The position numbers and the translations under genes were made by a program. Below the pieces are notes generated by a model. The model had not been told where the DNA came from, searched no databases, and saw nothing but the letters and a program-made list of their open reading frames with translations. From Gaiella occulta (GTDB taxonomy: Bacteria > Actinomycetota > Thermoleophilia > Gaiellales > Gaiellaceae): 64,000 nucleotides of DNA. This document shows positions 1 to 64,000 of this stretch, piece by piece; the stretch's first letter is position 1; every line of letters begins with the position of its first letter. The DNA is taken from NCBI RefSeq assembly GCF_003351045.1, contig NZ_QQZY01000002.1, positions 494,001 through 558,000 of the forward strand, in the 5' to 3' direction.

Positions 1-2
1 AG

Positions 3-770
3 CTGACGCTGCTCGCGCGGCAGCTCGGGGACCGCGACGAGCGTCTCGCCGCGAGCGAGCGGGAGCTCGCCGAGCGCAGGCGAGAGCTCGGCGCCGTCGA
101 GCTGCGCCGTGCCGCAGCCGAACGCAAGGAGGCGGCACTCGCCGAGCGCGAAGCCGCCCTCGACCGCATCGCGGAGACGCTCGCCGGGCGGGAGCGGAAG
201 CTGGCAGAGAGCGAGCGCCAGGTCGCAGACCTGCTCGCGCGCGCCGCGCAGCTGGACGCGCGCGAGCTGAGCCTCGAGCAGCTCGTGGCCGAGACGGAGG
301 CGGCACGCCGCTCCCTCGCCGCCGCCCAGGCCGCGCTGCTGCAGCGCGAGAGCCGCCTCGTCGACCTCGAGCAGCGGGAGCGAGAGCTCGCGCTGCGGGA
401 GACGCAGGTGGAGGCAGCGACGCATGACCTCGCCACCCGCGAGGCTGCCCTGGCGGCGGAACGGGATGCCGTCAGCGCGGGCCGCGGCGCGCTCACGCAG
501 GCGGTCGCCGCCGTCGCCGGAGGCCTCGGCATCGAGGGGATGCCGCAGGCGCACACGGAGGCCCGCGCGGACACGCACGTGCTCTTCGTGCCCGGCGAGC
601 GCTACCGCATGGTCGAGAGCTCCGGCCCTGCGCCCGCGGTGGGAAGCGAGATCGAGGTCGACCTGGAGCGCTTCCGGGTCGTCCGCGCCGGGAGCGCACC
701 GCTCCCGGGCGACGCGCGCTCGTACGCCTATCTCGAGCCGGCCGGGACGCCCGACCCACCGGAAGCCTGA
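3..770 (+). CDS. Coiled-coil protein, N-terminus outside window
   Basis: The open frame enters from the left edge with no start, so only the last 255 residues are visible. About the first 190 are charged heptad-like sequence very rich in Arg, Glu, Ala and Leu (repeats of the type RERELAxRE), a long alpha-helical coiled coil. The last 65 residues form a small non-coiled domain with the motif VPGERYRMVE. Such a layout fits a structural or scaffolding protein, but I do not recognise the family. The convergent gene downstream is a prepilin peptidase, so a link to pili is possible but unsupported. Codon use is ordinary for the window. Confidence 0.75.
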   Translation: MTLLARQLGDRDERLAASERELAERRRELGAVELRRAAAERKEAALAEREAALDRIAETLAGRERKLAESERQVADLLARAAQLDARELSLEQLVAETEAARRSLAAAQAALLQRESRLVDLEQRERELALRETQVEAATHDLATREAALAAERDAVSAGRGALTQAVAAVAGGLGIEGMPQAHTEARADTHVLFVPGERYRMVESSGPAPAVGSEIEVDLERFRVVRAGSAPLPGDARSYAYLEPAGTPDPPEA

Positions 771-786
771 AGGCGGGCGAGGCCCG

Positions 787-1317
787 TTACGGGCGCAGCC
801 ACCAGTCGAGCAGCGGCTCGCCGAGGAAGAGGGCGACCACGGCTCCGGCGGCGAGGAAGGGCGCGAACGGGATTCCCACCTTGCGCCCTGCCGCGCCCGC
901 GCGGACGAGGATCGCGATCGCGGGGACGAGCGACAACACGGAGGCGGCGAACAGCGCCACGACGACGTCGACCCCGAGCCACGCGCCGAGGAACGCCGCC
1001 AGCTTGACGTCGCCCATTCCCATCCCCGCGGGATACACGAGCGCGGCGAGCAGGAAGAACCCGCCCGCCCCGAGTGCGGCGAGAGCCGGCTCCAACCCCG
1101 GGTCGCGTAGCGTCTGGACGGCGAGCGCGCCGGCGAGCGCCGGCACGACGATGCGATTCGGCACGATGCGCCGCTCGAGGTCGGTGACGGTCACGGCGAC
1201 GAGCACCGCGCAGCCCAGGGCTGCAACGGCGGCCTCGACCGTGATGCCGAAGACGGCGAAGCAGGAGGCGGCGAGCGTCGCCCAGGCAGCGCCCGCAAGT
1301 GGCCTGCTCACGTGCAT
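787..1317 (-). CDS. Prepilin peptidase, A24 family, short form
   Basis: This 176-residue polytopic membrane protein cleaves the leader of type IV prepilin-like proteins at the cytoplasmic membrane. The two catalytic aspartates of the A24 aspartyl peptidases are in place: D46 in the motif TDLERRIVPN and D103 in GMGDVKL. The N-terminal methyltransferase domain and zinc-binding cysteines of full PilD are absent, as in archaeal-like and Flp/Tad-type enzymes, so it probably only cleaves. About six hydrophobic segments are visible. It converges on the coiled-coil gene to the left and no pilin gene is present in the window. Confidence 0.85.
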   Translation of the reverse strand: MHVSRPLAGAAWATLAASCFAVFGITVEAAVAALGCAVLVAVTVTDLERRIVPNRIVVPALAGALAVQTLRDPGLEPALAALGAGGFFLLAALVYPAGMGMGDVKLAAFLGAWLGVDVVVALFAASVLSLVPAIAILVRAGAAGRKVGIPFAPFLAAGAVVALFLGEPLLDWWLRP

Positions 1318-1372
1318 CTCCGCTGCGTTCAGCCCCGCCGGGTGCGATCCTGCCCCGGCGAGATCGATCCCG

Positions 1373-1954
1373 CTACCGTGACGCGCCGGGCTTCCAGAGC
1401 GGCTCGCCGGCTCCGGCGAGCGCGTTCGCCGCGCGCGCCATGATGAACAGCAGGTCGGAGAGGCGGTTCAGGTAGACGAGCACGAGCGGGTTGACGTCGT
1501 GCTCGCCGGCGGCGAGCAGCGTCTCGCGCTCCGCACGGCGGCAGACCGTGCGCGCGACGTGGAGCCGTGCGGACGCCTCGGTGCCGCCGGGCAGCACGAA
1601 GCTCTTGAGCTCGGGCAGCGGCTCGTTGAAGCGGTCGCACAGCCGCTCCAGCTCGTCGATCATGCTCTGCTCGACGCGAAGCCGCCCCTCGATCCCCCAC
1701 GGGACGGACAGGTCGGCGCCGACGTCGAACAGCTCGTTCTGGATGCGCTCGAGCGGGGCGCGCAGCGCGGCGGGGCAGTCGCCGGCGAGCACGGCGCCGA
1801 GGTGGGCGTTGAGCTCGTCGGTGCCGCCGTAGGCGGCGATGCGGCGGTCGAGCTTGGAGACGCGCGAGCCGTCCCCGAGCGAGGTCTCCCCCGCGTCGCC
1901 GCCGCGGGTGTAGATCCGCGTCAGGCGGACAGGCTCGTCGGCCGAGCGGGGCAC
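1373..1954 (-). CDS. pduO: ATP:cob(I)alamin adenosyltransferase, PduO type
   Basis: The enzyme transfers adenosine from ATP to cob(I)alamin to make coenzyme B12, needed for instance by methylmalonyl-CoA mutase. At 193 residues it has the usual PduO/MMAB length. The N-terminal signature YTRGGDAGETSLGDGSRV and the C-terminal helix with RTVCRRAER (ATP and cobalamin contacts) are intact. The GTG start at 1954 is fixed by a TAGGCT hexamer ending exactly six bases upstream (1961-1966), which implies a leaderless mRNA. It sits just downstream of acyl-CoA dehydrogenase, consistent with a role in propionyl-CoA or branched-chain acyl-CoA breakdown, though no mutase gene is in the window. Confidence 0.9.
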   Translation of the reverse strand: MPRSADEPVRLTRIYTRGGDAGETSLGDGSRVSKLDRRIAAYGGTDELNAHLGAVLAGDCPAALRAPLERIQNELFDVGADLSVPWGIEGRLRVEQSMIDELERLCDRFNEPLPELKSFVLPGGTEASARLHVARTVCRRAERETLLAAGEHDVNPLVLVYLNRLSDLLFIMARAANALAGAGEPLWKPGASR

Positions 1955-1963
1955 GCCGTGAGC

Positions 1964-3139
<1,176 letters not shown>

Positions 3140-3212
3140 GCCGGCGGCAGTATAGTCGGGCGGGGACGCGGCTCCGCCGGCGTTTCTCCTGCTCCTCGCC
3201 GTTTCCGCGGCC

Positions 3213-4046
3213 TCAGGCGTAGTCGTAGAAGCCGCGGCCGCTCTTGCGGCCGAGCCGCCCGGCGGCGACGTACTGCCGCAGCAGCGGGCACGGTGCGTAC
3301 TTCGGGTCGCCGAGCCCGTGCTGCAGCACCTCCATGATCGCGACGCAGGTGTCGAGCCCGATCAGGTCGGCGAGCGCGAGCGGGCCCATCGGGTGCGCGA
3401 ACCCGAGCTTCGCGATCGTGTCGATCGCCTCGGCCTCGGCAACACCCTCCATGAGCGCGTAGGCCGCCTCGTTGACGAACGGCATCAGGATGCGGTTCGA
3501 CACGAACCCGGGGTAGTCGTTCGCCTCGGCCGGCACCTTGCCGAGATCGCGTGCGAGCCCGACGACGGCGGCGGCCGTCTCGTCGGAGGTCTGCAGGGCC
3601 CGGATCACCTCGACGAGCTTCAGCACCGGCACCGGGTTGAAGAAGTGCATGCCGATCACCCGCTCCGGCCGCGACGTGACCGCCGCGAGTGAGGTGATGG
3701 GGATCGAGGAGGTGTTCGAGGCGAGGACTGCCTGCGGCGGCAGCACCCCGTCCGCGGCGCGGAACAGCTCCTCCTTGGCGTCCCGATCCTCGACGATCGC
3801 CTCGATCATGAGGTCGGCGGGCGTCAGCGCGTCCACGGGCGTGAGCCGCGCGAGCACCTCGTCCGGCGGCGGGCCACCCTTGTCCGCGAGCTTCTCGAGG
3901 CTCGTGCGGATCGCGCCGAGCCCGCGCTCGACGGCGCCGGGATAGGGGTCGTGCAGCAGCACGTCGCGGCCCGAGGCGGCGACGACCTGAGCGATGCCGG
4001 CGCCCATCTGCCCGGCCCCGACGACGAGAACGCGCTCGAAGCTCAC
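3213..4046 (-). CDS. hbd: 3-hydroxybutyryl-CoA dehydrogenase
   Basis: It interconverts 3-hydroxyacyl-CoA and 3-oxoacyl-CoA with NAD(P). The 277 residues hold an N-terminal Rossmann fold ([13 protein letters not shown]), the catalytic His-containing segment [15 protein letters not shown], and the C-terminal helical domain entered by [16 protein letters not shown]. This is the stand-alone Hbd/PaaH/FadB2 type, not the fused FadB. The GTG start overlaps the stop of the upstream TIMP-like gene (GTGA). A TAGCCT hexamer at 4053-4058, six bases upstream, sits inside that gene, so it may have its own leaderless promoter as well as reading through from the thiolase. Confidence 0.92.
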
Positions 4047-4549
4047 GGCGCGAGGCTACCGCGGCCGGCCGCCGCCTGCTTGCGCCTCACCCGCCGCACG
4101 GAGTAGCCGAGCACCGCGGCGAGGATGAGGATGCCGATGAGGAGCTTGATCGCGTTTCCGCGCGGCTCGTCCACCGTTGCGAGCACGGCCCCGGGATCGG
4201 TGACGCCGCAGCGGGTCGTGAAGAGCGTGCCGTCGACGGGCGAGGCGAGGATGCCCGCCGCGACGTCGAGGGGGATGCGCTGCCCGCCGTTCTCGGGGCG
4301 CACCGGGATCCGCACGTCGACGGTGGCGCCGACGTCGCCCTTCACCTCCTGGTCGACGCGGAACGTGACGATCCGCTGCGGGATCCCCGCGCCGGGCACG
4401 GGCCTCGATGCGGTGGCGCGGCCGACGAACACCGCCTGCGCCTGGTCGATCCGCTCCTTCAACAGCGTCTGCGGGCACGTGTAGGCCGCGGCCTCGCCGC
4501 TCGTGACGAGCGCGACCGTCGACGCGACCAGGGCAACGGCCCCCCGCAT
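4043..4549 (-). CDS. Secreted TIMP/NTR-like protein with C-terminal membrane anchor
   Basis: The 168-residue product starts with a hydrophobic signal peptide ending near AAAYTC, then an extracytoplasmic domain with [25 protein letters not shown] and [12 protein letters not shown], then TRCGVTDPG, and ends with one transmembrane helix and a basic tail (RRVRRKQ). The pattern of an early Cys, a 'VFVG' strand and a late Cys recalls tissue-inhibitor-of-metalloproteinase-like (netrin-fold) domains found in bacterial surface proteins; that family call is from memory and tentative. It starts four bases after the thiolase stop and overlaps the hbd start, so it is co-transcribed with fatty-acid genes for no obvious reason. 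Confidence 0.65.
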
Positions 4550-4553
4550 GGCG

Positions 4554-5705
4554 CTACGCCTCGAGCAGCAGGGCGTCGCCCTGCCCGCCGCCCGAGCAGA
4601 TCGCGGCGAGCCCCAGACCGCCGCCGCTGCGGCGCAGCTCGTGCACGAGCGTCGCGACGATACGGCCGCCCGAGGCGCCGATGGGATGGCCGAGCGCGAC
4701 GGCGCCGCCGTTCACGTTGACGATCTCCTCGTCGGCGCCGAGCATGCGCGTCGAGTTCCTGGCGACCGAGGCGAAGGCCTCGTTGATCTCGACACGGGCG
4801 ACGTCGCCGATCGTCCGTCCCGCCTGCGCGAGCGCGGCCGCCGCGGCCTTCGCGGGCGTCCGGGCCAGGTAGGCGAAGTCGTCCGCGACGGTGCCCTGGG
4901 CGACGATCGCCGCCAGCGGCTCGAGCCCGCGCCGTGCCGCGTACGCCTCGGAGCACACGATCACGCAGGACGCGCCGTCGTTGACGCCGGGCGCGTTCCC
5001 GGCCGTCGTCGTCCCCTCCGGGTCGAACACCGGCTTCAGCGCGGCGAGCTTCTCGAGGGTCGTGTCGCGGCGGACGCTCTCGTCCGCGACGACGTCTGCG
5101 ACGGCGACGATCTCGTCGTCGAAGCGTCCCGCGTCCTGCGCCGCGGCGGCACGGGCATGGGAGCGTGCCGCCCACTCGTCCTGCTCCTCTCTCGTGATCC
5201 CGAGCTCGCGCGAGACGCGCGACGCCTGCACGACCATGTGGTCGCCGTCGAAGGTCGAGGTGAGGCCGTCGAACACCATGTGGTCCACCACCTCGCCGTT
5301 GCCGAGCCGGTAGCCGAAGCGTGCCTTCGGGAGCAGGTAGGGCGCGTTCGACATCGACTCCATGCCGCCGGCGACGACGACGTCGTGCTGCCCCGCGCGG
5401 ATCATCAGGTCGGCGATCTCGAGCGCCCGGATCGACGAGGCGCACACCTTGTTGATCGTGTCGGCCGGCACCTCCCTGGGGATGCCGGCGCCGACGGCGG
5501 CCTGCCGCGCGGGCGCCTGCCCGGCGCCCGCCTGCAGCACCTGTCCCATGACGACGTAGCCGACCTCGGCAGGGTCGATACCCGACCGCTCGAGCGCGGC
5601 CCTGATCGCGACGGCGCCGAGCTCGGTCGCCCGGTGCTTCGCGAGGCCGCCGCCGAGCCTGCCGAACGGCGTGCGAACGGCCGAGACGATGACGGATCGG
5701 CTCAT
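4554..5705 (-). CDS. Acetyl-CoA acetyltransferase (thiolase)
   Basis: This enzyme condenses two acetyl-CoA or cleaves 3-ketoacyl-CoA. It has 383 residues with all thiolase catalytic parts: the nucleophile C88 in INKVCASSIRA, the motif NEAFASVA, the histidine in GHPIGASGGR, and the second cysteine in AAICSGGGQGD. A TAGGCT hexamer (5712-5717) six bases before the ATG indicates a leaderless promoter for the thiolase / TIMP-like / hbd run. With acyl-CoA dehydrogenase downstream it gives three of the four core beta-oxidation steps; an enoyl-CoA hydratase is missing from the window. Degradative versus biosynthetic direction is undetermined. Confidence 0.93.
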   Translation of the reverse strand: MSRSVIVSAVRTPFGRLGGGLAKHRATELGAVAIRAALERSGIDPAEVGYVVMGQVLQAGAGQAPARQAAVGAGIPREVPADTINKVCASSIRALEIADLMIRAGQHDVVVAGGMESMSNAPYLLPKARFGYRLGNGEVVDHMVFDGLTSTFDGDHMVVQASRVSRELGITREEQDEWAARSHARAAAAQDAGRFDDEIVAVADVVADESVRRDTTLEKLAALKPVFDPEGTTTAGNAPGVNDGASCVIVCSEAYAARRGLEPLAAIVAQGTVADDFAYLARTPAKAAAAALAQAGRTIGDVARVEINEAFASVARNSTRMLGADEEIVNVNGGAVALGHPIGASGGRIVATLVHELRRSGGGLGLAAICSGGGQGDALLLEA

Positions 5706-5772
5706 CCCGTCAGCCTACCGTCGGCGGCCGCCCCCGCACCTGGGAGCCGCTTCCCCGCCCGCGCGACACCCC

Positions 5773-5797
5773 CGCTCGTGGCTCGGAGCCACGAGCG
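5773..5797 (-). terminator. Hairpin after the monooxygenase cassette
   Basis: An 11-bp perfect inverted repeat (CGCTCGTGGCT / AGCCACGAGCG) with a CGG loop lies between the end of the M42 peptidase remnant and the thiolase promoter on the same strand. It is placed to end the SDR-monooxygenase-peptidase transcript. No U-run follows, as is usual in this composition. Confidence 0.5.
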
Positions 5798-5815
5798 TTG
5801 CCCGCCGCCTCGCAG

Positions 5816-6428
5816 CTAGCGGACGAACGACACGTCGAGCGGCAACGCGCGCACGTACGCCTCGGCGAGGCGCGAGGCGGCGTCGACGTCCGACAGCTGC
5901 ACGATCTCGTTCGGGGTGTGCATGGAGCGCAGCGGCACCGAGACGAGGCCGACCGGGGTGCCGGCGAGCGCTTCCTGCACCGCCTCGGAGTCCGACCACG
6001 TGCTGCCCCCGGCTTCGATCGTGTAGCCGATCGCTGCTGCGGCGGCCGCGGCACGCAGGCCCGCGGCGACGGCCGGGTGGATCGTCGGGCCGCGGAAGAC
6101 GGTCGGCCCCGCCCCGAGGCGCGAGTTCCCCCACTCCCCCGCGTCGGTGCCCGGGACGTCGGCCGCAAAGGTGACGTCGAACACGAGCGCCACGCCGACG
6201 TCGAGTCGTAGGTCGGTCCACGCCGGGTCTCCTCTCGTCGGCATGCGCGAAGAGCGCGAGCGTACGCCCGCCCGGGCTGCCGGCGACGCGCGCGATCGTG
6301 TTGCCGTGGACGTCGCTCTCGACCGACGCGAACGCGGCGGCCTCGCGGCGCACGACCGCCATCACGTCCTCCTCGCTCCCCGGCGGCGCCGACGCGCGCA
6401 GGAGCTCGTCGAGGAGCGCGGGGATCAT
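5816..6428 (-). pseudogene. M42 family aminopeptidase with internal deletion and frameshift
   Basis: The start (ATG 6428) and first ~65 residues match the N-terminus of M42 metallo-aminopeptidases/endoglucanase-like proteins, up to the metal-binding LFAHADE. The sequence then jumps into another frame that encodes the family's C-terminal third: ALVFDVTFAADVPG, GPTVFRG, GGSTWSDSEAV and the end motif VPLRSMHTPNE. Normal members have about 340 residues; roughly 150 central residues, including most metal ligands, are missing and the two parts are out of frame. The start overlaps the monooxygenase stop (ATGA), so it was the third gene of that cassette. It is either a decayed gene or an assembly deletion. 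Confidence 0.75.
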
Positions 6429-7657
6429 GCCGCTGCGACCTCGGCGAGGTAGGCGTCGGCCTTCGCGGGATCCATGAACCAGTCGTAGAAGTCCGGCGGG
6501 TTGTCGAAGCCGTTGGCGAAGCGGTGAGCAACGGCGGGGAACTGCCCCGCGGCGCCGAGCACGTTCAAGACGTGCGGCGGCGGCGGCAGCAGGAGTGCGT
6601 TCGTCCAGCCGACGACCTTCCCGGCGTACGCCCACAGCTGCTCGAACGTCTCCTGCATCCACGGCGCGTCGAAGGGGCCGTCGCCCCGCTCGAGGATCCG
6701 CCGCAGGTACACCGCCGCGCCCTTCGAGGCGTTGTTGGAGCCCTGGCCCGTGATCGGGTCGTTGAGGAGCACCGCGTCGGCCATGCCGAGCACGGGGCGA
6801 CCCGACGGCAGCACGCCCACCGGCTTGCGCACGGTCGGCGCGAAGCGCCCGGCGAGGATCCCGTTCGCGTCCGTCAACTCGACCTCCCGGCAGCGGGCCC
6901 CCTCCCACGGCATGAACGTGTCGAGGATCCACTTCGACTTCGCGAGGTGCTGCTCGGGCGTCGTCACGTCGCCCCAGCAGTCCATCGGCCCGCCCGGGAC
7001 ACCCTCGAAGACCATGATCTCGCACGGCCCGCTCGTCGTCAGCGCAGGGAAGACGAAGTACTCCCCCACGCCCGGGACGATGTTGAAGCAGACGGCGGAG
7101 AACTCCGGCCGCGGCGTCATCCCCGTCACGTAGGTGAGCGCGAGGGCGCGCATGGGCCGGTCGAACGGCGAGCGCTGCGGATCCCGTTCGAACAGCCGCG
7201 TGATGTCGCCCTTGCCGGCGGCGACGACCAGGAGATCGCTGTCTGCCGCGTAGCGCTCCATGTCGTCGACGCCTGCGCTGTGGAAGACGAGCTTGCCGCC
7301 GAGCGACTCGAAGTGCTCCATCCAGCGCGGAAACTTGACGCGCTGGTCGACGGACTGCGCCGGCCGGTCGAGCCGCGCGCCCCAGTCGATCGCCTTCTCG
7401 CCGGGCAGCTCCGGATGCGGCACTGCGAGGCCGATGCCCTCGACGGGCGGGCACGTGTCGTCCCAGAAGTCGATCCCGAGCGCGCGCTCGTTGTCGAGGG
7501 CGCTCGCGAACATGCACTGGCTCGAGGTGACGCGGCCGTCGTGAATCTGCTCCGGCGTGCGGTCGGAGACGACCGTGACGTCGTAGCCGTTCCGAACGAG
7601 ACCGATGCCGAGCTGGAGGCCGGACTGGCCGCCCCCCACGATCGTGATCCTCGCCAT
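6425..7657 (-). CDS. StyA-like FAD-dependent monooxygenase
   Basis: The 410-residue protein is a single-domain FAD enzyme of the styrene/indole monooxygenase oxygenase family (group E flavoprotein monooxygenases). Visible are the N-terminal dinucleotide fold ITIVGGGQSGLQLG, the middle LLVVAAGKGD, the flavin-binding DPITGQGSNNASKGA near residue 300, and a C-terminus matching StyA (FANGFDNPPDFYDWF). Such oxygenases use reduced FAD from a separate StyB reductase; none is seen nearby. Start supported by GGAG at 7-10 bases upstream. It lies between an SDR and a peptidase remnant, opposite an AraC regulator. The true substrate is unknown. Confidence 0.8.
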   Translation of the reverse strand: MARITIVGGGQSGLQLGIGLVRNGYDVTVVSDRTPEQIHDGRVTSSQCMFASALDNERALGIDFWDDTCPPVEGIGLAVPHPELPGEKAIDWGARLDRPAQSVDQRVKFPRWMEHFESLGGKLVFHSAGVDDMERYAADSDLLVVAAGKGDITRLFERDPQRSPFDRPMRALALTYVTGMTPRPEFSAVCFNIVPGVGEYFVFPALTTSGPCEIMVFEGVPGGPMDCWGDVTTPEQHLAKSKWILDTFMPWEGARCREVELTDANGILAGRFAPTVRKPVGVLPSGRPVLGMADAVLLNDPITGQGSNNASKGAAVYLRRILERGDGPFDAPWMQETFEQLWAYAGKVVGWTNALLLPPPPHVLNVLGAAGQFPAVAHRFANGFDNPPDFYDWFMDPAKADAYLAEVAAA

Positions 7658-7667
7658 GTCTTCTCCT

Positions 7668-8456
7668 TTACTCCATCAGCTTTGGAATCGCGGCGACGGA
7701 GCCTTCGGGGCCCATGGCCGAGTACCCGCCGTCGACCGCCCAGGCGGCACCGGTGACGAAGCTCGCGTCGTCCGAGAGCAGGAACGCGACCACGTGCGCG
7801 ACCTCCTCCGGGTCGCCGACGCGGCCGAGGAGGTGGAACGGGGCCGCTACGCGGTCGGTCTTGGCGCGGTCGCCGCCCGTCAGCTCGACCATCACCTTCG
7901 ACCACGTCCACCCGGGCGAGACCGCGTTCACGCGGATGCCGTCCGCGGCGAGGTCCATCGCCATGTTGCGGGTCAGCTGCACGATCGCGGCCTTGCTCAC
8001 CGGGTAGAGCCAGCGCCCCGTCTGCGCCACGTCGGCGGAGATGGACGCGAAGTTGACGATCGCGCCGCCGCCGCGCGCCCTCATGTGCGGGTGCACGGCC
8101 TGCGCCATCGCCACGGCGCTGACGACGTTGACGTCGAGCGCGGCGAGCCAGTCGGCCCGCGGCGAGGCGAACCCCTCGTCGAGGTAGGTGCAGGCGAGAT
8201 TGACGAGCGCGTCGACGCCGCCGAACCGCTCCACGGTGGCCTCGACACAGGCGGCGACGTCGGCGTCCTGCGTGATGTCGGTGCGCCGGAACAGCACGCG
8301 ATCGCCGAGCTCCGCGGCGAGCGCCTCGCCCGGCTCCGCGTCGATGTCCGCGACCGCGACCGACATGCCGTGCCCGTGCAGCTCCCGCACGACCGCCTGC
8401 CCGATCAGCGTCGAGCCTCCCGTGACGATGGCGACCCTGTGTTCGAGACCCTTCAT
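7668..8456 (-). CDS. SDR family oxidoreductase
   Basis: A 262-residue NAD(P)-dependent short-chain dehydrogenase. It shows a variant cofactor loop (TGGSTLIGQAV), the NLAC motif where NNAG is usual, the catalytic Ser region FASISAD, and YPVSKAA with the catalytic Tyr and Lys. The ATG at 8456 follows a GGAGGT ribosome-binding site; a longer frame exists upstream but lacks support. It is the first gene of the cassette, eleven bases before the monooxygenase start, and is divergent from an AraC regulator 120 bases away. It may oxidise an alcohol made by the monooxygenase; this is inference. Confidence 0.88.
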   Translation of the reverse strand: MKGLEHRVAIVTGGSTLIGQAVVRELHGHGMSVAVADIDAEPGEALAAELGDRVLFRRTDITQDADVAACVEATVERFGGVDALVNLACTYLDEGFASPRADWLAALDVNVVSAVAMAQAVHPHMRARGGGAIVNFASISADVAQTGRWLYPVSKAAIVQLTRNMAMDLAADGIRVNAVSPGWTWSKVMVELTGGDRAKTDRVAAPFHLLGRVGDPEEVAHVVAFLLSDDASFVTGAAWAVDGGYSAMGPEGSVAAIPKLME

Positions 8457-8575
8457 CGCACCTCCAAGCTCAGGACGGGTCGGAGAGAGAGAACGCCGGC
8501 GGCGCCGCAACAGTAGAAACTCGCGGCGCACCCGACTATCCTCTTCACGCAGCCGATCGTCCAGATCGCGCAGAC

Positions 8576-9553
8576 ATGTCAGCCGCGCTCCCGCTTGCCA
8601 CCCACGAGCTCTTCCACTCGACGGATCTGGACGAGACGCGCGCGCATGTCGCCCGCGTGTTCTGCGACCACCGGCTCACGCTCGGTCGCGGCGAGCGCAC
8701 GCTGGACGCGCGCCAGCATGTCGCCCGCGTCGGGGCGCTGACGCTCTCGTACCTCGACTACGGCGGCGCCGTCGAGATCGACCCCGGCCCGCTCGGCTCC
8801 TTCTACCTCGTGCAGATGCCGCTCCGCGGACAGGCGCTGACCCGCTGCGGCAGCGAGGAGATCCTCTCAACGGCCGCGCTCGCCTCCGTGCCGCATCCCG
8901 ACGAGCCGCTGGCGATGGAGTGGGCCCGCGAGACGCCGCACGTGATCGTGCGGTTCGAGCGGCACTGGCTCGAGGCCCGCCTGCGCGCGCTGCTCGAGCG
9001 GCCGCTGACCGAGCCGCTCCGCTTCCCGCTCGGCTTCGACGTCTCGGGCGCGGCGGGGGCGCGCTGGCGCGCGGCGCTCGGGCTCGCCATGGCCGAGGCG
9101 GAGGCGGCGGACAGCGCCACGAACGCAGGGCTCGGCGTCGGGCCGCTCGAGGATCTGCTCTCGACGCTCCTCCTCTACGCCCTGCCGAGCAACTACTCGG
9201 CGGCGCTGCGGGCGCGTGCCGCGGCGCCCGGGCCGCGCCACGTCCGCGACGCAGCCGCGTTCATCGAGGCGCACGCCGGCGAGCGGCTCACGGTCGGAGC
9301 GATCGCGACGGCCTGCGGGGTGAGCGTACGCTCGCTGCAAGAGGGCTTCCGCCGCACGATCGGGAAGACGCCGCTGGCCTACCTGCGCGACGTGCGGCTC
9401 GACCGCGCGCACGCCGATCTGCTCGAATCGGGCGCGTCGGTCACGGACACGGCGTATCGCTGGGGCTTCGCGCATCTCGGGCGCTTCGCGCACGTCTACC
9501 GCCGCCGCTTCGGCGAGGCGCCGCACGAGACCCGCCGCCGCGCCTGCGTCTGA
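8576..9553 (+). CDS. AraC family transcriptional regulator
   Basis: The 325-residue protein has an N-terminal AraC-binding-like cupin domain (about residues 20-190) and a C-terminal double helix-turn-helix. The second half shows FIEAHAGERLTVGAIATACG, SVRSLQEGFRRTIGKTPLAYL and WGFAHLGRFAHVYRRRFGE, the typical last motif. Regulators of this layout (AraC_binding_2) often control aromatic or alkene catabolism. It is divergent from the SDR-monooxygenase cassette and the 120-bp gap between them likely holds its binding sites, so it is the probable activator of that cassette. No clear repeat was found in the gap by eye. Confidence 0.88.
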   Translation: MSAALPLATHELFHSTDLDETRAHVARVFCDHRLTLGRGERTLDARQHVARVGALTLSYLDYGGAVEIDPGPLGSFYLVQMPLRGQALTRCGSEEILSTAALASVPHPDEPLAMEWARETPHVIVRFERHWLEARLRALLERPLTEPLRFPLGFDVSGAAGARWRAALGLAMAEAEAADSATNAGLGVGPLEDLLSTLLLYALPSNYSAALRARAAAPGPRHVRDAAAFIEAHAGERLTVGAIATACGVSVRSLQEGFRRTIGKTPLAYLRDVRLDRAHADLLESGASVTDTAYRWGFAHLGRFAHVYRRRFGEAPHETRRRACV

Positions 9554-9646
9554 GCAGCGCCGCACGGGACAGCGCCGGCTCCTCGCGTGTGTCTCGGACG
9601 GTTGCCGCTGGCCCCGGCGCCTTCGCGCCCGTAGACTCGCAGGACG

Positions 9647-10036
9647 ATGCCGCCCGTCTCCGAACAGATGGCGACCGACCTGCTCAGCGTCGACCCGTCG
9701 ACGCCGCTCGACGAGGCGGCGCGCAGCATGGACGAGCGCGGCGTGGGCGCGGCGCTCGTGCTCGAGGAGGGACGCCTGACCGGCGTGTTCACGGAACGGG
9801 ACATGCTCCGGGCCGTCGCACGGGGGCGGGCCGACGGCGCGACCGTGGCGGAGTTCATGACGCCGCACCCGGAGACGATCGAGCCGGACGACACGACCGA
9901 GCATGCCGCCGTGCTCATGATCCACGGCGGCTTCCGCCATCTGCCCGTCGTGAGCGGCGGCTCGGTGGTCGGGATCCTCTCGATCCGCGATCTGATGCGG
10001 TCGGTGCTCGATGACGCAGCCCCGCGCGGTGTCTGA
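9647..10036 (+). CDS. CBS domain pair protein
   Basis: This 129-residue cytoplasmic protein is made of two CBS motifs forming one Bateman module. The first ends GVGAALVLEEGRLTGVFTER-type sequence and the second has GGFRHLPVVSGGSVVGILSI. Such small modules bind adenine nucleotides and act as energy sensors or as partners of other proteins. A TAGACT hexamer (9632-9637) lies nine bases before the ATG. It stands alone between the AraC gene and the trp promoter, and its effector or partner is not indicated. Confidence 0.85.
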   Translation: MPPVSEQMATDLLSVDPSTPLDEAARSMDERGVGAALVLEEGRLTGVFTERDMLRAVARGRADGATVAEFMTPHPETIEPDDTTEHAAVLMIHGGFRHLPVVSGGSVVGILSIRDLMRSVLDDAAPRGV

Positions 10037-10046
10037 GACGGACGCC

Positions 10047-10076
10047 TTGCCGCGGCAGGCGGCGAGCGGCTAGGCT
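10047..10076 (+). promoter_or_regulatory. trp operon promoter
   Basis: TTGCCG (-35, 10047-10052), an 18-bp spacer and TAGGCT (-10, 10071-10076). The -10 ends seven bases before the GTG of the leader peptide, so the transcript would begin at or next to that start codon. Confidence 0.6.
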
Positions 10077-10083
10077 CTCGGAC

Positions 10084-10146
10084 GTGACGACTTCCGCTCG
10101 CACCTGGGCCTGGTGGCGCCGTGGGCGAAGCGGGAGCGCGCGCTAG
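10084..10146 (+). CDS. trpL: trp leader peptide
   Basis: A 20-residue frame starting with GTG and ending with TAG contains tryptophans at positions 8, 10 and 11 (motif TWAWWRR), in a window where Trp is otherwise rare. It lies between a promoter and a rho-independent terminator directly ahead of trpE. This is the classic layout of ribosome-mediated trp attenuation: scarce charged tRNA-Trp stalls the ribosome at the Trp codons and prevents the terminator from forming. There is no ribosome-binding site; the peptide appears to be read from a leaderless mRNA. I could not resolve a convincing anti-terminator pairing by eye. Confidence 0.85.
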   Translation: MTTSARTWAWWRRGRSGSAR

Positions 10147-10172
10147 AGCGAGCAGCCGACCCGTTTTGCCCG

Positions 10173-10196
10173 AGACCTCCAGGCGGAGGTCTTTTT
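10173..10196 (+). terminator. trp attenuator terminator
   Basis: An 8-bp perfect stem (AGACCTCC / GGAGGTCT) with loop AGGC is followed at once by a T-run (10192-10196). It lies 27 bases after the trpL stop and 15 bases before the trpE start, so it can act as the attenuator that stops transcription when tryptophan is plentiful. Confidence 0.88.
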
Positions 10197-10210
10197 CGTT
10201 CAGGAGGACC

Positions 10211-11440
10211 GTGCCGACGACGACGATCACGACCGACCTGCTCACCCCGCTCGGGGCCTACCTGCGCCTGCGCGCAATGGGCCGCGCGAGCTTCATCCTC
10301 GAGTCGGTCGAGCGCGGGCGCCTCGGACGCAACTCGTGGATCGGAGCCGGCTCGCGCATCGTCGGCTTCGACGAGGCCGAGACGCTCGGGCTCCCGGTCG
10401 TCGGGTATCTCGCATACGACCACGTCGCGCGGCTCGAGCCGACGGTGCCGCTGCCGGCCGCGGGCCGCGACCTGCCGGAGAGCCGGCTCGTCGTCGCCGA
10501 GACGCTCGTCCGCTTCGACCACGGCGCCGGCGTGGCGGAGGTGCTCGCGGGCGACGCCGAGGAGATCGCCGGGCGCCTCGACGCCGGCATCCCCTGGCAC
10601 CGCGAGACGCGCGGGACGGCCGGGCCGCTGACGCGTGTGCCCGACCGGGAGCGCTACGAGGAGATGGTGCGCGCGGTGAAGGAGCACATCGTCGCGGGCG
10701 ACGTGTTCCAGTGCGTGCCGTCGCAGCGCGCCGAGCGGCCGACGTCCGCCTCTCCGCTCGACGTGTATCGGGCGCTGCGGCGCGTGAACCCGTCGCCCTA
10801 CCTGTTCCTGCTCGACCTCGACGGCGTCGCGCTCGTCGGCTCGTCGCCGGAGCGGCTCGTCGCCACCGACGGCGGCCGCGCGAGCCTGTGCCCGATCGCC
10901 GGCACGACGGAGCCGAGCGAGGGCGACGCGGAGCGGCTGCTCTCGTCGGCGAAGGACCGTGCCGAGCACGTGATGCTGGTCGATCTGGGACGCAACGACC
11001 TCTCGCGCGTGTGCCGGGCCGGCACCGTGCGCGTCGCGCGCGACATGGAGGTGGAGCGCTTCTCGCACGTCTCGCACCTCGTCTCCGAGGTGGTGGGAGA
11101 GCTGCGCGACGGCGTCGGCCCGTTCGACGTGCTGCGCGCGTGCTTCCCCGCCGGCACCGTCTCGGGCGCGCCGAAGGTGCGCGCCATGCAGCTCATCTCG
11201 GAGCTCGAGGGCTTCCGGCGCGGTCCCTACGCGGGCGCCGTGCTGTACGCGCTGCCGGACGGCACGATGGACGCGTGCATCGCGCTGCGCACGATCGTGA
11301 TGACGGGCGGCGTCGCCCACCTGCAGGCGGGCGCCGGCGTCGTGGCAGACTCGGATCCGGCATCCGAGCACGAGGAGTGCCTGAAGAAGCTGGCGGCGCT
11401 GGAGGCGGCCATCGACCTGGCCGAGAAGGAGCTCGAGTGA
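10211..11440 (+). CDS. trpE: Anthranilate synthase component I
   Basis: TrpE converts chorismate to anthranilate using ammonia supplied by TrpG. The 409-residue protein keeps the feedback-inhibition segment (FILESVE), and the catalytic core motifs PSPYLFLLDLDG, PIAGTTEPSEGD, HVMLVDLGRNDLSRV and FPAGTVSGAPKVRAM. The GTG at 10211 has AGGAGG five bases upstream and lies just after the attenuator, which excludes the longer upstream frame that would overlap the terminator. It heads a tightly packed operon trpE-G-D-CF-B-A. Confidence 0.95.
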   Translation: MPTTTITTDLLTPLGAYLRLRAMGRASFILESVERGRLGRNSWIGAGSRIVGFDEAETLGLPVVGYLAYDHVARLEPTVPLPAAGRDLPESRLVVAETLVRFDHGAGVAEVLAGDAEEIAGRLDAGIPWHRETRGTAGPLTRVPDRERYEEMVRAVKEHIVAGDVFQCVPSQRAERPTSASPLDVYRALRRVNPSPYLFLLDLDGVALVGSSPERLVATDGGRASLCPIAGTTEPSEGDAERLLSSAKDRAEHVMLVDLGRNDLSRVCRAGTVRVARDMEVERFSHVSHLVSEVVGELRDGVGPFDVLRACFPAGTVSGAPKVRAMQLISELEGFRRGPYAGAVLYALPDGTMDACIALRTIVMTGGVAHLQAGAGVVADSDPASEHEECLKKLAALEAAIDLAEKELE

Positions 11441-11471
11441 GAACTCGCGGGAGCGAAAGGGGGCCGGGGAC

Positions 11472-12029
11472 GTGAGAGTCCTGATGATCGACAACTACGA
11501 CTCGTTCACGTACAACCTCGTGCACCTGTTCGAGGAGCTCGGGGCGGATGTCGTGACGGTGCGCAACGACGCGATCACGGTCGAGGAGGCGCTGGCGGGC
11601 GGGTTCGACCGGCTGGTCGTCTCCCCCGGTCCCGGCCGGCCCGCCGACGCGGGCGTCTCGGTCGAGATGATCAGGGCGCTCGGGGCGACGACGCCGACAC
11701 TCGGCGTATGCCTCGGCCACCAGGCGATCGTCGAGGCCTTCGGCGGCCGCGTCGGCCAGGCGAAGGCACTGCTGCACGGCAAGGCGAGCACCGTCCACCA
11801 CGACGGCAAGGGGATCTACGCAGGGCTTGCGCGGGAGATCGAGGCGGGGCGCTACCACTCGCTGGCGGCGCTCGAGGTGCCGCCGGCGCTCGAGGTCACG
11901 TCGCGCAGCGACGACGGGGAGGTGATGGGCGTCCGCCATGTCAGCCTCCCGATCGAGGGAGTCCAGTTCCATCCCGAGAGCGTCCTCACGCCCGACGGGC
12001 CGCTGATGGCGAGGAACTTCCTCGCATGA
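11472..12029 (+). CDS. trpG: Anthranilate synthase component II (glutamine amidotransferase)
   Basis: A 185-residue class I glutamine amidotransferase giving ammonia to TrpE. The triad is visible: nucleophile Cys in LGVCLGHQAIVEAFGG and the His-Glu pair in FHPESVLTPDG. The oxyanion-hole region SPGPGRP is also present. GTG start with AAAGGGGG upstream. The stop overlaps the trpD start (ATGA), giving translational coupling. It could also serve PabB in folate synthesis if no other pabA exists; this cannot be judged from the window. Confidence 0.94.
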   Translation: MRVLMIDNYDSFTYNLVHLFEELGADVVTVRNDAITVEEALAGGFDRLVVSPGPGRPADAGVSVEMIRALGATTPTLGVCLGHQAIVEAFGGRVGQAKALLHGKASTVHHDGKGIYAGLAREIEAGRYHSLAALEVPPALEVTSRSDDGEVMGVRHVSLPIEGVQFHPESVLTPDGPLMARNFLA

Positions 12030-13042
12030 TCCAGTCGGCGATCGCGACGCTCGTGGACGGCCGCGACCTCTCGCGCGAGGACGCGCGCGCCGTCATGGGC
12101 GCGGTGATGGACGGCGCGGCGACGCCGGCGCAGATCGGCGGCCTGCTCGTGGCGCTGCGCGCCAAGGGGGAGACGGCGGAGGAGATCACCGGCTTCGCCG
12201 AGGCGATGCGGGAGCACGTCGTGCCCGTGCGGCCGGCGCGCGCCCCGCTCGTCGATGTCGTCGGCACGGGCGGCGACGGAGCGGGGACGTTCAACATCTC
12301 GACCGCGGCGGCGCTCGTCGCGGCCGCCGCGGGAGCGGCCGTGGCCAAGCACGGCAACCGCGCGGCGAGCTCGGCGTGCGGGTCGGCCGACGTGCTCGAG
12401 GAGCTCGGCATCGAGCTCGAGCAGACGGCCGGGCGGATCGCGCGCTCGATCGACGAGCTCGGCTTCGGCTTCATGTTCGCGCGCGCCCACCATCCGGCGA
12501 TGCGCCACGCGGCGCCGGTGCGGCAGGAGCTCGGGACGCGCACCGTCTTCAACGTGCTCGGGCCGCTGGCGAACCCCGCGGGCGCGCGCGACGGCGTCTT
12601 CGGCGTCTACTCGGCCGGCCTCGCCCGCATCTACGCGGCGACGCTCGCCGGGCTCGGCGCGCGGCGCGCGTTCGTCGTGCACGGCGAGGGCGGCATCGAC
12701 GAGCTGTCCCCCGTCGGCACGAGCCTCGTCGTCGAGGTGATCGACGGCGACGTGCGCGAGTGGGAGCTCGACCCGCGCTCGCTCGGCATCTACCCCGGCG
12801 ACCCTGCCGCGCTCCGCGGCGGCTCGGCCGCCGACAACGCGGCGACGATCAGGGCCGTGCTCGGCGGCGAGCGCGGCGTCCGGCGCGACGCGGTGCTCCT
12901 GAACGCCGCCGGCGCCCTCGTCGCCGCCGGGGTCGCGGGCGACTTCGGCGAGGGGATCGGCCTCGCCGCCGAGACGATCGACTCGGGTGCCGCGTCGGCG
13001 CGCCTGGACGCGCTCGTGGCGTTCTCCAGGGAGGCGATCTGA
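12026..13042 (+). CDS. trpD: Anthranilate phosphoribosyltransferase
   Basis: TrpD joins anthranilate and PRPP. The 338-residue protein shows the PRPP-binding loop [14 protein letters not shown], the [18 protein letters not shown] segment that contacts anthranilate, and the [12 protein letters not shown] motif. Length and order of domains match the family. The start overlaps the trpG stop and the stop overlaps the trpC-F start (TGATG), so it is translated in a coupled chain. Confidence 0.95.
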
Positions 13043-14198
13043 TGGGGCGCTTCGACGACGCGCTCGCCGCTCCCGGCCTCGCTGCGATCGCGGAGATCAA
13101 GCGACGCTCCCCCTCGGCGGGCGACCTCCGCCCCGGCGCCGACCCCGCGCTGATCGCGCCCGCGTACGCGGCGGCGGGCGCGGCGGTGATCTCGGTGCTC
13201 GTGGACGCGCGCTTCGGCGGCACGTGGGACGACCTCCGCGCCGCCCGCGCCGCGACCGACGCGCCGCTCCTCGCCAAGGGCTTCTTCTCGACCGAGGAGC
13301 ACCTGCGCACGGCGCGGGAGGCCGGCGCCGACGCGGCGCTGCTGCTGCTGCGCGACCTCGACGACGCGCAGGCGGCGCACCTGCTGCGGGTCGCCTCCGC
13401 GCTCGGCCTCGACACGCTCGTGGAAGCGCACGACGGCGAGGAGCTCGACCGCGGCATCGCGCTCGGCGCGCCGGTGCTCGGGGTCAACGCACGCGACCTC
13501 TCGACGTTCGCGATCGACCGGCGCACCCAGCTCGAGCTCGTGGCGCGCGTCCCACGCGACCGCATCGTGATCGCCGAGTCCGGCGTGCACACGCGCGCCC
13601 AGGGCGCGGCCGCCGAGCTCGCCGGCGCGGACGCGATCCTCGTCGGCTCGGCGTTGATGCGGGCAGCCGACCCGGCGGCGAAGCTCCGCGAGCTGCTCTC
13701 GCGCCCGCTCGTGAAGGTGTGCGGGCTCACGCGTCAGGAGGATGTCGACGCCGCCGCCGAGGCAGGCGCGGACATGGCGGGCTTCGTCCTCGTGCCCGAG
13801 AGCCCGCGTGCCGCGCACGCCGTGCTCGAGGTGCCCGACGGGATGCTGTCGGTGGCGGTCTGGGTCGGGGAGGCCGGCGACGCCGGCGCCGACCTCGACC
13901 AGGTGCACACGGTCGAGGCCGGCAAGGTGCGCGGCCGCGAGGCCGCGCTCCTGCGCGGCGGCGAGCAGGTTGCCCGCGTGCTCGACCTGCCGTGGGAGGG
14001 CACCGACCCCGACCACTGGGCGCGCGCCGCCGAGGCCGAAGGCCGTGTCGTGCTCGCAGGACGGCTCGACCCGGCCAACGTCGGCGAGGCGATCGCGGCG
14101 GTGCAGCCGTGGGCGGTCGACGCGGCTTCGTCGCTCGAGTCCGCGCCCGGCATCAAGGATCACGCCAGAGTACGACGATTCGTGGAGGCTGCCCGTCG

Positions 14199-14202
<4 letters not shown>
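13042..14202 (+). CDS. trpCF: Fused indole-3-glycerol phosphate synthase / phosphoribosylanthranilate isomerase
   Basis: The 386-residue protein joins two TIM barrels. Residues 1-220 are Trp[43 protein letters not shown]. The first helix of TrpC is shorter than usual. Residues 222-386 are a short, divergent TrpF: the catalytic Cys is kept ([12 protein letters not shown]) and [14 protein letters not shown] may supply the catalytic Asp, but the usual QLHG strand reads [12 protein letters not shown] reads AGRL, and the final phosphate-loop SSGVE reads ASSLES. The domain is about 165 residues rather than 200. The order of steps in the pathway is reversed (F acts before C). Confidence 0.88.
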
Positions 14203-15337
<1,135 letters not shown>

Positions 15338-15341
<4 letters not shown>

Positions 15342-16042
15342 GCGCCAAGACGCTCGTCATCTACCTGATGGCCGGCGCCGGCACCCCCGCGCTGGCGCAG
15401 GCGGCGGTGGCCGGCGGCGCCGACATCGTCGAGATCGGCTTCCCGTTCTCCGACCCGCTCGCCGACGGCCCCGTCATCCGGGCGGCCGCCGAGAAGGCGC
15501 TCGCGGCGGGCATGCGCACGGCGGCGTGCCTCGAGTGCCTCGCCGCGACGCGCGCCCTCGTCGGCGACACGCCCCTCATCCCGATGACGTACGCGTCGCT
15601 GCTCGAGGCGTACGGCTGGGGGCGCTTCGAGGCCGACGCGCGCGCCGCCGGCGCGACGAGCTTCATCGTCGCCGACACCGCCGCGGGCTCGCGGCCGGAG
15701 CTGCGCCGCGTCCAGCTCGTCGCCCCGACCTCCACCGACGAGCGCATCGCCCTCGCCGCGCGCGAGACGGACGGCTGGCTCTACCTCGTCACGCTCACCG
15801 GCACGACCGGTGCGCGCAGCGAGCTGTCGGACGCGCTCGCCGGCCTCGCCGCCCGGGCCCGCGCGCTCACGGACGTGCCCCTCTACGCGGGCTTCGGCAT
15901 CTCGACGCCGCAGCAGGCACGGGCGGCGGCGGAGCTCACGGACGGCGTCGTCGTGGGGTCGCGGGCGCTCCAGGTGGCCGAGGGCGGGCCGGCGCCTCTC
16001 CACGACTACGTGCGGTCGCTGCGGCTGGCGATCGACGCCTGA
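15338..16042 (+). CDS. trpA: Tryptophan synthase alpha chain
   Basis: TrpA cleaves indole-glycerol phosphate and passes indole to TrpB. The catalytic Glu and Asp are in [17 protein letters not shown]; the loop-6 region [13 protein letters not shown] and phosphate-binding [10 protein letters not shown] follow. At 234 residues it is about 25 shorter than usual; the N-terminal helix before the first strand (YLMAGAGTP) is missing. The GTG start overlaps the trpB stop (GTGA). Last gene of the operon, converging on a small zinc-ribbon gene four bases away. Confidence 0.94.
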
Positions 16043-16045
16043 CGG

Positions 16046-16165
16046 TCAGCGCTTCTTCGACACGACGCGCGCGCCGCAGCGCTCGCAGCGCTGGAAGCGC
16101 TCGGTGAGGAAGAACCAGCGCGACCTCGGCACCTTGTGCCCGAGCAGCCTGCACAGCCAGCTCAC
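16046..16165 (-). CDS. Small zinc-ribbon-like protein (39 aa)
   Basis: A 39-residue basic protein with an early Cys in SWLCRLLGHKV and a CERCG knuckle (FQRCERCGARVV) near the end. The shape, C-x(n)-GHK then CxxCG, resembles small DUF1660-like zinc-ribbon proteins. The GTG start overlaps the stop of the upstream oxidoreductase (GTGA), which is the main support for it being translated. Function unknown. Confidence 0.6.
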   Translation of the reverse strand: MSWLCRLLGHKVPRSRWFFLTERFQRCERCGARVVSKKR

Positions 16166-17157
16166 GCGGCCGGCCCTACCCGCACGAGCATCTTCCCCAC
16201 GTTGTCGCCCTGCAGCAGCCCGATGAAGGCCGCCGGGGCGTTCTCGATCCCCTCGACGATCGTCTCGCGGTAGTGCACCCTGCCGTCGCGCAGCCACTCG
16301 CCCATGTCGGAGAGGAAGGCGGGGAAGCGGTCGTCGTGGTCCGAGACGATGAAGCCCTGCATGCGCAGGCGCTTCGTGACGAGCATGAACATGTTCCGCG
16401 GGCCGGGGGCCGGCTCGCCGGCGTTGTACTGCGAGATCGCCCCGCACGCGACCACGCGGCCGCGCACGCGCAGCGCGCCGATCGCCGCCTCGAGCGTGGC
16501 GCCGCCGACGTTGTCGAAGTAGACGTCGATGCCCTCGCGCAGCATCTCACGCGTGTCCGCCTCCCGATAGTCGAACGCGACGTCGAAGCCGAGATCCTCG
16601 AGCCACGCGACCTTCTGCGGCGAGCCCGCGCTGCCGATCACGCGGCAGCCCTTCAGCTTCGCGATCTGGCCGACGACCGAGCCGACCGCGCCGGCCGCGC
16701 CCGACACGAACACGGTCTCCCCCTCCTGCGGCCGCCCGATGTCGAGCAGGCCGACGTACGCGGTCAGGCCCGGCATGCCGAGCACGCCGAGCGCCGTCGA
16801 GACGGGCGCGAGCGCCGGATCGACGGGAAGCAGGCCCGAGCCGTCCGAGACGGCCGCCTCGCGCCAGCCGAGCGAGTGCGCGACCCAGCTCCCCTCGGGC
16901 CAGCGCGGGTCGCGCGAGACGACGACCTGCCCGACCGCTCCGCCCGTGAGCGGCTCGCCGAGCGCGAACGGCGGCACATACGACTTGGCGTCGTTCATGC
17001 GCCCGCGCATGTACGGGTCGACGGAGACGAAGGCGTTGCGGATCAGCACCTCACCGTCCCTCGGCTCCGGCAGCTCGACCTCCGCCAGCTCGAAGTCGGA
17101 CGGCTGCGGCATGCCCACGGGGCGCGCGGCGAGGCGGATCTCACGGCTCGTTGTCAT
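16162..17157 (-). CDS. NADP-dependent MDR family oxidoreductase
   Basis: A 331-residue zinc-independent medium-chain reductase of the leukotriene B4 dehydrogenase / curcumin reductase group, which reduces the double bond of alpha,beta-unsaturated ketones. Visible are PRDGEVLIRNAFVSVDPYMR, the nucleotide loop SGAAGAVGSVVGQIAKLKG, the FDNVGG motif and GAISQYN. The ATG at 17157 is supported by TACAAT at 17164-17169, exactly six bases upstream; a much longer frame continues upstream but runs antisense through algH. Divergent from the AlgH-like gene. Confidence 0.9.
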   Translation of the reverse strand: MTTSREIRLAARPVGMPQPSDFELAEVELPEPRDGEVLIRNAFVSVDPYMRGRMNDAKSYVPPFALGEPLTGGAVGQVVVSRDPRWPEGSWVAHSLGWREAAVSDGSGLLPVDPALAPVSTALGVLGMPGLTAYVGLLDIGRPQEGETVFVSGAAGAVGSVVGQIAKLKGCRVIGSAGSPQKVAWLEDLGFDVAFDYREADTREMLREGIDVYFDNVGGATLEAAIGALRVRGRVVACGAISQYNAGEPAPGPRNMFMLVTKRLRMQGFIVSDHDDRFPAFLSDMGEWLRDGRVHYRETIVEGIENAPAAFIGLLQGDNVGKMLVRVGPAA

Positions 17158-17223
17158 GCGGGGATTGTAGGTGCACGCCGCTGCACGGCCGCTCGCCCGC
17201 GGATGATCGTCACAATGGGCTGC

Positions 17224-17769
17224 GTGGACTCGCTGCGCGGGCATCTGCTGGTCGCCGCACCGGATCTGCTCGACCCGAACTTCCGGCGCACCGTCGTGCT
17301 CGTCGGCGAGCACGGGGACGAGGGCGCGATGGGCCTCGTGCTCAACCGGCCCTCCTCCGTCACCGTCGCCGACGCGGTGCCGCCGCTGGCGGGGCTCGTG
17401 GACGACGGCGACGTCGTGCACGTCGGCGGACCCGTGCAGCCACAGGCGCTCGTCGTGCTCGGCGACTTCGTCGACGCGCGTGACGCGGCGGCGATCGTGG
17501 TCGGGTCGATCGGCTTCCTGCCGGGCGAGATCGACGACGTGGACGACGTCGGCAACCTCAACCGCGCCCGCGTGTTCGCCGGCTACGCGGGCTGGGGCTC
17601 CGGCCAGCTCGAGGACGAGATCGCGGAGTCGTCGTGGATCGTCGAGCCCGCGCTGCCCGAGGACGTGCTCACGGACGATCCGGACGGCCTCTGGAGCACC
17701 GTGCTCCGGCGCAAGGGCGGCGCGTTCGCGGTGCTCGCGACGATGCCGCCCGACCCGGCGCTGAACTGA
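17224..17769 (+). CDS. AlgH/UPF0301 family protein
   Basis: The 181-residue product belongs to the YqgE/AlgH family: DSLRGHLLVAAPDLLDPNFR at the N-terminus, then VGEHGDEGAMGLVLNRP, VHVGGPV and FAGYAGWGSGQLEDEI. Its biochemical role is unsettled; in Pseudomonas it was tied to alginate regulation. I chose the GTG at 17224 because a CACAAT hexamer ends seven bases upstream and the family normally starts at this point; ATGs at 17203 and 17215 are alternatives. It converges on tetR. Confidence 0.85.
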   Translation: MDSLRGHLLVAAPDLLDPNFRRTVVLVGEHGDEGAMGLVLNRPSSVTVADAVPPLAGLVDDGDVVHVGGPVQPQALVVLGDFVDARDAAAIVVGSIGFLPGEIDDVDDVGNLNRARVFAGYAGWGSGQLEDEIAESSWIVEPALPEDVLTDDPDGLWSTVLRRKGGAFAVLATMPPDPALN

Positions 17770-17799
17770 CCGTCGCGCCGAGACCGCCCGCGGGCCGGC

Positions 17800-18453
17800 C
17801 TACGGCGCCGCAGGCGGGAGGGCGCCGAAGGCGCGCTCGAGGTCGCGCGGCGACGGCGCGGAGCGGCGCAGGCGGGTCGCGGCGGCGGGGCGCAGGCCGT
17901 CGAGCACGAGGTCGAGATAGCGCTGCCAGGCGCCCGGCCGGGCGCGCTCGGCGATCGCCGACGCCTCGGCGATCGCCCGCACGAGCACGGGGACGTCCTC
18001 GGCGACGAGGTCGCGGCGGAGGTCGCCGCTCTCCTGCGCACGCCGCACCAGCGTGCGCACGTGGCCGATCAGCTCGAGATGGAGCCCGTGCAGGCAGGGG
18101 ACCGCGTAGAGCTGCGAGCCGGCCGCCTCGCAGAAGCCGCGGTCGCCCGCGAGCCGGACGACGGCGGTCTCCATGAACGCGCGAAAGGCGGCGCCCGGGT
18201 CGTCGCTCGCCGCCGCCCGGCTCGCGGCGGCGACGAGGTCGCCGACGCGCGCCTCGACCACCGCCGCGACGAGGTCGTCCTTCGTCGGGAAGCGCCGGAA
18301 GATCGTGGCGGTGCCGACTCCGGCCCGTGCCGCGACGTCGGCGACGCTGGCCTCGAAGCCCTGCTCGGCGAACACCTCGCCCGCGGCGGCGAGAATGCGC
18401 TCGAGGTTGCGGCGGGCGTCGGCGCGGAGCGCGTGCGCTGCAACGGTCGCCAT
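17800..18453 (-). CDS. TetR family regulator
   Basis: A 217-residue repressor with an N-terminal helix-turn-helix (VFAEQGFEASVADVAARAG, then TATIFRRFPTKDDLV) and a variable ligand domain. The start is two bases after the MFS transporter stop on the same strand, so the two are one operon, with the regulator second. It probably represses the operon by binding the palindrome at 19963-19979 and releases it when an exported drug binds. The C-terminal end (RRSAPSPRDLERAFGALP) is not diagnostic. Confidence 0.88.
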   Translation of the reverse strand: MATVAAHALRADARRNLERILAAAGEVFAEQGFEASVADVAARAGVGTATIFRRFPTKDDLVAAVVEARVGDLVAAASRAAASDDPGAAFRAFMETAVVRLAGDRGFCEAAGSQLYAVPCLHGLHLELIGHVRTLVRRAQESGDLRRDLVAEDVPVLVRAIAEASAIAERARPGAWQRYLDLVLDGLRPAAATRLRRSAPSPRDLERAFGALPPAAP

Positions 18454-18455
18454 CG

Positions 18456-19949
18456 TCACACGATCGCGGCGGCGGGCTGCTCGGCGCCGATCGCGGCGAC
18501 GTCCGCCTTGCGGATCGACGCGGCGAGCAGCACGCCGGCGGCGAGGATCAGCAGGCCGGCCGCGAGGAAGGCGTTCTGGAAGCCGTCGACGAGCGCCGCG
18601 GACTGCTGCGCCCGCGACGGCGGGCCGCCGAGGCCGGCGAGCGCACCCGACGTGGTGCCGGCGGCGATCGTCGAGAGGATCGCGAGCCCGAGCGCACCCC
18701 CGACCTGCTGGGAGGTGTTGAAGAGGCCGGACGCGAGGCCGGCGTCTGCCGCGGCGACGTTCGTGGTCGCGAGCAGGGTGACGGGGACGAACGTCAGCCC
18801 CATCCCGACCGACATCAGCATCAGGCCGGGGAACAGGTTCGCGAGATAGCTGCCGTCGACGGGCACGCGGCTGAGCAGGAACAGGCCGGCCGCCGCCGTG
18901 GCGATGCCGCCGAGCGGCACGGCACGCACGCCGAGGCGCGGGATCAGCTGCTGCGACAGGCCCGCGCCGACGACGATGCCCGCGGTGACGGGCAGGAACG
19001 CGACGCCGGCCTCGAGCGGGCTGTAGCCGAGGACGCGCTGCACGTAGAGGGACGCGAAGTAGAACATCGCGAAGAGACCGGCGGCGACCAACATCATCGA
19101 GGCGTTGGACGCGCTGAGCGACCGCGTGCGGAAGATGCCGAGCCGGATCAGCGGCGCCTTGGAGCGGGACTCGATTGCGACGAAGGAGCCGAGCAGGGCG
19201 GCGGCGAGCGCGGCGAGGCCGATCGTCTTCGCGGACGTCCAGCCGTACTCCTGCGCCTTGACGATGCCGAACACGAGCACGAGCAGCCCGGCCGTGACGG
19301 CGACGGCGCCGGCGACATCGACCGTCTCGGGCTTCGTCTCCGCCTTCGTGTTGCGGATGAAGCGCAGCGCGAGAACGATCGCGGCGAGGCCGATCGGCAG
19401 GTTGATGAAGAACACCCAGCGCCACGAGAGCGTGTCGGTGAGGATGCCGCCGAGCAGGAGTCCCACTGCCCCACCGCCGGCCGCGATCGCGCTCCAGATG
19501 CCGAGCGCCTGCGTGCGCTCCTTCCCCTCGGCGAACGTCGTCGTCACGATCGACAGCGCCGCGGGCGAGACGAGCGCCGCGCCGAGGCCCTGCAGCGCCC
19601 GGCCGCCGACGAGGATGCCCGACGAGGTGGCGATGCCGTTGACGAGCGAGGCGGCGGTGAAGAGCGCGACGCCGGCGACGAACAGGCGCTGCCGCCCGAA
19701 CAGGTCGGAGGCGCGGCCGCCCAGGAGCAGGAAGCCTCCGAAGAAGAGCGTGTAGGAGTTCACCACCCACTGCAGGCCGGTGGCGGAGAAGCCGAGCCCG
19801 GACTGGATCGACGGGAGCGCGACGTTCACGATCGTCGCGTCGAGCACCACCATGAACTGCGCCACGCACACGAGCACGAGGATGAGCCAGCGGTTGACGC
19901 CGTGATCCTCGAGCTCCGGCCCTGCCGCCGCCACCGACCCGTTCTGCAC
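18456..19949 (-). CDS. MFS drug efflux transporter, DHA2 (EmrB/QacA) type
   Basis: This 497-residue inner-membrane proton antiporter has about 14 hydrophobic segments. It shows the DHA2 hallmarks: VLDATIVNVALPSIQ in helix 1, the loop motif GGRASDLFGRQR between helices 2 and 3, and motif C-like sequence in helix 5 (AAGGGAVGLLLGGILTD). GTG start with AGAGGAGG upstream. The next gene is its TetR regulator. Likely exports amphipathic drugs or dyes; substrate unknown. Confidence 0.92.
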   Translation of the reverse strand: MQNGSVAAAGPELEDHGVNRWLILVLVCVAQFMVVLDATIVNVALPSIQSGLGFSATGLQWVVNSYTLFFGGFLLLGGRASDLFGRQRLFVAGVALFTAASLVNGIATSSGILVGGRALQGLGAALVSPAALSIVTTTFAEGKERTQALGIWSAIAAGGGAVGLLLGGILTDTLSWRWVFFINLPIGLAAIVLALRFIRNTKAETKPETVDVAGAVAVTAGLLVLVFGIVKAQEYGWTSAKTIGLAALAAALLGSFVAIESRSKAPLIRLGIFRTRSLSASNASMMLVAAGLFAMFYFASLYVQRVLGYSPLEAGVAFLPVTAGIVVGAGLSQQLIPRLGVRAVPLGGIATAAAGLFLLSRVPVDGSYLANLFPGLMLMSVGMGLTFVPVTLLATTNVAAADAGLASGLFNTSQQVGGALGLAILSTIAAGTTSGALAGLGGPPSRAQQSAALVDGFQNAFLAAGLLILAAGVLLAASIRKADVAAIGAEQPAAAIV

Positions 19950-19962
19950 GCTCGCCTCCTCT

Positions 19963-19979
19963 AACCGGATTGACCGGTT
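19963..19979 (-). promoter_or_regulatory. Operator palindrome ahead of the MFS-TetR operon
   Basis: AACCGG-ATTGA-CCGGTT is a perfect 6-bp inverted repeat with a 5-bp spacer, 14 bases before the GTG of the transporter and just upstream of its ribosome-binding site. Its place and form suit a TetR operator. Confidence 0.55.
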
Positions 19980-20067
19980 CGGATCCTAGCGGAAGCGGAC
20001 GGCACGGTTCGGATGAAGGCGACGGCGCGCCGGGAAGCGGACGGGGGCGGCGCGGACCGGCGCCCGC

Positions 20068-20469
20068 TCACGGCGCCGCCGCGGCGGCGAGGGCGGCGCG
20101 CAGCCAGATCTCGTCGGGCAGGCCGCGCAGACCGTCGCCGGTGCGGTAGACGCGGCAGGAGACGGCGTAGTCGGAGCGCTCCTCGGCGCCGGGCTCGACG
20201 TCGCGCCCGGCGACGAGGATCGTCGGCGATCCGAGGAAGCGCCGCGCGCGCGCCGTCTCGTCGTCCGTGACGTCGATCACGTCGATGCGTGCGTCGACTC
20301 CGGTCTCGCGGGCGACGCGCTCGACGAGCTCGAGGGCGCCGTCCCTGTTCGGACAGCCGTCGAACGAGAGGACCTCGACCAGCGGGCGGCCGTCGGCGGC
20401 CGCCGGCTCGCGTCTGCTCCCGGCCGCCTCGGCTGCCTCCGCGGGCGTGCAGCAGTCGTCGAATCGCAT
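20068..20469 (-). CDS. Thioredoxin-fold protein with CPN motif
   Basis: A 133-residue cytoplasmic protein. After a Cys-Cys near the N-terminus (RFDDCCTP) comes a thioredoxin-like core with VLSFDGCPN (C39), the cis-proline SPT (81-83), and a further Cys at 105 in YAVSCRVYR. This is not a CxxC thioredoxin; it resembles the alkylmercury-lyase-associated thioredoxin-like proteins, a group that from memory has selenocysteine members. The ATG overlaps the ArsR stop (TGATG), and the pair is divergent from the candidate rhodanese selenoprotein, suggesting a shared metal, thiol or selenium role. Confidence 0.75.
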   Translation of the reverse strand: MRFDDCCTPAEAAEAAGSRREPAAADGRPLVEVLSFDGCPNRDGALELVERVARETGVDARIDVIDVTDDETARARRFLGSPTILVAGRDVEPGAEERSDYAVSCRVYRTGDGLRGLPDEIWLRAALAAAAAP

Positions 20470-20849
20470 CAGACTTCCTTCGATGAGCGGGTAGCGGCCG
20501 CGGGGACGCGGCAGCAGGCGGCGACATGCTCCTCGTTGTCGGCGAGGAGCGCGTGCGCGAGCGCGATCAGCTCGTCGACGCGCCCGTCGGCGATGCGGTA
20601 GTGGACGGTGCGGTGCTCGCGGCGGGTGTCGACGAACCCGCACCAGCGCAGGCAGGCGAGGTGGTTCGACACGTTGGGCTGCGAGAGGCCGAGTCGACCG
20701 ACGAGCGCTCCGACCGGGAGCTCGCCCTCGGCGCGCAGCAGCTCGAGGATGCGCAGGCGCGTCGGATCGCCGAGCGCGCGGAAGTACTTCGCCACGAGGT
20801 CCGTCTCGACCGGAGCCTCGGGGAGCCGGAACGGTGCGAGCTGTGTCAT
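20469..20849 (-). CDS. ArsR/SmtB family metal-responsive repressor, CmtR-like
   Basis: A 126-residue winged-helix repressor. The DNA-reading helix reads LGLSQPNVSNHLACLRW, and C66 and C70 (CLRWC) sit in that helix as in CmtR of Mycobacterium, the Cd/Pb sensor, with a Cys pair C112-C113 near the C-terminus supplying the third ligand. These three positions match the CmtR metal site as I know it. GGAG is spaced well before the ATG. It is the first gene of an operon with a thioredoxin-like protein and is divergent from the rhodanese-CBS gene; it likely controls both. Confidence 0.82.
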   Translation of the reverse strand: MTQLAPFRLPEAPVETDLVAKYFRALGDPTRLRILELLRAEGELPVGALVGRLGLSQPNVSNHLACLRWCGFVDTRREHRTVHYRIADGRVDELIALAHALLADNEEHVAACCRVPAAATRSSKEV

Positions 20850-20870
20850 ATTTACTCCTTCTGTTATCAG

Positions 20871-20881
20871 GCTAGAGTAGC
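20871..20881. promoter_or_regulatory. Candidate ArsR operator
   Basis: GCTA-GAG-TAGC is a small dyad in the 64-bp gap between the divergent arsR and rhodanese genes. It is flanked by GTTA (20864-20867) and TAAC (20883-20886), which gives a wider imperfect inverted repeat. This is the only dyad seen in that gap. Confidence 0.35.
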
Positions 20882-20913
20882 GTAACGGTGAAAGGCGACC
20901 GAAGGGAGACGCG

Positions 20914-21600
20914 ATGCCGGCGATCATCGACCACAGCGCGCTGCAGGAGCTCAGCGCCCGCGGCGCGCAGCTCGTGGAGGTGCTGCCCGCCGGCGAGTAC
21001 GCCGAGATGCACCTGCCGGGCGCCGTCAGCCTGCCGCTCAAGGAGCTGAACGCCGACGGCGCTCGACGGCTCGACCCGGCCAGACCGGTGATCGTCTACT
21101 GCTGGGACTACCAGTGAGACCTGAGCCCGCGGGCCGCGTGGCGGCTCGAGAGCCTCGGCTTCACCCGCGTCTACGACTTCGCCGCCGGCAAGGCGGCGTG
21201 GCTCGCCCTCGGTCTCCCGGTCGAGGGCGTCGAGGCGGACGCTCCGCGCGCCGGCGCCCACGCACGCGCGGACGTCCCGACCTGCCGCCTCGACGAGCCG
21301 CTGCGCTCGGTGCGCGAGCGTGTCCGCGCCGCCGGCTGGGACACCTGCGTCGTCGTCAACGAGCAGCGCGTCGTGCTCGGCCGCCTCGGGCGCGCCGCCC
21401 TCGACCGTGACGACGACATCGCCGTCGAGGACGCGATGAGCGAGGGGCCGAGCACGATCCGTCCGGACACACCGCTCGAGACGATCGCGCGGCGGCTCCG
21501 CGAGCAGCGCCTCGCCACCGCGCTCGTGACGAGGCTCGACGGCACGCTCGTCGGGCTGCTCCGGCTCGTCGACGCCGAGCGCGCGCTCGCGCGCGGCTGA
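20914..21600 (+). CDS. Rhodanese-CBS protein, probable selenoprotein (in-frame UGA at codon 68)
   Basis: One reading frame runs from ATG 20914 (GGGAG upstream) to the TGA at 21598-21600, broken only by TGA at 21115-21117. Before it lies a rhodanese N-terminal half (VEVLPAGEYAEMHLPGAVS, VIVYCWDYQ); directly after it, in the same frame, comes DLSPRAAWRLESLGF, VYDFAAGKAAWLALGLP and then two CBS motifs to residue 228. The TGA falls within the rhodanese active-site loop, five residues after the conserved Cys, and is followed by a hairpin that fits a bacterial SECIS. Sec at position 68 is therefore likely. The alternative is a nonsense mutation or a sequencing error. It probably handles reactive sulfur, selenium or metal-thiol chemistry under the divergent ArsR. 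Confidence 0.7.
21130..21148 (+). promoter_or_regulatory. SECIS-like hairpin after the in-frame UGA
   Basis: Stem CGGGCCGC / GCGGCUCG (8 bp, one G-U) with a 3-base loop GUG whose first base is G. The loop begins 21 bases after the UGA (20 bases lie between). Bacterial SECIS elements are stem-loops within the coding region with a small G-bearing apical loop about 16-37 bases after the UGA, so position and form both fit. High GC makes chance hairpins common, so this alone is not proof. Confidence 0.55.
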
Positions 21601-21804
21601 GCGCATCCCGGAGGCGTCGCGCAGCCCCGGCCGAGGCGAAGGCGCGCGCCGACGCTCGTCACCGGCGCGGAGGCCGCGCGCAAGCAGGCGACGCTCGCGC
21701 TCGTCCGCCGCAGCGAGCGATCGTCGGCTAGGGTGGGCGAGAACCGGCTGTGCTGACGCTTCGCCGTCGCGCCGGACACGCTACGGAAGGGACGCGGGCA
21801 GGCC

Positions 21805-24081
21805 GTGCGCACCGCGATCGTCTCGACCTACCCACCGCGCGCCTGCGGAATCGGGACGTTCGCGGCCGACGTGCGCGCGGCGCTCCTCGGCGTGGACGGA
21901 ATCGACCGCGTCGAGAAGGTCGTGGTCGTCAACGAGCCGTCGCGTCCGCAGCGACCGGGGCTCGTTGCGACGATCGCCCAGGCGGTCCGCGGCGACTACG
22001 TCCGCGCGGCGCGGATCCTGGCAAGGCTGGACGTCGACGTCGTCCTGCTCCAGCACGAGTACGGGATCTTTGGAGGCGTCGACGGCCGCTACGTGGTCTC
22101 GCTGGCGGAGGAGCTCTCGCAGCCGCTCGTCGTGACGCTGCACACGGTCCTGTCGGAGCCGACGGCTCATCAGGCCGAGGTGCTCGCCGCGCTGTGCCGT
22201 CAGGCCGAGAGGGTGATCGTGATGACCGAGACCGCGCGGCGTCTGCTCGTCGAGAGCGATGCGTGCGCGGCGGAGAAGATTCGAGTCGTTCCGCACGGGG
22301 CGCCGACGGTGCTCGCCCGGCGTGCCGCGGAGTATGCCGTCGAACGCGCTGGCGCAGACGGCGCGTCGACGCGGGGGACATACGACGCCGCGGGGGAGCG
22401 CTTCCTGCTCTCGACGTTCGGGCTGCTCTCGGCCGGGAAGGGACTCGAGACGGTGATCGAGGCGCTGCCGTCGATCGTCGAGCGTCATCCGGAGGTGCTG
22501 TACGTGGTCGCCGGACGGACGCATCCGGACGTGACGCACCGCGAGGGAGAGCGGTACCGGCTGACGCTCGAGCAGGCGGTGCTCGACCTCGGGCTCGAGA
22601 ACCATGTCGAGTTCGACGACCGCTTTCTGACGGTCGAGGAGATCGCCGACCTGCTCGCGGCGACCGACGTCTTCGTCACGCCGTACAGGGGGCGTGAGCA
22701 GATCACCTCGGGAGCGCTCACGTTCGGCATCGCCGCCGGTTGCGGAGTCGTCTCGACGCCGTACTGGTACGCGCGGGACATGCTCGCGTCGGGGGCCGGC
22801 GAGATCGTCCCGTTCGCCGACCCTGCGGCGCTCGCCGACGCCGTCTGCCGCTACATCGAAGAGCCGGAGCGGCTCGCCGCGGCCCGCGCCGAGGCGCGGA
22901 GGATCGGCGCCCGACTGGCCTGGCCGTCGGTCGCGGAGGCGACCGCGTCGGTGCTGCGCGAGGCCGTCCAGCTGGCGCCGCGCCGGCGCTCGCTCGCCCG
23001 CCTCGACCCGCGGCTCGTGAGCATGCGAAGGGACCACCTGCTCACGCTCGTCGACGACGTGGGCATCGTGCAGCATGCGAACGGCGTGATCCCGAGCCGC
23101 GAGAGCGGCTACTGCGTCGACGACGTCGCGCGGCTCGCAGTCGTCGCGCTCGAGCTCGCCCGCCGCGGCGACGAGCAGGTCTGGACGTCCATCGTCTACC
23201 GCTCGCTCGCCTTCCTCCAGGACGCGACCGACCCGCAGACGGGGATGCGGAACTTCATGGGCTACGACCGGCGCTGGCTCGACGACCCTCATGTCGGCGA
23301 CCACGTCGGCCGCTCCGTCTGGGCGCTGGGCGAGATCCTCTCGACGGCATGGGTGCCCGCCGTGGTCGGGCCCACGCGCCGGTTGCTCGATGCGATCGTC
23401 GGCACGCTCGGGCCGGAGACGTCGCTGCGCACCGGCGCGTACGCCGTGCTCGGACTGGCCCGGCTCGACCCCGACCGGCTCCAGCCGGCGGCCCTGCTGC
23501 TGCTCGAGCGGGTCGTCGACCAGCTCGCCGAGGCGTACGAGACGCACGCCTCCGTGGAGTGGCGCTGGTTCGAGGACGCGCTCGGCTACGACAACGCGCG
23601 ACTCCCGCACGCGCTGATCGTCGGCGGCGCCGCGCTCGACCGCGACGATCTGACGGAGACGGGCCTGGATGCGCTTCGCTGGCTCGGCGACGAGTCGGGA
23701 CTCGCCGAGGGGACGCTGCGGCTGACCGGCCATCACGGCCGCCGTCGCACCGAACCGGCTCCCGGCGGCGGGGACGAGCAGCCGCTCGACGCCTCCGCCT
23801 TCGTCTCGGCGGAGCTGGCGGCGTTCTCCGTCACCGGCGATCCGGAGCACGCGATGCGCGCACAGCGAGCCTTCGATTGGTTCCTCGGCCGCAACCGCCT
23901 CCACCTGCCGCTGTACGACTTCGCAACCGGCGGCTGCAGCGACGGACTGGGAGAGGAAGCGACCAACGACAACCAGGGGGCCGAGTCGACGCTCGCGCTC
24001 CACCGGGCGGCGCTGCTGCTCGACGCGGCCGGGCTGCCGGCCGTCCTCCGCCAGCGCACGCGCGCGGCGGCGACGGCGTGA
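21805..24081 (+). CDS. GT4 glycosyltransferase fused to an alpha/alpha-toroid domain
   Basis: A 758-residue protein. Residues 1-395 are a GT-B fold family 4 transferase: TAIVSTYPPRACGIGTFA at the start, QHEYGIFGG, VVPHG, LLSAGKGLETVIEAL, and a C-terminal donor site around TPYRGREQITSGAL. Residues 410-750 are helical with repeated motifs (SGYCVDDVARLAVVALELA, VEWRWFEDALGYDNARLPHA) typical of (alpha/alpha)6 toroids of sugar epimerases and six-hairpin glycosidases. It is followed by a GH130 phosphorylase, and such pairs are known to build or break beta-mannosides, so the product is probably a mannose-containing glycoside. GTG start; no clear RBS. Confidence 0.85.
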   Translation: MRTAIVSTYPPRACGIGTFAADVRAALLGVDGIDRVEKVVVVNEPSRPQRPGLVATIAQAVRGDYVRAARILARLDVDVVLLQHEYGIFGGVDGRYVVSLAEELSQPLVVTLHTVLSEPTAHQAEVLAALCRQAERVIVMTETARRLLVESDACAAEKIRVVPHGAPTVLARRAAEYAVERAGADGASTRGTYDAAGERFLLSTFGLLSAGKGLETVIEALPSIVERHPEVLYVVAGRTHPDVTHREGERYRLTLEQAVLDLGLENHVEFDDRFLTVEEIADLLAATDVFVTPYRGREQITSGALTFGIAAGCGVVSTPYWYARDMLASGAGEIVPFADPAALADAVCRYIEEPERLAAARAEARRIGARLAWPSVAEATASVLREAVQLAPRRRSLARLDPRLVSMRRDHLLTLVDDVGIVQHANGVIPSRESGYCVDDVARLAVVALELARRGDEQVWTSIVYRSLAFLQDATDPQTGMRNFMGYDRRWLDDPHVGDHVGRSVWALGEILSTAWVPAVVGPTRRLLDAIVGTLGPETSLRTGAYAVLGLARLDPDRLQPAALLLLERVVDQLAEAYETHASVEWRWFEDALGYDNARLPHALIVGGAALDRDDLTETGLDALRWLGDESGLAEGTLRLTGHHGRRRTEPAPGGGDEQPLDASAFVSAELAAFSVTGDPEHAMRAQRAFDWFLGRNRLHLPLYDFATGGCSDGLGEEATNDNQGAESTLALHRAALLLDAAGLPAVLRQRTRAAATA

Positions 24082-24136
24082 GACGCCCCTCTGTCAACGC
24101 CGGCGCCCATGCGCGTTCCTCGGACGAGGGGCGCGC

Positions 24137-25072
24137 ATGAGTGACCGCGAGCTCTTCCATCGCCATCCCGCCAACCCGATCCTGACAGCGGACGAGTGGC
24201 CCTATCCCGTCAATACCGTCTTCAACCCGGCTGCGGCGCAACTCGGCGGCACGACCGTCATCCTCGCGCGCGCCGAGGACCTGACCGGGATCTCGCACCT
24301 CACCGTCGCCCGCTCCCCGAACGGCGTCGACGGCTGGGCGATCGACCCGCTGCCGCTGCTCTCGCCGACCGACGGCATCGCCAGCGAGCAGTGGGGCTTC
24401 GAGGACCCGCGGGTCGTCTTCGCGCCCGAACTCGGGCGCTGGGTGATCACCTGCACCGCCTACGGCCCCGCCGGTCCGGCGGTTTACCTCGCGACGACCG
24501 AGGACTTCCTGACCGTCGAGCGCCACGGGATCGTCTGTCATCCGGACGACAAGAATGCCGCCCTGCTGCCGCAGAGGGTCGATGGCAAGTGGGTCCTCTT
24601 CCATCGCCCGATGACCGAGTTCGGCGGCGCCCGCGGCGAGATCCTCCTCTCGCGCTCACCCGATCTCGTCAGCTGGAGCGCACCCGAACAGGTCATGCAA
24701 CCGCGCTCCGGCGCCTGGTGGGACTCCGTGCGCATCGGCATCGGCCCGCCGCCGCTGCGCACCGAGCACGGCTGGCTCGTGATCTACCATGGCGTCAAGG
24801 CAACCGTCTCGGGCGGGATCTACAGGATCGGGCTCGCACTCACCGACCTCGACGAGCCGAGCCGGCTCCTTCACCGCCTCCCGCAGTGGGTCTTCGGGCC
24901 GCTCGCGCCGTACGAGCGCGAGGGAGACGTGCCGAACACCGTCTTCCCCTGCGGCCTCGTCCACGACGAAGCCGGCGACCAGATCCGGCTCTACTACGGA
25001 GCCGCCGATACGTCGATCTGCCTCGCGACGGCGCAACTCGGCGATCTGCTGGCGGCCGTGCTCGCCGCGTAG
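24137..25072 (+). CDS. GH130 family glycoside phosphorylase
   Basis: The 311-residue five-bladed beta-propeller enzyme belongs to GH130, whose members reversibly phosphorolyse beta-mannosides to mannose 1-phosphate. Visible are HPANPIL, the FNPAAAQLGG strand, GFEDPRVVF, the phosphate-pocket HRPMTEFGG and LVIYHGVK. The stand-alone short form with these motifs is closer to the beta-1,2-mannoside subfamilies, but I cannot fix the linkage. It lies 55 bases after the GT4-toroid gene with GAGGGG upstream of the ATG, and a strong hairpin follows its stop. Confidence 0.88.
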   Translation: MSDRELFHRHPANPILTADEWPYPVNTVFNPAAAQLGGTTVILARAEDLTGISHLTVARSPNGVDGWAIDPLPLLSPTDGIASEQWGFEDPRVVFAPELGRWVITCTAYGPAGPAVYLATTEDFLTVERHGIVCHPDDKNAALLPQRVDGKWVLFHRPMTEFGGARGEILLSRSPDLVSWSAPEQVMQPRSGAWWDSVRIGIGPPPLRTEHGWLVIYHGVKATVSGGIYRIGLALTDLDEPSRLLHRLPQWVFGPLAPYEREGDVPNTVFPCGLVHDEAGDQIRLYYGAADTSICLATAQLGDLLAAVLAA

Positions 25073-25083
25073 CCCTGCTGCAA

Positions 25084-25115
25084 GATCCGGGATCCGCCGG
25101 TGCGGATCCCGGATC
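25084..25115 (+). terminator. Strong hairpin after GH130
   Basis: A 14-bp perfect stem (GATCCGGGATCCGC and its complement) with loop CGGT begins 11 bases after the GH130 stop. No T-run follows. It probably ends the GT4-GH130 transcript and marks the left limit of the accessory region. Confidence 0.65.
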
Positions 25116-25235
25116 GCGACAATCCCCGAAGGGGCGCGCCCGCACGCCTGTCCTGGCGTTTGCCGTTGCTTGCCGTACCCGTGGGGGCAGGGCGCTCCTC
25201 GCCCGTGGGAGCTCCACGCGGGCTCGCACCGTCGT

Positions 25236-25289
25236 CTACAGCCGCAGGGCCGCGCGCAGGCGTGCGATCAGTGCGTTCAGCTTCTTCAT
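25236..25289 (-). CDS. Possible 17-residue peptide
   Basis: ATG to TAG encodes MKKLNALIARLRAALRL, an amphipathic basic helix, preceded by a good GGAGGGAG ribosome-binding site 3 bases before the ATG. Its only support is the RBS and its position just downstream of another small basic gene on the same strand. Confidence 0.35.
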   Translation of the reverse strand: MKKLNALIARLRAALRL

Positions 25290-25328
25290 CGTCTCCCTCC
25301 CCTCCACCGCGGTCGTGTGGTTTCCGAC

Positions 25329-25445
25329 TCAGACGTCGAGCGACCGGCTCTGCTTCGCGGCGGCGCGCTTCTCGACCCGCCGCTCCTTGAGCGTCTTCTG
25401 CGCCGGCTTCTTGCCCAGCTTCTTCGGCTTCTGCGAACCCTTCAT
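25329..25445 (-). CDS. Small lysine-rich protein (38 aa)
   Basis: A 38-residue, strongly basic peptide beginning MKGSQKPKKLGKKPAQKTLK and ending in RAAAKQSRSLDV. It has a clear GGGAGG site before the ATG. Similar short basic 'KPAQKTLKE' proteins occur in actinobacterial genomes from memory, without known function; nucleic-acid or ribosome binding is plausible from charge. The 17-residue peptide follows on the same strand 39 bases later. Confidence 0.55.
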   Translation of the reverse strand: MKGSQKPKKLGKKPAQKTLKERRVEKRAAAKQSRSLDV

Positions 25446-25731
25446 CGCATCCTCCCGATTGCCGCTTGCGCGGCATCACGTGCACGGACGGCTCGACTCA
25501 GGCCCGGTGTGGCAGTCGGAGAGGAGGAGCTCAGAGCCTCGGCGGCGTCCGCGCAAGGTCTACCCGCCCAGCCATTGTCGCACAGATCACGACCGCGCAG
25601 CCTCCGCCCCAGGATCGAGAGGGGCGAGCGACGACCGCCGCGTGGAAGTCGAGGCTGGCGTCGACATCGAGACCGTGCTGGATCTGCCCTCGTAGCTCTG
25701 GAAGAATCGTGGTCGCCGGCAACGCGCGCCG
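25446..25731. other. Gene-poor stretch
   Basis: No gene is supported here. Short frames on both strands lack starts with a ribosome-binding site or a leaderless hexamer and show no familiar motif. It separates the small basic gene from the PIN-domain gene. Confidence 0.5.
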
Positions 25732-26118
25732 TCAACCGATCAGCCTGACGCGCTCGAAGCGGCGCCAGCGACGGTCGGCGGTCACGATCGCATCGGCAGC
25801 GAGGTGCTCGCCACAGGCAAGGACGAGCGCGTCCGGCAGCCTCAGTCCCCGCTCTCGAGCGCACAAGCTTGCAGCCCGCTCCGCCAGCAGGCGGTCGACC
25901 GGGACGATCTGAAGCCGGAGCGCCGCGATCGCATCCCGGGCCTCGTCCAGCCTCCCCTTCCGGGCCGGATCGACGAGCAACTCGGCGTAGGCCGACGCCG
26001 GTAGCCGCAGATCGTCTCCTGCATACTCCAGCAGCGTGCTCGTCGCCGACAGATGGAGCGCGTCGTCGCGATCGAGGTGGGCGATCACGACGCTCGCGTC
26101 GAGGACGATCAGCGCCAC
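25732..26118 (-). CDS. PIN domain toxin, VapC-like
   Basis: A 128-residue putative RNase. Acidic residues of the PIN active site are at LIVLDASVVIAHLDRDD, in the middle YAELLVDP, and near the end LPDALVLACGEH and IVTADRRW. The gene overlaps the end of the AbrB-type antitoxin by 10 bases and starts with GTG at 26118. VapC toxins cut tRNA or rRNA when freed from the antitoxin. All four acidic positions are present, so it should be active. Confidence 0.82.
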   Translation of the reverse strand: MALIVLDASVVIAHLDRDDALHLSATSTLLEYAGDDLRLPASAYAELLVDPARKGRLDEARDAIAALRLQIVPVDRLLAERAASLCARERGLRLPDALVLACGEHLAADAIVTADRRWRRFERVRLIG

Positions 26119-26378
26119 CCGTCCCGCAGCCGCTCGAGACCTCCTGGCGCATAGACACCGGCAAGGCTGCCCGAGGTGCGCTCGATCGCCTGCCTCCGAT
26201 CGGTCATCCGGGCCGCCGGGCTGAGCACGATTCGGCCGGCCGGATCCACCTCGACCTTCAACTCGTCGCCCGGCCCGAGCCCCGTCGCCTCGAGCGCCTG
26301 CAGCGGAATCGTCACCTGGCGCTTGCTCGAGAGCCGCGTGAAACCACGCCTTCGCGTGATCTTGACTCGCTTCGCCAC
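26109..26378 (-). CDS. AbrB/SpoVT-type antitoxin, VapB-like
   Basis: The 89-residue protein has the swapped-hairpin DNA-binding motif RLSSKRQVTIPLQALEATGL and GDELKVEVDPAGRIVLSP, then a C-terminal tail (GVYAPGGLERLRDGWR) that would mask the PIN toxin. The GTG start at 26378 is supported by TATTCT at 26385-26390, six bases upstream, with no RBS, so the mRNA is probably leaderless. It precedes and overlaps the PIN gene. Confidence 0.8.
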   Translation of the reverse strand: MAKRVKITRRRGFTRLSSKRQVTIPLQALEATGLGPGDELKVEVDPAGRIVLSPAARMTDRRQAIERTSGSLAGVYAPGGLERLRDGWR

Positions 26379-26462
26379 GAGTAAAGAATAACATGCGCCG
26401 CGAGCGGCGAGCGGTCCTCGCAGGTGAGCCTCCGCCTCTGAGATAGAGCCGATGGTCATGGT

Positions 26463-26485
26463 TTTGCACGGTATAGTTGTGCAAA
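26463..26485 (+). promoter_or_regulatory. Promoter-operator of the AbiEi-type gene
   Basis: A 7-bp perfect inverted repeat TTTGCAC-(9)-GTGCAAA encloses the -10 hexamer TATAGT (26472-26477). The last A of the right arm is the A of the ATG, so the -10 ends 7 bases before it and the mRNA is leaderless. A protein bound to the dyad would block the promoter, as expected for autoregulation by AbiEi. Confidence 0.65.
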
Positions 26486-27081
26486 TGGATGACCAGGATC
26501 GCTGGGAGATTCTCGGCCGCGTCGCCGAGTCGCAGGCTGGATACGTGACCACCGCCCAGGCGGAGCAGGCCGGATTCCACCGCAACGCCCTCCGGCACCA
26601 CGCTCGCGAAGGCGGACGCCTCGAGCGCGCCGGCCGCGGACTGTACCGGCTGCGCTTCTACCCTTCGTCCCCGTTCGATCACGTCGCGGCCGCGTGGGTG
26701 CTCGCCGGCCGTGAGATCGCCGTCGTCTCCCACGAAAGCGCGCTCGAGCTCTACGAGCTGTCGGACGCCGTGCCGTCCAAGATCCACCTCACCCTTCCCC
26801 GCCGCTACCGCCACCGGGCCGCGCCGGTCGGCGTGCACTTCCACTATCCGCGCGAACCGCTCGCCGACGGAGATGTCCGCCGAGTCCACGGTCTCCCGAC
26901 CACCTCCCCGGAACGAACCATCCTCGACGCACTCGAGGCCGGGACGCAGCACGAGCAAATCGAGATGGCCGTCCGGCAGGCCGTCGACCGTGCGCTAACC
27001 ACGCCGCAGCGCTTGCGGGCCGCCGCCGCGGGGCGAGCCGGCACGACTCGGTCAATGGTCGAACGGCTGCTCCGCGAATGA
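26485..27081 (+). CDS. AbiEi-type antitoxin / transcriptional regulator
   Basis: A 198-residue protein of the type IV antitoxin AbiEi family: an N-terminal winged helix (GYVTTAQAEQAGFHRNALRH), then the AbiEi_1-like domain with GLYRLRFYPSSP, SHESALELYELSDAVP and the C-terminal SPERTILDALEAG. In AbiE systems this protein represses its own promoter and counteracts the AbiEii nucleotidyltransferase. The stop overlaps an ATG (27078-27080), where AbiEii would start, but that frame ends after 15 codons, so the toxin is missing or degraded. Confidence 0.8.
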   Translation: MDDQDRWEILGRVAESQAGYVTTAQAEQAGFHRNALRHHAREGGRLERAGRGLYRLRFYPSSPFDHVAAAWVLAGREIAVVSHESALELYELSDAVPSKIHLTLPRRYRHRAAPVGVHFHYPREPLADGDVRRVHGLPTTSPERTILDALEAGTQHEQIEMAVRQAVDRALTTPQRLRAAAAGRAGTTRSMVERLLRE

Positions 27082-27202
27082 GGTACGCGCCGCCGCGCGG
27101 TGGATCGAGGCTGAGAAGTCGCTGAAGACGAGCCGACACGAGACGACTGTGAGCGGACAACTGCCTCGATAGGCTGCGGCGCGGCATCCGGCCACGGCAT
27201 CG

Positions 27203-27580
27203 CTACTTGGCGACGTGCCGCGGGTAGTTCGACAGGTGCTCGTCGCCGAGCGAGCGAACAGCGCGGTTGTCACGTTCCCCGAAAGTCGTTCGCCACGGCT
27301 TGCGGAGGCCAGTGATCACCGCGATTACCGGGCCGTCGAACCCGCGGCGGGCGAGCTCGTCGCCCTCGGCGTTCTCGAGAAGGCAGAAGAGCCGGAACTG
27401 CTCCCGCTTCGGGCCGGTAGCTCGCACCTCGTAGTAGCCGCCCATCGGGCCGTGCATCGCCTCCCACTTGCCGCCGCCGGAGTACCGCGGCGGCGGCGCT
27501 TCGGCGACGGCGTCGAGGACCGCGAGCAGGTTCGCAGCAACCTTGACCGGGCAGCCGTCGAGGAACTCGATCGCCGGCAC
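27203..27580 (-). CDS. RelE/HigB-like toxin (Gp49 family), start uncertain
   Basis: The 125-residue frame carries the Gp49/RelE-like core: EFLDGCPVKVAANLLAVLDA, YYEVRATGPKREQFRLFC and ELARRGFDGPVIAVITGLRKP. The homology-like reading continues upstream of the GTG at 27580 with WDVVYYEAADGSVP, but that extension has no ATG, GTG, TTG or CTG before an in-frame stop. Either translation begins internally at the GTG, giving a toxin without its first strand, or the start codon has been lost. It lies 76 bases downstream of its XRE antitoxin. Confidence 0.6.
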   Translation of the reverse strand: MPAIEFLDGCPVKVAANLLAVLDAVAEAPPPRYSGGGKWEAMHGPMGGYYEVRATGPKREQFRLFCLLENAEGDELARRGFDGPVIAVITGLRKPWRTTFGERDNRAVRSLGDEHLSNYPRHVAK

Positions 27581-27656
27581 GCTCCCGTCGGCAGCCTCGT
27601 AGTAGACGACGTCCCAGGCCGCGGCCCGAGTCTACGACGCGACCCGGGCGTGTCTT

Positions 27657-27989
27657 CTACGCCGCGGCCTTGCGGCGCCGACCGGTCGACCGCGGGACGA
27701 TGCGGACCTCGGCGTCGAGGTCCTCCGCGATCGACGCGACCAGCAGCAGCTCCGGGTTGGCCTGCGCCGTGAAGAGCCGGCGGATGCTCGACGGGTCGCG
27801 GCCGATGCGGCGGGCGAGCTCGGCCTTCGAGAGCCCGGCGGCTTCGCGCAGCTCGTCGAGCTGGCGGACCACGGAGTCCACCTGGTCGATCTCTCGACGG
27901 GCGCGCTTGTATTCGGCCCGGAACTCGGGATCCTCCATCCGGGACGCCAGCATCCGCTTGTGGTAGCTCGTGTCCAATCGCTTCGGCAC
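27657..27989 (-). CDS. XRE-family antitoxin (HigA-like)
   Basis: A 110-residue protein: a helical N-terminus (RMEDPEFRAEYKRARREIDQ), then a helix-turn-helix (LDELREAAGLSKAELARRIG, then DPSSIRRLFTAQAN) and a short tail. GTG start with AAGGAG well spaced. A consensus promoter lies upstream with two direct repeats around its -10. It neutralises the downstream RelE-like toxin and represses the operon. Confidence 0.82.
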   Translation of the reverse strand: MPKRLDTSYHKRMLASRMEDPEFRAEYKRARREIDQVDSVVRQLDELREAAGLSKAELARRIGRDPSSIRRLFTAQANPELLLVASIAEDLDAEVRIVPRSTGRRRKAAA

Positions 27990-28011
27990 CCGCCGCTCCT
28001 TCCCACAGTTC

Positions 28012-28059
28012 AGCGTGGCATAGCCGCCACATCCTAGCGTGGCATAGATGCAACGTCAA
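28012..28059 (-). promoter_or_regulatory. Promoter with two operator repeats for the XRE/RelE pair
   Basis: On the minus strand: TTGACG (28054-28059), 17-bp spacer, TAGGAT (28031-28036). A 12-bp direct repeat, CTATGCCACGCT, occurs at 28036-28047 within the spacer and at 28012-28023 just past the start site, 24 bp apart. Repeats on either side of the -10 suit binding by the XRE antitoxin. Confidence 0.65.
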
Positions 28060-28256
28060 GAGGAGGCTCGATGAGTAGCCCGATCCTCTGGCACCGTTGC
28101 GACCAGCGCCGGGACGCCTTTGCGGATCCTTCACGTGCCAAGCCGAAGGAATCCGACGTGCCCGTCCGGGATCGCGCACTCCACGCGCACCTACCTCGCG
28201 CGGACCTCGGAACTCATGTCCTCTGCCTAACTATGGGTTCTCGGCGCACAGAGTGG

Positions 28257-28634
28257 TCATGCGGTCCTCCTTTGCCACCAGAAGCGGGGATCGGCAGGCT
28301 CGGCCGCGGTCAGCTCGTCCAGGCTGACGCCGCGGTAACGCTCGAGCGTGAACGACGTCTGCGCCGCGAACCCGACGGCAGAGAGCGAGAACGTCAACGG
28401 GTGAACCGAGACCTGCCAGCCGATGAGCGGACCGGGATCGTCGAGCAGTGCCTGCTCTTCGTCCGAGCGAACGTCGAGCACGACCGTGCCGCCATGCACG
28501 CCGACGAAGTGGTCGTGCCAGACTGCGAGCCCTCGCCGCCGATCGGCGACGTAGTCGTTCAGCCGGTCGTTCGCGTCCCGCGCCGTCGTCCCCCCCGGGG
28601 CGAGCGCGTAGATGAGGAAGCAGCGCGCGTTCAT
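28257..28634 (-). CDS. Conserved hypothetical protein, probable SoxR target
   Basis: A 125-residue cytoplasmic protein with an alpha/beta pattern (MNARCFLIYALAPGGTT, LAVWHDHFVGVHGGTVVLDV, GWQVSVHPLTFSLSAVGFAA, FTLERYRGVSL) that suggests a dimeric ferredoxin-like barrel as in small monooxygenases; I do not recognise the family. GAGGAG precedes the ATG. It is divergent from soxR, and its promoter (TTGACT and TAGCCT 19 bp apart) contains the SoxR-box dyad in the spacer, so it is the likely target of redox induction. Confidence 0.7.
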   Translation of the reverse strand: MNARCFLIYALAPGGTTARDANDRLNDYVADRRRGLAVWHDHFVGVHGGTVVLDVRSDEEQALLDDPGPLIGWQVSVHPLTFSLSAVGFAAQTSFTLERYRGVSLDELTAAEPADPRFWWQRRTA

Positions 28635-28653
28635 CGCTCCTCGAAGGCTAGAA

Positions 28654-28671
28654 CCTCAAGTAATGTTGAAG
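28654..28671 (-). promoter_or_regulatory. SoxR box in the target promoter
   Basis: CCTCAAGT-AATG-TTGAAG matches the known SoxR box CCTCAAGTTAACTTGAGG at 14 of 18 positions. On the minus strand it fills the 19-bp spacer between TTGACT and TAGCCT, the overlong spacing used by MerR-family activators. Confidence 0.7.
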
Positions 28672-28675
28672 TCAA

Positions 28676-29131
28676 GTGATCAACGAGCTGACCATCGGCG
28701 AAGTCTCCTCCCGCAGCGGCGTCGCTCCCTCCGCGCTCCGCTTTTACGAGGCGCAGGGACTGATCGGCGCCCATCGCACGAGCGGCAACCAGCGCCGCTA
28801 CGACCGCGCCACCCTGCGCCGAGTCGCTCTCGTCCAGGCGGGCCGCGCCGCCGGCATCCCGCTCGAGCAGATCCGGGCAGCACTCGAAACACTGCCGTCG
28901 CAACGCACGCCAAACCGCCGCGATTGGGAACGCCTCGCCCGCGCCTGGCGCATCGACATCGACCACCGCATCGCCACGCTCCAATCGCTCCGCAACCGAC
29001 TCACCACCTGCATCGGCTGCGGCTGCCTCTCGATCGACCGCTGCTCGCTCCTCAACCCCGACGACGAAGCGTCCACCCTGGGCCCCGGAGCCCACTACCT
29101 GCAGCGCGACAGCCGGCGCGCACGCCCGTGA
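28676..29131 (+). CDS. soxR: Redox-sensing transcriptional activator SoxR
   Basis: A 151-residue MerR-family regulator. The N-terminal winged helix reads LTIGEVSSRSGVAPSALRFY, then YDRATLRRVALVQAGRAAGI and a dimer helix. The [2Fe-2S] cluster site is complete: CIGCGCLSIDRC (Cys with spacing 2-1-5). Oxidation of the cluster by redox-cycling compounds turns it on. The GTG start has no RBS; a TAATGT hexamer inside the SoxR box ends nine bases upstream, so it is probably autoregulated. Divergent from the small hypothetical gene. The stop overlaps the next frame. Confidence 0.92.
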   Translation: MINELTIGEVSSRSGVAPSALRFYEAQGLIGAHRTSGNQRRYDRATLRRVALVQAGRAAGIPLEQIRAALETLPSQRTPNRRDWERLARAWRIDIDHRIATLQSLRNRLTTCIGCGCLSIDRCSLLNPDDEASTLGPGAHYLQRDSRRARP

Positions 29132-29577
29132 GCACCGCGCCAGGTCAGGTCGAGCTCTCGGGTCAAGCGCTCCGCCTCGTAGAACACGACGACCCCTGCC
29201 ACCCCGTCGTCGCGCTCGCCACGCAGCGCATCGAAGAACTCAGCGCCCGCCGCGGCGCCGCCGATGAGCGAGTCGCCCAACTGCAAGCCGCCCGGCCCAC
29301 CGCGCCGACCGCGCAGGAGATCGAGGCGCTGCTCGACTCTGTGCCCGGCCTCCGCGCCGCCATGCGACAGGCGCCACCCGACGAGCTGAGCGAGCTCTTC
29401 GCCGCCTTCGACCTGACAGCGACCTACGACAAGGACCAACGAGCTCTGCGGCTCGCGGCAACCCTCAGCCCCGACCTCGTCCCGCCCTCGGAAAGACCGC
29501 GACCGCCCAAGAAGGCGGTGACCATCAAGCCGCGTGCTCCAGCGGCCGCTCAGGCACAGAGGAGAGCCTGCCGATAA
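29128..29577 (+). pseudogene. C-terminal remnant of a large serine recombinase (tentative)
   Basis: A 149-codon frame from GTG 29128 contains a coiled coil (TQRIEELSARRGAADERVAQ) followed by AQEIEALLDSVPGLRAAM, PPDELSELFAAFDLTATYD and LRLAATLSPDL. This order resembles the end of large serine recombinases after the zinc ribbon. The catalytic resolvase domain, recombinase domain and zinc ribbon are absent; the frame begins within the soxR stop. It is probably what is left of an integrated element, which fits the accessory nature of this stretch. The family match is from pattern memory only. Confidence 0.45.
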
Positions 29578-29637
29578 TTCCGATCGTACGGACGCGTGCA
29601 CGTCCCGAGGATGTGCTACCGTCCGAGCGTAGATCCC

Positions 29638-29692
29638 CCCTGTCGCTTCGGTGGCAGGGCGCGAGGCCGCCGCAAGGCGGCCTCAGCATTTT
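29638..29692 (+). ncRNA. Tandem-hairpin RNA with intrinsic terminator
   Basis: Two adjacent strong hairpins: CCCTGTCGC-TTCG-GTGGCAGGG (9 bp with two G-U pairs, UUCG tetraloop, 29638-29659) and GAGGCCGCC-GCAA-GGCGGCCTC (9 bp, GNRA-type loop, 29663-29684), the latter followed by AGCATTTT. A possible extended -10 (TGCTACCGT, 29614-29622) lies upstream. It may be a short RNA of about 70 bases or a leader attenuator for the NYN gene that starts 42 bases later. Confidence 0.45.
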
Positions 29693-29734
29693 CCGGGTAG
29701 CTACGCGCCGACCGCACTGGTACTGTTCTCTAAG

Positions 29735-30355
29735 ATGCAAACGAACGTCTACGTCGACGGCTTCAACCTCTACTACGGCTCGATCCGCAAGACGCCGTAC
29801 AAATGGCTGAACCTGGAGCGGCTCTGCGAGCTGCTCCTGCCGAGAAACGAGATCCATCGGGTCCGCTACTTCACGGCTCTCGTTCAGGACTCGCCTGACG
29901 ACCGGACGAAGAGCCAGCGCCAGCAGACGTTCATCCGGGCGCTCGAGACGCTTCCAACCGTATCCGTCCACTACGGCTCGTTTCTCTCGAGCCGTGTGCG
30001 GATGCCGCTCGCGACCCCGCAGGGCTGGCAGCGCACGGCCGAGGTGATCAAGACCGAGGAGAAGGGGTCCGACGTCAACCTCGCCTCGCTGTTGCTCGCT
30101 GACGCTTTTCGCGGTGACTTTGAGGTCGCTGCCGTGATGTCCAACGACTCTGATCTCGTGCTTCCGATCCAGATCGTGACGAAAGAGTTGCGGCTCCCGG
30201 TCGGGCTGCTGAACCCGCATCCGAAGTTCTCGGTCGAGCTTTCGAAGGTCGCGACGTTCAAGAGGTCGATTCGCAAAGGACCGCTCGCAGCCAGCCAGTT
30301 CCCCGACGTCCTCCGCGACGCCAGGGGCGAGATCCGCAAGCCCGCAGGCTGGTAG
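29735..30355 (+). CDS. NYN domain protein (LabA-like ribonuclease fold)
   Basis: A 206-residue protein of the NYN/PIN-like fold. Acidic catalytic positions are seen in VYVDGFNLYYGSI, TEEKGSDVNLASLLLADAF and AAVMSNDSDLVLPI, the three blocks typical of LabA/NYN proteins, which are thought to be metal-dependent RNases. The C-terminal part, FSVELSKVATFKRSIRK, also fits. It is a stand-alone gene behind the tandem-hairpin element. TACTGT ends 7 bases before the ATG; no RBS. Its RNA target is unknown. Confidence 0.85.
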   Translation: MQTNVYVDGFNLYYGSIRKTPYKWLNLERLCELLLPRNEIHRVRYFTALVQDSPDDRTKSQRQQTFIRALETLPTVSVHYGSFLSSRVRMPLATPQGWQRTAEVIKTEEKGSDVNLASLLLADAFRGDFEVAAVMSNDSDLVLPIQIVTKELRLPVGLLNPHPKFSVELSKVATFKRSIRKGPLAASQFPDVLRDARGEIRKPAGW

Positions 30356-30490
30356 ACGACTCACGAGCCGACCCTCTCCGGATGACCAGCCGGCCGCTCC
30401 TCGACCAGCCCGAACCTGCCCAGCCGCCGGTGCGCGCCGACGACATGGCAAGAGCCACCCGAGGACGTCCGTGGCGAGGCCGCGCAGGGC

Positions 30491-30631
30491 GTGATCGTCG
30501 CGGTCGCGCGTGAGCGGAGAACGAACGACCTCGAGGTCGACCAGATCCGATGGGCCTTCCGCCTGCTCCTGCTCGGACTCGGGCTGATCACGATCGAGGC
30601 CGCTACACTCGCCGGGAGAGAGGTCTTCTGA
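30491..30631 (+). CDS. Fragment or small protein with one transmembrane helix
   Basis: A 46-codon frame from GTG 30491 encodes ARERRTNDLEVDQIRWAF, then a hydrophobic helix (LLLLGLGLITIEAATLAG) and stops. The frame remains open upstream for about 25 codons with EPPEDVRGEAAQGVIVAVAR, so it looks like the C-terminal end of a larger membrane protein whose start is gone. The stop overlaps an ATG (TGATG at 30629-30633) that opens a further unrecognised frame. No family assigned. Confidence 0.4.
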   Translation: MIVAVARERRTNDLEVDQIRWAFRLLLLGLGLITIEAATLAGREVF

Positions 30632-30752
30632 TGGCCGGCGATTCAGAAGCCAGCGACCACGCCCCAACCCCGCCCGAGCGAGTCGCCGTTCCCGCGGCCT
30701 CCTATGGACGTGACCGAGTGCGGCGCGGATCAACCAGGCATGGAGACGCGCG

Positions 30753-30938
30753 GTGGCTGAGCGCGCATCCACACACGAGCCTCCCGCGATCGACCCGCAT
30801 GGAAGCCCGTGGACCGTGCCCGCGGTCGAAGGCATCCTCTTCGACGACGACAGCGACGAGGCGCACGCGATCGCGCGTGTCCTCGGCGAGGTCCATCCTG
30901 CAGCCGACGAGGAGACCGAGCAGTCGACCGCGCCGTAG
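30753..30938 (+). CDS. Small acidic hypothetical protein (61 aa)
   Basis: A 61-residue acidic frame from GTG 30753 with GC-rich third codon positions, including PWTVPAVEGILFDDDSDEAH and ending GEVHPAADEETEQSTAP. I do not recognise it. Its TAG overlaps the GTG of the next frame (TAGTG), which suggests coupled translation and supports both frames. Confidence 0.45.
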   Translation: MAERASTHEPPAIDPHGSPWTVPAVEGILFDDDSDEAHAIARVLGEVHPAADEETEQSTAP

Positions 30939-31303
30939 TGGGACGCTCGCTCGGTCGGGCACACCCGAGTCCATGGCACGACGGCGCCGCACTCGACGGC
31001 CACGTGTACCGGGCGGTTCGCGCCTGCGCACCGGCGCTGGACGACGTTCGCTCCCACGAAGCGCTCGGGCTGCCCTATCCGCGTGCGCTGTTCGTGCGCG
31101 CGACCGGGATCTCCGTCTTTCGATCCCGTACCGCGCTCGACCGTGTTCGGCGACGGTTCGGCCTCCGCCCCCTCACGGCGATTCTCGATCTGTCGACGTC
31201 CGGCTCCGCCTGGGCGGCCACCGGTCGAGCCGGCCATGTGACGGTCTGGGCCGCTCCGGGCCTCCTTCTCGAACGGATGGTTCGATGTGACGATGGACGC
31301 TGA
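30938..31303 (+). CDS. Hypothetical protein (121 aa)
   Basis: A 121-residue frame from GTG 30938 with natural codon use for this genome. It reads as an alpha/beta soluble protein (YRAVRACAPALDDVRSHEAL, RALFVRATGISVFRS, LTAILDLSTSGSAWAATGRA). No motif is known to me. Coupled to the 61-residue frame upstream by the overlapping stop/start. Confidence 0.5.
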   Translation: MGRSLGRAHPSPWHDGAALDGHVYRAVRACAPALDDVRSHEALGLPYPRALFVRATGISVFRSRTALDRVRRRFGLRPLTAILDLSTSGSAWAATGRAGHVTVWAAPGLLLERMVRCDDGR

Positions 31304-31307
31304 GCCC

Positions 31308-31453
31308 ATGTACGTCCTGATCAGCAAGCCGACCGGCAACCTGCTCGGCGAGTACCCGACCCTCACGCAAGCGGAAGCGGCTCGCAACGAGTACGTCGCG
31401 CTCGAGATCGTCTTCGATGACGGAAGCCGCGCCGCGCCGCGCCGCGCCGCGCC
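31308..31453 (+). pseudogene. Small frame ending in a 5-bp tandem repeat
   Basis: From ATG 31308 about 40 codons look coding (MYVLISKPTGNLLGEYPTLT, AEAARNEYVALEIVFDD). They then run into five tandem GCCGC units, after which the frame is antisense to the ImmA gene and looks non-coding. The natural end is lost or shifted by repeat slippage. Unknown function. Confidence 0.3.
31426..31453 (+). repeat. Pentanucleotide tandem repeat (GCCGC)5
   Basis: Five perfect copies of GCCGC plus a trailing GCC. The unit length is not a multiple of three, so a gain or loss of a copy shifts the reading frame of the small gene it ends. It sits at the border between the accessory region and the ImmA operon. Confidence 0.8.
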
Positions 31454-31478
31454 AAGCTGCCCAGGGCAGGCTCACCGC

Positions 31479-32048
31479 TCAAACCGGCCTCTCCTCCACC
31501 AGCCCGAGGTTGAACAGCCGCCACCCCATCGCGACCGGCGACACATCCAGGCGCTCGGCGCACACGGCCGCCGGATCGACTTCGTGGCTCTGGGCCACGA
31601 GCTCCCCCCACACCGCCCGCACCGCCGCCTCCGGCATCAGCAGCTCGCTCGCGAAGATGTTCGCCTCGCGCTCGAGCGCCCGATCGGCGTCGAGCCGCAG
31701 GTCGACCTTGCGGCACAGCGCCGCGGGCTGCACGGCCGCCCGCCCCTCCAGGCAGTGGCACACCCAGTGGCCGACCTCGTGGGCGACCGTGAAGCGGTGG
31801 CGGCGGATCGGCACGTCGCCGTGCGCGCGCTCGGCGGCGTTGAGCAGGATCCGCCGCCTGGAGGGCAGCAGCACGCCGGAGCAGTCGCCGAGCTCCCAGC
31901 TCTCCTCGATGCGCAGGCCGAGCATGTCCTCGGCGATCGCCTCGACGGGGACGGGCAGCTCGGGCCCGCCGAAGATGTCGAGGTATCGCTCGCGGACGGC
32001 ATGCGCGCGCGGATCCTCGTAGGTGCTCGTCACGGACGCGTCCATCAT
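31479..32048 (-). CDS. ImmA/IrrE family metallopeptidase
   Basis: A 189-residue putative zinc protease. The HExxH site is HRFTVAHEVGHWVCH, followed by a downstream acidic ligand helix EREANIFASELLMPEAAVR, the M78 family pattern. ImmA proteins cut repressors, often XRE or anti-sigma-like partners, to induce genes. It starts seven bases after the end of an unrecognised protein and is third in an operon with a sigma factor, so the middle protein is the natural candidate substrate. Confidence 0.85.
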   Translation of the reverse strand: MMDASVTSTYEDPRAHAVRERYLDIFGGPELPVPVEAIAEDMLGLRIEESWELGDCSGVLLPSRRRILLNAAERAHGDVPIRRHRFTVAHEVGHWVCHCLEGRAAVQPAALCRKVDLRLDADRALEREANIFASELLMPEAAVRAVWGELVAQSHEVDPAAVCAERLDVSPVAMGWRLFNLGLVEERPV

Positions 32049-32054
32049 CGACCC

Positions 32055-32642
32055 TCAGTTGCCGGAAGTAAAGAGGCGGTCGATCTCGTCGGGTCGATCC
32101 GGCCCGGCGGCGGGCGGCGCGGGCGCCACCGCATCCGCGCCGGCGAGCTCGGGCTTGCCGGCCACCCGGTAGTACGCCGTCTCGACCGAGAGCGAGACAC
32201 CCTTGCCGCCGGCGAGCGCGCGGGCGACCGCGTCGGCGCCGAGGACCTTGCCGAGCGCGTCCCACACCGCCGGAGCGACGCCCTTCGGGTCGAGCACGCC
32301 GGCCTCGAGGTCGGAGAAGTACGCGCGCACCTTCGTGCGCTTGCCCGGGTCGAGCCGGAGCAGGCCCATCAGCGCGTCGACGACGGCGTCGCGCGTGAGC
32401 CGGCGCCGCAGCCGCAGCGCGAGGAGCGGCGGCTCGCCCGCGAGCCGCGCCTGCATCAGCTCGACGTCCTCCGCCCTCGTCTCCCGCGCCGGCACGGCGG
32501 CGAGGAACGCGTCGAGAAGCGATGCGAGCGCGTCCGCCTCCTCCCCGGCCCGCGCCAGCACAGCCGCCACATCCGGCCGCTCGCCGCGCGCGTACGCGGC
32601 CGCGAACTCGTCGAACAGCCTCTCGACGCTCGTGCCGCTCAT
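32055..32642 (-). CDS. Unknown protein between sigma factor and ImmA
   Basis: A 195-residue soluble helical protein: an N-terminal segment LFDEFAAAYARGERPDVAAV, then helices with LRLRRRLTRDAVVDALMGLL and KRTKVRAYFSDLEAGVLDP that could be a helix-turn-helix-like regulator, and a Pro/Ala-rich tail. Its ATG overlaps the sigma factor stop (ATGA). Position suggests it regulates the sigma factor, for example as an anti-sigma protein cut by ImmA. That is inference; no family was recognised. Confidence 0.6.
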   Translation of the reverse strand: MSGTSVERLFDEFAAAYARGERPDVAAVLARAGEEADALASLLDAFLAAVPARETRAEDVELMQARLAGEPPLLALRLRRRLTRDAVVDALMGLLRLDPGKRTKVRAYFSDLEAGVLDPKGVAPAVWDALGKVLGADAVARALAGGKGVSLSVETAYYRVAGKPELAGADAVAPAPPAAGPDRPDEIDRLFTSGN

Positions 32643-33184
32643 GCGCAGACCTTCTCACGGAGCCTGACGAGCGCGCGGTGCAGCGCCTGGTCGACCGCGT
32701 TGCGGGTCATCTCGAGCCGCTGCGCGACCTGCTCGATCGCGAGCCCCTCGCGCCAGCGCAGCTCCATCACCTGGCGCTCGCGCGGCGACAGCCCCTCGAA
32801 CAGCAGGTCGAGGTCGTAGTCGCTCTCGAACTTCGCGAACGGGTCGGCGGCCGACCCGTCGACGTGGTCCTCGTCGAGCTCGACGATCGCCACGTCCCGC
32901 CGCCGGTAGTGCTCGGCCGCCTTCCAGTCGATCACCTTGTGCACGACGACGCGGAACGGCACCCGGTAGGCGCGGCCGCGCTTCAGCTCCGACAGCAGCC
33001 GCTCCGCGACCGCGCCCGCGATCTCGAGCGCCGCCTCCTCGTTGCCGCGCGCCTTCGCGCGGCAGCGGTCGATGATCACGCCGTAGTAGCTCTCGACGAG
33101 CAGGCCGATCTCGCCGGCCGCGAGCAATCTCGTGTCCTCCGCGTCCCTCGCATCGTGCATCGCAGAGAGAGTCAGGCCGGACAC
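32639..33184 (-). CDS. Sigma-70 family (ECF-like) sigma factor
   Basis: A 181-residue two-domain sigma factor. Region 2 lies around AHYRRRDVAIVEL-upstream helices (ALEIAGAVAERLLSELKRGR) and is weakly conserved; region 4 is clear: LSPRERQVMELRWREGLAIE, QVAQRLEMTRNAVDQALHRA. The GTG start at 33184 is supported by TAAGAT at 33191-33196, six bases upstream (leaderless). First gene of the sigma / unknown / ImmA operon. Its regulon cannot be deduced here. Confidence 0.8.
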   Translation of the reverse strand: MSGLTLSAMHDARDAEDTRLLAAGEIGLLVESYYGVIIDRCRAKARGNEEAALEIAGAVAERLLSELKRGRAYRVPFRVVVHKVIDWKAAEHYRRRDVAIVELDEDHVDGSAADPFAKFESDYDLDLLFEGLSPRERQVMELRWREGLAIEQVAQRLEMTRNAVDQALHRALVRLREKVCA

Positions 33185-33244
33185 GTCTCGATCTTACGAG
33201 GCCAGACGGCGGGCGAACGGCGCCTCGCGGCGCCGCCGCCCCGC

Positions 33245-34072
33245 TCACCCCGATCGCTTCAGCTTGCCGTGCCGCTTCGCGTAGATCTCGCCTCGTCGGA
33301 ACACGCCGAGGCCGAGCGGGATCGAGACGACGCCGATCACGAGCAGCGGCCACACGTTCCCCCACGCGACGCCCTCGCCCTCGAGAATCGAGGCGCGGAT
33401 GCCGCGCAGCGCGTACGTCGCCGGCGAGATCTTCGAGACCCACTCCATCCACGTCGGCAGCACGCTCACCGGGTAGTAGACGCCCGAGACGACGAGCAGC
33501 ATCCCCTGCGCCACGAAGCCGAGCTGCGCGCCCTTCTCGGGCGAGATCAGCGGCAGCACCGCCGTCATCATGCCGATGCCGAAGAACGACACCGACGCGA
33601 CGAGCAGGATCACGAGCGCCGCCGCGAAGTTCGCGTCCGGCAGCGACAGCCCGAAGAACAGCGCCACCACGAAGAACAGCAGGATCGCGCGGACGAGGCC
33701 GTACAGCACCGCGAACACGCCCGAACCGCCCAGGTGCATGGCCCGCGACAGCGGCGCCATGAACGTGTACTCGATCGTGCCCTCCCAGCGCTCCCACGCC
33801 ACCGTCTCGGTGATGAACTCGAAGATGATGCCGAGGTACGCCCACACGACGGCGCCGATGAGCAGCGTCGCCGTCGCCCGCTCGACGTCGATCGAGCCGC
33901 CCGTCGCGTCGATGCCCTTCGCGATGAACACGATCGTGAGCGTGTTCGCCACCGTCCACACGAAGAACGCGAGATCCCACCAGATGTAGCGGCGCGTGAG
34001 ATACACGTTGCGCTCGACGACGCCGCCGAGCCCGATCAGCTCGTGCCGCAGAGACACGGCGATGGCGCGCAT
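33245..34072 (-). CDS. ABC-2 type transporter permease
   Basis: A 275-residue permease with about six membrane segments (AFFVWTVANTLTIVFIAKG, AILLFFVVALFFGLSL, GVVSIPLGLGVF) and the conserved FISPEKGAQ-like cytoplasmic piece before helix 5. It partners with the ATPase gene just upstream, whose stop overlaps its ATG. Together they form an exporter of the drug/lipid/polysaccharide ABC-2 class. Substrate unknown. Confidence 0.85.
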   Translation of the reverse strand: MRAIAVSLRHELIGLGGVVERNVYLTRRYIWWDLAFFVWTVANTLTIVFIAKGIDATGGSIDVERATATLLIGAVVWAYLGIIFEFITETVAWERWEGTIEYTFMAPLSRAMHLGGSGVFAVLYGLVRAILLFFVVALFFGLSLPDANFAAALVILLVASVSFFGIGMMTAVLPLISPEKGAQLGFVAQGMLLVVSGVYYPVSVLPTWMEWVSKISPATYALRGIRASILEGEGVAWGNVWPLLVIGVVSIPLGLGVFRRGEIYAKRHGKLKRSG

Positions 34073-34923
34073 CAGGCGAACACCTCCCTCTCGTCGTCTC
34101 CTCCCTCGTCCTCGAACGTGCGCCCGGTGGCGGCGAAGAACGCCTCCTCGAGCGTCGCGGCGCCGTAGCGGCGCATCAGCTCGGCGGCCGGCTCGAGCGC
34201 GAGCAGCTCGCCGCGGTCGAGCACCCCGATCCTGTCCGCCAGCGCCTCCGCCTCCGCGAGATCGTGCGTGCAGAGCAGGATCGTCGCGTCGTGCTGCGCG
34301 CGCACCTCGCGCACGAACTCCTGCACCTCGCGCTTCGAGCGCGGATCGAGGCCGGTCGTCGGCTCGTCGAGCAGGAGCAGCACCGGGCTCGTCAGGAGCG
34401 CCCGGGCGAGCGCCACCTTCTGCTGCATGCCGCGGCTCAGGTTCTCCATCGGCTCGCCGCGCCGCTCCGGCGGGAAGCCGACGCGCCCGAGGATGTGCGG
34501 GATCGCCTCGCGCGTGTCGGCGGACGTCATGCCGTAGAAGCGCGCCGCATAGCCGAGGTTCTCGGCCGCCGACATCTTCTTGAAGAACGACGCCTCCACC
34601 GACACGCGGTTGACGAGCCGCTGCACGGCACGCTGGTCGGTGAACACGTCGTGGCCGAACACGCGGGCGCTGCCGCCGTCGTGCAGCAGCAGGGTGGAGA
34701 GCAGGCGCACGAGCGTCGACTTGCCCGACCCGTTCTGGCCGAGGACGGCGACGCACTCGCCGCGCTCCATCGTGAACGTGACGTCCTTCAGCGCCGGCAT
34801 GGCGCGGTAGCGGCGCCTGAACCGTCCCGCCTCCTGCGCGCGGATACGGCGGCGGAACTCCTTGCGCAACCCCTCCACCTCGACGGCGGGCACGGATGCG
34901 GGCGAGCCGGCGGCGTGCTGCAT
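34072..34923 (-). CDS. ABC transporter ATP-binding protein
   Basis: A 283-residue ATPase with Walker A GQNGSGKST, signature LSRGMQQKVALARA, Walker B LLLLDEPTTGLD, and the H-loop CTHDLAEAEAL. An N-terminal basic segment (RIRAQEAGRFRRRYRAMPAL) precedes the first strand pair. GGAAGGAG precedes the ATG. It is the first gene of a two-gene exporter operon of the DrrAB type. Confidence 0.9.
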   Translation of the reverse strand: MQHAAGSPASVPAVEVEGLRKEFRRRIRAQEAGRFRRRYRAMPALKDVTFTMERGECVAVLGQNGSGKSTLVRLLSTLLLHDGGSARVFGHDVFTDQRAVQRLVNRVSVEASFFKKMSAAENLGYAARFYGMTSADTREAIPHILGRVGFPPERRGEPMENLSRGMQQKVALARALLTSPVLLLLDEPTTGLDPRSKREVQEFVREVRAQHDATILLCTHDLAEAEALADRIGVLDRGELLALEPAAELMRRYGAATLEEAFFAATGRTFEDEGGDDEREVFA

Positions 34924-35103
34924 GACGTTGCTCCTTCCAGGACGAGACGACCGAGGACGGTACGGCTGCGAGGCCCTCCCGGAGGGGGCCCGCGGCAGCG
35001 GATGACCTAGCCGTCGAGCAACATCGCGACACGAACCTAGCAAGCCGCCTCCGGAAGCGCAAACCGCGCGACGGCGCCAGGGGCGGCGCGGTAGTGTCGC
35101 GGC

Positions 35104-35706
35104 ATGCGCCTCTACCATCAGCCCCGCTCCCGCTCGACCCGCGTCCTCTGGCTGCTCGAGGAGATCGGCGCCCCCTACGACCTCACGGTCATCTCCCGCG
35201 AGCACAAGCAGACGCCCGAGTACCGCGCCCTGCACCCGCTCGGCCGCGCGCCGGTGCTCGAGAGCGACGGCGGCCCCCTGTTCGAGTCGGCCGCGCTCGT
35301 CCTCCACGTCGCCGACCTGCACCCGGACGCCGGGCTCGTCGCGGCCCCCGGCTCGCACGAGCGCGCGCTGCAGTACCAGTGGTGCTTCTACGCGATGACC
35401 GAGCTCGAGGCCCCGCTCGTCGACATCGCGCGGCAGCGCTGGAAGGACGAGGGCGAGCCCGACGCCGGCATCGTCGATCGCGCCCGCGCGCGCTTCGTCG
35501 CCGCGGTGGCGCCGCTCGAGACGGCCGTCGGAGCGGGCGAGCACCTCGTCGCGGACACGTTCTCGGTCGCCGACATCGTCGCCGGCGCCGTGCTCGGCTT
35601 CGCCCGCAGCGCGGAGCTCGCCGAGCTGCCCGCCGGCATCGTTCCGTACGTCGACCGCCTCGAAGCGCGGCCCGCACGGCAGCGCGCCTACGCCGTGACG
35701 GCCTAG
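35104..35706 (+). CDS. Glutathione S-transferase-like protein
   Basis: A 200-residue protein with a thioredoxin-like N-terminal domain (LYHQPRSRSTRVLWLLEEIG) and an all-helical C-terminal domain (DTFSVADIVAGAVLGFARS), the bacterial GST layout. The ESAALVLH motif matches the gamma-glutamyl binding Glu-Ser pair. Many actinobacteria lack glutathione, so the thiol partner may differ. TAGTGT at 35092-35097, six bases before the ATG, marks a leaderless promoter. The DUF385 gene follows after 14 bases. Confidence 0.88.
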   Translation: MRLYHQPRSRSTRVLWLLEEIGAPYDLTVISREHKQTPEYRALHPLGRAPVLESDGGPLFESAALVLHVADLHPDAGLVAAPGSHERALQYQWCFYAMTELEAPLVDIARQRWKDEGEPDAGIVDRARARFVAAVAPLETAVGAGEHLVADTFSVADIVAGAVLGFARSAELAELPAGIVPYVDRLEARPARQRAYAVTA

Positions 35707-35720
35707 CGGACCGGGACGCG

Positions 35721-36158
35721 ATGGGCCTGCGCCGGGCGGCGATCAAGACGATGGGCCGCGCGCACCGGCTCGTCTACCGGGCAAGCGGCGGCCGCGTGCT
35801 CGGCCGCGTCGCCGGCATGCCCGTGCTGCTGCTCACGACCACGGGGCGGCGGACGGGCACGGCGCGCACGACGCCGCTCACCTACTTCCGCGACGGCGAC
35901 GACCTGCTCGTGGTCGGCTCCAACGGCGGCGAGGAGCGCGCGCCGGGCTGGCTGCTCAACCTGCGCGCGCACCCGGAGGCGACCGTGACGATCGGCAGGG
36001 AGCGCCACGAGGTGACGGCGCGCACGGCCGGCGCCGAGGAGCGCGCCCGCCTCTGGCCCGCGATCGTCGCGACCTACCCGGGCTACGCCGCCTACGAGCG
36101 GCGCACGACCCGCGCCATCCCCGTCGTCGTCCTCGCGCGGGCGCGGCCGGGCGGCTGA
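35721..36158 (+). CDS. Deazaflavin-type nitroreductase family protein (DUF385)
   Basis: A 145-residue split-barrel protein of the Ddn-like family. It carries the typical TTTGRRTGTARTTPLTYF, VVGSNGGEERAPGWLLNLRA and YPGYAAYERRT motifs. Members bind the deazaflavin F420 and reduce varied substrates, or act as F420 binding proteins. It is co-transcribed with the GST gene. A 26-bp perfect palindrome follows its stop. Confidence 0.88.
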   Translation: MGLRRAAIKTMGRAHRLVYRASGGRVLGRVAGMPVLLLTTTGRRTGTARTTPLTYFRDGDDLLVVGSNGGEERAPGWLLNLRAHPEATVTIGRERHEVTARTAGAEERARLWPAIVATYPGYAAYERRTTRAIPVVVLARARPGG

Positions 36159-36170
36159 TCCCCACCGCGG

Positions 36171-36196
36171 CCCCCGGGGCGCCGGCGCCCCGGGGG
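36171..36196 (+). terminator. 26-bp perfect GC palindrome
   Basis: A loop-less perfect inverted repeat centred at 36183/36184, all G and C, 13 bases after the DUF385 stop. It probably ends the GST-DUF385 transcript. No T-run follows. Confidence 0.6.
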
Positions 36197-36213
36197 GCGG
36201 ATGCCGGGGCAAG

Positions 36214-36234
36214 AAAAAATGCACCGGGCCGGTG
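36214..36234 (-). terminator. Rho-independent terminator downstream of DUF2237
   Basis: On the minus strand CACCG-GCC-CGGTG is followed by CA and six T. The upstream arm can instead pair with GGTGGCT at 36247-36253, so two exclusive folds exist. The 180 bases upstream (36235-36416) hold several more hairpins (for example CCCGTG/CACGGG) and no gene. Confidence 0.6.
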
Positions 36235-36416
36235 GCTCCCTCGTCCAGCCACCCGACCAACCGTCGCTTGCGCTTCAGTCGCTCGGGAGGCCTTCAACCT
36301 CAGGTGCCCCGTGCTCGGTGCACACGGGAAGCTACGGGGCGCCAGCGCCCCTGGCAAGATCCCCCGCGCCGAAATCTCCGCAAATTGCGCACAACACGTG
36401 CGCGGCCGGCAGCGCG

Positions 36417-36785
36417 CTACGCTGCCGCGTGGGCGGTGAGCGCCTCGATCGGCACGATCTCGAGCGCGCGCTCGTGCGTCGCGCCGAGCACCACCGGCGC
36501 CGCCGCGCCCGCGCGGTACGCCTCCAGCCAGCGCGCCGCGCACACGCACCAGCGGTCGCCCGGCTGCAGGCCGGGAAAGCCCCACTGCGGGCGCGGCGTC
36601 GACAGGTCGTTCCCCGCCCGCAAGCTGAACGCGAGGAACTCCTCGGTCATCACGGCGCAGACCGTGTGGCTGCCGGCGTCCTCCGAGCCTGTCGAGCAGC
36701 AGCCGTTGCGGAAGAAACCCGTCAGCGGCTCGCTCGAGCACGGCAGCAGGTCGCCGCCGACGACGTTGCGGTCGGGATCCCTCAT
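36417..36785 (-). CDS. DUF2237 family protein
   Basis: A 122-residue soluble protein of the DUF2237 family, with the characteristic RNVVGGDLLPCSSEPLTGFF, RNGCCSTG, HTVCAVMTEEFLAFS, GNDLSTP and GLQPGDRWCVCAARWLEA. The many conserved Cys suggest metal binding; function unknown. Its transcript runs left into the structured region and ends at the T-run terminator. Divergent from recX. Confidence 0.9.
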   Translation of the reverse strand: MRDPDRNVVGGDLLPCSSEPLTGFFRNGCCSTGSEDAGSHTVCAVMTEEFLAFSLRAGNDLSTPRPQWGFPGLQPGDRWCVCAARWLEAYRAGAAAPVVLGATHERALEIVPIEALTAHAAA

Positions 36786-36872
36786 GACGCAACTCTGCCT
36801 GTCCGCGCGACGGCGTGCCCGGCGAACGCTGCCGGGCGGCCCGGCGGGCGCGGGCTCGCGTAGCCTCGCGGT

Positions 36873-37526
36873 GTGGCACGGCTCACGATCGAGCACGACG
36901 GCGACGGGGAGCGCGGCAGGCGGCGCGCACGCTCCGTCGCGCTGCGGCTCGACGGGAAGGCATGGCTGCGCGTCGAGCCGGACGCCCTCGCCGAGATCGG
37001 CGCCGCCGACGGCGACGAGATCGACGACGCCCGCCGCATCGCGATCGAAGAGGCCGTCGCCCGCACGCGGGCGCGTCTGTTCGTCGTGCGCTCGCTCGCG
37101 GCGAAGGCGCAGTCGGTCAGCGAGATCGAGCGCAAGCTGGCGGCACGCGACGTGCCCGAGGCGCTCGCGCGCGAGGCGATCGCCGCGGCCGCCGGCTACG
37201 GGTACCTGGACGACGCCGAGCTCGCGGGCCGGCTCGCCCGCGGCATGCGCGGGCGCGGCTACGGCAGGCGGCGGGCCGAGCAGACACTGCGAGCGCGCGG
37301 GATCGGCGCCGAGCACGCGCAGGCGGCCCTGCGAGACGCCTACGGCGACGAGGACGAGGCGGAGCTCGCGCGCGCCGCGCTCGCCCGCCGGGCGGTCGCC
37401 GACGACGCCGCCCGGCGCAGGGCCGTCGCGTTCCTCGTGCGGCGCGGCTTCTCCGCCGGCGCCGCCTGGCAGGCGGTGCGCGAGGAGCTCGCGGCGCGGC
37501 GCGAGCCGCCGCACGCGAGGCCGTAA
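36873..37526 (+). CDS. recX: Regulatory protein RecX
   Basis: A 217-residue RecX-family protein that binds RecA filaments and modulates recombination. The three-helix repeats are visible: LAAKAQSVSEIERKLAARDV, YGYLDDAELAGRLARG, GYGRRRAEQTLRARGIG, and FLVRRGFSAGAAWQAVREEL. The GTG start is supported by TAGCCT (36861-36866) six bases upstream. recA is not adjacent, unlike in many actinobacteria. Confidence 0.88.
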   Translation: MARLTIEHDGDGERGRRRARSVALRLDGKAWLRVEPDALAEIGAADGDEIDDARRIAIEEAVARTRARLFVVRSLAAKAQSVSEIERKLAARDVPEALAREAIAAAAGYGYLDDAELAGRLARGMRGRGYGRRRAEQTLRARGIGAEHAQAALRDAYGDEDEAELARAALARRAVADDAARRRAVAFLVRRGFSAGAAWQAVREELAARREPPHARP

Positions 37527-37577
37527 GAGCGCGGGCGCCCGACGCGGACTCCTCGCCGACAGGGAAAGGAGCCCGCC

Positions 37578-38510
37578 ATGATCCAGCAGACGCTTCAGCT
37601 CGGCGAGCCGCGCGAGCAGCGGGGCATCGTCGTCACCGCGCTGTTCCCACGCCGGACGCCGGTCGCCGCCTACCTCACCCTCGACGAGGCGCTCCCGCGC
37701 GGCCTGCGCATCACCGAGGTGAGCGACGACGGCAGCGTGCCCGAGCTCGCCGTCGCCAACCCGCTCGACGAGCGCGTGCTGCTCTACGACGGCGAGGAGC
37801 TCGTCGGCGCCAAGCAGAACCGCATCCTCAACGTCACGGTGCTCGTCGAGGCGCGCTCGACGCTGCCGATCCCCGTCTCCTGCGTCGAGCAGGGACGCTG
37901 GTCGCGCCGCTCGCATCTCTTCGGCTCCGCCGCGCACGCCTCCCACCCGGAGCTGCGCCGCCGCAAGGCGGAGAGGCTCGCCTCCGCCCCGCTCGCCCGC
38001 GGTCTCGCGCAGGCCGAGGTGTGGGACGCCGTCCACGAGAAGGCGGCGCGCATGCGCGTGGAATCGCCGACGGCGGCGAACGCGGACACGTTCCGCTCGC
38101 ACTCCGGCGCTCTCAGGGCGCTCGAGCACGCGTTCCCGCTCGAGCCCGGCCAGTGCGGCGCCGTGCTCGGCATCGGCGACACGCTCTGCCTCGACTGGGT
38201 CTCGCGCCCCGAGGCGTTCGCCCGGCTGTGGCCGAAGCTGCGGCGCGGCTACCTGCTCGATGCGCTCGAACAGCTCGACGGGCCCGCCACCCATCCGGCG
38301 CGGATCGCCGGCTTCCTCGACGAGATCGCCGACGCGCCCCGTGCGGAGCAGCGGTCGGCCGGCCTCGGCGACGACGTGCGGCTGCAGGGCCCCGGCGTGA
38401 TCGGCTCCGGGCTCGCGCTCGCCGCCGAGCTCCTGCAGCTGTCGGCGTTCAGCCGCGACGAGAACGGTGGACGCGCCGGACGCATCACGCGGCCGAGCGC
38501 CCGGCGCTAG
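37578..38510 (+). CDS. ARPP-1 family domain protein
   Basis: A 310-residue soluble protein whose motifs (GIVVTALFPRRTPVAAYLTL, ANPLDERVLLYDGEELVGAK, QNRILNVTVLV, PIPVSCVEQGRW) match the ARPP-1 domain, named for its association with ADP-ribosylglycohydrolases and rhodanese/phosphatase-superfamily proteins. Its role is unknown; NAD or ADP-ribose-related signalling is suggested by such neighbours. AAAGGAG precedes the ATG. Here it is followed by a phosphatase remnant and SixA. Confidence 0.82.
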   Translation: MIQQTLQLGEPREQRGIVVTALFPRRTPVAAYLTLDEALPRGLRITEVSDDGSVPELAVANPLDERVLLYDGEELVGAKQNRILNVTVLVEARSTLPIPVSCVEQGRWSRRSHLFGSAAHASHPELRRRKAERLASAPLARGLAQAEVWDAVHEKAARMRVESPTAANADTFRSHSGALRALEHAFPLEPGQCGAVLGIGDTLCLDWVSRPEAFARLWPKLRRGYLLDALEQLDGPATHPARIAGFLDEIADAPRAEQRSAGLGDDVRLQGPGVIGSGLALAAELLQLSAFSRDENGGRAGRITRPSARR

Positions 38511-38529
38511 CCCCGGGTACGCTCGCCCG

Positions 38530-38859
38530 GTGCCAGCGCTTGCCCGCGCCTACGAGGTCGCCGACCGGCTGCTCGCCGGGCCCTACCCCGGCGCATCCGC
38601 CGCGCGGGAGACGCCGCGGCGCACGGCGCAGCTCGAGGCCGCGGGCGTGACCCTGTTCGTCGACCTCACCGAGCCCGGCGAGCTCGAGCCGTACGCGGCG
38701 CTGCTCGAGCGCGCGCGGCACGTGCGCAGGCCGATCGCCGACCATGGCGCCGCCTTCGCGCGGATCGCGCAGTTGCGGGCCGGCATCCCCGGCGCCCGTC
38801 GCTCGCCGGAGACGGACGCGCAGCAGTCGCTCGTGCGGGGCTGGAGGCGCGGTGCCTGA
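38530..38859 (+). pseudogene. Dual-specificity phosphatase lacking its catalytic loop
   Basis: The 109-codon frame starts like DSP-type phosphatases (YEVADRLLAGPYPG, AGVTLFVDLTEPGELEPYA, RHVRRPIADHG) and ends like them (SPETDAQQSLVRGW), but the middle 50-60 residues, which should carry the HCxxGxGRTG catalytic loop, are absent and the frame is preserved. TACGCT six bases before the GTG (38518-38523) shows that its promoter is intact. It is either an inactive product, a decayed gene or an assembly deletion. The stop overlaps the next small frame. Confidence 0.65.
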
Positions 38860-38983
38860 TCGCGCGCTCGTCGCTCGTGTGCTCGGCGGCGCCTGGCGGC
38901 GCGACTCGCCGGTCCCCGGCGAGCGGCACCGGTGGTGCGTCGCCGCCTTCACGCGGGCACTGCACGCGGACGGCGCGCGGTGA
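38852..38983 (+). CDS. Small hypothetical frame (43 aa)
   Basis: GTG 38852 to TGA 38983 encodes 43 residues (ALVARVLGGAWRRDS, then ERHRWCVAAFTRALHADGAR). It overlaps the phosphatase stop by 8 bases and the sixA start by 4, so it is translated in a chain. It may be the remnant of a longer protein cut down by the same loss that hit the phosphatase. No family recognised. Confidence 0.4.
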   Translation: MPDRALVARVLGGAWRRDSPVPGERHRWCVAAFTRALHADGAR

Positions 38984-39477
38984 CCAGGCGCCTCTACCTG
39001 CTGCGCCACGCGAAGTCGAGCCGGGACGACCCGCAGCTCGACGACCACGAGCGCCCGCTCGCGCCACGCGGGCGCAAGGCGGCGCGGGCGACGGCGCGCT
39101 GGATCGAGGAGCACGGCGTCAGGCCGGATCTCGTGCTGTGCTCGAGCGCCGCCCGTGCCCGCGCCACCCTCGACCGCGTGCTGCCCGCCCTCGGCGGCCC
39201 GCGCGTGCGCGTCGAACCCGGCCTCTACCACGCCTCCGCGAACGACCTGCTCGAGCGGGTGCGCGCCCTTCCCGACGAGGCCGCGGCGGTGATGCTGATC
39301 GGCCACAACCCCGGGTTGCAGGAGCTCGCCCGCCTGCTCGCGCCCCCCGGGCCGGCGACGTTTCCCACCGGGGCGCTCGCGACGCTCGAAACCGGCGTCG
39401 CGTGCTGGAGCGCGCTCGCGGCCGGCGGCGCCACGCTGACGGCGCTCGTGCTGCCGCGCGCACTGCGCCCGGACTGA
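38980..39477 (+). CDS. Phosphohistidine phosphatase, SixA-like
   Basis: A 165-residue histidine phosphatase. It has the phospho-His motif LYLLRHAKSS, the helix LAPRGRKAARATARWIEEHG, LVLCSSAARARATL, and the second catalytic His in LIGHNPGLQELAR. SixA removes phosphate from histidine-phosphotransfer proteins. GTG start overlapping the previous stop (GTGA). Last gene of the ARPP-1 operon; its target protein is unknown. Confidence 0.88.
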   Translation: MTRRLYLLRHAKSSRDDPQLDDHERPLAPRGRKAARATARWIEEHGVRPDLVLCSSAARARATLDRVLPALGGPRVRVEPGLYHASANDLLERVRALPDEAAAVMLIGHNPGLQELARLLAPPGPATFPTGALATLETGVACWSALAAGGATLTALVLPRALRPD

Positions 39478-39591
39478 CGCGCTCCGTCACGAAGCCGGCG
39501 CACAGGCGGCACGGACACGGCACACGTCGTGCGCCATGCTGTTGTCATGAGAGACGACGGCGGTGGAGGGCGGAGCCGGTCGCCCGCAGGG

Positions 39592-40098
39592 TCAGGCGGG
39601 CACGTGGTAGGCCATCAGGATCACGTCGACCTGCACGCCGTCCCGCACGTAGTGGCCTCTGCGCAGCCCCTCGCGGGTGAAGCCGAACGTCTCGTAGAGG
39701 CGGATCGCGGGCTCGTTCCACGGGAAGACGTGCAGCTCGAGCTTCGTCACGCCCGCGCCGCGCGCCCACACGACCGCCTGCTCGAGCAGCGATCTCCCGA
39801 TGCCGCGCCGGCGGTGCGAGGCGGCGACCATTAGCCCCAGGTCGGCGACGTGCCGGCTCGCGGGATGCGGGTCGCGCGCGAGCGACAGGCGCGCCACGAT
39901 CCTCTCCCCGTCCACGACGACGTACACGGCGGCATGCTGATGAGCCCGCCGCACCGCCTTCAGATACCGCCTCTCCTCGCCGACGCTGCGCCGGGCCTCG
40001 GAGGCCAGAAGCCACGCGCCCTCCTCGCTGCTCACCTGGCTCGTCAGCTCCACGAGCGGGCCCGCGTCGCCCGGCTGCGCGGGGCGGATCCTGATCAC
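39592..40098 (-). CDS. GNAT family N-acetyltransferase
   Basis: A 168-residue acetyltransferase. The acetyl-CoA loop is ASHRRRGIGRSLLEQAV, with beta-4 DLGLMVA before it and ELHVFPWNEPAIRLYETFGF after it; RRGHYVRDGVQVDVILMAY is the usual end. The substrate cannot be told. The GTG start overlaps the gamma-glutamyltransferase stop (GTGA), so the two are one operon. Confidence 0.9.
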   Translation of the reverse strand: MIRIRPAQPGDAGPLVELTSQVSSEEGAWLLASEARRSVGEERRYLKAVRRAHQHAAVYVVVDGERIVARLSLARDPHPASRHVADLGLMVAASHRRRGIGRSLLEQAVVWARGAGVTKLELHVFPWNEPAIRLYETFGFTREGLRRGHYVRDGVQVDVILMAYHVPA

Positions 40099-41459
40099 GG
40101 GACGACCACCCCGTGACCGCCGCGCCGTGGATCGCCCGCGGCGGCGAGCTGCCCGTCCGCTCGCAGCTCCACCGCCGAGACGCCGCCGAAGAAGAGGTTG
40201 CGCCCCGACCACGGCACGACGCGCCAGCCGTCGCTCCGCAAGCGGTCGGCAGCCGCCTCCGTCCACCCGCCCTCGAGGTGGACGGCGCCCTCCTCCACGT
40301 GCAGCCGCGGGCTGCCGATCGCGTCCTCGACGGAGAGCCCCTGCCCCACCACGGCCGCGATGGTCTGCACGATCGCGCCGGACAGCCGCACCGAGCCGGC
40401 GCTGCCGACGACGAGACGCGGGCGGCCGGCATCGAGCACGAGCGTCGGCGCCATCATGCTCGGCAGCCGCGAGCCGGGCCGGCGCGGCTCGCTGCCGATC
40501 ACGTCGAGCTCGCCGAGCATGTTGTTGAGCTGGAAGCCGTTGCGGAAGACGCCGGAGCCCGATCCGAGCGTGGACGAGAGCGCCGCCGCGTTGCCGTCGC
40601 CGTCGAGCACGGAGATGTGCGTCGTCCCGGTCGGGCGCGCGGTCGCGGCGCCGCCGCCGTACCCCGCCGCCAGGGAGTGCGCCAGCGCGGACGCGCAGCG
40701 GGCGCTGCCCGGCTCCGGGTCGAGGCCGATCCTGTCGAGCTCCGCGAGCGCGGCGACGACGACGGCGCCGCCGCGCGACGGCGCGGGGCACGTGACGACC
40801 CGCACGCCCGCGAAGCGCGCCTCGAGCGGCACGAGCTCGCGCGGGCGGTAGGACGCGATGTCGCCCGCGAGCTCGGGCAGCAGCTCGGCGACGGCGGCGG
40901 CAGGGTCGTCGCGCAGCCGCTCGAGCCCGCCTGCCATCGTGGCCGTCTCGGCGCGGCCGTGGCGGCCGTAGATGAGGCGGCCGGCCTCGCTGCGCTCCAG
41001 GATCGGCACGAGGATCTCGAGCAGGAAGCGCTGCGGGCCGTTCATCTCGACGCCGCGGCGAGCGAGCTCGACCGCCGGCTGCACGAGATCGCACCACGCG
41101 AGCCTCCCGTGCGCCCGATGCGCGTGCTCGAGGCCGGCGACCAGCCCCGGCACGGCGACCGACTCCTCTCCCACGTGGAACACCTGCGTCGACGCGCCGG
41201 CGAAGTCGATCACGACCTCGTCCATCACGCCGCGGGCGACCGACGGCACCGCGAAGAAGCAGTCGAGCAGCAGCGGTTCGCCGCCGGCCTCGCGGACGAG
41301 CAGGAAGCCGCCGCCGGCAGGGCCGGTCAGCGGCCCCTCCGCGACGAACCCCGCGAACGCGGCGGCGACGACCGCGTCGACCGCGCTGCCGCCGGCCGCG
41401 AGCGCCCGCGCGCCCGCCGCGGCGGTGTGGGGATTGCCGGCTGCGACGGCGCCACGCAT
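40095..41459 (-). CDS. Gamma-glutamyltransferase family protein
   Basis: A 454-residue Ntn-hydrolase that splits itself before the catalytic Thr, seen in PTGTTHISVLDGDGNAAALS. The large-subunit N-terminus has AAAGARALAAGGSAVDAVVA, the substrate-binding GPAGGGFLLV, and the small subunit carries MMAPTLVLDAGRP and GSAGSVRLSGAIVQ. It is about 60-100 residues shorter than E. coli Ggt and no signal peptide is seen, so it may be cytoplasmic. TACGCT at 41466-41471, six bases before the ATG, sets the start. Confidence 0.88.
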   Translation of the reverse strand: MRGAVAAGNPHTAAAGARALAAGGSAVDAVVAAAFAGFVAEGPLTGPAGGGFLLVREAGGEPLLLDCFFAVPSVARGVMDEVVIDFAGASTQVFHVGEESVAVPGLVAGLEHAHRAHGRLAWCDLVQPAVELARRGVEMNGPQRFLLEILVPILERSEAGRLIYGRHGRAETATMAGGLERLRDDPAAAVAELLPELAGDIASYRPRELVPLEARFAGVRVVTCPAPSRGGAVVVAALAELDRIGLDPEPGSARCASALAHSLAAGYGGGAATARPTGTTHISVLDGDGNAAALSSTLGSGSGVFRNGFQLNNMLGELDVIGSEPRRPGSRLPSMMAPTLVLDAGRPRLVVGSAGSVRLSGAIVQTIAAVVGQGLSVEDAIGSPRLHVEEGAVHLEGGWTEAAADRLRSDGWRVVPWSGRNLFFGGVSAVELRADGQLAAAGDPRRGGHGVVVP

Positions 41460-41675
41460 GCGCAGAGCGTAGAGGCGCGCGGCGGCTCGTCGAGCTCCGG
41501 GCGGCGCGGCGGACGCCGGGCCGCGCGGCGGCTCGATCGGCGCCCGCCGGCAGGGGCCGCGCCGTGGCACACGCGGGCAGCCCGGCCGTCGGCGCGTCCG
41601 AGCGGCAGCTACCCTCGATAGCGTGACGATCCTCAAGCCGCAGCGCCGGGATGCCGAATCCCGTAGTGCGGCCTG

Positions 41676-42674
41676 ATGCGAAGCCACTACTCCACGCGGC
41701 ATATGGTGACGGCAGGGCTTTCGCTCGCCGTCCTCGCCGGGCTCTGCGCGAGCCCCTCGCTGCTCGGCGGCCGTGTCGGCAGCGCGATCGCCGGACTCGG
41801 TGCGGCGAGCCCCGCCTGGCTCTGGGCCGCCGGCCTCGCGTTCGCGGGCACCAGTGTCTGCGGCGCGCTCGCATGGCGCGCGGCGCTGCGCGCCGCCGGC
41901 ACCCCGCTCGGCATCGCCGACGCCGGCGCGCGCTACGGCATCGGCTGCGGGCTCAACGCCGTCGCACCCGCCCACATCGGCTCCGCCGTACGCATCGCCC
42001 TGTTCGGCCGCGTCAGCGCCGGAGGGTGCTGGACGGTCGGCGGGGCGGCTGCCGCGGTCGGCGTCACGCGCATCGTCTGGCTCGGGGCGCTCGTCGCGAT
42101 CGGCTCCGCCGCCGGCGTCCTCCCCGCCTGGCCGCTGTTCGCGGCAGGCGCCGTCGTCGTGGCCGCGGCTGCGGCCGCGTGCACGGCCCGGCGGGTCGCG
42201 CTGCCGCGCCGCCTCGACCAGATCCTCGTCGCCTTCCGCGCGCTCGCCTCCTCGCCGCGAGACCTCGCGGTCGTCGCCGCATGGGCGCTGCTCGGCGCCG
42301 CGACGAAGGTCGCCGCCGCGGCGGCGATCGTGGCGGCGCTCGGCATCGACCATCCCCTCCGGGCCGCGCTGATCCTCGTCCCGGCGGTCGAGCTCGCGGC
42401 CGTGATGCCGCTCACGCCGGGCAACGTCGGCGTCGCGAGCGCCGCGGTTGCGCTCGCGCTCGGCGCGCAGGGCATCGGCTCGGGCACGGCGCTGTCGGTC
42501 GGCATCGCCTTCGCGGCGGTCGAGCTGCTCACCGCCGTCGCCGTCGGGCTCGCCGGCGGCCTGCTGCTCTCCGGGCGGCTCTGCCGCCCGTACGTGCGTC
42601 TCGCGGCCGCGGGCGCCGCCTCGCTCGGCCTCGCGGCCGCCTTCGGCGCAACCGTTCTCCCGCCGGTCGTCTGA
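41676..42674 (+). CDS. LPG synthase transmembrane-region (UPF0104) protein
   Basis: A 332-residue membrane protein with about eight helices, rich in Ala and Leu. It carries the family signature VMPLTPGNVGVASAAVALAL near the C-terminus and the earlier GCGLNAVAPAHIGSAVRIAL. These domains flip or make lipids (lysyl-phosphatidylglycerol synthase region) and are also common as stand-alone proteins of unknown role. It lacks the C-terminal aminoacyl transferase domain. It converges on ftsZ, with a hairpin between. Confidence 0.85.
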   Translation: MRSHYSTRHMVTAGLSLAVLAGLCASPSLLGGRVGSAIAGLGAASPAWLWAAGLAFAGTSVCGALAWRAALRAAGTPLGIADAGARYGIGCGLNAVAPAHIGSAVRIALFGRVSAGGCWTVGGAAAAVGVTRIVWLGALVAIGSAAGVLPAWPLFAAGAVVVAAAAAACTARRVALPRRLDQILVAFRALASSPRDLAVVAAWALLGAATKVAAAAAIVAALGIDHPLRAALILVPAVELAAVMPLTPGNVGVASAAVALALGAQGIGSGTALSVGIAFAAVELLTAVAVGLAGGLLLSGRLCRPYVRLAAAGAASLGLAAAFGATVLPPVV

Positions 42675-42744
42675 GCCTCCCTCACAGCTCGAATCGGCAT
42701 GACGCCGCGCCGGCGGGGCGGGCTGGGCGAGGACGGAGTCGTAC

Positions 42745-42764
42745 GCCGGAGGGGACGCTCCGGC
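42745..42764. terminator. Hairpin between convergent genes
   Basis: GCCGGAG-GGGACG-CTCCGGC, a 7-bp perfect stem with a 6-base loop, lies between the UPF0104 gene and ftsZ, which converge. It can serve both strands. Confidence 0.5.
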
Positions 42765-42831
42765 AGCACACGGCTCCGTCCCGATCCGGGCTCTCCGCGT
42801 CCCACCCGTGCCGCGAAGGAGGGGCCGCCTG

Positions 42832-44295
42832 TCAGCGCAGGAAGCTCGGCAGCTCCGTGTCGCTGCTGCGGGGCGACGAGCGCGGGCCCGCGACCGCGCC
42901 GGCAAGCGACGACGGCGTGTAGGCGCGGCGGTGGCTGCCGCCGAGCCCGGTGGCGATGACGGTCACCCACACCTGGCCGTTGAGGCGCTCGTCGACGGTC
43001 GCGCCGAAGATGATGTTCGTGTCGTCGGTCGCCGCCCGGCGCACGACCTCGGCCGCCTCGTTGACCTCGAGCAGGGTCAGATCCTCGCCGCCGGCGATGG
43101 AGAGCAGGATGCCCTTGGCGCCCACGATCTCCGTGTCGATGAGCGGCGACTTGAGCGCGCGCTCGGCCGCCTCGCGCGCGCGGTTCGCGCTCTCCGAGTA
43201 GCCGATCCCCATCAGCGCCGAGCCGGCGTCCGACATGATCGTGCGCACGTCGGCGAAGTCGAGGTTGATCAGCCCCGGCATCGTGATCAGGTCGCAGATG
43301 CCCTGGACGCCCTGTCGCAGCACGTCGTCGGCGATCTTGAACGCGTCGACCATGGAGGTCGAGCGGTCGAGCACCTCGAGCAGGCGGTCGTTCGGGATCA
43401 CGATCACCGTGTCGCAGGCTGCGCGGAGCGCCTCGACGCCCGCGTCCGCCGCCTGGCGGCGCCGCGTGCCCTCGAACCGGAACGGCGTCGTCACGATCCC
43501 CACCGTCAGCGCGCCGAGGTCGCGGGCGATCCGCGCCACCACCGGCGCGGCTCCGGTGCCGGTGCCGCCGCCCTCGCCCGCGGTCACGAACACCATGTCC
43601 GAGCCGCGCAGCGCATGGCGCACCTGGTCGTAAGCCTCCTCCGCCGCCTTGCGCCCCGTCTCCGGGTCGGCGCCCGAGCCGAGGCCCTGCGTCAGCTGCT
43701 CGCCGATGTGGATCTTCACGGGCGCATCCGACAGGTTGAGCTGCTGCATGTCCGTGTTGACCGCGACGAAGTCGACCTGGGCGATGCCGGCGTCCATCAT
43801 GCGGTTGACGGCGTTGAGGCCGCCGCCGCCGACGCCGACGACGCGGATCACCGCGAGATACGACGCGGCCTCGCCTCCGACGTTCAGGCGCGGAGCGCCC
43901 TCCGGCATCGAATGCAGGAAACGGCTTGCCGGCGGCTCGTACGGCCGGTCGGGCTTCGGCGCCGGGGCGCGACGGGCGGCCTTCGCGGCGCGGGCGGGCG
44001 CCGGCGCCGCGGCGGCCTCCGGCTCCGGCTCGGGCTCCATGCGGGCGGGCGGCTCCTCGGCGAAGTCGTGGACGTGCTCGACGGTCTCCTCGAGCGCGGC
44101 CTGCTCACGCGGATCGAGCACGGGCGGCGGCACCGGCTGCGCTGCGGCGGCGGGCTCGATCAGGCTCTGCTGGTCGGGCGCGGGCGCCGCCGGCCCGGCC
44201 GCGCCCTCGTCGCCCTGCCGGCGCTGCGCGGCCTCGGTCGCCCGGAAGAGCTCGGCGAGCGGGCCCTCACGCATGCTCGCGCGCTTGCGTGCCAT
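42832..44295 (-). CDS. ftsZ: Cell division protein FtsZ with long N-terminal extension
   Basis: The bacterial tubulin that forms the division ring. The core has [19 protein letters not shown], the tubulin signature [18 protein letters not shown], the T7 loop [20 protein letters not shown] and the C-terminal tail ELPSFLR that binds partners. The core begins only at about residue 146: an acidic, Ala/Pro-rich and partly helical extension precedes it, whereas most FtsZ start within 10-15 residues of the core. ATG 44295 has GGGAGG upstream and overlaps the end of parA by 29 bases; an internal ATG at 44274 would change little. It is outside any dcw cluster. Confidence 0.92.
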
Positions 44296-45253
44296 GGAGC
44301 ACCTCCCTTGCGAGCTCGCGGTACGCCTCCGCGGCGGCACCCGCCGGGTCGTACTTCAGCACCGAGCTGCCCTTCACGGGCGCCTCGGCGTAGCGCACCG
44401 TCTTGCGGATGCGGGTTCGGTAGACGAGGTCGCCGAAGTTCTCCTCGAGGATCTCGACCGCCTCGCGCGCGTGCAGCGTGCGGCCGTCGTACATGGTCGG
44501 CACGATCCCCTCCACGCCGACGCGCGGGTTGAGGTTCTCCCGCACCATCGCGAGCGTGTTCTCGAGCTGCACGAGGCCGCGCAGCGAGAGGTACTCGCAC
44601 TGGACGGGCACGATCACGCCGGTGGCGGCGACGAACGCGTTGATCGTGAGCAGGCCGAGCGACGGCGGCGTGTCGACGAGGATGAAGTCGTAGCGGTCGC
44701 GCACCTCGACGAGCGCCTTCTCGAGCGAGCGCTCGCGGCCGATCAGCGCCGCCAGCGCGAGCTCCGCGCCCGCCAGGTCGATCGATGCGACGGCCAGGTC
44801 GACCTCGCGCCGCGCGATCACGTCCGAGATCGGGATCTTGCGCACGAGCACGTCGAACATCGACGTCTCGATCGTGTCGGGGTTGAGTCCCAGGCTCATC
44901 GTCAGGTTGCCCTGCGGATCGAGGTCGACGAGCAGCACCCGGTAGCCCATCTCCTTGAACGCGACACCGAGGTTGATCGTCGTCGTCGTCTTCGCGACGC
45001 CACCCTTCTGGTTCGCGAGCACGATCACGCGCGTGCCGGTAGCGCCGGGCACCGCGGCCACGGGGGCCGGCACCTGCACGGGGGCCGGCGTGAGCACGGG
45101 TGCGGCGGCGGACACGACGGCGTCCTGCGCGGGCTCCGGCGGCTCGCTGAGCAGGTCGCTCACGGGCACCTCGGGCGCGCGCTCGAGCTCCGCCTCGAGG
45201 ACGGCGCTCTCGGTTCGCGACGCGGACCGCGGCAGCAGACGGACGAAACCCAT
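44267..45253 (-). CDS. parA: ParA/Soj family ATPase
   Basis: A 328-residue deviant Walker ATPase for chromosome or cargo partition. The first 75 residues are a Pro/Ala-rich linker absent from most Soj proteins. Then come [19 protein letters not shown] (deviant Walker A), [31 protein letters not shown] and [20 protein letters not shown] precedes the ATG. It is directly upstream of ftsZ and no parB is adjacent, so it may act in division-site or FtsZ placement rather than in plasmid-like partition. Confidence 0.9.
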
Positions 45254-45300
45254 GACGCACCCTCGTTCACCGCTGTCCCCGGCTCTCCTTCAAGACGCTG

Positions 45301-46275
45301 TCAATCCTCTCCGTCCCAGTAGTCGAGCTGCTCGAGGCGGCCGATCACGCCGACCCCGCGCAGGCTCACCTTGCCTGAGCGAGGGTAGTAGGTGATGTCG
45401 TTCGGGTCGCGCGTGCCATAGGCGAGCACGCGCAGGCCGTCGCGCCCGGCGCGGACGCCCATCGGGCGCCCGCTGCCGGCCGGCCGCGCGACCACATGTC
45501 CGGCGCGAAGGGGGTGCTGCTCGTCGGGGCTCGACCCGCCCCCGGCGACGGCGGCGGCGCGAGGGTGGGGCCAAAGCTCGGCGCTGCCGCTGCCGTCGAG
45601 AACGACGAAGATCTCCTCCTCGGCCGAATGGCTGTGCGGCGGGTTCATCAGCATGCCCGGGTCGACGTCGTAGAGCTCGATCCCCGTGCGCAGCGAGCCG
45701 GCGGCGCTGCCGAGGTCACGGCTCCGCCGCGACACGGTCGCCCCCGTACGCCCGCTCTCTTCGACGTCGTCGACGTTCACGATCCGTGCCGGGCGCTCGG
45801 CGAGCGCGCCCACCTCGGGCGGCCCGAGCGCCGCCTCGCGGGCCCAGGGATGGTCCTCCGGCGCACCCTCGAGCACCCAGGTGGGCCCGAGCCACGACAC
45901 GCCGGCGCGCGGCAGCAGCGTGTTCGCCGCGTAGTGGCGCTGCCCGAACGCGAGCACGTCGAGGCCGGCGTCGCCCGCCCGCAGCGTGTGCGCATGCTCG
46001 AGCGCCAGGTGCACGAGGCAGTCGCCCGCACCCACCGCGTATGCCTCCGCGCCGCCGCCGCCGTCCTGGAGCGAGATGCCGTCGCCGGCGAGCACGTAGA
46101 AGATCTCCTCCTCGGATCCCTCCATGTGCAGCGGCGTCGACCAGCAGCCGGGATCGATCGTGATCCGCCTCACGCCCACGGTCACCGAGCTCGACCCGGT
46201 GAGCGACCGCCACGTCGCGGCGATGTGCCCTCGCTCGCGCCGGACGCCCTCGACCTCGTCCCAGTGCGTGATCAC
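45301..46275 (-). CDS. Two-domain cupin protein
   Basis: A 324-residue bicupin. Each half has metal-ligand motifs: PLHMEGSEEEIFYVLAGDG with HLALEHAHTLRAG in the first, and PPHSHSAEEEIFVVLDGSG with LRAGHVVARPAGSGRPMG in the second. Bicupins include dioxygenases and isomerases; the reaction is unknown. The GTG start at 46275 is set by TAGGGT at 46282-46287, six bases upstream. Confidence 0.82.
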   Translation of the reverse strand: MITHWDEVEGVRRERGHIAATWRSLTGSSSVTVGVRRITIDPGCWSTPLHMEGSEEEIFYVLAGDGISLQDGGGGAEAYAVGAGDCLVHLALEHAHTLRAGDAGLDVLAFGQRHYAANTLLPRAGVSWLGPTWVLEGAPEDHPWAREAALGPPEVGALAERPARIVNVDDVEESGRTGATVSRRSRDLGSAAGSLRTGIELYDVDPGMLMNPPHSHSAEEEIFVVLDGSGSAELWPHPRAAAVAGGGSSPDEQHPLRAGHVVARPAGSGRPMGVRAGRDGLRVLAYGTRDPNDITYYPRSGKVSLRGVGVIGRLEQLDYWDGED

Positions 46276-46352
46276 GCCGCAACCCTACTGCCCCAATCGG
46301 CCGGGGGAGAAGGGCGACGCCTGCGCGATCGCGGCGGAGCGGTCCTCTGCCG

Positions 46353-46559
46353 CTACACGGCGACAGCCTCCCGCGCGAGAGCCCTGCGCAACCGCTCCAC
46401 CGCGTCCTCGGCCTCGTCACCCCCTTCCACCCGCACCCACGCCTCCGCGTCGTGGAGGAGGCCGCGTACCTCCGCGAGCAGCTCCGCCGGGTCGGCCGTC
46501 GCGCGGTCGAGCGCCTCGATCCGCTCCAGTCGCTCGATCACCTTGCGGGCCTCCTCCAT
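46353..46559 (-). CDS. Small helical hypothetical protein (68 aa)
   Basis: A 68-residue charged helical protein (MEEARKVIERLERIEALDRA, LLAEVRGLLHDAEAWVRVEG, AEDAVERLRRALA). ATG 46559 is supported by TAGCGT at 46567-46572, seven bases upstream. No family recognised; it looks like a small dimeric helical hairpin. Confidence 0.65.
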   Translation of the reverse strand: MEEARKVIERLERIEALDRATADPAELLAEVRGLLHDAEAWVRVEGGDEAEDAVERLRRALAREAVAV

Positions 46560-46619
46560 GTCCCGAACGCTACGGGAGGAGCTGCAACGGGTCCGTGCCA
46601 ACTCTGTGTCAGCTCGGTG

Positions 46620-48077
46620 TCAGCTGCGCGGCCGCCCCGGGCCGCCGGCATGGCCGGCGCGCATGGCGGCAGCCAGCTGCCGGAGCATGCCGCCGAAGAT
46701 GTAGCCGTGGAACGGCCACAGGGCGTACCAGTAGACGAGGCCGAAGAGGCCGGCGGGATCGAAGATCGCCGTCTGCGTGACGACGGAGCCGCCGCGGCCG
46801 TCCGGCGAGACCTCGAACTGCAGCCACGCCCGCCCGGGCACTCTCATCTCCGCGGCCAGGCGCAGCAGCCGGTCCTGCTCGAAGGCCTCGACGCGCCAGA
46901 AGTCGATCGTGTCGCCGACCCTGACGCCGGTGGGGTCGCGCCTGCCGCGCCGCAGCCCGGGCCCGCCGACGAGGGCGTCCAGCAACCCGCGCAGGCGCCA
47001 CAGCAGCGCGCCGGCGTACCAGCCGCTCTCGCCCCCGATCCGCTGGATGGGCGCGAACGCCTGCTCCGGCGGCACCGGCACCGCGCGGGTGCGCGCGTCG
47101 ACGAGCCGCGAGCCGTGGCGGACGCCGCCGTAGGACTGCTGCTGCGCGAACGCCTCGTCCGACCAGCGCGTCTCGGCGATCGACGCGTCCTCGAAGGCCA
47201 GGGCCCGTGCGATCGCCTCGGCCGCGCCTCGCGGCCGCACGGGAAAGACCTCGAGCGCCTTCCGGTCGCGAACGACGGTCTCGTTGCGCAGCGAGTCCAC
47301 GAGCTTGCGGCCGACGCCTGCGTACACCGGGGTGACGAGCCACAGCCACAGGCTCGAGAGCCGCGGCGTGAGCACGGGCACCGGGATCATCGTGCGGCGC
47401 AGCCCGCGCTGCCGCGCGTACTCGCGCATGAGGTCGACGTAGGCGAGCGCGTCGGCGCCGCCGATCTCGTAGAGCTCGCCGCCGTCCGGCTCGTGGTCGA
47501 GCGCCGCGAGCAGGTAGGCGAGGACGTCCTCGATCGCGATCGGCTGGGCCCGCACCCGCACCCAGCGGGGGGTCACCATCAGCGGCAGCCTCTCGACCAG
47601 CGCGCGAATCATCTCGAACGAGGCGCTGCCCGACCCGATCACGATCGACGCGCGGAGCTCGATCGTCGGCACGCCGGAGGAACGCAGGATCCTGCCCACC
47701 TCCTGGCGGGACGCGAGGTGCGCGGAGAGGTCTCCGGCGCCGAGCCCGCCGAGGTAGACGATCTTCCGCACCCCGACCTCGCGCGCGGCCCGCGCGAACG
47801 CCTCCGCCGCGATCCGGTCGGCCTCGTCGAAGGGCCGGCTCGAGCTCATCGAATGGACGAGGTAGTAGACGGTGTCGACGCCGTCGAGCGCGGGCGGGAT
47901 CGTCTCGGGCCGGAGCACGTCTCCCGCGACCACCTCGGTCTCGGAGGCGACCCGCCCGCGCAGCATCTCGGGCCGGCGCGAGAGGCAGCGCACCCGCTCG
48001 CCGCGCCGCTCGAGCGCGTGCAGGAGCCTCCCTCCCACGTAGCCCGTCGCACCGGTGAGCAGGATCAGGCGGCCCAT
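46620..48077 (-). CDS. NAD(P)-binding SDR with DUF2867 domain
   Basis: A 485-residue protein. Residues 1-300 are an atypical SDR (LILLTGATGYVGGRLLHALE, VYYLVHSM, VRKIVYLGGLGAG, ELRASIVIGSGS). Residues 320-480 are the DUF2867 domain with DTIDFWRVEAF and GLVYWYALWPFHGYIFGG. This fusion is common in actinobacteria and of unknown substrate. TACGCT at 48084-48089, six bases upstream, fixes the ATG. Confidence 0.88.
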   Translation of the reverse strand: MGRLILLTGATGYVGGRLLHALERRGERVRCLSRRPEMLRGRVASETEVVAGDVLRPETIPPALDGVDTVYYLVHSMSSSRPFDEADRIAAEAFARAAREVGVRKIVYLGGLGAGDLSAHLASRQEVGRILRSSGVPTIELRASIVIGSGSASFEMIRALVERLPLMVTPRWVRVRAQPIAIEDVLAYLLAALDHEPDGGELYEIGGADALAYVDLMREYARQRGLRRTMIPVPVLTPRLSSLWLWLVTPVYAGVGRKLVDSLRNETVVRDRKALEVFPVRPRGAAEAIARALAFEDASIAETRWSDEAFAQQQSYGGVRHGSRLVDARTRAVPVPPEQAFAPIQRIGGESGWYAGALLWRLRGLLDALVGGPGLRRGRRDPTGVRVGDTIDFWRVEAFEQDRLLRLAAEMRVPGRAWLQFEVSPDGRGGSVVTQTAIFDPAGLFGLVYWYALWPFHGYIFGGMLRQLAAAMRAGHAGGPGRPRS

Positions 48078-48130
48078 CGGACGAGCGTACTCGGCGTCCC
48101 CGCCCCGGCGCTCCTCAAGGGCGGCCGGGC

Positions 48131-49351
48131 CTACACGGCGAGGCGCACCCGCGGCCGCTCGGCGAGGCCGAGCAGCGCGCCGTCGAGCTCGTGTACGAGC
48201 GACCGGCGATCGGCGCGCCGGAGCACCTCGACGAGCGCCCGCCGCACCGCGTCCACCGCGGCAGGCGAGGCGGCGCCACCCGCCGCGAGCGACGAGAGGT
48301 CGTCGTGGAGCGCGCGCCGCGCCTGCGGGTCGTCCTCGAGCAGGACGGTGGCGCGGAGCGGCCACGTGTCGCCGAGGAGAGCCGCGAGCGACGAGCGCAC
48401 CTGCTCGGAGCGGAACGGGTCGTGCTGGAACAGCGACAGCTCCCAGCGGTCGAGAGCCTCCGCCAGCGGCGTGTCCGCGTCGGCGCAAGCGAGACGCGCG
48501 AGCAGCTCGCCCGCGAGGCCGCCGCGGAAGACGTCCAGCCGCGTGGGCTCGCCGGGCGGCTGCGTGGCGGCGATCGGGAGCACCGGACGGATCCCGAACG
48601 GGCGCCCGTCGAGCGTCTCGAACAGCACCGGCCCGGCCGCCAGCGGCGCGGCCGTCGCAAGGCGCACGGCGCTGACGGCGTCGGCCAGCTCGGCCGGAGC
48701 GTCGGGCGGGTCCTCGCCCGGCCCGAGCCCCGCGCGCAGCTCGAGCACGCAGTAGCGGTCGGCCTCGTGTCCGAAGCCGGGCGGCAGCATCGACGACGCC
48801 TCGGGCCAGTGGCGCGCGAGCTCGCCGTCGGCGACCGCGCGCACGCGCAGGCCGGGTGCGAGCCTGACCTGCGTCCCGGCCGAGAGGCCGACGAGAGGGG
48901 CCACCGCGACGTACGCGCGGCGCTCGCCGAACAGCGAGCGCTCGAGCTCGGCGTAGGCGCGGTCGAAGGCCGCGTCGTCCCAGTCGAAGCCTCCGCACGC
49001 CTCGGCGGTCGAGACGAGCAGTCCGAGCAGCACCGTGCGGAACAGCGCCTCGTCCTCGGAGGGGCGGGCGCCCGCGTGGGCGCGCGCGAAGATCCCGGCG
49101 GCAGGCTCGCGGCACAGCTCCTCGAGCGCGAGCGTCGCGTCGTCGCGGCCCCGCAGCCGCTCGGCGCGCTCCTCGACGAAGGGCCGCACGAGAGGGCGGT
49201 ACTCGTACAGCGCCGGCCCGCCGCGATGCTCGTGCTCGACGAACGCCGCGGGCAGGTCGCCGCCCTCGTCGAGCTCGCGCAGCAGGAACGCGAAGGCGCC
49301 GAGCACGAATGCGCGCAGGGCATGGTGGAGATGCGGAGAGCGAGGTGCCAC
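48131..49351 (-). CDS. Hypothetical protein (406 aa)
   Basis: A soluble, mostly helical protein of 406 residues starting at GTG 49351. Parts such as LHHALRAFVLGAFAFLLREL, LVSTAEACGGFDWDDAAFDR and a C-terminal LADAVSAVRLATAAPLAAGP region have normal composition, so it is a real gene, but I see no known motif. It sits 53 bases upstream of the SDR-DUF2867 gene on the same strand, so they may be co-transcribed. Confidence 0.7.
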   Translation of the reverse strand: MAPRSPHLHHALRAFVLGAFAFLLRELDEGGDLPAAFVEHEHRGGPALYEYRPLVRPFVEERAERLRGRDDATLALEELCREPAAGIFARAHAGARPSEDEALFRTVLLGLLVSTAEACGGFDWDDAAFDRAYAELERSLFGERRAYVAVAPLVGLSAGTQVRLAPGLRVRAVADGELARHWPEASSMLPPGFGHEADRYCVLELRAGLGPGEDPPDAPAELADAVSAVRLATAAPLAAGPVLFETLDGRPFGIRPVLPIAATQPPGEPTRLDVFRGGLAGELLARLACADADTPLAEALDRWELSLFQHDPFRSEQVRSSLAALLGDTWPLRATVLLEDDPQARRALHDDLSSLAAGGAASPAAVDAVRRALVEVLRRADRRSLVHELDGALLGLAERPRVRLAV

Positions 49352-49544
49352 GCATCGGCTTACGGGACGGGGGGCCGGAATCCTCGTCGGCGGGCCGGCC
49401 CCGGCGGCGGCCTGGGGTCTCGTCGAGCCGCCGACGTTGCCGGCCGATCGCTTCCATCCGGCGGGCGTTCGCGCAGGCGAGGTTCCGCACCTCCTCTTCG
49501 GCGTCGTGCTCGGCCTGCTCGTCTCGCTCTGACGAGCAGCCCGG

Positions 49545-50294
49545 CTATGCGCCGGGCGAGTGCGGGCCGTGCTGGAAGCCCCCGAGCGCGTTGACGACCC
49601 GGTTGCGCATGCGCTGGCCCGGGCAGTGTCTGAACCGCTCCCGCGCCCGCTCGCGCTTGTGCTCGTCGTAGAACAGGTGCGCCCACGGCGACGCAGGGTG
49701 GGCGAGCCGCACGGCGCCGACGAGCCCGACGAACGGGAAGAAGATGGCGGCGAGCCCCACGAACGGCTTCCCCTTCAGCAGCGAGACGATCGCGTACAGC
49801 GAGTTGGAGGCGAGATAGGCGAACGCGAACAGGCGGCTGCGCTCCCCGAACGCCCCGTTGTGGATGCCGAACGGGGCCGTGACGACGAGCATCAGCGTCG
49901 CGGCCGCCGCGCCGAGCACCGCCGCCACCACCGACTGGCGGCCCTCGTGCTCCCAGTACACGTCGTCGAGGTGGAACACGAGCGCGAACTCGTCGAGCAC
50001 GAGCGCCGCGCCGATCCCGAACGCGATCGCGCAGACGTCGACGACGGCCGCACTCCGGTAGCTCGAGAAGCTGATCATCCCGGCGAGCAGTACGAGGACG
50101 AGGCCGGGCACCATGTGGTGCACGTGGACGCCGGCGAGGCGGCCGCTGCCCCACCCGTGCCGGCGGGCGAGGCGCGTGTAGAGCCGGGTGAGCGCGAACG
50201 CGAGCAGGAACGACAGGAGCAGGAGCAGGAGCGGCTCCTTGCCGGCGACGAAGATCTCGTCCTCGTAGCCGGGGATGAAGCGGAACAGGTTCAC
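49545..50294 (-). CDS. Integral membrane protein (249 aa)
   Basis: A membrane protein with about seven helices (PLLLLLLSFLLAFALTRLYT, VHHMVPGLVLVLLAGM, ALVLDEFALVFHLDDVYW) and a soluble basic C-terminus (FYDEHKRERARERFRHCPGQ). The HVHHMVPG and DEFALVFHLDDVYW motifs recur in uncharacterised actinobacterial membrane proteins as far as I recall. GTG 50294 follows TACCGT by eight bases. Function unknown. Confidence 0.75.
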   Translation of the reverse strand: MNLFRFIPGYEDEIFVAGKEPLLLLLLSFLLAFALTRLYTRLARRHGWGSGRLAGVHVHHMVPGLVLVLLAGMISFSSYRSAAVVDVCAIAFGIGAALVLDEFALVFHLDDVYWEHEGRQSVVAAVLGAAAATLMLVVTAPFGIHNGAFGERSRLFAFAYLASNSLYAIVSLLKGKPFVGLAAIFFPFVGLVGAVRLAHPASPWAHLFYDEHKRERARERFRHCPGQRMRNRVVNALGGFQHGPHSPGA

Positions 50295-50691
50295 CGCGTG
50301 CGACGGTAGCGGACGCTCACGGCCCGAGGACGGCGCGGCGGGGCCCGGCGAGAAACCCGGCGTCCGCACGAGGTCGAGGAGAACGGGGTGGTTCGAGCGC
50401 CAGATCGAGCGGGCGGACGCCTCGGAGCCGGAGGCCGTCTCCACGTCGCCGGGCAACAGCGGCTGCGCGAGCCCGGGGTTCGAGCCCGGCTCGCGCATGT
50501 CCTCGAGCGCGACGGTGACCCCGGCGGTGACACGTACGGCAGCCGCAGACCGGCTCCGAGATCCGCGTCGAGCCGGTCGGTCCCGGTGAGGGGGGCGGCG
50601 AGCGGGTCCACGCGCGGAGGGTACTCCGGCGAACCCGGGGAGAGGGAGCGACGCGATCCCCGGCCGCGGAGCGCAGAGATAGGATCCGGCG
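50295..50691 (-). other. Gene-poor stretch with a promoter and a broken frame
   Basis: No intact gene is seen. On the minus strand TACCCT (50618-50623) lies six bases before a GTG (50611), like the leaderless starts elsewhere, and opens MDPLAAPLTGTDRLDADLGA. Its coding look ends after about 27 codons, and a different frame then continues (RVTAGVTVALEDMREPGSNP, then SIWRSNHPVLLDLVRTPGF) without a stop into the membrane protein. This suggests a gene with a frameshift or an internal loss. Confidence 0.4.
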
Positions 50692-51258
50692 ATGGCACCC
50701 ACGAGACCGGCGGCCCTCCACTTCAGCGGCGATCCCGAGGCCGACGCCTTCCTCGCCCGGGAGCCGCTCGCGCTCACGATCGGGTTCGTGCTCGACCAGC
50801 AGGTGCCCGCGCAGAAGGCGTTCGCGTCCCCGCTCGAGCTTTCCCGGCGGATCGGCGGCCTCGACGCGAGCCGGATCGCGGCGATGGACGCGGAGGAGCT
50901 CGAGCAGGCGTTCCGCGCGAAGCCGGCGCTGCACCGCTTCCCCGCGAGCATGGCGAGGCGCGTGCGCGAGCACTGCGCGGTCATCGCCGGCACGTACGGC
51001 GGCGACGCGGCGCGCGTGTGGAGCGAGGCCGCCGACGGCGACGACCTGCGACGGCGGCTCGAGGAGCTGCCGGGCTTCGGCGCGACGAAGGTGACGACGA
51101 TCGCCGCCGTGCTCGCCAAGCGCTTCGGCGTGGAGGCGGCGGCGGGACTCGTGCCGCCGCACGCGTCGCTCGGCGACGTCGACTCGCCGCAGGCCCTGCT
51201 CGAGTACCAGGCGGCGAAGCGCGCTCGCAAGGCGGCGTTGCGCGCGCAGCGCTCCTGA
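50692..51258 (+). CDS. HhH-GPD type base-excision repair protein
   Basis: A 188-residue protein of the HhH-GPD DNA glycosylase superfamily, the short uncharacterised subgroup found in actinobacteria. The N-terminal LALTIGFVLDQQVPAQKAF and the hairpin ELPGFGATKVTTIAAVLAKR are clear. The catalytic Asp usual after the HhH hairpin is not obvious (HASLGDVDS may hold it). TAGGAT (50680-50685) six bases before the ATG. Its TGA overlaps the phospholipase D-like ATG. Confidence 0.82.
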   Translation: MAPTRPAALHFSGDPEADAFLAREPLALTIGFVLDQQVPAQKAFASPLELSRRIGGLDASRIAAMDAEELEQAFRAKPALHRFPASMARRVREHCAVIAGTYGGDAARVWSEAADGDDLRRRLEELPGFGATKVTTIAAVLAKRFGVEAAAGLVPPHASLGDVDSPQALLEYQAAKRARKAALRAQRS

Positions 51259-52328
51259 TGCCGATCGAGCTGCGCACGCTCACGGACGGCGGGCAGCGAC
51301 CGGCCGACATCGCACGTGAGCTCGCCGGCTTTCTCGGCGCGGCCGTGCACACGCTCGACCTCGCGCTGTACGACGTCCGCTTCGAGAGCGACGCAGGCGG
51401 GCTCGTGCTCGCGTCGCTGCTCGCGGCGCAGCAGCGCGGCGTCGCGATCCGCCTCGCCTACAACGTCGACCATCCGGGGCCGATCCCCGTCCCGCCGCCG
51501 CCCGAGACGAAGCCGGAGGCGATCGAGGCGCTGCCCGTCCCGACGCGCGGCGTCGCCGGGATCCCCGATCTCATGCACCACAAGTACGCCGTGCGCGACG
51601 GCACCGACGTGTGGACGGGGTCGACGAACTGGACGGACGACTCGTGGTGCCACCAGGAGAACGTGATCGTGCGCGTGCTCGGGGCGCCGCAGCTCGCGCG
51701 CGCCTACACCCTCAACCTCGACGAGCTCTGGCAGACCGGCCGCGTCGAGCACACCGGCCGCGTCGACCCGCGACCGGTCACGGTCGACGGCGGCGTCGAG
51801 CTGCGCGCCTGGTTCACCCCCGAGTACGGCGACGTGCTCTCCCACCGGGTGGCGAAGATGCTCGGACGCGCCCGGCGCCGGATCCGCATCGCCTCGCCGG
51901 TGCTGACCTCGGGGCCAATCCTCGCCACGCTCGTCGAGATCGTGAACGAGCGACGCTGCGACGTCGCCGGCGTGATCGACGACACCCAGGTGGACGAGGT
52001 CTTCCGGCAGTGGCGCACGAACGGCGTGAGCGCGTGGAAGATCCCGCTGCTCGCCACCGTGCTCGCGGGCGGCGCGTTCTCGGGCAAGCGCTCGACGCCG
52101 TGGACACCCGAGTCGCTGCACGACTTCATGCACGCGAAGGTCGTCGTCGCCGACGACATCGTCTTCGCGGGCTCGTTCAATTTCTCGCGCTCGGGCGAGC
52201 GCAACGCGGAGAACGTGCTCGAGATCCACGATGCGGCCACGGCCGACCGCCTGGCCTCGTTCGTCGACGACGTCCGCGCCCGCTACCCGCGCGCGACGCC
52301 CCCGAGCGTCACGGCGGCGACGCCGTGA
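51258..52328 (+). CDS. Phospholipase D-like protein with two HKD motifs
   Basis: A 356-residue soluble protein with the two HxK(x4)D motifs of the PLD superfamily: HHKYAVRDGTDVWTGSTNWT and HAKVVVADDIVFAGSFNFSR. There is no signal peptide. Cytoplasmic members are nucleases or of unknown function. Its start overlaps the stop of the repair glycosylase gene (TGATG), so a nuclease role in DNA repair is more likely than a lipase role; this is inference. Confidence 0.85.
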   Translation: MPIELRTLTDGGQRPADIARELAGFLGAAVHTLDLALYDVRFESDAGGLVLASLLAAQQRGVAIRLAYNVDHPGPIPVPPPPETKPEAIEALPVPTRGVAGIPDLMHHKYAVRDGTDVWTGSTNWTDDSWCHQENVIVRVLGAPQLARAYTLNLDELWQTGRVEHTGRVDPRPVTVDGGVELRAWFTPEYGDVLSHRVAKMLGRARRRIRIASPVLTSGPILATLVEIVNERRCDVAGVIDDTQVDEVFRQWRTNGVSAWKIPLLATVLAGGAFSGKRSTPWTPESLHDFMHAKVVVADDIVFAGSFNFSRSGERNAENVLEIHDAATADRLASFVDDVRARYPRATPPSVTAATP

Positions 52329-52365
52329 GCGCGCCGCGCCCCGGGACCGAAGGTCGCTCCCTGCC

Positions 52366-53892
52366 GTGATCCTCGACAACGGCGTCATCCGCACGATGGA
52401 CCCGTCGCTCGCGACGTGCGGGGCCCTCGCGCTCGCGGGGCCGCTCGTCGCGGGCGGCGTCGGCACGCACGAATGGGCGCTGCCCAGCCCGGAACGCGTC
52501 GACCTGCGCGGGCGCTGCGTGCTGCCCGCGTTCACGGACGCGCACGTCCACTTCCCGACCTGGGCGCTCGCGCAGCGCGACGTCCGGCTCGACGGCGCCG
52601 CCTCGCTCGCGGAGGCGCTCGACCGCGTCGCGCGCCACCCGCGGCACGGCACGTGGATCCGCGGCACCGGCTGGCGCGACGCGGAGTGGGCCGAGAAACC
52701 CGACCGCGAGGCGCTCGACGCCGTCAGCGGCGACACGCCGGCGGCGCTGTGGGCCAAGGACTACCACTCGCTCTGGCTCAACTCGGCCGCGCTCGCCCGC
52801 GCCGGCGGAGACCTCGACGCGGACGGCGGCGTCGTCGAGCGGGACGCCGCCGGCGCGCCGACGGGCATCCTGCGCGAGGAGTCGGCGTGGCGCTTTCGCG
52901 AGCGCTACGTCACGGTGAGCGAGGACGAGTGGGTCGAGGCAACCCGGGCGGGCATCCGCGTCGCAGTCAGCCGGGGCGTCGGCGCGATCCACGACAAGGA
53001 CGGGTGGCTCGGCGCCGCGGCGATATTCGGCCGCATCCATGAGCGGGAGGGGCTCGCGATCCGCGTCTGGCAGTCGCTGCCGGCCGAGCGCGTCACCGAG
53101 CTCGCGGCTCTCGGCCTGCGCTCGCGCATCGGCGACGACTTCCTCCGGCTCGGCTACCTGAAGACGTTCATGGACGGCACGCTCGGCTCGCAGACCGCGC
53201 TCATGCTCGACGGCTCCGGCGTCCGCATCAGCGGCCGCGACGAGCTCGAGGAGACCATCCGCGCCGGAGCGGCGGCAGGCTGGCCCGTGTCCGTGCACGC
53301 GATAGGGGATCTCGCCAACCGCGAGGCGCTCGACGCCTTCGAGGCCACGATGGACGTGTGGCGGCCGCTCGGGCTGCGCCACCGGATCGAGCACGCCCAG
53401 TGCCTCGACCCGACCGACATCGAGCGCTTCGCCCGCATCGGCGTCGCCTGCTCGGTCCAGTTCACGCACGCCCCGTCCGACCGCGATCTGGCCGAGCGGC
53501 TCTGGCACGACCGTCTCGAGGGGGCGTATGCATTCCGGTCGCTGTGGGAGGCGGGCGCGCTGCTCGCGAACGGGTCCGACGCCCCCGTCGAGGAGCTCGA
53601 CCCGCTGGCGGGAATCCGCCACGGCGTCCTGCGTACGCTCGACGACCGGCCCGGCTGGCGGCCGCAGGAGGCGCTCACCGTGGAGCAGGCGATCCGGGCC
53701 TCGACCGTCAACCCGGCCTGGCTCGCGGGCGACGAGCGCCGCCGCGGCAGGCTGCTGCCGGGCTTCCTGGCGGACCTCGTCGTGCTCTCGCGCGATCCGT
53801 TCGGCTGTCCTCCCGAGGAGCTCGCCACGGTCGAGGTCGTCGCGACGATGGTCGGCGGCCGCTGGGTGCACAACCCGCCGCCGTGGGACTGA
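52366..53892 (+). CDS. Amidohydrolase family 3 (YtcJ-like)
   Basis: A 508-residue metal-dependent hydrolase. The HxH is in FTDAHVHFPTW, then LGYLKTFMDGTLGSQTALM (metal-bridging Lys region), VSVHAIGD, HRIEHAQ and the last Asp in NGSDAPVEELDPL, with the usual C-terminal FLADLVVLSRDPF. It hydrolyses an amide or similar bond; substrate unknown. GTG start; 37 bases after the PLD-like gene. Confidence 0.88.
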   Translation: MILDNGVIRTMDPSLATCGALALAGPLVAGGVGTHEWALPSPERVDLRGRCVLPAFTDAHVHFPTWALAQRDVRLDGAASLAEALDRVARHPRHGTWIRGTGWRDAEWAEKPDREALDAVSGDTPAALWAKDYHSLWLNSAALARAGGDLDADGGVVERDAAGAPTGILREESAWRFRERYVTVSEDEWVEATRAGIRVAVSRGVGAIHDKDGWLGAAAIFGRIHEREGLAIRVWQSLPAERVTELAALGLRSRIGDDFLRLGYLKTFMDGTLGSQTALMLDGSGVRISGRDELEETIRAGAAAGWPVSVHAIGDLANREALDAFEATMDVWRPLGLRHRIEHAQCLDPTDIERFARIGVACSVQFTHAPSDRDLAERLWHDRLEGAYAFRSLWEAGALLANGSDAPVEELDPLAGIRHGVLRTLDDRPGWRPQEALTVEQAIRASTVNPAWLAGDERRRGRLLPGFLADLVVLSRDPFGCPPEELATVEVVATMVGGRWVHNPPPWD

Positions 53893-53939
53893 CGGCCGCA
53901 GACCGCCGCGCCGGCCAGGCCGACGTCTACACTGGGAAC

Positions 53940-54290
53940 GTGTCCACTCGCACGATGCTCTCGGTGCATGCGAGCAAGACCTGCTCGGTCGCGGCCTGCG
54001 CGGAGATCGTCGGCGCCAAGTGGACGGTGCTGATCGTGCACGACCTCTCCGAGGGCCCGCGGCGCTTCACCGAGATCGAGCACTCGTGCGCCGGCATCAG
54101 CCCGCGCACGCTGGCGGAGCGGCTGCGCTGGCTGGAGGCGGAGGAGATCGTCGTGCGCCACAGCTACGCCGAGTCGCCCCCGCGCGTCGAGTACGAGCTG
54201 ACCGGCAAGGGCCGCGCGCTGCTGCCGCTCGTCGCGGAGATGCGCCGCTTCGGCCACGAGTGGCTCGGCTGCGGCGTCCACGGCGACTGA
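53940..54290 (+). CDS. HxlR family transcriptional regulator
   Basis: A 116-residue winged-helix protein: CSVAACAEIVGAKWTVLIVH, then EGPRRFTEIEHSCAGISPRT, LAERLRWLEAEEIV and the wing ESPPRVEYELTGKGRALLP. HxlR-type regulators often sense aldehydes or quinones through the Cys in the first helix; two Cys are present here. GTG 53940 is supported by TACACT at 53928-53933, six bases upstream. It converges on the pepT gene. Confidence 0.88.
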   Translation: MSTRTMLSVHASKTCSVAACAEIVGAKWTVLIVHDLSEGPRRFTEIEHSCAGISPRTLAERLRWLEAEEIVVRHSYAESPPRVEYELTGKGRALLPLVAEMRRFGHEWLGCGVHGD

Positions 54291-54301
54291 CGCCTCCGAT
54301 C

Positions 54302-55573
54302 TCACGTCTCCGCTTCGGCCCAGACGCGTGCCAACTCGACCACCGTGGCCGCAGCGGCGGCCATGTCCTGGACGCTCGCCCATTCGCGTAGCGAGTGGTA
54401 GTTCTGGCCGCCGGTGAAGATGTTCGGCGTCGGCAGGCCTCGCGCCGAGAGCACGGCGCCGTCGGTGCCGCCGCGGATGATCGAGCGCACGGGCTCGACG
54501 CCGGCGCGGCGAATCGCCTCCTCGGCGGCCGCGACCACGCGCGGGTGCCGGTCGATGACGGAGCGCATGTTGTGGTAGCTGTCGACGCTCTCCACCGTCA
54601 CCCGGGCGCGCGGCTCCCGCTCCTCGATCCGGGCGGCGAGACGCCGCACGAGCTCGGTGTGCTGCTCGAGCTTGGCGTCGTCGTGGTCGCGCACGATGAG
54701 GTTCACGACGGCATCCTCGACCGAGCCGTGCACGCGTGACGGGTGGATGAAGCCTTCACGACCCTCGGTCGTCTCGGGGGAGAGCGTGTCCCGGGGCAGG
54801 CTGGCGACGAAGTCCGCCGCCAGCTTGACGGCGTTCACGAGCCTCCCCTTCGCCGAGCCGGGGTGCGCGCCGCGGCCGCGGATCGTGACCTTCATCGCGC
54901 GCGCCGAGAACGTCTCGACCTCGATCTCGCCGATGCCGGAGCCGTCGAGCGTGTAGGCGACGTCGGCGCCGAACGCGTCGAGGTCGAAGTGCAGCGTCCC
55001 ACGGCCGACCTCCTCGTCCACCGTGAAGGCGACGCGGACGGTGGCGTGCGCGGGATGCGGATGCGCCGCGAGGTAGGCCACGGCGGCCATGATCTCGGCC
55101 ACGCCGGCCTTGTCGTCGGCGCCGAGCAACGTGGCGCCGTCGCTCGTGACGATGTCGTGACCGTGACGGGCGGCGAGCTCGGGCTCCTCGTCGGGGTCGA
55201 GCACCTGCGACGGGTCGCCGGGCAGCACGATCGGCGCGCCCGCGTAGTCCTCGTGCACGATCGGCGACACGCCGGCCCCGGGCGCCTCCGGCGTCGTGTC
55301 GACGTGCGCGATCAGCCCCACGACGGGCGCGCCGGGAGCGCCGGGCAGCGTCGCGAACACGTAGCCGTGCCCGGTCAGCTCGACGTCGTCGAGCCCGATC
55401 TGCCGCAGCTCCGCCGCGAGCATGCGCGAGAGGTCGAGCTGTGCGGCCGTGCTCGGATACGCCGCCGCGCCCTCGGCCGCCTGGGTGTCGACGCGGACGT
55501 AGCGCAGGAAGCGCTCGAGCACGCCGCCGGCGAGATCCTGCGCGAGCGGCGACGAGTAGGGAGCGCTACCCAA
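54302..55573 (-). CDS. pepT: Peptidase T-like tripeptidase (M20)
   Basis: A 423-residue zinc aminotripeptidase. Metal ligands are visible in LIAHVDTTPEAPG, TLLGADDKAGVAEIMAAVAY, TVDEEVGRGT and LDGSGIGE, with NYHSLREWASV at the end. The dimerisation lid lies between 210 and 320. The apparent TTG start at 55573 overlaps the stop of the upstream M20 gene; GTG 55522 is an alternative that would trim the first 17 residues. Confidence 0.88.
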   Translation of the reverse strand: MGSAPYSSPLAQDLAGGVLERFLRYVRVDTQAAEGAAAYPSTAAQLDLSRMLAAELRQIGLDDVELTGHGYVFATLPGAPGAPVVGLIAHVDTTPEAPGAGVSPIVHEDYAGAPIVLPGDPSQVLDPDEEPELAARHGHDIVTSDGATLLGADDKAGVAEIMAAVAYLAAHPHPAHATVRVAFTVDEEVGRGTLHFDLDAFGADVAYTLDGSGIGEIEVETFSARAMKVTIRGRGAHPGSAKGRLVNAVKLAADFVASLPRDTLSPETTEGREGFIHPSRVHGSVEDAVVNLIVRDHDDAKLEQHTELVRRLAARIEEREPRARVTVESVDSYHNMRSVIDRHPRVVAAAEEAIRRAGVEPVRSIIRGGTDGAVLSARGLPTPNIFTGGQNYHSLREWASVQDMAAAAATVVELARVWAEAET

Positions 55574-56903
55574 GCCGGGCGAAGCGACGGAAGAGAGCGG
55601 CGGCCGCGGCGACGCCGAGAGGGAGGTACTCGGCAGGAATGCGCTCGTTCGGCGAGTGGATGTTCGACTCGTTGAGGGAGAAGCCCGTCAACACGGTGGC
55701 GACGCCGCGCGAGGCGAGCGCCGACACGAGCGGGATCGCGCCGCCGGAGCGGATCAACAGCGGCCGCACGCCCAGCACCTCCTCGAATGCCTCGAGCCCG
55801 AGCCGCACCGCGGGAGCGTCGGCCGAGACGAGGCCGGGAGGCGCCGAGGAGAGCACGCGCACGTCGACGGCCGCGCCCGGCGGCGCCGCCTCGCGCAGCA
55901 GCCGCTCCACGGCCGCCGTCATCTGCGCGGGATCCTGGTCGCCGACGAGCCTGATGGAGAGGTTCGCCTCCGCCTCGACGGGGATCACGGTCTTCTGCAG
56001 CACGGGCGAGCCGCCGAGGATGCCGTGCACGTCCAGCGACGGCTCGGCCCACGTGCGCACGTAGAACTCCTCGCCGGCACGCGGGTCGGCCGGGCGCGAG
56101 CCTGCCGCGGCGATCTCGCCGGGGCCGGCCGGCAGCGCGGCCCAGGCCGCGAGCTCGTCGGCCGAAGGAGGCACGACCCCGGCGCGGAGGGCCTCCGGCA
56201 GGCGGCCGTCTCGCGGGAGCACCCCGGACAGCGTCTGCATCATCGCGTGCATCGCGTTGAGCGACGCGCCGCCGTACATGCCGGAGTGCAGGTCGCGCTC
56301 GCCGGTGCGCACCGTGACGTGGAAGTAGCAGAGCCCGCGCACGGCGATGTTGAAGGCGGGCCGGCCGCGCTCGACCATGCCGCTGTCGAACACGACGGCG
56401 GCGTCGGCGCCGCGCGCGTCCTGCGCGAGCCAGTCGACGATCGAGTGGCCGCCGATCTCCTCCTCGCCGTCGCAGGCGAAGCGGATGTTGACGGGCAGCT
56501 CGCCGGCCGCGGCGAGCAGCCCGGCGGCCTTCAGCAGCATGTACAGCTGGCCCTTGTCGTCGGCGGTGCCGCGGGCATAGAGCCAGCCGTCGCGCTCGAC
56601 GAGCGCGAACGGGGGCGACTCCCACAGCTCGAGCGGGTCGGGCGGCTGCACGTCGAAGTGGCCGTAGACGAGGATCGTCGGCGCCGTCTCGGGGCTCGTC
56701 GAGGCCTCGAGCTCGCCGACGACCAGCGGCCGGTCGCCCCACGGGACGACGTCGGCCACGCCGCCGGCGGCGCGCACGCGCGCGGCGACCCAGCGCGCGG
56801 CCGCCGCGACGTCGTCCTGACGGTCGGGATCGGCGCTGACGGAGGGAATCGCGATGAGCTCGGCGAGCTCGGCGACAAGCTGGTCGGTCGGCGGGAGCAG
56901 CAC
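55566..56903 (-). CDS. M20 family dipeptidase
   Basis: A 445-residue dizinc peptidase of the carnosine dipeptidase-like group. Ligand motifs: VYGHFDVQPPDP, ARGTADDKGQLYML, CDGEEEIGGHS, VFDSGM and the late NIHSPNERIPAEYL. It removes an N-terminal residue from dipeptides. GTG 56903 follows TACAAT (56912-56917) by eight bases. It overlaps pepT, so the two peptidases are co-expressed. Confidence 0.9.
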   Translation of the reverse strand: MLLPPTDQLVAELAELIAIPSVSADPDRQDDVAAAARWVAARVRAAGGVADVVPWGDRPLVVGELEASTSPETAPTILVYGHFDVQPPDPLELWESPPFALVERDGWLYARGTADDKGQLYMLLKAAGLLAAAGELPVNIRFACDGEEEIGGHSIVDWLAQDARGADAAVVFDSGMVERGRPAFNIAVRGLCYFHVTVRTGERDLHSGMYGGASLNAMHAMMQTLSGVLPRDGRLPEALRAGVVPPSADELAAWAALPAGPGEIAAAGSRPADPRAGEEFYVRTWAEPSLDVHGILGGSPVLQKTVIPVEAEANLSIRLVGDQDPAQMTAAVERLLREAAPPGAAVDVRVLSSAPPGLVSADAPAVRLGLEAFEEVLGVRPLLIRSGGAIPLVSALASRGVATVLTGFSLNESNIHSPNERIPAEYLPLGVAAAAALFRRFARLG

Positions 56904-56949
56904 GGACGACGATTGTAAGGACCGCGGGCGTCGCCGGATGCAGTCCGGC

Positions 56950-58092
56950 TCAGGCGACGTCGCGCACGCTGCTCGCCTCGGCGAGCGCGCGCAGCTTCTT
57001 GAGGCTCTGGTGCTCGATCTGGCGGATGCGCTCGCGCGTGACGTTGAAGGCGCGTCCGACCTCGTCGAGCGTACGCGGCTGGTTGCCGTCGAGCCCGTAG
57101 CGCAGCTCGAGCACGGCGCGCTCGCGCGGCGACAGCGAGCCGAGGATGGAGCGCAGCGCCTCGCGCCGCAGCGCCACCTCCGCCTCCTCGTCCGGCAGCG
57201 GCGCGGTCTCGTCGGTGAGGAAATGCCCGAACTCGGACTCCTCGTCGTCACCGACCGGCTTCTCGAGCGAGACGGGTGTCTGCGCGGAGCGGCGGATCTG
57301 CTCCACCTCCGCGAGCGAGAGGTCGAGGTCCTTCGCGATCTCGGCCGCCGTCGGCTCGCGCGCGAGCTCGGCGCGCAGCTTGCGCTCGGAGCGGTTGATC
57401 TTGTTGAGCTTCTCGACGACGTGCACGGGCATGCGGATGGTGCGGCCCTTGTCGGCGATCGCGCGCGCCACCGCCTGGCGGATCCACCAGGTCGCGTAGG
57501 TCGAGAACTTGAAGCCCTTGCGGTGGTCGAACTTCTCGGCCGCGCGCACGAGGCCGATCGTCCCCTCCTGGATGAGGTCGAGAAACGGCAGCCCCTGGTT
57601 GCGGTAGCGCTTGGCGATCGACACGACGAGGCGCAGGTTGGCCTCGACCATCGCCTGCTTGGCGGAGTGGTCGCCGGCCTCGATGCGCTTGGCGAGCTCG
57701 ACCTCCTGCGCCGCGCTGAGCAGCGGCACCTTGCCGATGTCCTTGAGGAAGAGCTGGAGCGTGTCGGTGGATATCTCGGCGTCCGCCTCCCACTCCTTGT
57801 CGGCGTCGTCGCCTCCGACCACCTCGATCTGCGCGTCCTCGAGGGCCGAGTAGAACTCGTCCAGCTGCGCCGCGTCGAGGTCGAGCTCGTCGAGCGCGAG
57901 CGCCACCTCCTCGGCGTCGAGCTTGCCCGCGAGCCGGCCGGCGTCGAAGAGCGAGCGCGCCTCGGCAAGTTCGAGGACGCCGGCGCCCTCGACGGGGGGT
58001 TGCGCCGTGCTCCCTGGATCAAGTGCGCTCAGGTCCGCCCCCTTTTCGCTCGCGTCGCCCTGACGGTAGCCGTCGCGATGGGCCGGCGTCAA
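56950..58092 (-). CDS. sigA: Primary sigma factor RpoD/SigA
   Basis: A 380-residue sigma-70 factor. An acidic N-terminal region 1.1-like part precedes region 1.2 (STDTLQLFLKDIGKVPLLSA), region 2 (VSIAKRYRNQGLPFLDLIQE, then KFSTYATWWIRQAVARAIAD), region 3 (MPVHVVEKLNKINRSERKLR) and region 4.2 (TLDEVGRAFNVTRERIRQIE, HQSLKKLR). Length and complete region 2.4-4.2 fit the housekeeping sigma, which would read the TTGnnn/TAnnnT promoters seen in this window. The start (TTG 58092 as the longest) is uncertain; no ATG lies before the region 1.2 part. Confidence 0.9.
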   Translation of the reverse strand: MTPAHRDGYRQGDASEKGADLSALDPGSTAQPPVEGAGVLELAEARSLFDAGRLAGKLDAEEVALALDELDLDAAQLDEFYSALEDAQIEVVGGDDADKEWEADAEISTDTLQLFLKDIGKVPLLSAAQEVELAKRIEAGDHSAKQAMVEANLRLVVSIAKRYRNQGLPFLDLIQEGTIGLVRAAEKFDHRKGFKFSTYATWWIRQAVARAIADKGRTIRMPVHVVEKLNKINRSERKLRAELAREPTAAEIAKDLDLSLAEVEQIRRSAQTPVSLEKPVGDDEESEFGHFLTDETAPLPDEEAEVALRREALRSILGSLSPRERAVLELRYGLDGNQPRTLDEVGRAFNVTRERIRQIEHQSLKKLRALAEASSVRDVA

Positions 58093-58110
58093 AAAGTCGC
58101 CTCGGGCGGG

Positions 58111-59088
58111 TCAGACGCCGGCCGCGGCGAGCTCGTCGAGGTAGCGCCCGGCCTCGCGCGCAAGCGGCGAGGAGGGCTCGGAGGCGCGGGCGAGCGCGAG
58201 CTGGCGCTTCGCCTCCTTCACCTGCCCCGACCACAGCAGCAGGAGCCCGAGGTGGAAGCGCACCGTCGCCGCGCGGGGGAAGCGACGCGTGAGCGGGCCG
58301 AGCCGCGAGAATGCCGCCGCCGGCCTGGCCTTGTCGAAGCGGCCGACGGCGGCGGCGACCTGCGCCTGGGCGTCGCCCGGCGCGCTGCGCGCGGCGGCGG
58401 CGTACTGCCGCTCGGCCGAGCGCTGCTTGCCGAGGCGCTGCAGGGCGACCCCGTAGAAGAGCCGGTCGTCGACGCGCCCGCTGCCCGCGTTGCGCGCGAG
58501 CAGCGCGAGCTGAGCGTCGGGGCGGCCCCGGAGCTCGTTCACCGCGGCCGGCATCGGCCGGGTGGGGACGAAGATGGGCAGGTTGCGGGCGTATTCGGGA
58601 TAGAGCAGGTTGCCGGCCGTGACGGCGTACGCGCTGTCCGGCTCCGAGGCGGCGGCCGACCGCCATGCCGCCTTGCCGTCGCTCTCGCCGGTCCAGAGCT
58701 GGACGATGCCGAGATTGAGCTGGATCACGGCGCTCTTCGGGTGGAGCCCGGCGAGCTGCGTCAGGCGTGCGAGCGTCCCCTCGGGCCAGCCGCTGAACGC
58801 GCGGCCGACGCGCGCCTCGAGCGAGTCGTAGCGCTGGAACAGCGCCGCCGCCCCAGTGCGCTTGCCGGCCTCGTAGAGCCGGAGCGCCTGCCGCAGGTCG
58901 CGTGCCTCGCGATCCGTGCGCACGCCGAGGTCGAGCGACAGCGGCGGCGCTCCGCGGCGCTGCGGCGGGCCGGACGGGGCGGTCGTCTGGGGGCGGTCGC
59001 CGGAGGCGATCGTGATGCCGACGACCGCGGCCGCGGCGAGGGCGGCGGCGGCGACGACGACGGCGATCACGCGGGTGCGGGGGCTCAT
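58111..59088 (-). CDS. Membrane-anchored TPR protein
   Basis: A 325-residue protein with a single N-terminal membrane helix (VIAVVVAAAALAAAAVVGIT), a Thr/Pro-rich linker, then helical TPR-like repeats (ALRLYEAGKRTGAAALFQRY, AVIQLNLGIVQLWTGES, RLFYGVALQRLGKQRSAERQ, FHLGLLLLWSGQVKEAKRQL). It faces the outside and probably scaffolds protein contacts. TACCTT (59095-59100) six bases before the ATG. Divergent from moeZ. Confidence 0.8.
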   Translation of the reverse strand: MSPRTRVIAVVVAAAALAAAAVVGITIASGDRPQTTAPSGPPQRRGAPPLSLDLGVRTDREARDLRQALRLYEAGKRTGAAALFQRYDSLEARVGRAFSGWPEGTLARLTQLAGLHPKSAVIQLNLGIVQLWTGESDGKAAWRSAAASEPDSAYAVTAGNLLYPEYARNLPIFVPTRPMPAAVNELRGRPDAQLALLARNAGSGRVDDRLFYGVALQRLGKQRSAERQYAAAARSAPGDAQAQVAAAVGRFDKARPAAAFSRLGPLTRRFPRAATVRFHLGLLLLWSGQVKEAKRQLALARASEPSSPLAREAGRYLDELAAAGV

Positions 59089-59186
59089 GCCGTGAAGGTA
59101 GCCGGGAACACGATCGCGCCGCTGTCGTTACAGCTATGCGAGACCCTTTCGGGAGAGCGTCCAACCTCGCTATAGTCTTTGAAGTA

Positions 59187-60389
59187 ATGACGACCTACAG
59201 AGAGCTCCTCGCACACGTCAAGGCCGAGATCGACGAGATCTCGACACCCGACACCCATGCGCTGCTCGCCGCGCCGCAGCCGCCGTTGCTCCTCGACGTG
59301 CGCGAGCAGGAGGAATGGCAGGAGGGCCACCTGCCGGGCGCGGTCCACGTGCCGCGCGGGAACCTCGAGTCGCGCGTCGAGACGCTCGTGCCCGACAGGG
59401 GCCGCGAGATCGTCGTCTACTGCGCGGGCGGCGCCCGCTCCGCCTTCGCGGCCAAGTCGCTCGCCGAGCTCGGGTACGAGCGGGTGCGGTCGATGGCCGG
59501 CGGCTTCGCCGACTGGAAGCGCAACGGCTTCACGTACGTGACGCCGCAGGCGCTGACACCCGCGCAACGCGCCCGCTACTCGCGCCACATCCTCATCCCC
59601 GAGGTGGGCGAGGAAGGGCAGCAGAAGCTCCTCGCGGCGCGCGTCCTCCTCATCGGGGCCGGCGGGCTCGGCTCGCCGGCGTCGCTCTATCTCGCGGCGG
59701 CGGGCGTGGGCACGCTCGGCGTCGTCGACGCCGACGTCGTCGACGACTCGAACCTGCAGCGCCAGATCGTGCACTCGACCGACACCCTCGGCGAGCCGAA
59801 GGTGCTGTCGGCGAAGCGCACGATCGAGGCGCTCAACCCCGACGTCGAGGTGGTCCCGTACCAGGAGCGACTGACGTCGGAGAACGTCGAGCGGATCCTC
59901 GCCGACGGCTGGGACGTGATCGTCGACGGCGCGGACAACTTCCCCACCCGCTACCTCGTCAACGACGCCTCCGTCTGGCACGACATTCCCGTCGTGCACG
60001 GGTCGATCTACCGCTTCGAGGGGCAGGTGACCGTCTTCCATCCCCACGCCGGCCCCTGCTACCGCTGCCTCTACCCCGCCCCGCCGCCGCCCGAGCTCGC
60101 CCCGAGCTGCGCGGAGGGCGGCGTGCTCGGCGTGCTGCCCGGCATCGTCGGCTCGCTCCAGGCGAGCGAGGCGCTGAAGCTGATCCTCGGCGCCGGCGAG
60201 ACGCTGACCGGCCGCCTGCTCCTGTTCGACGCCCTGCACACGACCTTCGACGAGGTGACCGTGAAGAGAGACCCGACCTGCCCGGTCTGCGGCGAGACGC
60301 CGTCGATCTCCGAGTACATCGACTACGTCGAGTTCTGCGCCGGCGCGCCGTCGGGTGCGCCGGGCGCGCAGCGGCCGGTGCACGCATGA
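59187..60389 (+). CDS. moeZ: MoeZ-type adenylyltransferase/sulfurtransferase
   Basis: A 400-residue protein with a domain order opposite to mycobacterial MoeZ: the rhodanese is at the N-terminus (LLLDVREQEEWQEGHLPGAV, IVVYCAGGARSA) and the ThiF/MoeB domain follows (RYSRHILIPEVGEEGQQKLL, IGAGGLGSPASLYLAAAGVG, zinc knuckles CYRCLYP and CPVCGE). It adenylates the C-terminal Gly of a ubiquitin-like protein and loads sulfur on it. TATAGT (59171-59176) lies ten bases before the ATG. Its stop overlaps cysO, its substrate. Confidence 0.9.
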   Translation: MTTYRELLAHVKAEIDEISTPDTHALLAAPQPPLLLDVREQEEWQEGHLPGAVHVPRGNLESRVETLVPDRGREIVVYCAGGARSAFAAKSLAELGYERVRSMAGGFADWKRNGFTYVTPQALTPAQRARYSRHILIPEVGEEGQQKLLAARVLLIGAGGLGSPASLYLAAAGVGTLGVVDADVVDDSNLQRQIVHSTDTLGEPKVLSAKRTIEALNPDVEVVPYQERLTSENVERILADGWDVIVDGADNFPTRYLVNDASVWHDIPVVHGSIYRFEGQVTVFHPHAGPCYRCLYPAPPPPELAPSCAEGGVLGVLPGIVGSLQASEALKLILGAGETLTGRLLLFDALHTTFDEVTVKRDPTCPVCGETPSISEYIDYVEFCAGAPSGAPGAQRPVHA

Positions 60390-60658
60390 CCGCCGTCCGC
60401 ATCCCCCCCACGCTGCGCAACGAGGTCGGCGGCGCGCGGCAGGTCGAGGCGTCCGGCAGCACCGTGCGCGAGGTGCTCGACGACCTCGTCTCGCGCTACC
60501 CGGCCCTCGGCGCGCAGATCTTCGCCGACGGGGGCATCGCGCCGTTCGTCAACGTCTACCTCGGCGGCGAGGACGTGCGCACCCTCGACGGGCTCGACAC
60601 CGCGATCGGGGCCGGCCAGGCCGTGATCCTCCTGCCGGCGATGGCGGGAGGCGCCTGA
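60386..60658 (+). CDS. cysO: Sulfur-carrier protein CysO
   Basis: A 90-residue ubiquitin-like sulfur carrier (MoaD/ThiS fold): IPPTLRNEVGGARQVEASGS, the VNVYLGGEDVRTL strand, and a C-terminus AVILLPAMAGGA. The thiocarboxylate normally forms on a terminal Gly-Gly; here one Ala follows the Gly pair, so trimming is needed before activation. Position between moeZ and cysM is that of the CysO pathway for cysteine synthesis from O-phosphoserine. ATG overlaps the moeZ stop. Confidence 0.88.
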   Translation: MTAVRIPPTLRNEVGGARQVEASGSTVREVLDDLVSRYPALGAQIFADGGIAPFVNVYLGGEDVRTLDGLDTAIGAGQAVILLPAMAGGA

Positions 60659-60660
60659 GC

Positions 60661-61605
60661 GTGCGCAGCGCGGTCACGCCGTCCCTGCTCGATCTCATCG
60701 GCAACACGCCGCTCGTCGAGTTGCCGCGGATCTCGCCGAAGCCGGCGGTGAAGATCTACGCGAAGCTCGAGGGGCAGAACCCGACCGGGTCGATCAAGGA
60801 CCGGGTCGCGAAGGCGATGATCGAGGCGGCCGAGACCGCCGGCGAGCTGGAGCCGGGGCGCCACCTGCTCGAGCCGACGTCGGGGAACACCGGGCACGCG
60901 CTGGCGCTGGTGGCGAAGCTGAAGGGCTATCCGCTCACCTGCGTGATGCCGGAGAACGCGACGGAGGAGCGCAAGCGCCTGCTGCGGCTCTACGGCGCGG
61001 AGATCGTGCTCTCGCCGGGCGAGCAGGGCTCGAACGGCGCCGTCCGGCTCGCGCTCGAGCTGGCCGAACGCGACCCGAAGTACTTCATGCCGTTCCAGTA
61101 CGCGAACCCGGCCAACCCGCGCGCCCACTACGAGGGCACCGGCGCCGAGATCGCCGAGGCGCTCGAGCGGGTCGACGTGCTCGTGGCGGGCCTCGGCACC
61201 GGCGGCACGCTGATGGGCACCGGCGAGCGACTGCGCGAGTCGTTCCCGGACATCCTCGTCGCGGCCGCCGAGCCGCTGCCGGGCGACCCGGTGATGGGTC
61301 TGCGCTCGCTCGACGACGGCTACGTGCCGCCGATCCTCGACGTCTCCAAGCTCGACCGCAAGGTGCTCGTCTCGAACGCGGAGTCGGTGCACGGCGTGCG
61401 CGCGCTGCTCCAGCTCGAGGGCATCTTCGCCGGCGTCTCGTGCGGCGCCGCCGTCCACGTCGCGCGCAGGCTCGCGGAGGATCTCGACGAGGGCGTGATC
61501 GTGACGATCCTCGCCGACGCCGGCTGGAAGTACATGTCGGCGGGCTTCTGGGACGCGGTCGACGAGGACGTCGAGCAGTCGATGGAGCGCACCGTCTGGT
61601 GGTAG
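60661..61605 (+). CDS. cysM: Cysteine synthase CysM
   Basis: A 314-residue PLP enzyme. The PLP lysine is in EGQNPTGSIKDRVAKAM, the substrate loop EPTSGNTGHALALVAKLKG and the glycine loop GLGTGGTLMGTGERLRESFP. In the CysO pathway CysM adds CysO thiocarboxylate sulfur to O-phosphoserine. Neighbours moeZ, cysO and mec support this over a sulfide-using CysK role. GTG start three bases after cysO. Confidence 0.9.
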   Translation: MRSAVTPSLLDLIGNTPLVELPRISPKPAVKIYAKLEGQNPTGSIKDRVAKAMIEAAETAGELEPGRHLLEPTSGNTGHALALVAKLKGYPLTCVMPENATEERKRLLRLYGAEIVLSPGEQGSNGAVRLALELAERDPKYFMPFQYANPANPRAHYEGTGAEIAEALERVDVLVAGLGTGGTLMGTGERLRESFPDILVAAAEPLPGDPVMGLRSLDDGYVPPILDVSKLDRKVLVSNAESVHGVRALLQLEGIFAGVSCGAAVHVARRLAEDLDEGVIVTILADAGWKYMSAGFWDAVDEDVEQSMERTVWW

Positions 61606-61970
61606 TGCCCGCCGGCGTGCGGCAGGCGCTCGCAGAGCACGCACGAGCCGAGCTGCCGAACGAGGCCTGCGGGCTCGTGCTGTTCGAGGACGGCGTGGCG
61701 GTCGAGTACGTGCCCGGTCGCAACGCGTCGCCGTCGCCCTACCACTTCGAGCTCGAGATCGACCCGCTCTCGTGGGCCGACATCAACGACCGCGACGTGA
61801 CGCAGGCGGTCTTCCACTCGCACGTGTCGTCGCCGCCGCGCCCGTCGCGCACCGACGTGCGGAACATCGGGCTGTGGGCCGGCCAGCCGTATCTCATCTA
61901 CACGGTGCGCACCGACGAGCTGACCGCCTGGCGCATCGCCGGCGGCACGATCGAGCCGATCCCTACTTGA
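61605..61970 (+). CDS. mec: JAMM metalloprotease Mec
   Basis: A 121-residue zinc protease with the JAMM motif: the Glu in LPNEACGLVLFE, and FHSHVSSPPRPSRTDVRN with HxH, Ser and Asp. In the CysO pathway it releases cysteine from the CysO-cysteine adduct. The GTG at 61605 uses the G of the cysM stop (TAGTG); GTG 61599 is also possible. It might also trim the extra Ala from CysO, as a JAMM protein does in a related sulfur-carrier system. It overlaps the convergent cupredoxin by 8 bases. Confidence 0.88.
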   Translation: MPAGVRQALAEHARAELPNEACGLVLFEDGVAVEYVPGRNASPSPYHFELEIDPLSWADINDRDVTQAVFHSHVSSPPRPSRTDVRNIGLWAGQPYLIYTVRTDELTAWRIAGGTIEPIPT

Positions 61971-62298
61971 CGGTGAAGGAGCCCTTCATCGAGGTCAGGT
62001 GCGGATCGCACACGAACCGGTAGGTGCCCTTCTTCAGCGTCAGCGTGAAGGTCTTCGAGCCGGTGGCCGGCACGCTCGTCTTGATGTTGACGCCGGGGCC
62101 CGTGAGGTGGAAGTTGTGGATGTTCGACTTGTCCGCGATCACGAGCCTGATCTTCCCGGCCTTCGTCGGCTTCGAGGCCATCGAGATGGTGAAGCCCGGG
62201 CCGACCGTGCCCTTGAAGGTCGGTATGGCGGCGGCCGCCGGCAGCGCGGCGACGAGAGCGGCGGCGGCGACGGCCGCCGCGAGAGCGATACGGGTCAT
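61963..62298 (-). CDS. Secreted cupredoxin (plastocyanin-like)
   Basis: A 111-residue protein with a signal peptide (AAAVAAAALVAALPAAAAI) and a type 1 copper fold. Ligands: His in NIHNFHLTGPGV and the C-D-P-H...M set in FVCDPHLTSMKGSF. It probably transfers electrons or binds copper outside the membrane. GGGAG precedes the ATG. It converges with mec and overlaps its end. Confidence 0.85.
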   Translation of the reverse strand: MTRIALAAAVAAAALVAALPAAAAIPTFKGTVGPGFTISMASKPTKAGKIRLVIADKSNIHNFHLTGPGVNIKTSVPATGSKTFTLTLKKGTYRFVCDPHLTSMKGSFTVK

Positions 62299-62379
62299 GG
62301 TGCTCCCAGCGTTGGAGAGGATGTCTGTCTTCCTACCTTTCGAGCGTAGCCGCCGAGCGGTTTGCCCCGCCGCATGCAG

Positions 62380-63348
62380 TCACAGCTCGACGGGTCGGCC
62401 CTCGGCGGCGGAGCGGTAGAGGGCCTCGATCGTGCGTGCCTGGGCGACCGCGTCCTCACGGCCGAGCAGCGGCGCCCCGCCGCCGCGAATCGCAGTGCCG
62501 AGGTCCTCGAGCTCGAGCCGGTAGGAGTCGGCCGGCTCGACGGCGATGCGCTCGACCTCGCCGTCGCGGCGAAGCTCGATCACCGGGTTCCGGCAGTGCC
62601 ACGGGTCGTCGAGGAAGATCGACCCCTCGCTGCCTATCGCCTCCAGCTCGTCGCGCTCGGGGAGCGTCGTCCCGCAGTCGAAGAGCGCGAGCACGTCGCC
62701 CGGGAATCGCATCATGCCGGCGAACACCCAGTCGGTGCCGGTCGGGCCGGTGAGCTGCCGGCCGTAGACGACCTCGGGCTCGCCGCCGAGCAGCCGCGAG
62801 CCGCTGACGCAGTAGCAGCCGACGTCCATCAGCGACCCCCCCTCGACGTCGGTGCGCAGGCGGATGTTGCCGGCGTCGTGGAGCGAGTAGCTGAAGGTCG
62901 AGCGGATGACGCGAAGCTCACCGATCGCTCCCACGTCGACGAGCTCCTCGAGGCGCTTCGTCTGGGGGTTGTGGCGGTACATGAACGCCTCCGTGAGCAG
63001 GCGTCCGGTCCGCTCGGAGACGTCGAACGCCGCCTCGACGTCGGCCGCGTGGCGGCTCATCGGCTTCTCGCAGAGAACGTGCTTGCCTGCCTCGAGCGCC
63101 CGGATCGACCACTCGCAGTGCATCGAGTTCGGCAGCGGGATGTAGACCGCCTCGACGTCCGGGTCGGCGAGCACCTCCTCGTAGGAGCCGTACGCCCGCT
63201 CGATCCCCCATCTCCGCGCGAACTCCTCGGCCCGCGCGCGGTCGCGGCTCCCGACCGCGAGCAGCTCGACCTCGTCGGATGCCTGCGCGCCCGGGATCAG
63301 GCGGCGATTGATGTCGGCGGTCGAGATGATTCCCCACTTCACTGGCAT
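62380..63348 (-). CDS. Gfo/Idh/MocA family oxidoreductase
   Basis: A 322-residue NAD(P)-dependent sugar or inositol dehydrogenase. The N-terminal fold begins WGIISTADINRRLIPG, the substrate domain has AGKHVLCEKPMSRHAADVEA (EKP motif) and MDVGCYCVSGSRLLGG. The last part (LPERDELEAIGSEGSIFLDD) is usual. GGAG precedes the ATG at 63348. It is followed on the left by the cupredoxin and preceded by an SDR gene. Substrate unknown. Confidence 0.9.
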   Translation of the reverse strand: MPVKWGIISTADINRRLIPGAQASDEVELLAVGSRDRARAEEFARRWGIERAYGSYEEVLADPDVEAVYIPLPNSMHCEWSIRALEAGKHVLCEKPMSRHAADVEAAFDVSERTGRLLTEAFMYRHNPQTKRLEELVDVGAIGELRVIRSTFSYSLHDAGNIRLRTDVEGGSLMDVGCYCVSGSRLLGGEPEVVYGRQLTGPTGTDWVFAGMMRFPGDVLALFDCGTTLPERDELEAIGSEGSIFLDDPWHCRNPVIELRRDGEVERIAVEPADSYRLELEDLGTAIRGGGAPLLGREDAVAQARTIEALYRSAAEGRPVEL

Positions 63349-63401
63349 GCTGTCTCCTGTTTCATCGGCGTTCTCGGCCTGCGGAGGCTCGACCGGTGGC
63401 G

Positions 63402-63998
63402 TTAGCCCCAGGAAGCCTCGCTCATCGGACGCAGCGCGGTCTCCAGGATGCGGTGGTTGCGCGAGCGGGTGAGGGTGAACATGACCACCTCGGCGACGTC
63501 TTCGGCGGTCATCATGCCGGAGAGCACCTCGCGGCTGCGGCCACGCCCCTCGTCGAGCGCGAAGTCCGTCGCGACGCCGCCCGGGCAGACGTTCGTGCAG
63601 CGGACGCCGTGCTCGCGCAGCTCGCCGTCGAGCGCGCGCGTGAAGCCGACCTGCCCGAACTTCGACGCGCAGTAGACGGCCTCGCCCGGGAGCCCGCGCC
63701 GGCCTGCCTCGGAGGCGAGCGTCACGATGTCGGCCTCGCCGCTTCGAAGCAGATGGGGCAGCGCCGCGCGCACGGCGTAGATCGTCCCCTTCAGGTTGAC
63801 GTCGATCATCTCCTCGAGGTGCGCGGGAGACAGGTCGAGGAACGGCCCGTAGGCGCCGACGCCCGCGTTCGCGACGAGGATGTCGAGCCTGCCGAAGCGC
63901 TCGACCGTCGCGGCCACTGCGGCGTCGACCTGCGCCGGGTCGGAGACGTCGCAAGGGACGCCGATCGCGCTCTCGAGGCCGAGGTCGTCGCCGCTGCG
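63402..63998 (-). CDS. SDR family oxidoreductase, N-terminus outside window
   Basis: The last 198 residues of a short-chain dehydrogenase are visible; the Rossmann start lies beyond the right edge. Present are the NAG motif (DILVANAGVGAYGPFLDL), the catalytic Ser region TLASEAGRRGLPG, YCASKFGQVG and the later CPGGVATDFAL. Similar to sepiapterin-reductase-like or 3-oxoacyl-ACP-reductase-like SDRs. Its 54-base distance to the Gfo/Idh gene suggests co-transcription. Confidence 0.85.
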   Translation of the reverse strand, partial: RSGDDLGLESAIGVPCDVSDPAQVDAAVAATVERFGRLDILVANAGVGAYGPFLDLSPAHLEEMIDVNLKGTIYAVRAALPHLLRSGEADIVTLASEAGRRGLPGEAVYCASKFGQVGFTRALDGELREHGVRCTNVCPGGVATDFALDEGRGRSREVLSGMMTAEDVAEVVMFTLTRSRNHRILETALRPMSEASWG

Positions 63999-64000
63999 AG

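Follow-up and report, generated by a model that had tools for sequence, protein, structure and literature searches.

A predicted selenoprotein subfamily joining rhodanese and CBS domains, with a conserved in-frame UGA and SECIS hairpin, in Gaiella occulta and other Actinomycetota

Organization of the locus

The window (the whole stretch of Gaiella occulta DNA that was analysed, 64,000 nucleotides) was found to carry on its plus strand a reading frame (20914-21600) interrupted once, by an in-frame TGA at codon 68 between the sequences VYCWDYQ and DLSPRAAW, and with a further TGA as its terminal stop (21598-21600). Two genes on the minus strand are divergent from it. The features of the locus are as follows.

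20914-21600, plus strand: rhodanese-CBS selenoprotein gene, predicted to encode 228 residues with selenocysteine (Sec) at codon 68, on the basis of homologues, Pfam and AlphaFold2
20914-21210, plus strand: rhodanese domain (PF00581; among solved structures closest to BH2092, 3nhv, both in sequence and in fold)
21100-21102, plus strand: TGC, Cys63, the rhodanese catalytic-cysteine position, forming C-x4-U with Sec68; invariant in a 42-row protein alignment
21115-21117, plus strand: TGA codon predicted to be read as selenocysteine (Sec68); TGA in 81 of 81 TGA-type genes, window included
21130-21137 paired with 21141-21148, plus strand: putative bacterial SECIS hairpin with an 8-bp stem, apical loop GUG at 21138-21140, 20 nt after the UGA
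21260-21597, plus strand: CBS pair, the second CBS from Pfam PF00571, the first inferred from fold and sequence
20469-20849, minus strand: ArsR/SmtB metalloregulator with CmtR-like cysteines (CLRWC, HVAACC), divergent (NF033788, 95.1 bits, cut-off 55)
20068-20469, minus strand: DF-family (seleno)protein in a Cys form (SFDGCPN), its start overlapping the arsR stop (NF049942, 112.8 bits, cut-off 70)

An earlier note on this DNA had described the divergent genes as a CmtR-like, Cys-rich sensor and a CPN thioredoxin-fold protein from a fold with Sec members. The second description agrees with the match to NF049942, which is named DF family (seleno)protein. The first also holds, CmtR being the best specific relative of the ArsR protein, though membership of CmtR itself was rejected at 70 bits against a cut-off of 150. 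The DNA between arsR and the rhodanese-CBS gene showed no inverted repeat resembling an ArsR operator. Past the arsR-DF pair lies a DHA2-family MFS efflux permease (18456-19949, minus strand; TIGR00711, 258.7 bits, cut-off 230.2), with a TetR-like gene after it; the permease does not recur at other loci.

Domains and predicted structure

When codon 68 was read as Cys, Pfam returned one rhodanese domain (PF00581, residues 10-98; 47.4 bits, cut-off 22.2) and a CBS match at residues 171-225 (PF00571). The rhodanese match runs across the TGA, in agreement with the earlier reading of the halves on either side as one in-frame sequence, and the score above gathering together with the invariant Cys63 places the protein in the rhodanese superfamily. 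The AlphaFold2 model, built from 42 aligned homologues (three rows from plasmid records being left out of the input alignment), is one continuous and confident protein through the Sec site, with a mean pLDDT of 96.6. The solved structures closest to this model in a Foldseek search were BH2092 (3nhv) over the rhodanese domain and CBS pairs over the remainder, the latter matches spanning about 120-130 columns.

From what is established for the family, Cys63 stands at the catalytic-Cys site of the rhodanese loop. In the model, Sec68 lies within the same loop, directly before a helix that starts at residue 70. It stands five residues past the catalytic-Cys position and corresponds to the second Cys of the CxxxxC loop in BH2092-like single-domain relatives. 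The TGA had been placed in an active-site loop where relatives carry Cys, which is correct as regards the relatives (BH2092 and three full-length proteins); the catalytic-Cys position itself is that of Cys63 and not of residue 68.

Homologues and conservation of the UGA codon

Of 397 genomes sampled from the phylum, 40 have a strong homologue (E <= 1e-40), nearly all with exactly one TGA. Further homologues were added from a class sample (399 genomes), from a scan of GTDB contigs (two MAGs with a Chloroflexi label and one from Pseudonocardia) and from a plasmid collection (Rubrobacter marinus, two Pseudonocardia and one Nonomuraea record). Phage records contained none. After removal of a duplicate Rubrobacter record (L053, the same as L141) and of a gene from another subfamily (L105), 81 TGA genes were counted, window included. 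The TGA thus occurs at the aligned codon in 80 further genes, from many Actinomycetota families and from Chloroflexi-labelled MAGs, and the residues around it are nearly invariant (YC-x-D-x-x-U-D-[LM]-S-P-R-A-A). Since independent assemblies share the TGA, sequencing error or a pseudogene was rejected as its source, and the TGC or TGG that corrected reads might have revealed is not borne out.

Cys was found at the site in three full-length rhodanese-CBS proteins (L125 in G609, L135 in G651, and L144 in Nonomuraea gerenzanensis) and in the single-domain relatives, BH2092 included. It had been proposed that homologues be examined for Cys or TGA at codon 68, and this is what they carry. In a maximum-likelihood tree with the Sec site masked, the three Cys forms fell at three separate positions; two of them have a TGA gene as their strongly supported partner, L136 for L125 and L085 for L144. 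In one genome that also has a TGA copy, a paralogue (L091, G059:C20:12000-15700) carries Ser (TCA) at the site and lacks the hairpin. Comparison of the homologues shows UGA68 behaving as a conserved sense codon, for which the full-length alternatives are Cys and, in the one paralogue, Ser.

Two further sequences deserve mention. The Pseudonocardia oceani copy (L012, NZ_JADQDF010000001.1, match 3001-3647) has a one-base deletion right at the Sec codon which shifts the frame; selA is present in this genome and selB is borderline, and the copy is either decaying or a sequencing error. L105 (G131:C110:17900-19135) is near a 110-residue single-domain rhodanese and has a TGA between YCMNTM and PASEEAARE where its relatives L100 and L110 carry Cys. 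About 21 nt past this TGA, a 7-bp stem with the loop CGUGAGCU was seen by eye, and selA is present in the genome; L105 is likely to be a second Sec rhodanese, of another subfamily.

The SECIS hairpin

A hairpin with a three-base loop starting with G had been predicted from the sequence of the window, and its GUG loop indeed begins at the 21st base past the UGA. The published criteria for bacterial SECIS elements are a loop of 3-9 nt with G and then G or U in its first two positions, a stem of 4-16 bp, a spacing of 16-37 nt and a minimum free energy <= -7.5 (PMC13188914). The hairpin of the window lies within all of these limits (3-nt GUG loop, 8 bp, 20 nt, -14.4 kcal/mol). An Rfam scan of 20000-22500 gave no relevant match.

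The TGA genes have in common a hairpin CGRGCCGC-GUG-GCGGCUCG, lying 13 to 31 nt past the UGA. Among 73 distinct sequences, 95% of cells in the stem are paired, compared with 23-57% after a shift of the partner strand by one to three columns, and six of these sequences have a compensatory double change from C-G to U-A at one stem pair. The closing pair is missing in 24 sequences, resulting in a 5-nt loop (CGUGC or CGUGU) in which G is still second and is followed by U; a loop G followed by U or G was found in every complete sequence of the subfamily.

Folding of the 46-nt stretch as a single sequence was not significant against shuffles (z -0.49), as expected in a GC-rich genome, so that the hairpin by itself is weak evidence. 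Comparison across homologues makes it strong. When codons were redrawn synonymously from the family's own usage, 7.6 of 8 pairs were observed against 5.4 expected, with energies of -13.6 against -8.1 kcal/mol (mean z -2.2); for the hairpin of the window, at the energy given above, z was -2.3. Codons of the stem are frozen, with Ala as GCG in 48/48 and Leu as CTC in 48/48, while a conserved Gly six codons past the Trp uses all four of its codons. These comparisons show that the hairpin is under selection, its conservation exceeding what the encoded residues and codon usage account for.

In the Cys forms L125 and L135 the hairpin is broken, with 4/8 and 5/8 pairs respectively. The Nonomuraea gerenzanensis Cys form (L144, NZ_LT559118.1, match 6001-6651) has a remnant of the stem and has lost the GUG loop. 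Judged from this pattern, the remnant is a fossil SECIS left after a change from Sec to Cys; SECIS remnants have been described for other conversions of this kind (PMC1794560).

Selenium machinery

A search for selA, selB, selC and selD had been named as a check, and all four were detected above their cut-offs in the genome of the window (3.03 Mb, 97.9% complete). selA (C1:307019-308293, 515.9 bits) overlaps selB (329.5 bits), the tRNA-Sec gene selC with anticodon UCA (64.6 bits) lies 1.5 kb beyond the pair, and selD (355.7 bits) is elsewhere in the genome. The FdhA gene (L186; G000:C3:72533-74401) has an in-frame TGA between NRT and HAPS, at the known UHxP motif, and the genome therefore uses Sec elsewhere. 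Automatic annotation would probably split this FdhA as well.

In the phylum sample, selB was above threshold in 33 of the 40 genomes with the TGA gene, compared with 171 of the 357 without it (Fisher p = 2e-5), and tRNA-Sec was found in two more TGA-gene genomes. In the class sample, selA was found in most TGA genomes and was not found in two genomes with Cys forms (L125 and L135). Neither selA nor selB/tRNA-Sec was found above threshold in G330, G689, G179, G201, G257, G346, G700, G602, G598 and G755, nor in the MAGs of L010 and L011, despite the TGA gene. These genomes are mostly fragmented, G330 (96% complete) and G201 (94%) not obviously so, and all are MAGs, for which absence is no proof. 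G330 and G689 belong to one genus, and their genes (L081 on G330:C280 and L132 on G689:C12) have the TGA and an intact hairpin with selA found in neither genome; selB and tRNA-Sec were also not found in G330.

Decoding of the UGA codon

Taken together, these comparisons of sequence leave very little doubt that the product of the gene is a selenoprotein and represents a new rhodanese-CBS subfamily. By the established route of Sec insertion, SelB carrying Sec-tRNA would recognise the mRNA hairpin and insert Sec at the UGA, yielding the 228-residue protein rather than a 67-residue fragment.

It is most improbable that the TGA is instead decoded as Cys, Trp or another standard residue through a suppressor tRNA or a local change of the code. 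Cys is an alternative residue at the site, and decoding by suppressors and by tRNA-Cys(UCA) is known in other systems. However, the genome has a canonical tRNA-Sec(UCA) with selA, selB and selD and a TGA at the Sec site of FdhA, TGA terminates both the rhodanese-CBS gene and arsR, and the conserved SECIS 3' of the codon is lost in the Cys forms. The chance that the TGA is an ordinary stop, in a pseudogene or between a rhodanese fragment and an internally started CBS protein, is negligible: RefSeq does annotate the Pseudonocardia plasmid copies (P. autotrophica and P. broussonetiae) as two CDS joined at the TGA, and in Rubrobacter marinus it lists the CBS protein alone, but apart from the shared TGA the 81 genes are free of stops and frame breaks, the sequence that follows it starts with DxSPRAA, where the family is most conserved, the ATG annotated as a restart is missing in 20 of 48 genes (CTC, CTG, TTG or ATC instead) and in the window (CTG), and a stop here would cut the rhodanese fold in its active loop.

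Relation to known rhodanese selenoproteins

Selenoprotein rhodaneses are already known. A 2026 inventory of 119 selenoprotein families has five rhodanese forms, with the motifs UxxS, UxxG, CxU, UxxG and UxxxxU (PMC13188914, Table 1); no CxxxxU rhodanese and none with CBS domains is among its 119 families. In forms 1, 2 and 4 of the same table (UxxS, UxxG), which likewise combine a rhodanese domain with Sec, the motif suggests that Sec replaces the first, catalytic Cys, whereas the protein of the window keeps Cys63 and has Sec second. Form 3, the rhodanese-related (seleno)protein LYCAU (NF041203), also has Cys and then Sec in a rhodanese domain, but with CxU spacing and no CBS, in contrast to CxxxxU and CBS; the protein scored 18.5 bits against a cut-off of 115 for NF041203. 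Form 5, TsoB (NF045694, UxxxxU), is a rhodanese/DsbD fusion-like protein which resembles it in having two chalcogen residues five apart in the rhodanese loop. In TsoB both positions are Sec and a DsbD-like part is present, whereas the protein of the window has Cys, then a single Sec, and a CBS pair; it scored 25.1 bits for NF045694, where the cut-off is 805.

The best match by sequence and fold, BH2092 (PDB 3nhv; 32% identity, 1.5 A over 107 columns), and the other single-domain CxxxxC rhodaneses differ in having Cys at the Sec position and no CBS domains. No NCBIfam 20.0 model was above its cut-off for the rhodanese-CBS protein, and literature searches on rhodanese with CBS domain and selenoprotein or selenium gave no description of it. 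The CxxxxU position of Sec together with the CBS architecture is a new subfamily, undescribed in the sources available here. The DF family (NF049942), for which one Sec member is known (PMC12013277), is a separate small thioredoxin-fold-like protein found at about a quarter of the loci.

Genomic neighbourhood and distribution

No close neighbour is commoner than the DF protein, which lies within 1.5 kb at 20 of 82 loci and was found at 14 of the 48 loci with longer flanks; ArsR homologues adjoin 15 of the 82 loci. Among the 48 loci with long flanks, MerB (PF03243) was found at four, MerA (TIGR02053, 569 bits) at five and MerR at five. DF, MerA or MerB occurs at 35 loci overall, some of them counted twice in two sizes. 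The mercury link is partial, as the examined stretch has no DF, MerA or MerB gene at 47 of 82 loci, and no mer genes were found alongside the copy in the window. On the mobilisable plasmid pPA12743CP (P. autotrophica), a MerR-type regulator, an alkylmercury lyase, a DF protein, the rhodanese-CBS protein (annotated as two genes joined at the TGA) and an MFS transporter follow one another in this order. At one locus (L149, G115:C18) the rhodanese-CBS gene has selA about 3.3 kb downstream.

The gene is missing from six other genomes of the same genus. This, along with the plasmid copies and the mixed tree, suggests horizontal transfer.

Possible role of the protein

The protein may act as a redox rhodanese, with persulfide/selenenylsulfide chemistry, or as a Cys/Sec trap for thiophilic metals, its thiol/selenol pair handling persulfides or mercury. 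In such a scheme, the least certain part of the whole account, Cys63, at the rhodanese nucleophile position, would take up a sulfane-sulfur, oxidised or metal (e.g., mercury) adduct. The selenol of Sec68 would then resolve or co-bind the adduct, giving a selenenylsulfide whose reductant could be thioredoxin or the thioredoxin-like DF-family protein encoded nearby. The CBS pair may sense an adenosine ligand, and the presence of a divergent ArsR regulator suggests that a thiophilic metal acts as inducer.

There is nearly an even chance that the selenoprotein serves not in defence against metals or mercury but in the transfer of sulfur or selenium (e.g., to SelD) or in the reduction of persulfides generally. 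The rhodanese fold keeps its catalytic Cys position, most loci are without nearby mer genes, selA lies close to the gene in G115, and delivery of selenium to SelD by a rhodanese has been proposed in general. However, the recurrent neighbours are metal sensors, MerA, MerB and the DF family, and not genes of sulfur or selenium assimilation. It is offered more tentatively, as an idea somewhat less probable than such transfer, that the CxxxxU rhodanese and its CBS sensor handle mercury or organomercurial adducts, or opposing persulfides, with the DF partner, as a selenium-dependent branch of metal resistance.

Significance

The rhodanese-CBS proteins appear to form a widespread selenoprotein subfamily, present in about a tenth of the sampled genomes of the phylum, which annotation truncates or splits and which is absent from the curated families tested here. 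Sec would enter the rhodanese at its second position and not at the catalytic one. As Sec and Cys have been exchanged on three separate occasions, the advantage of selenium is testable in this subfamily. Its association with metal sensors, with MerA and MerB and with another potential selenoprotein family suggests that thiophilic metals are countered here by a selenium-dependent defence.
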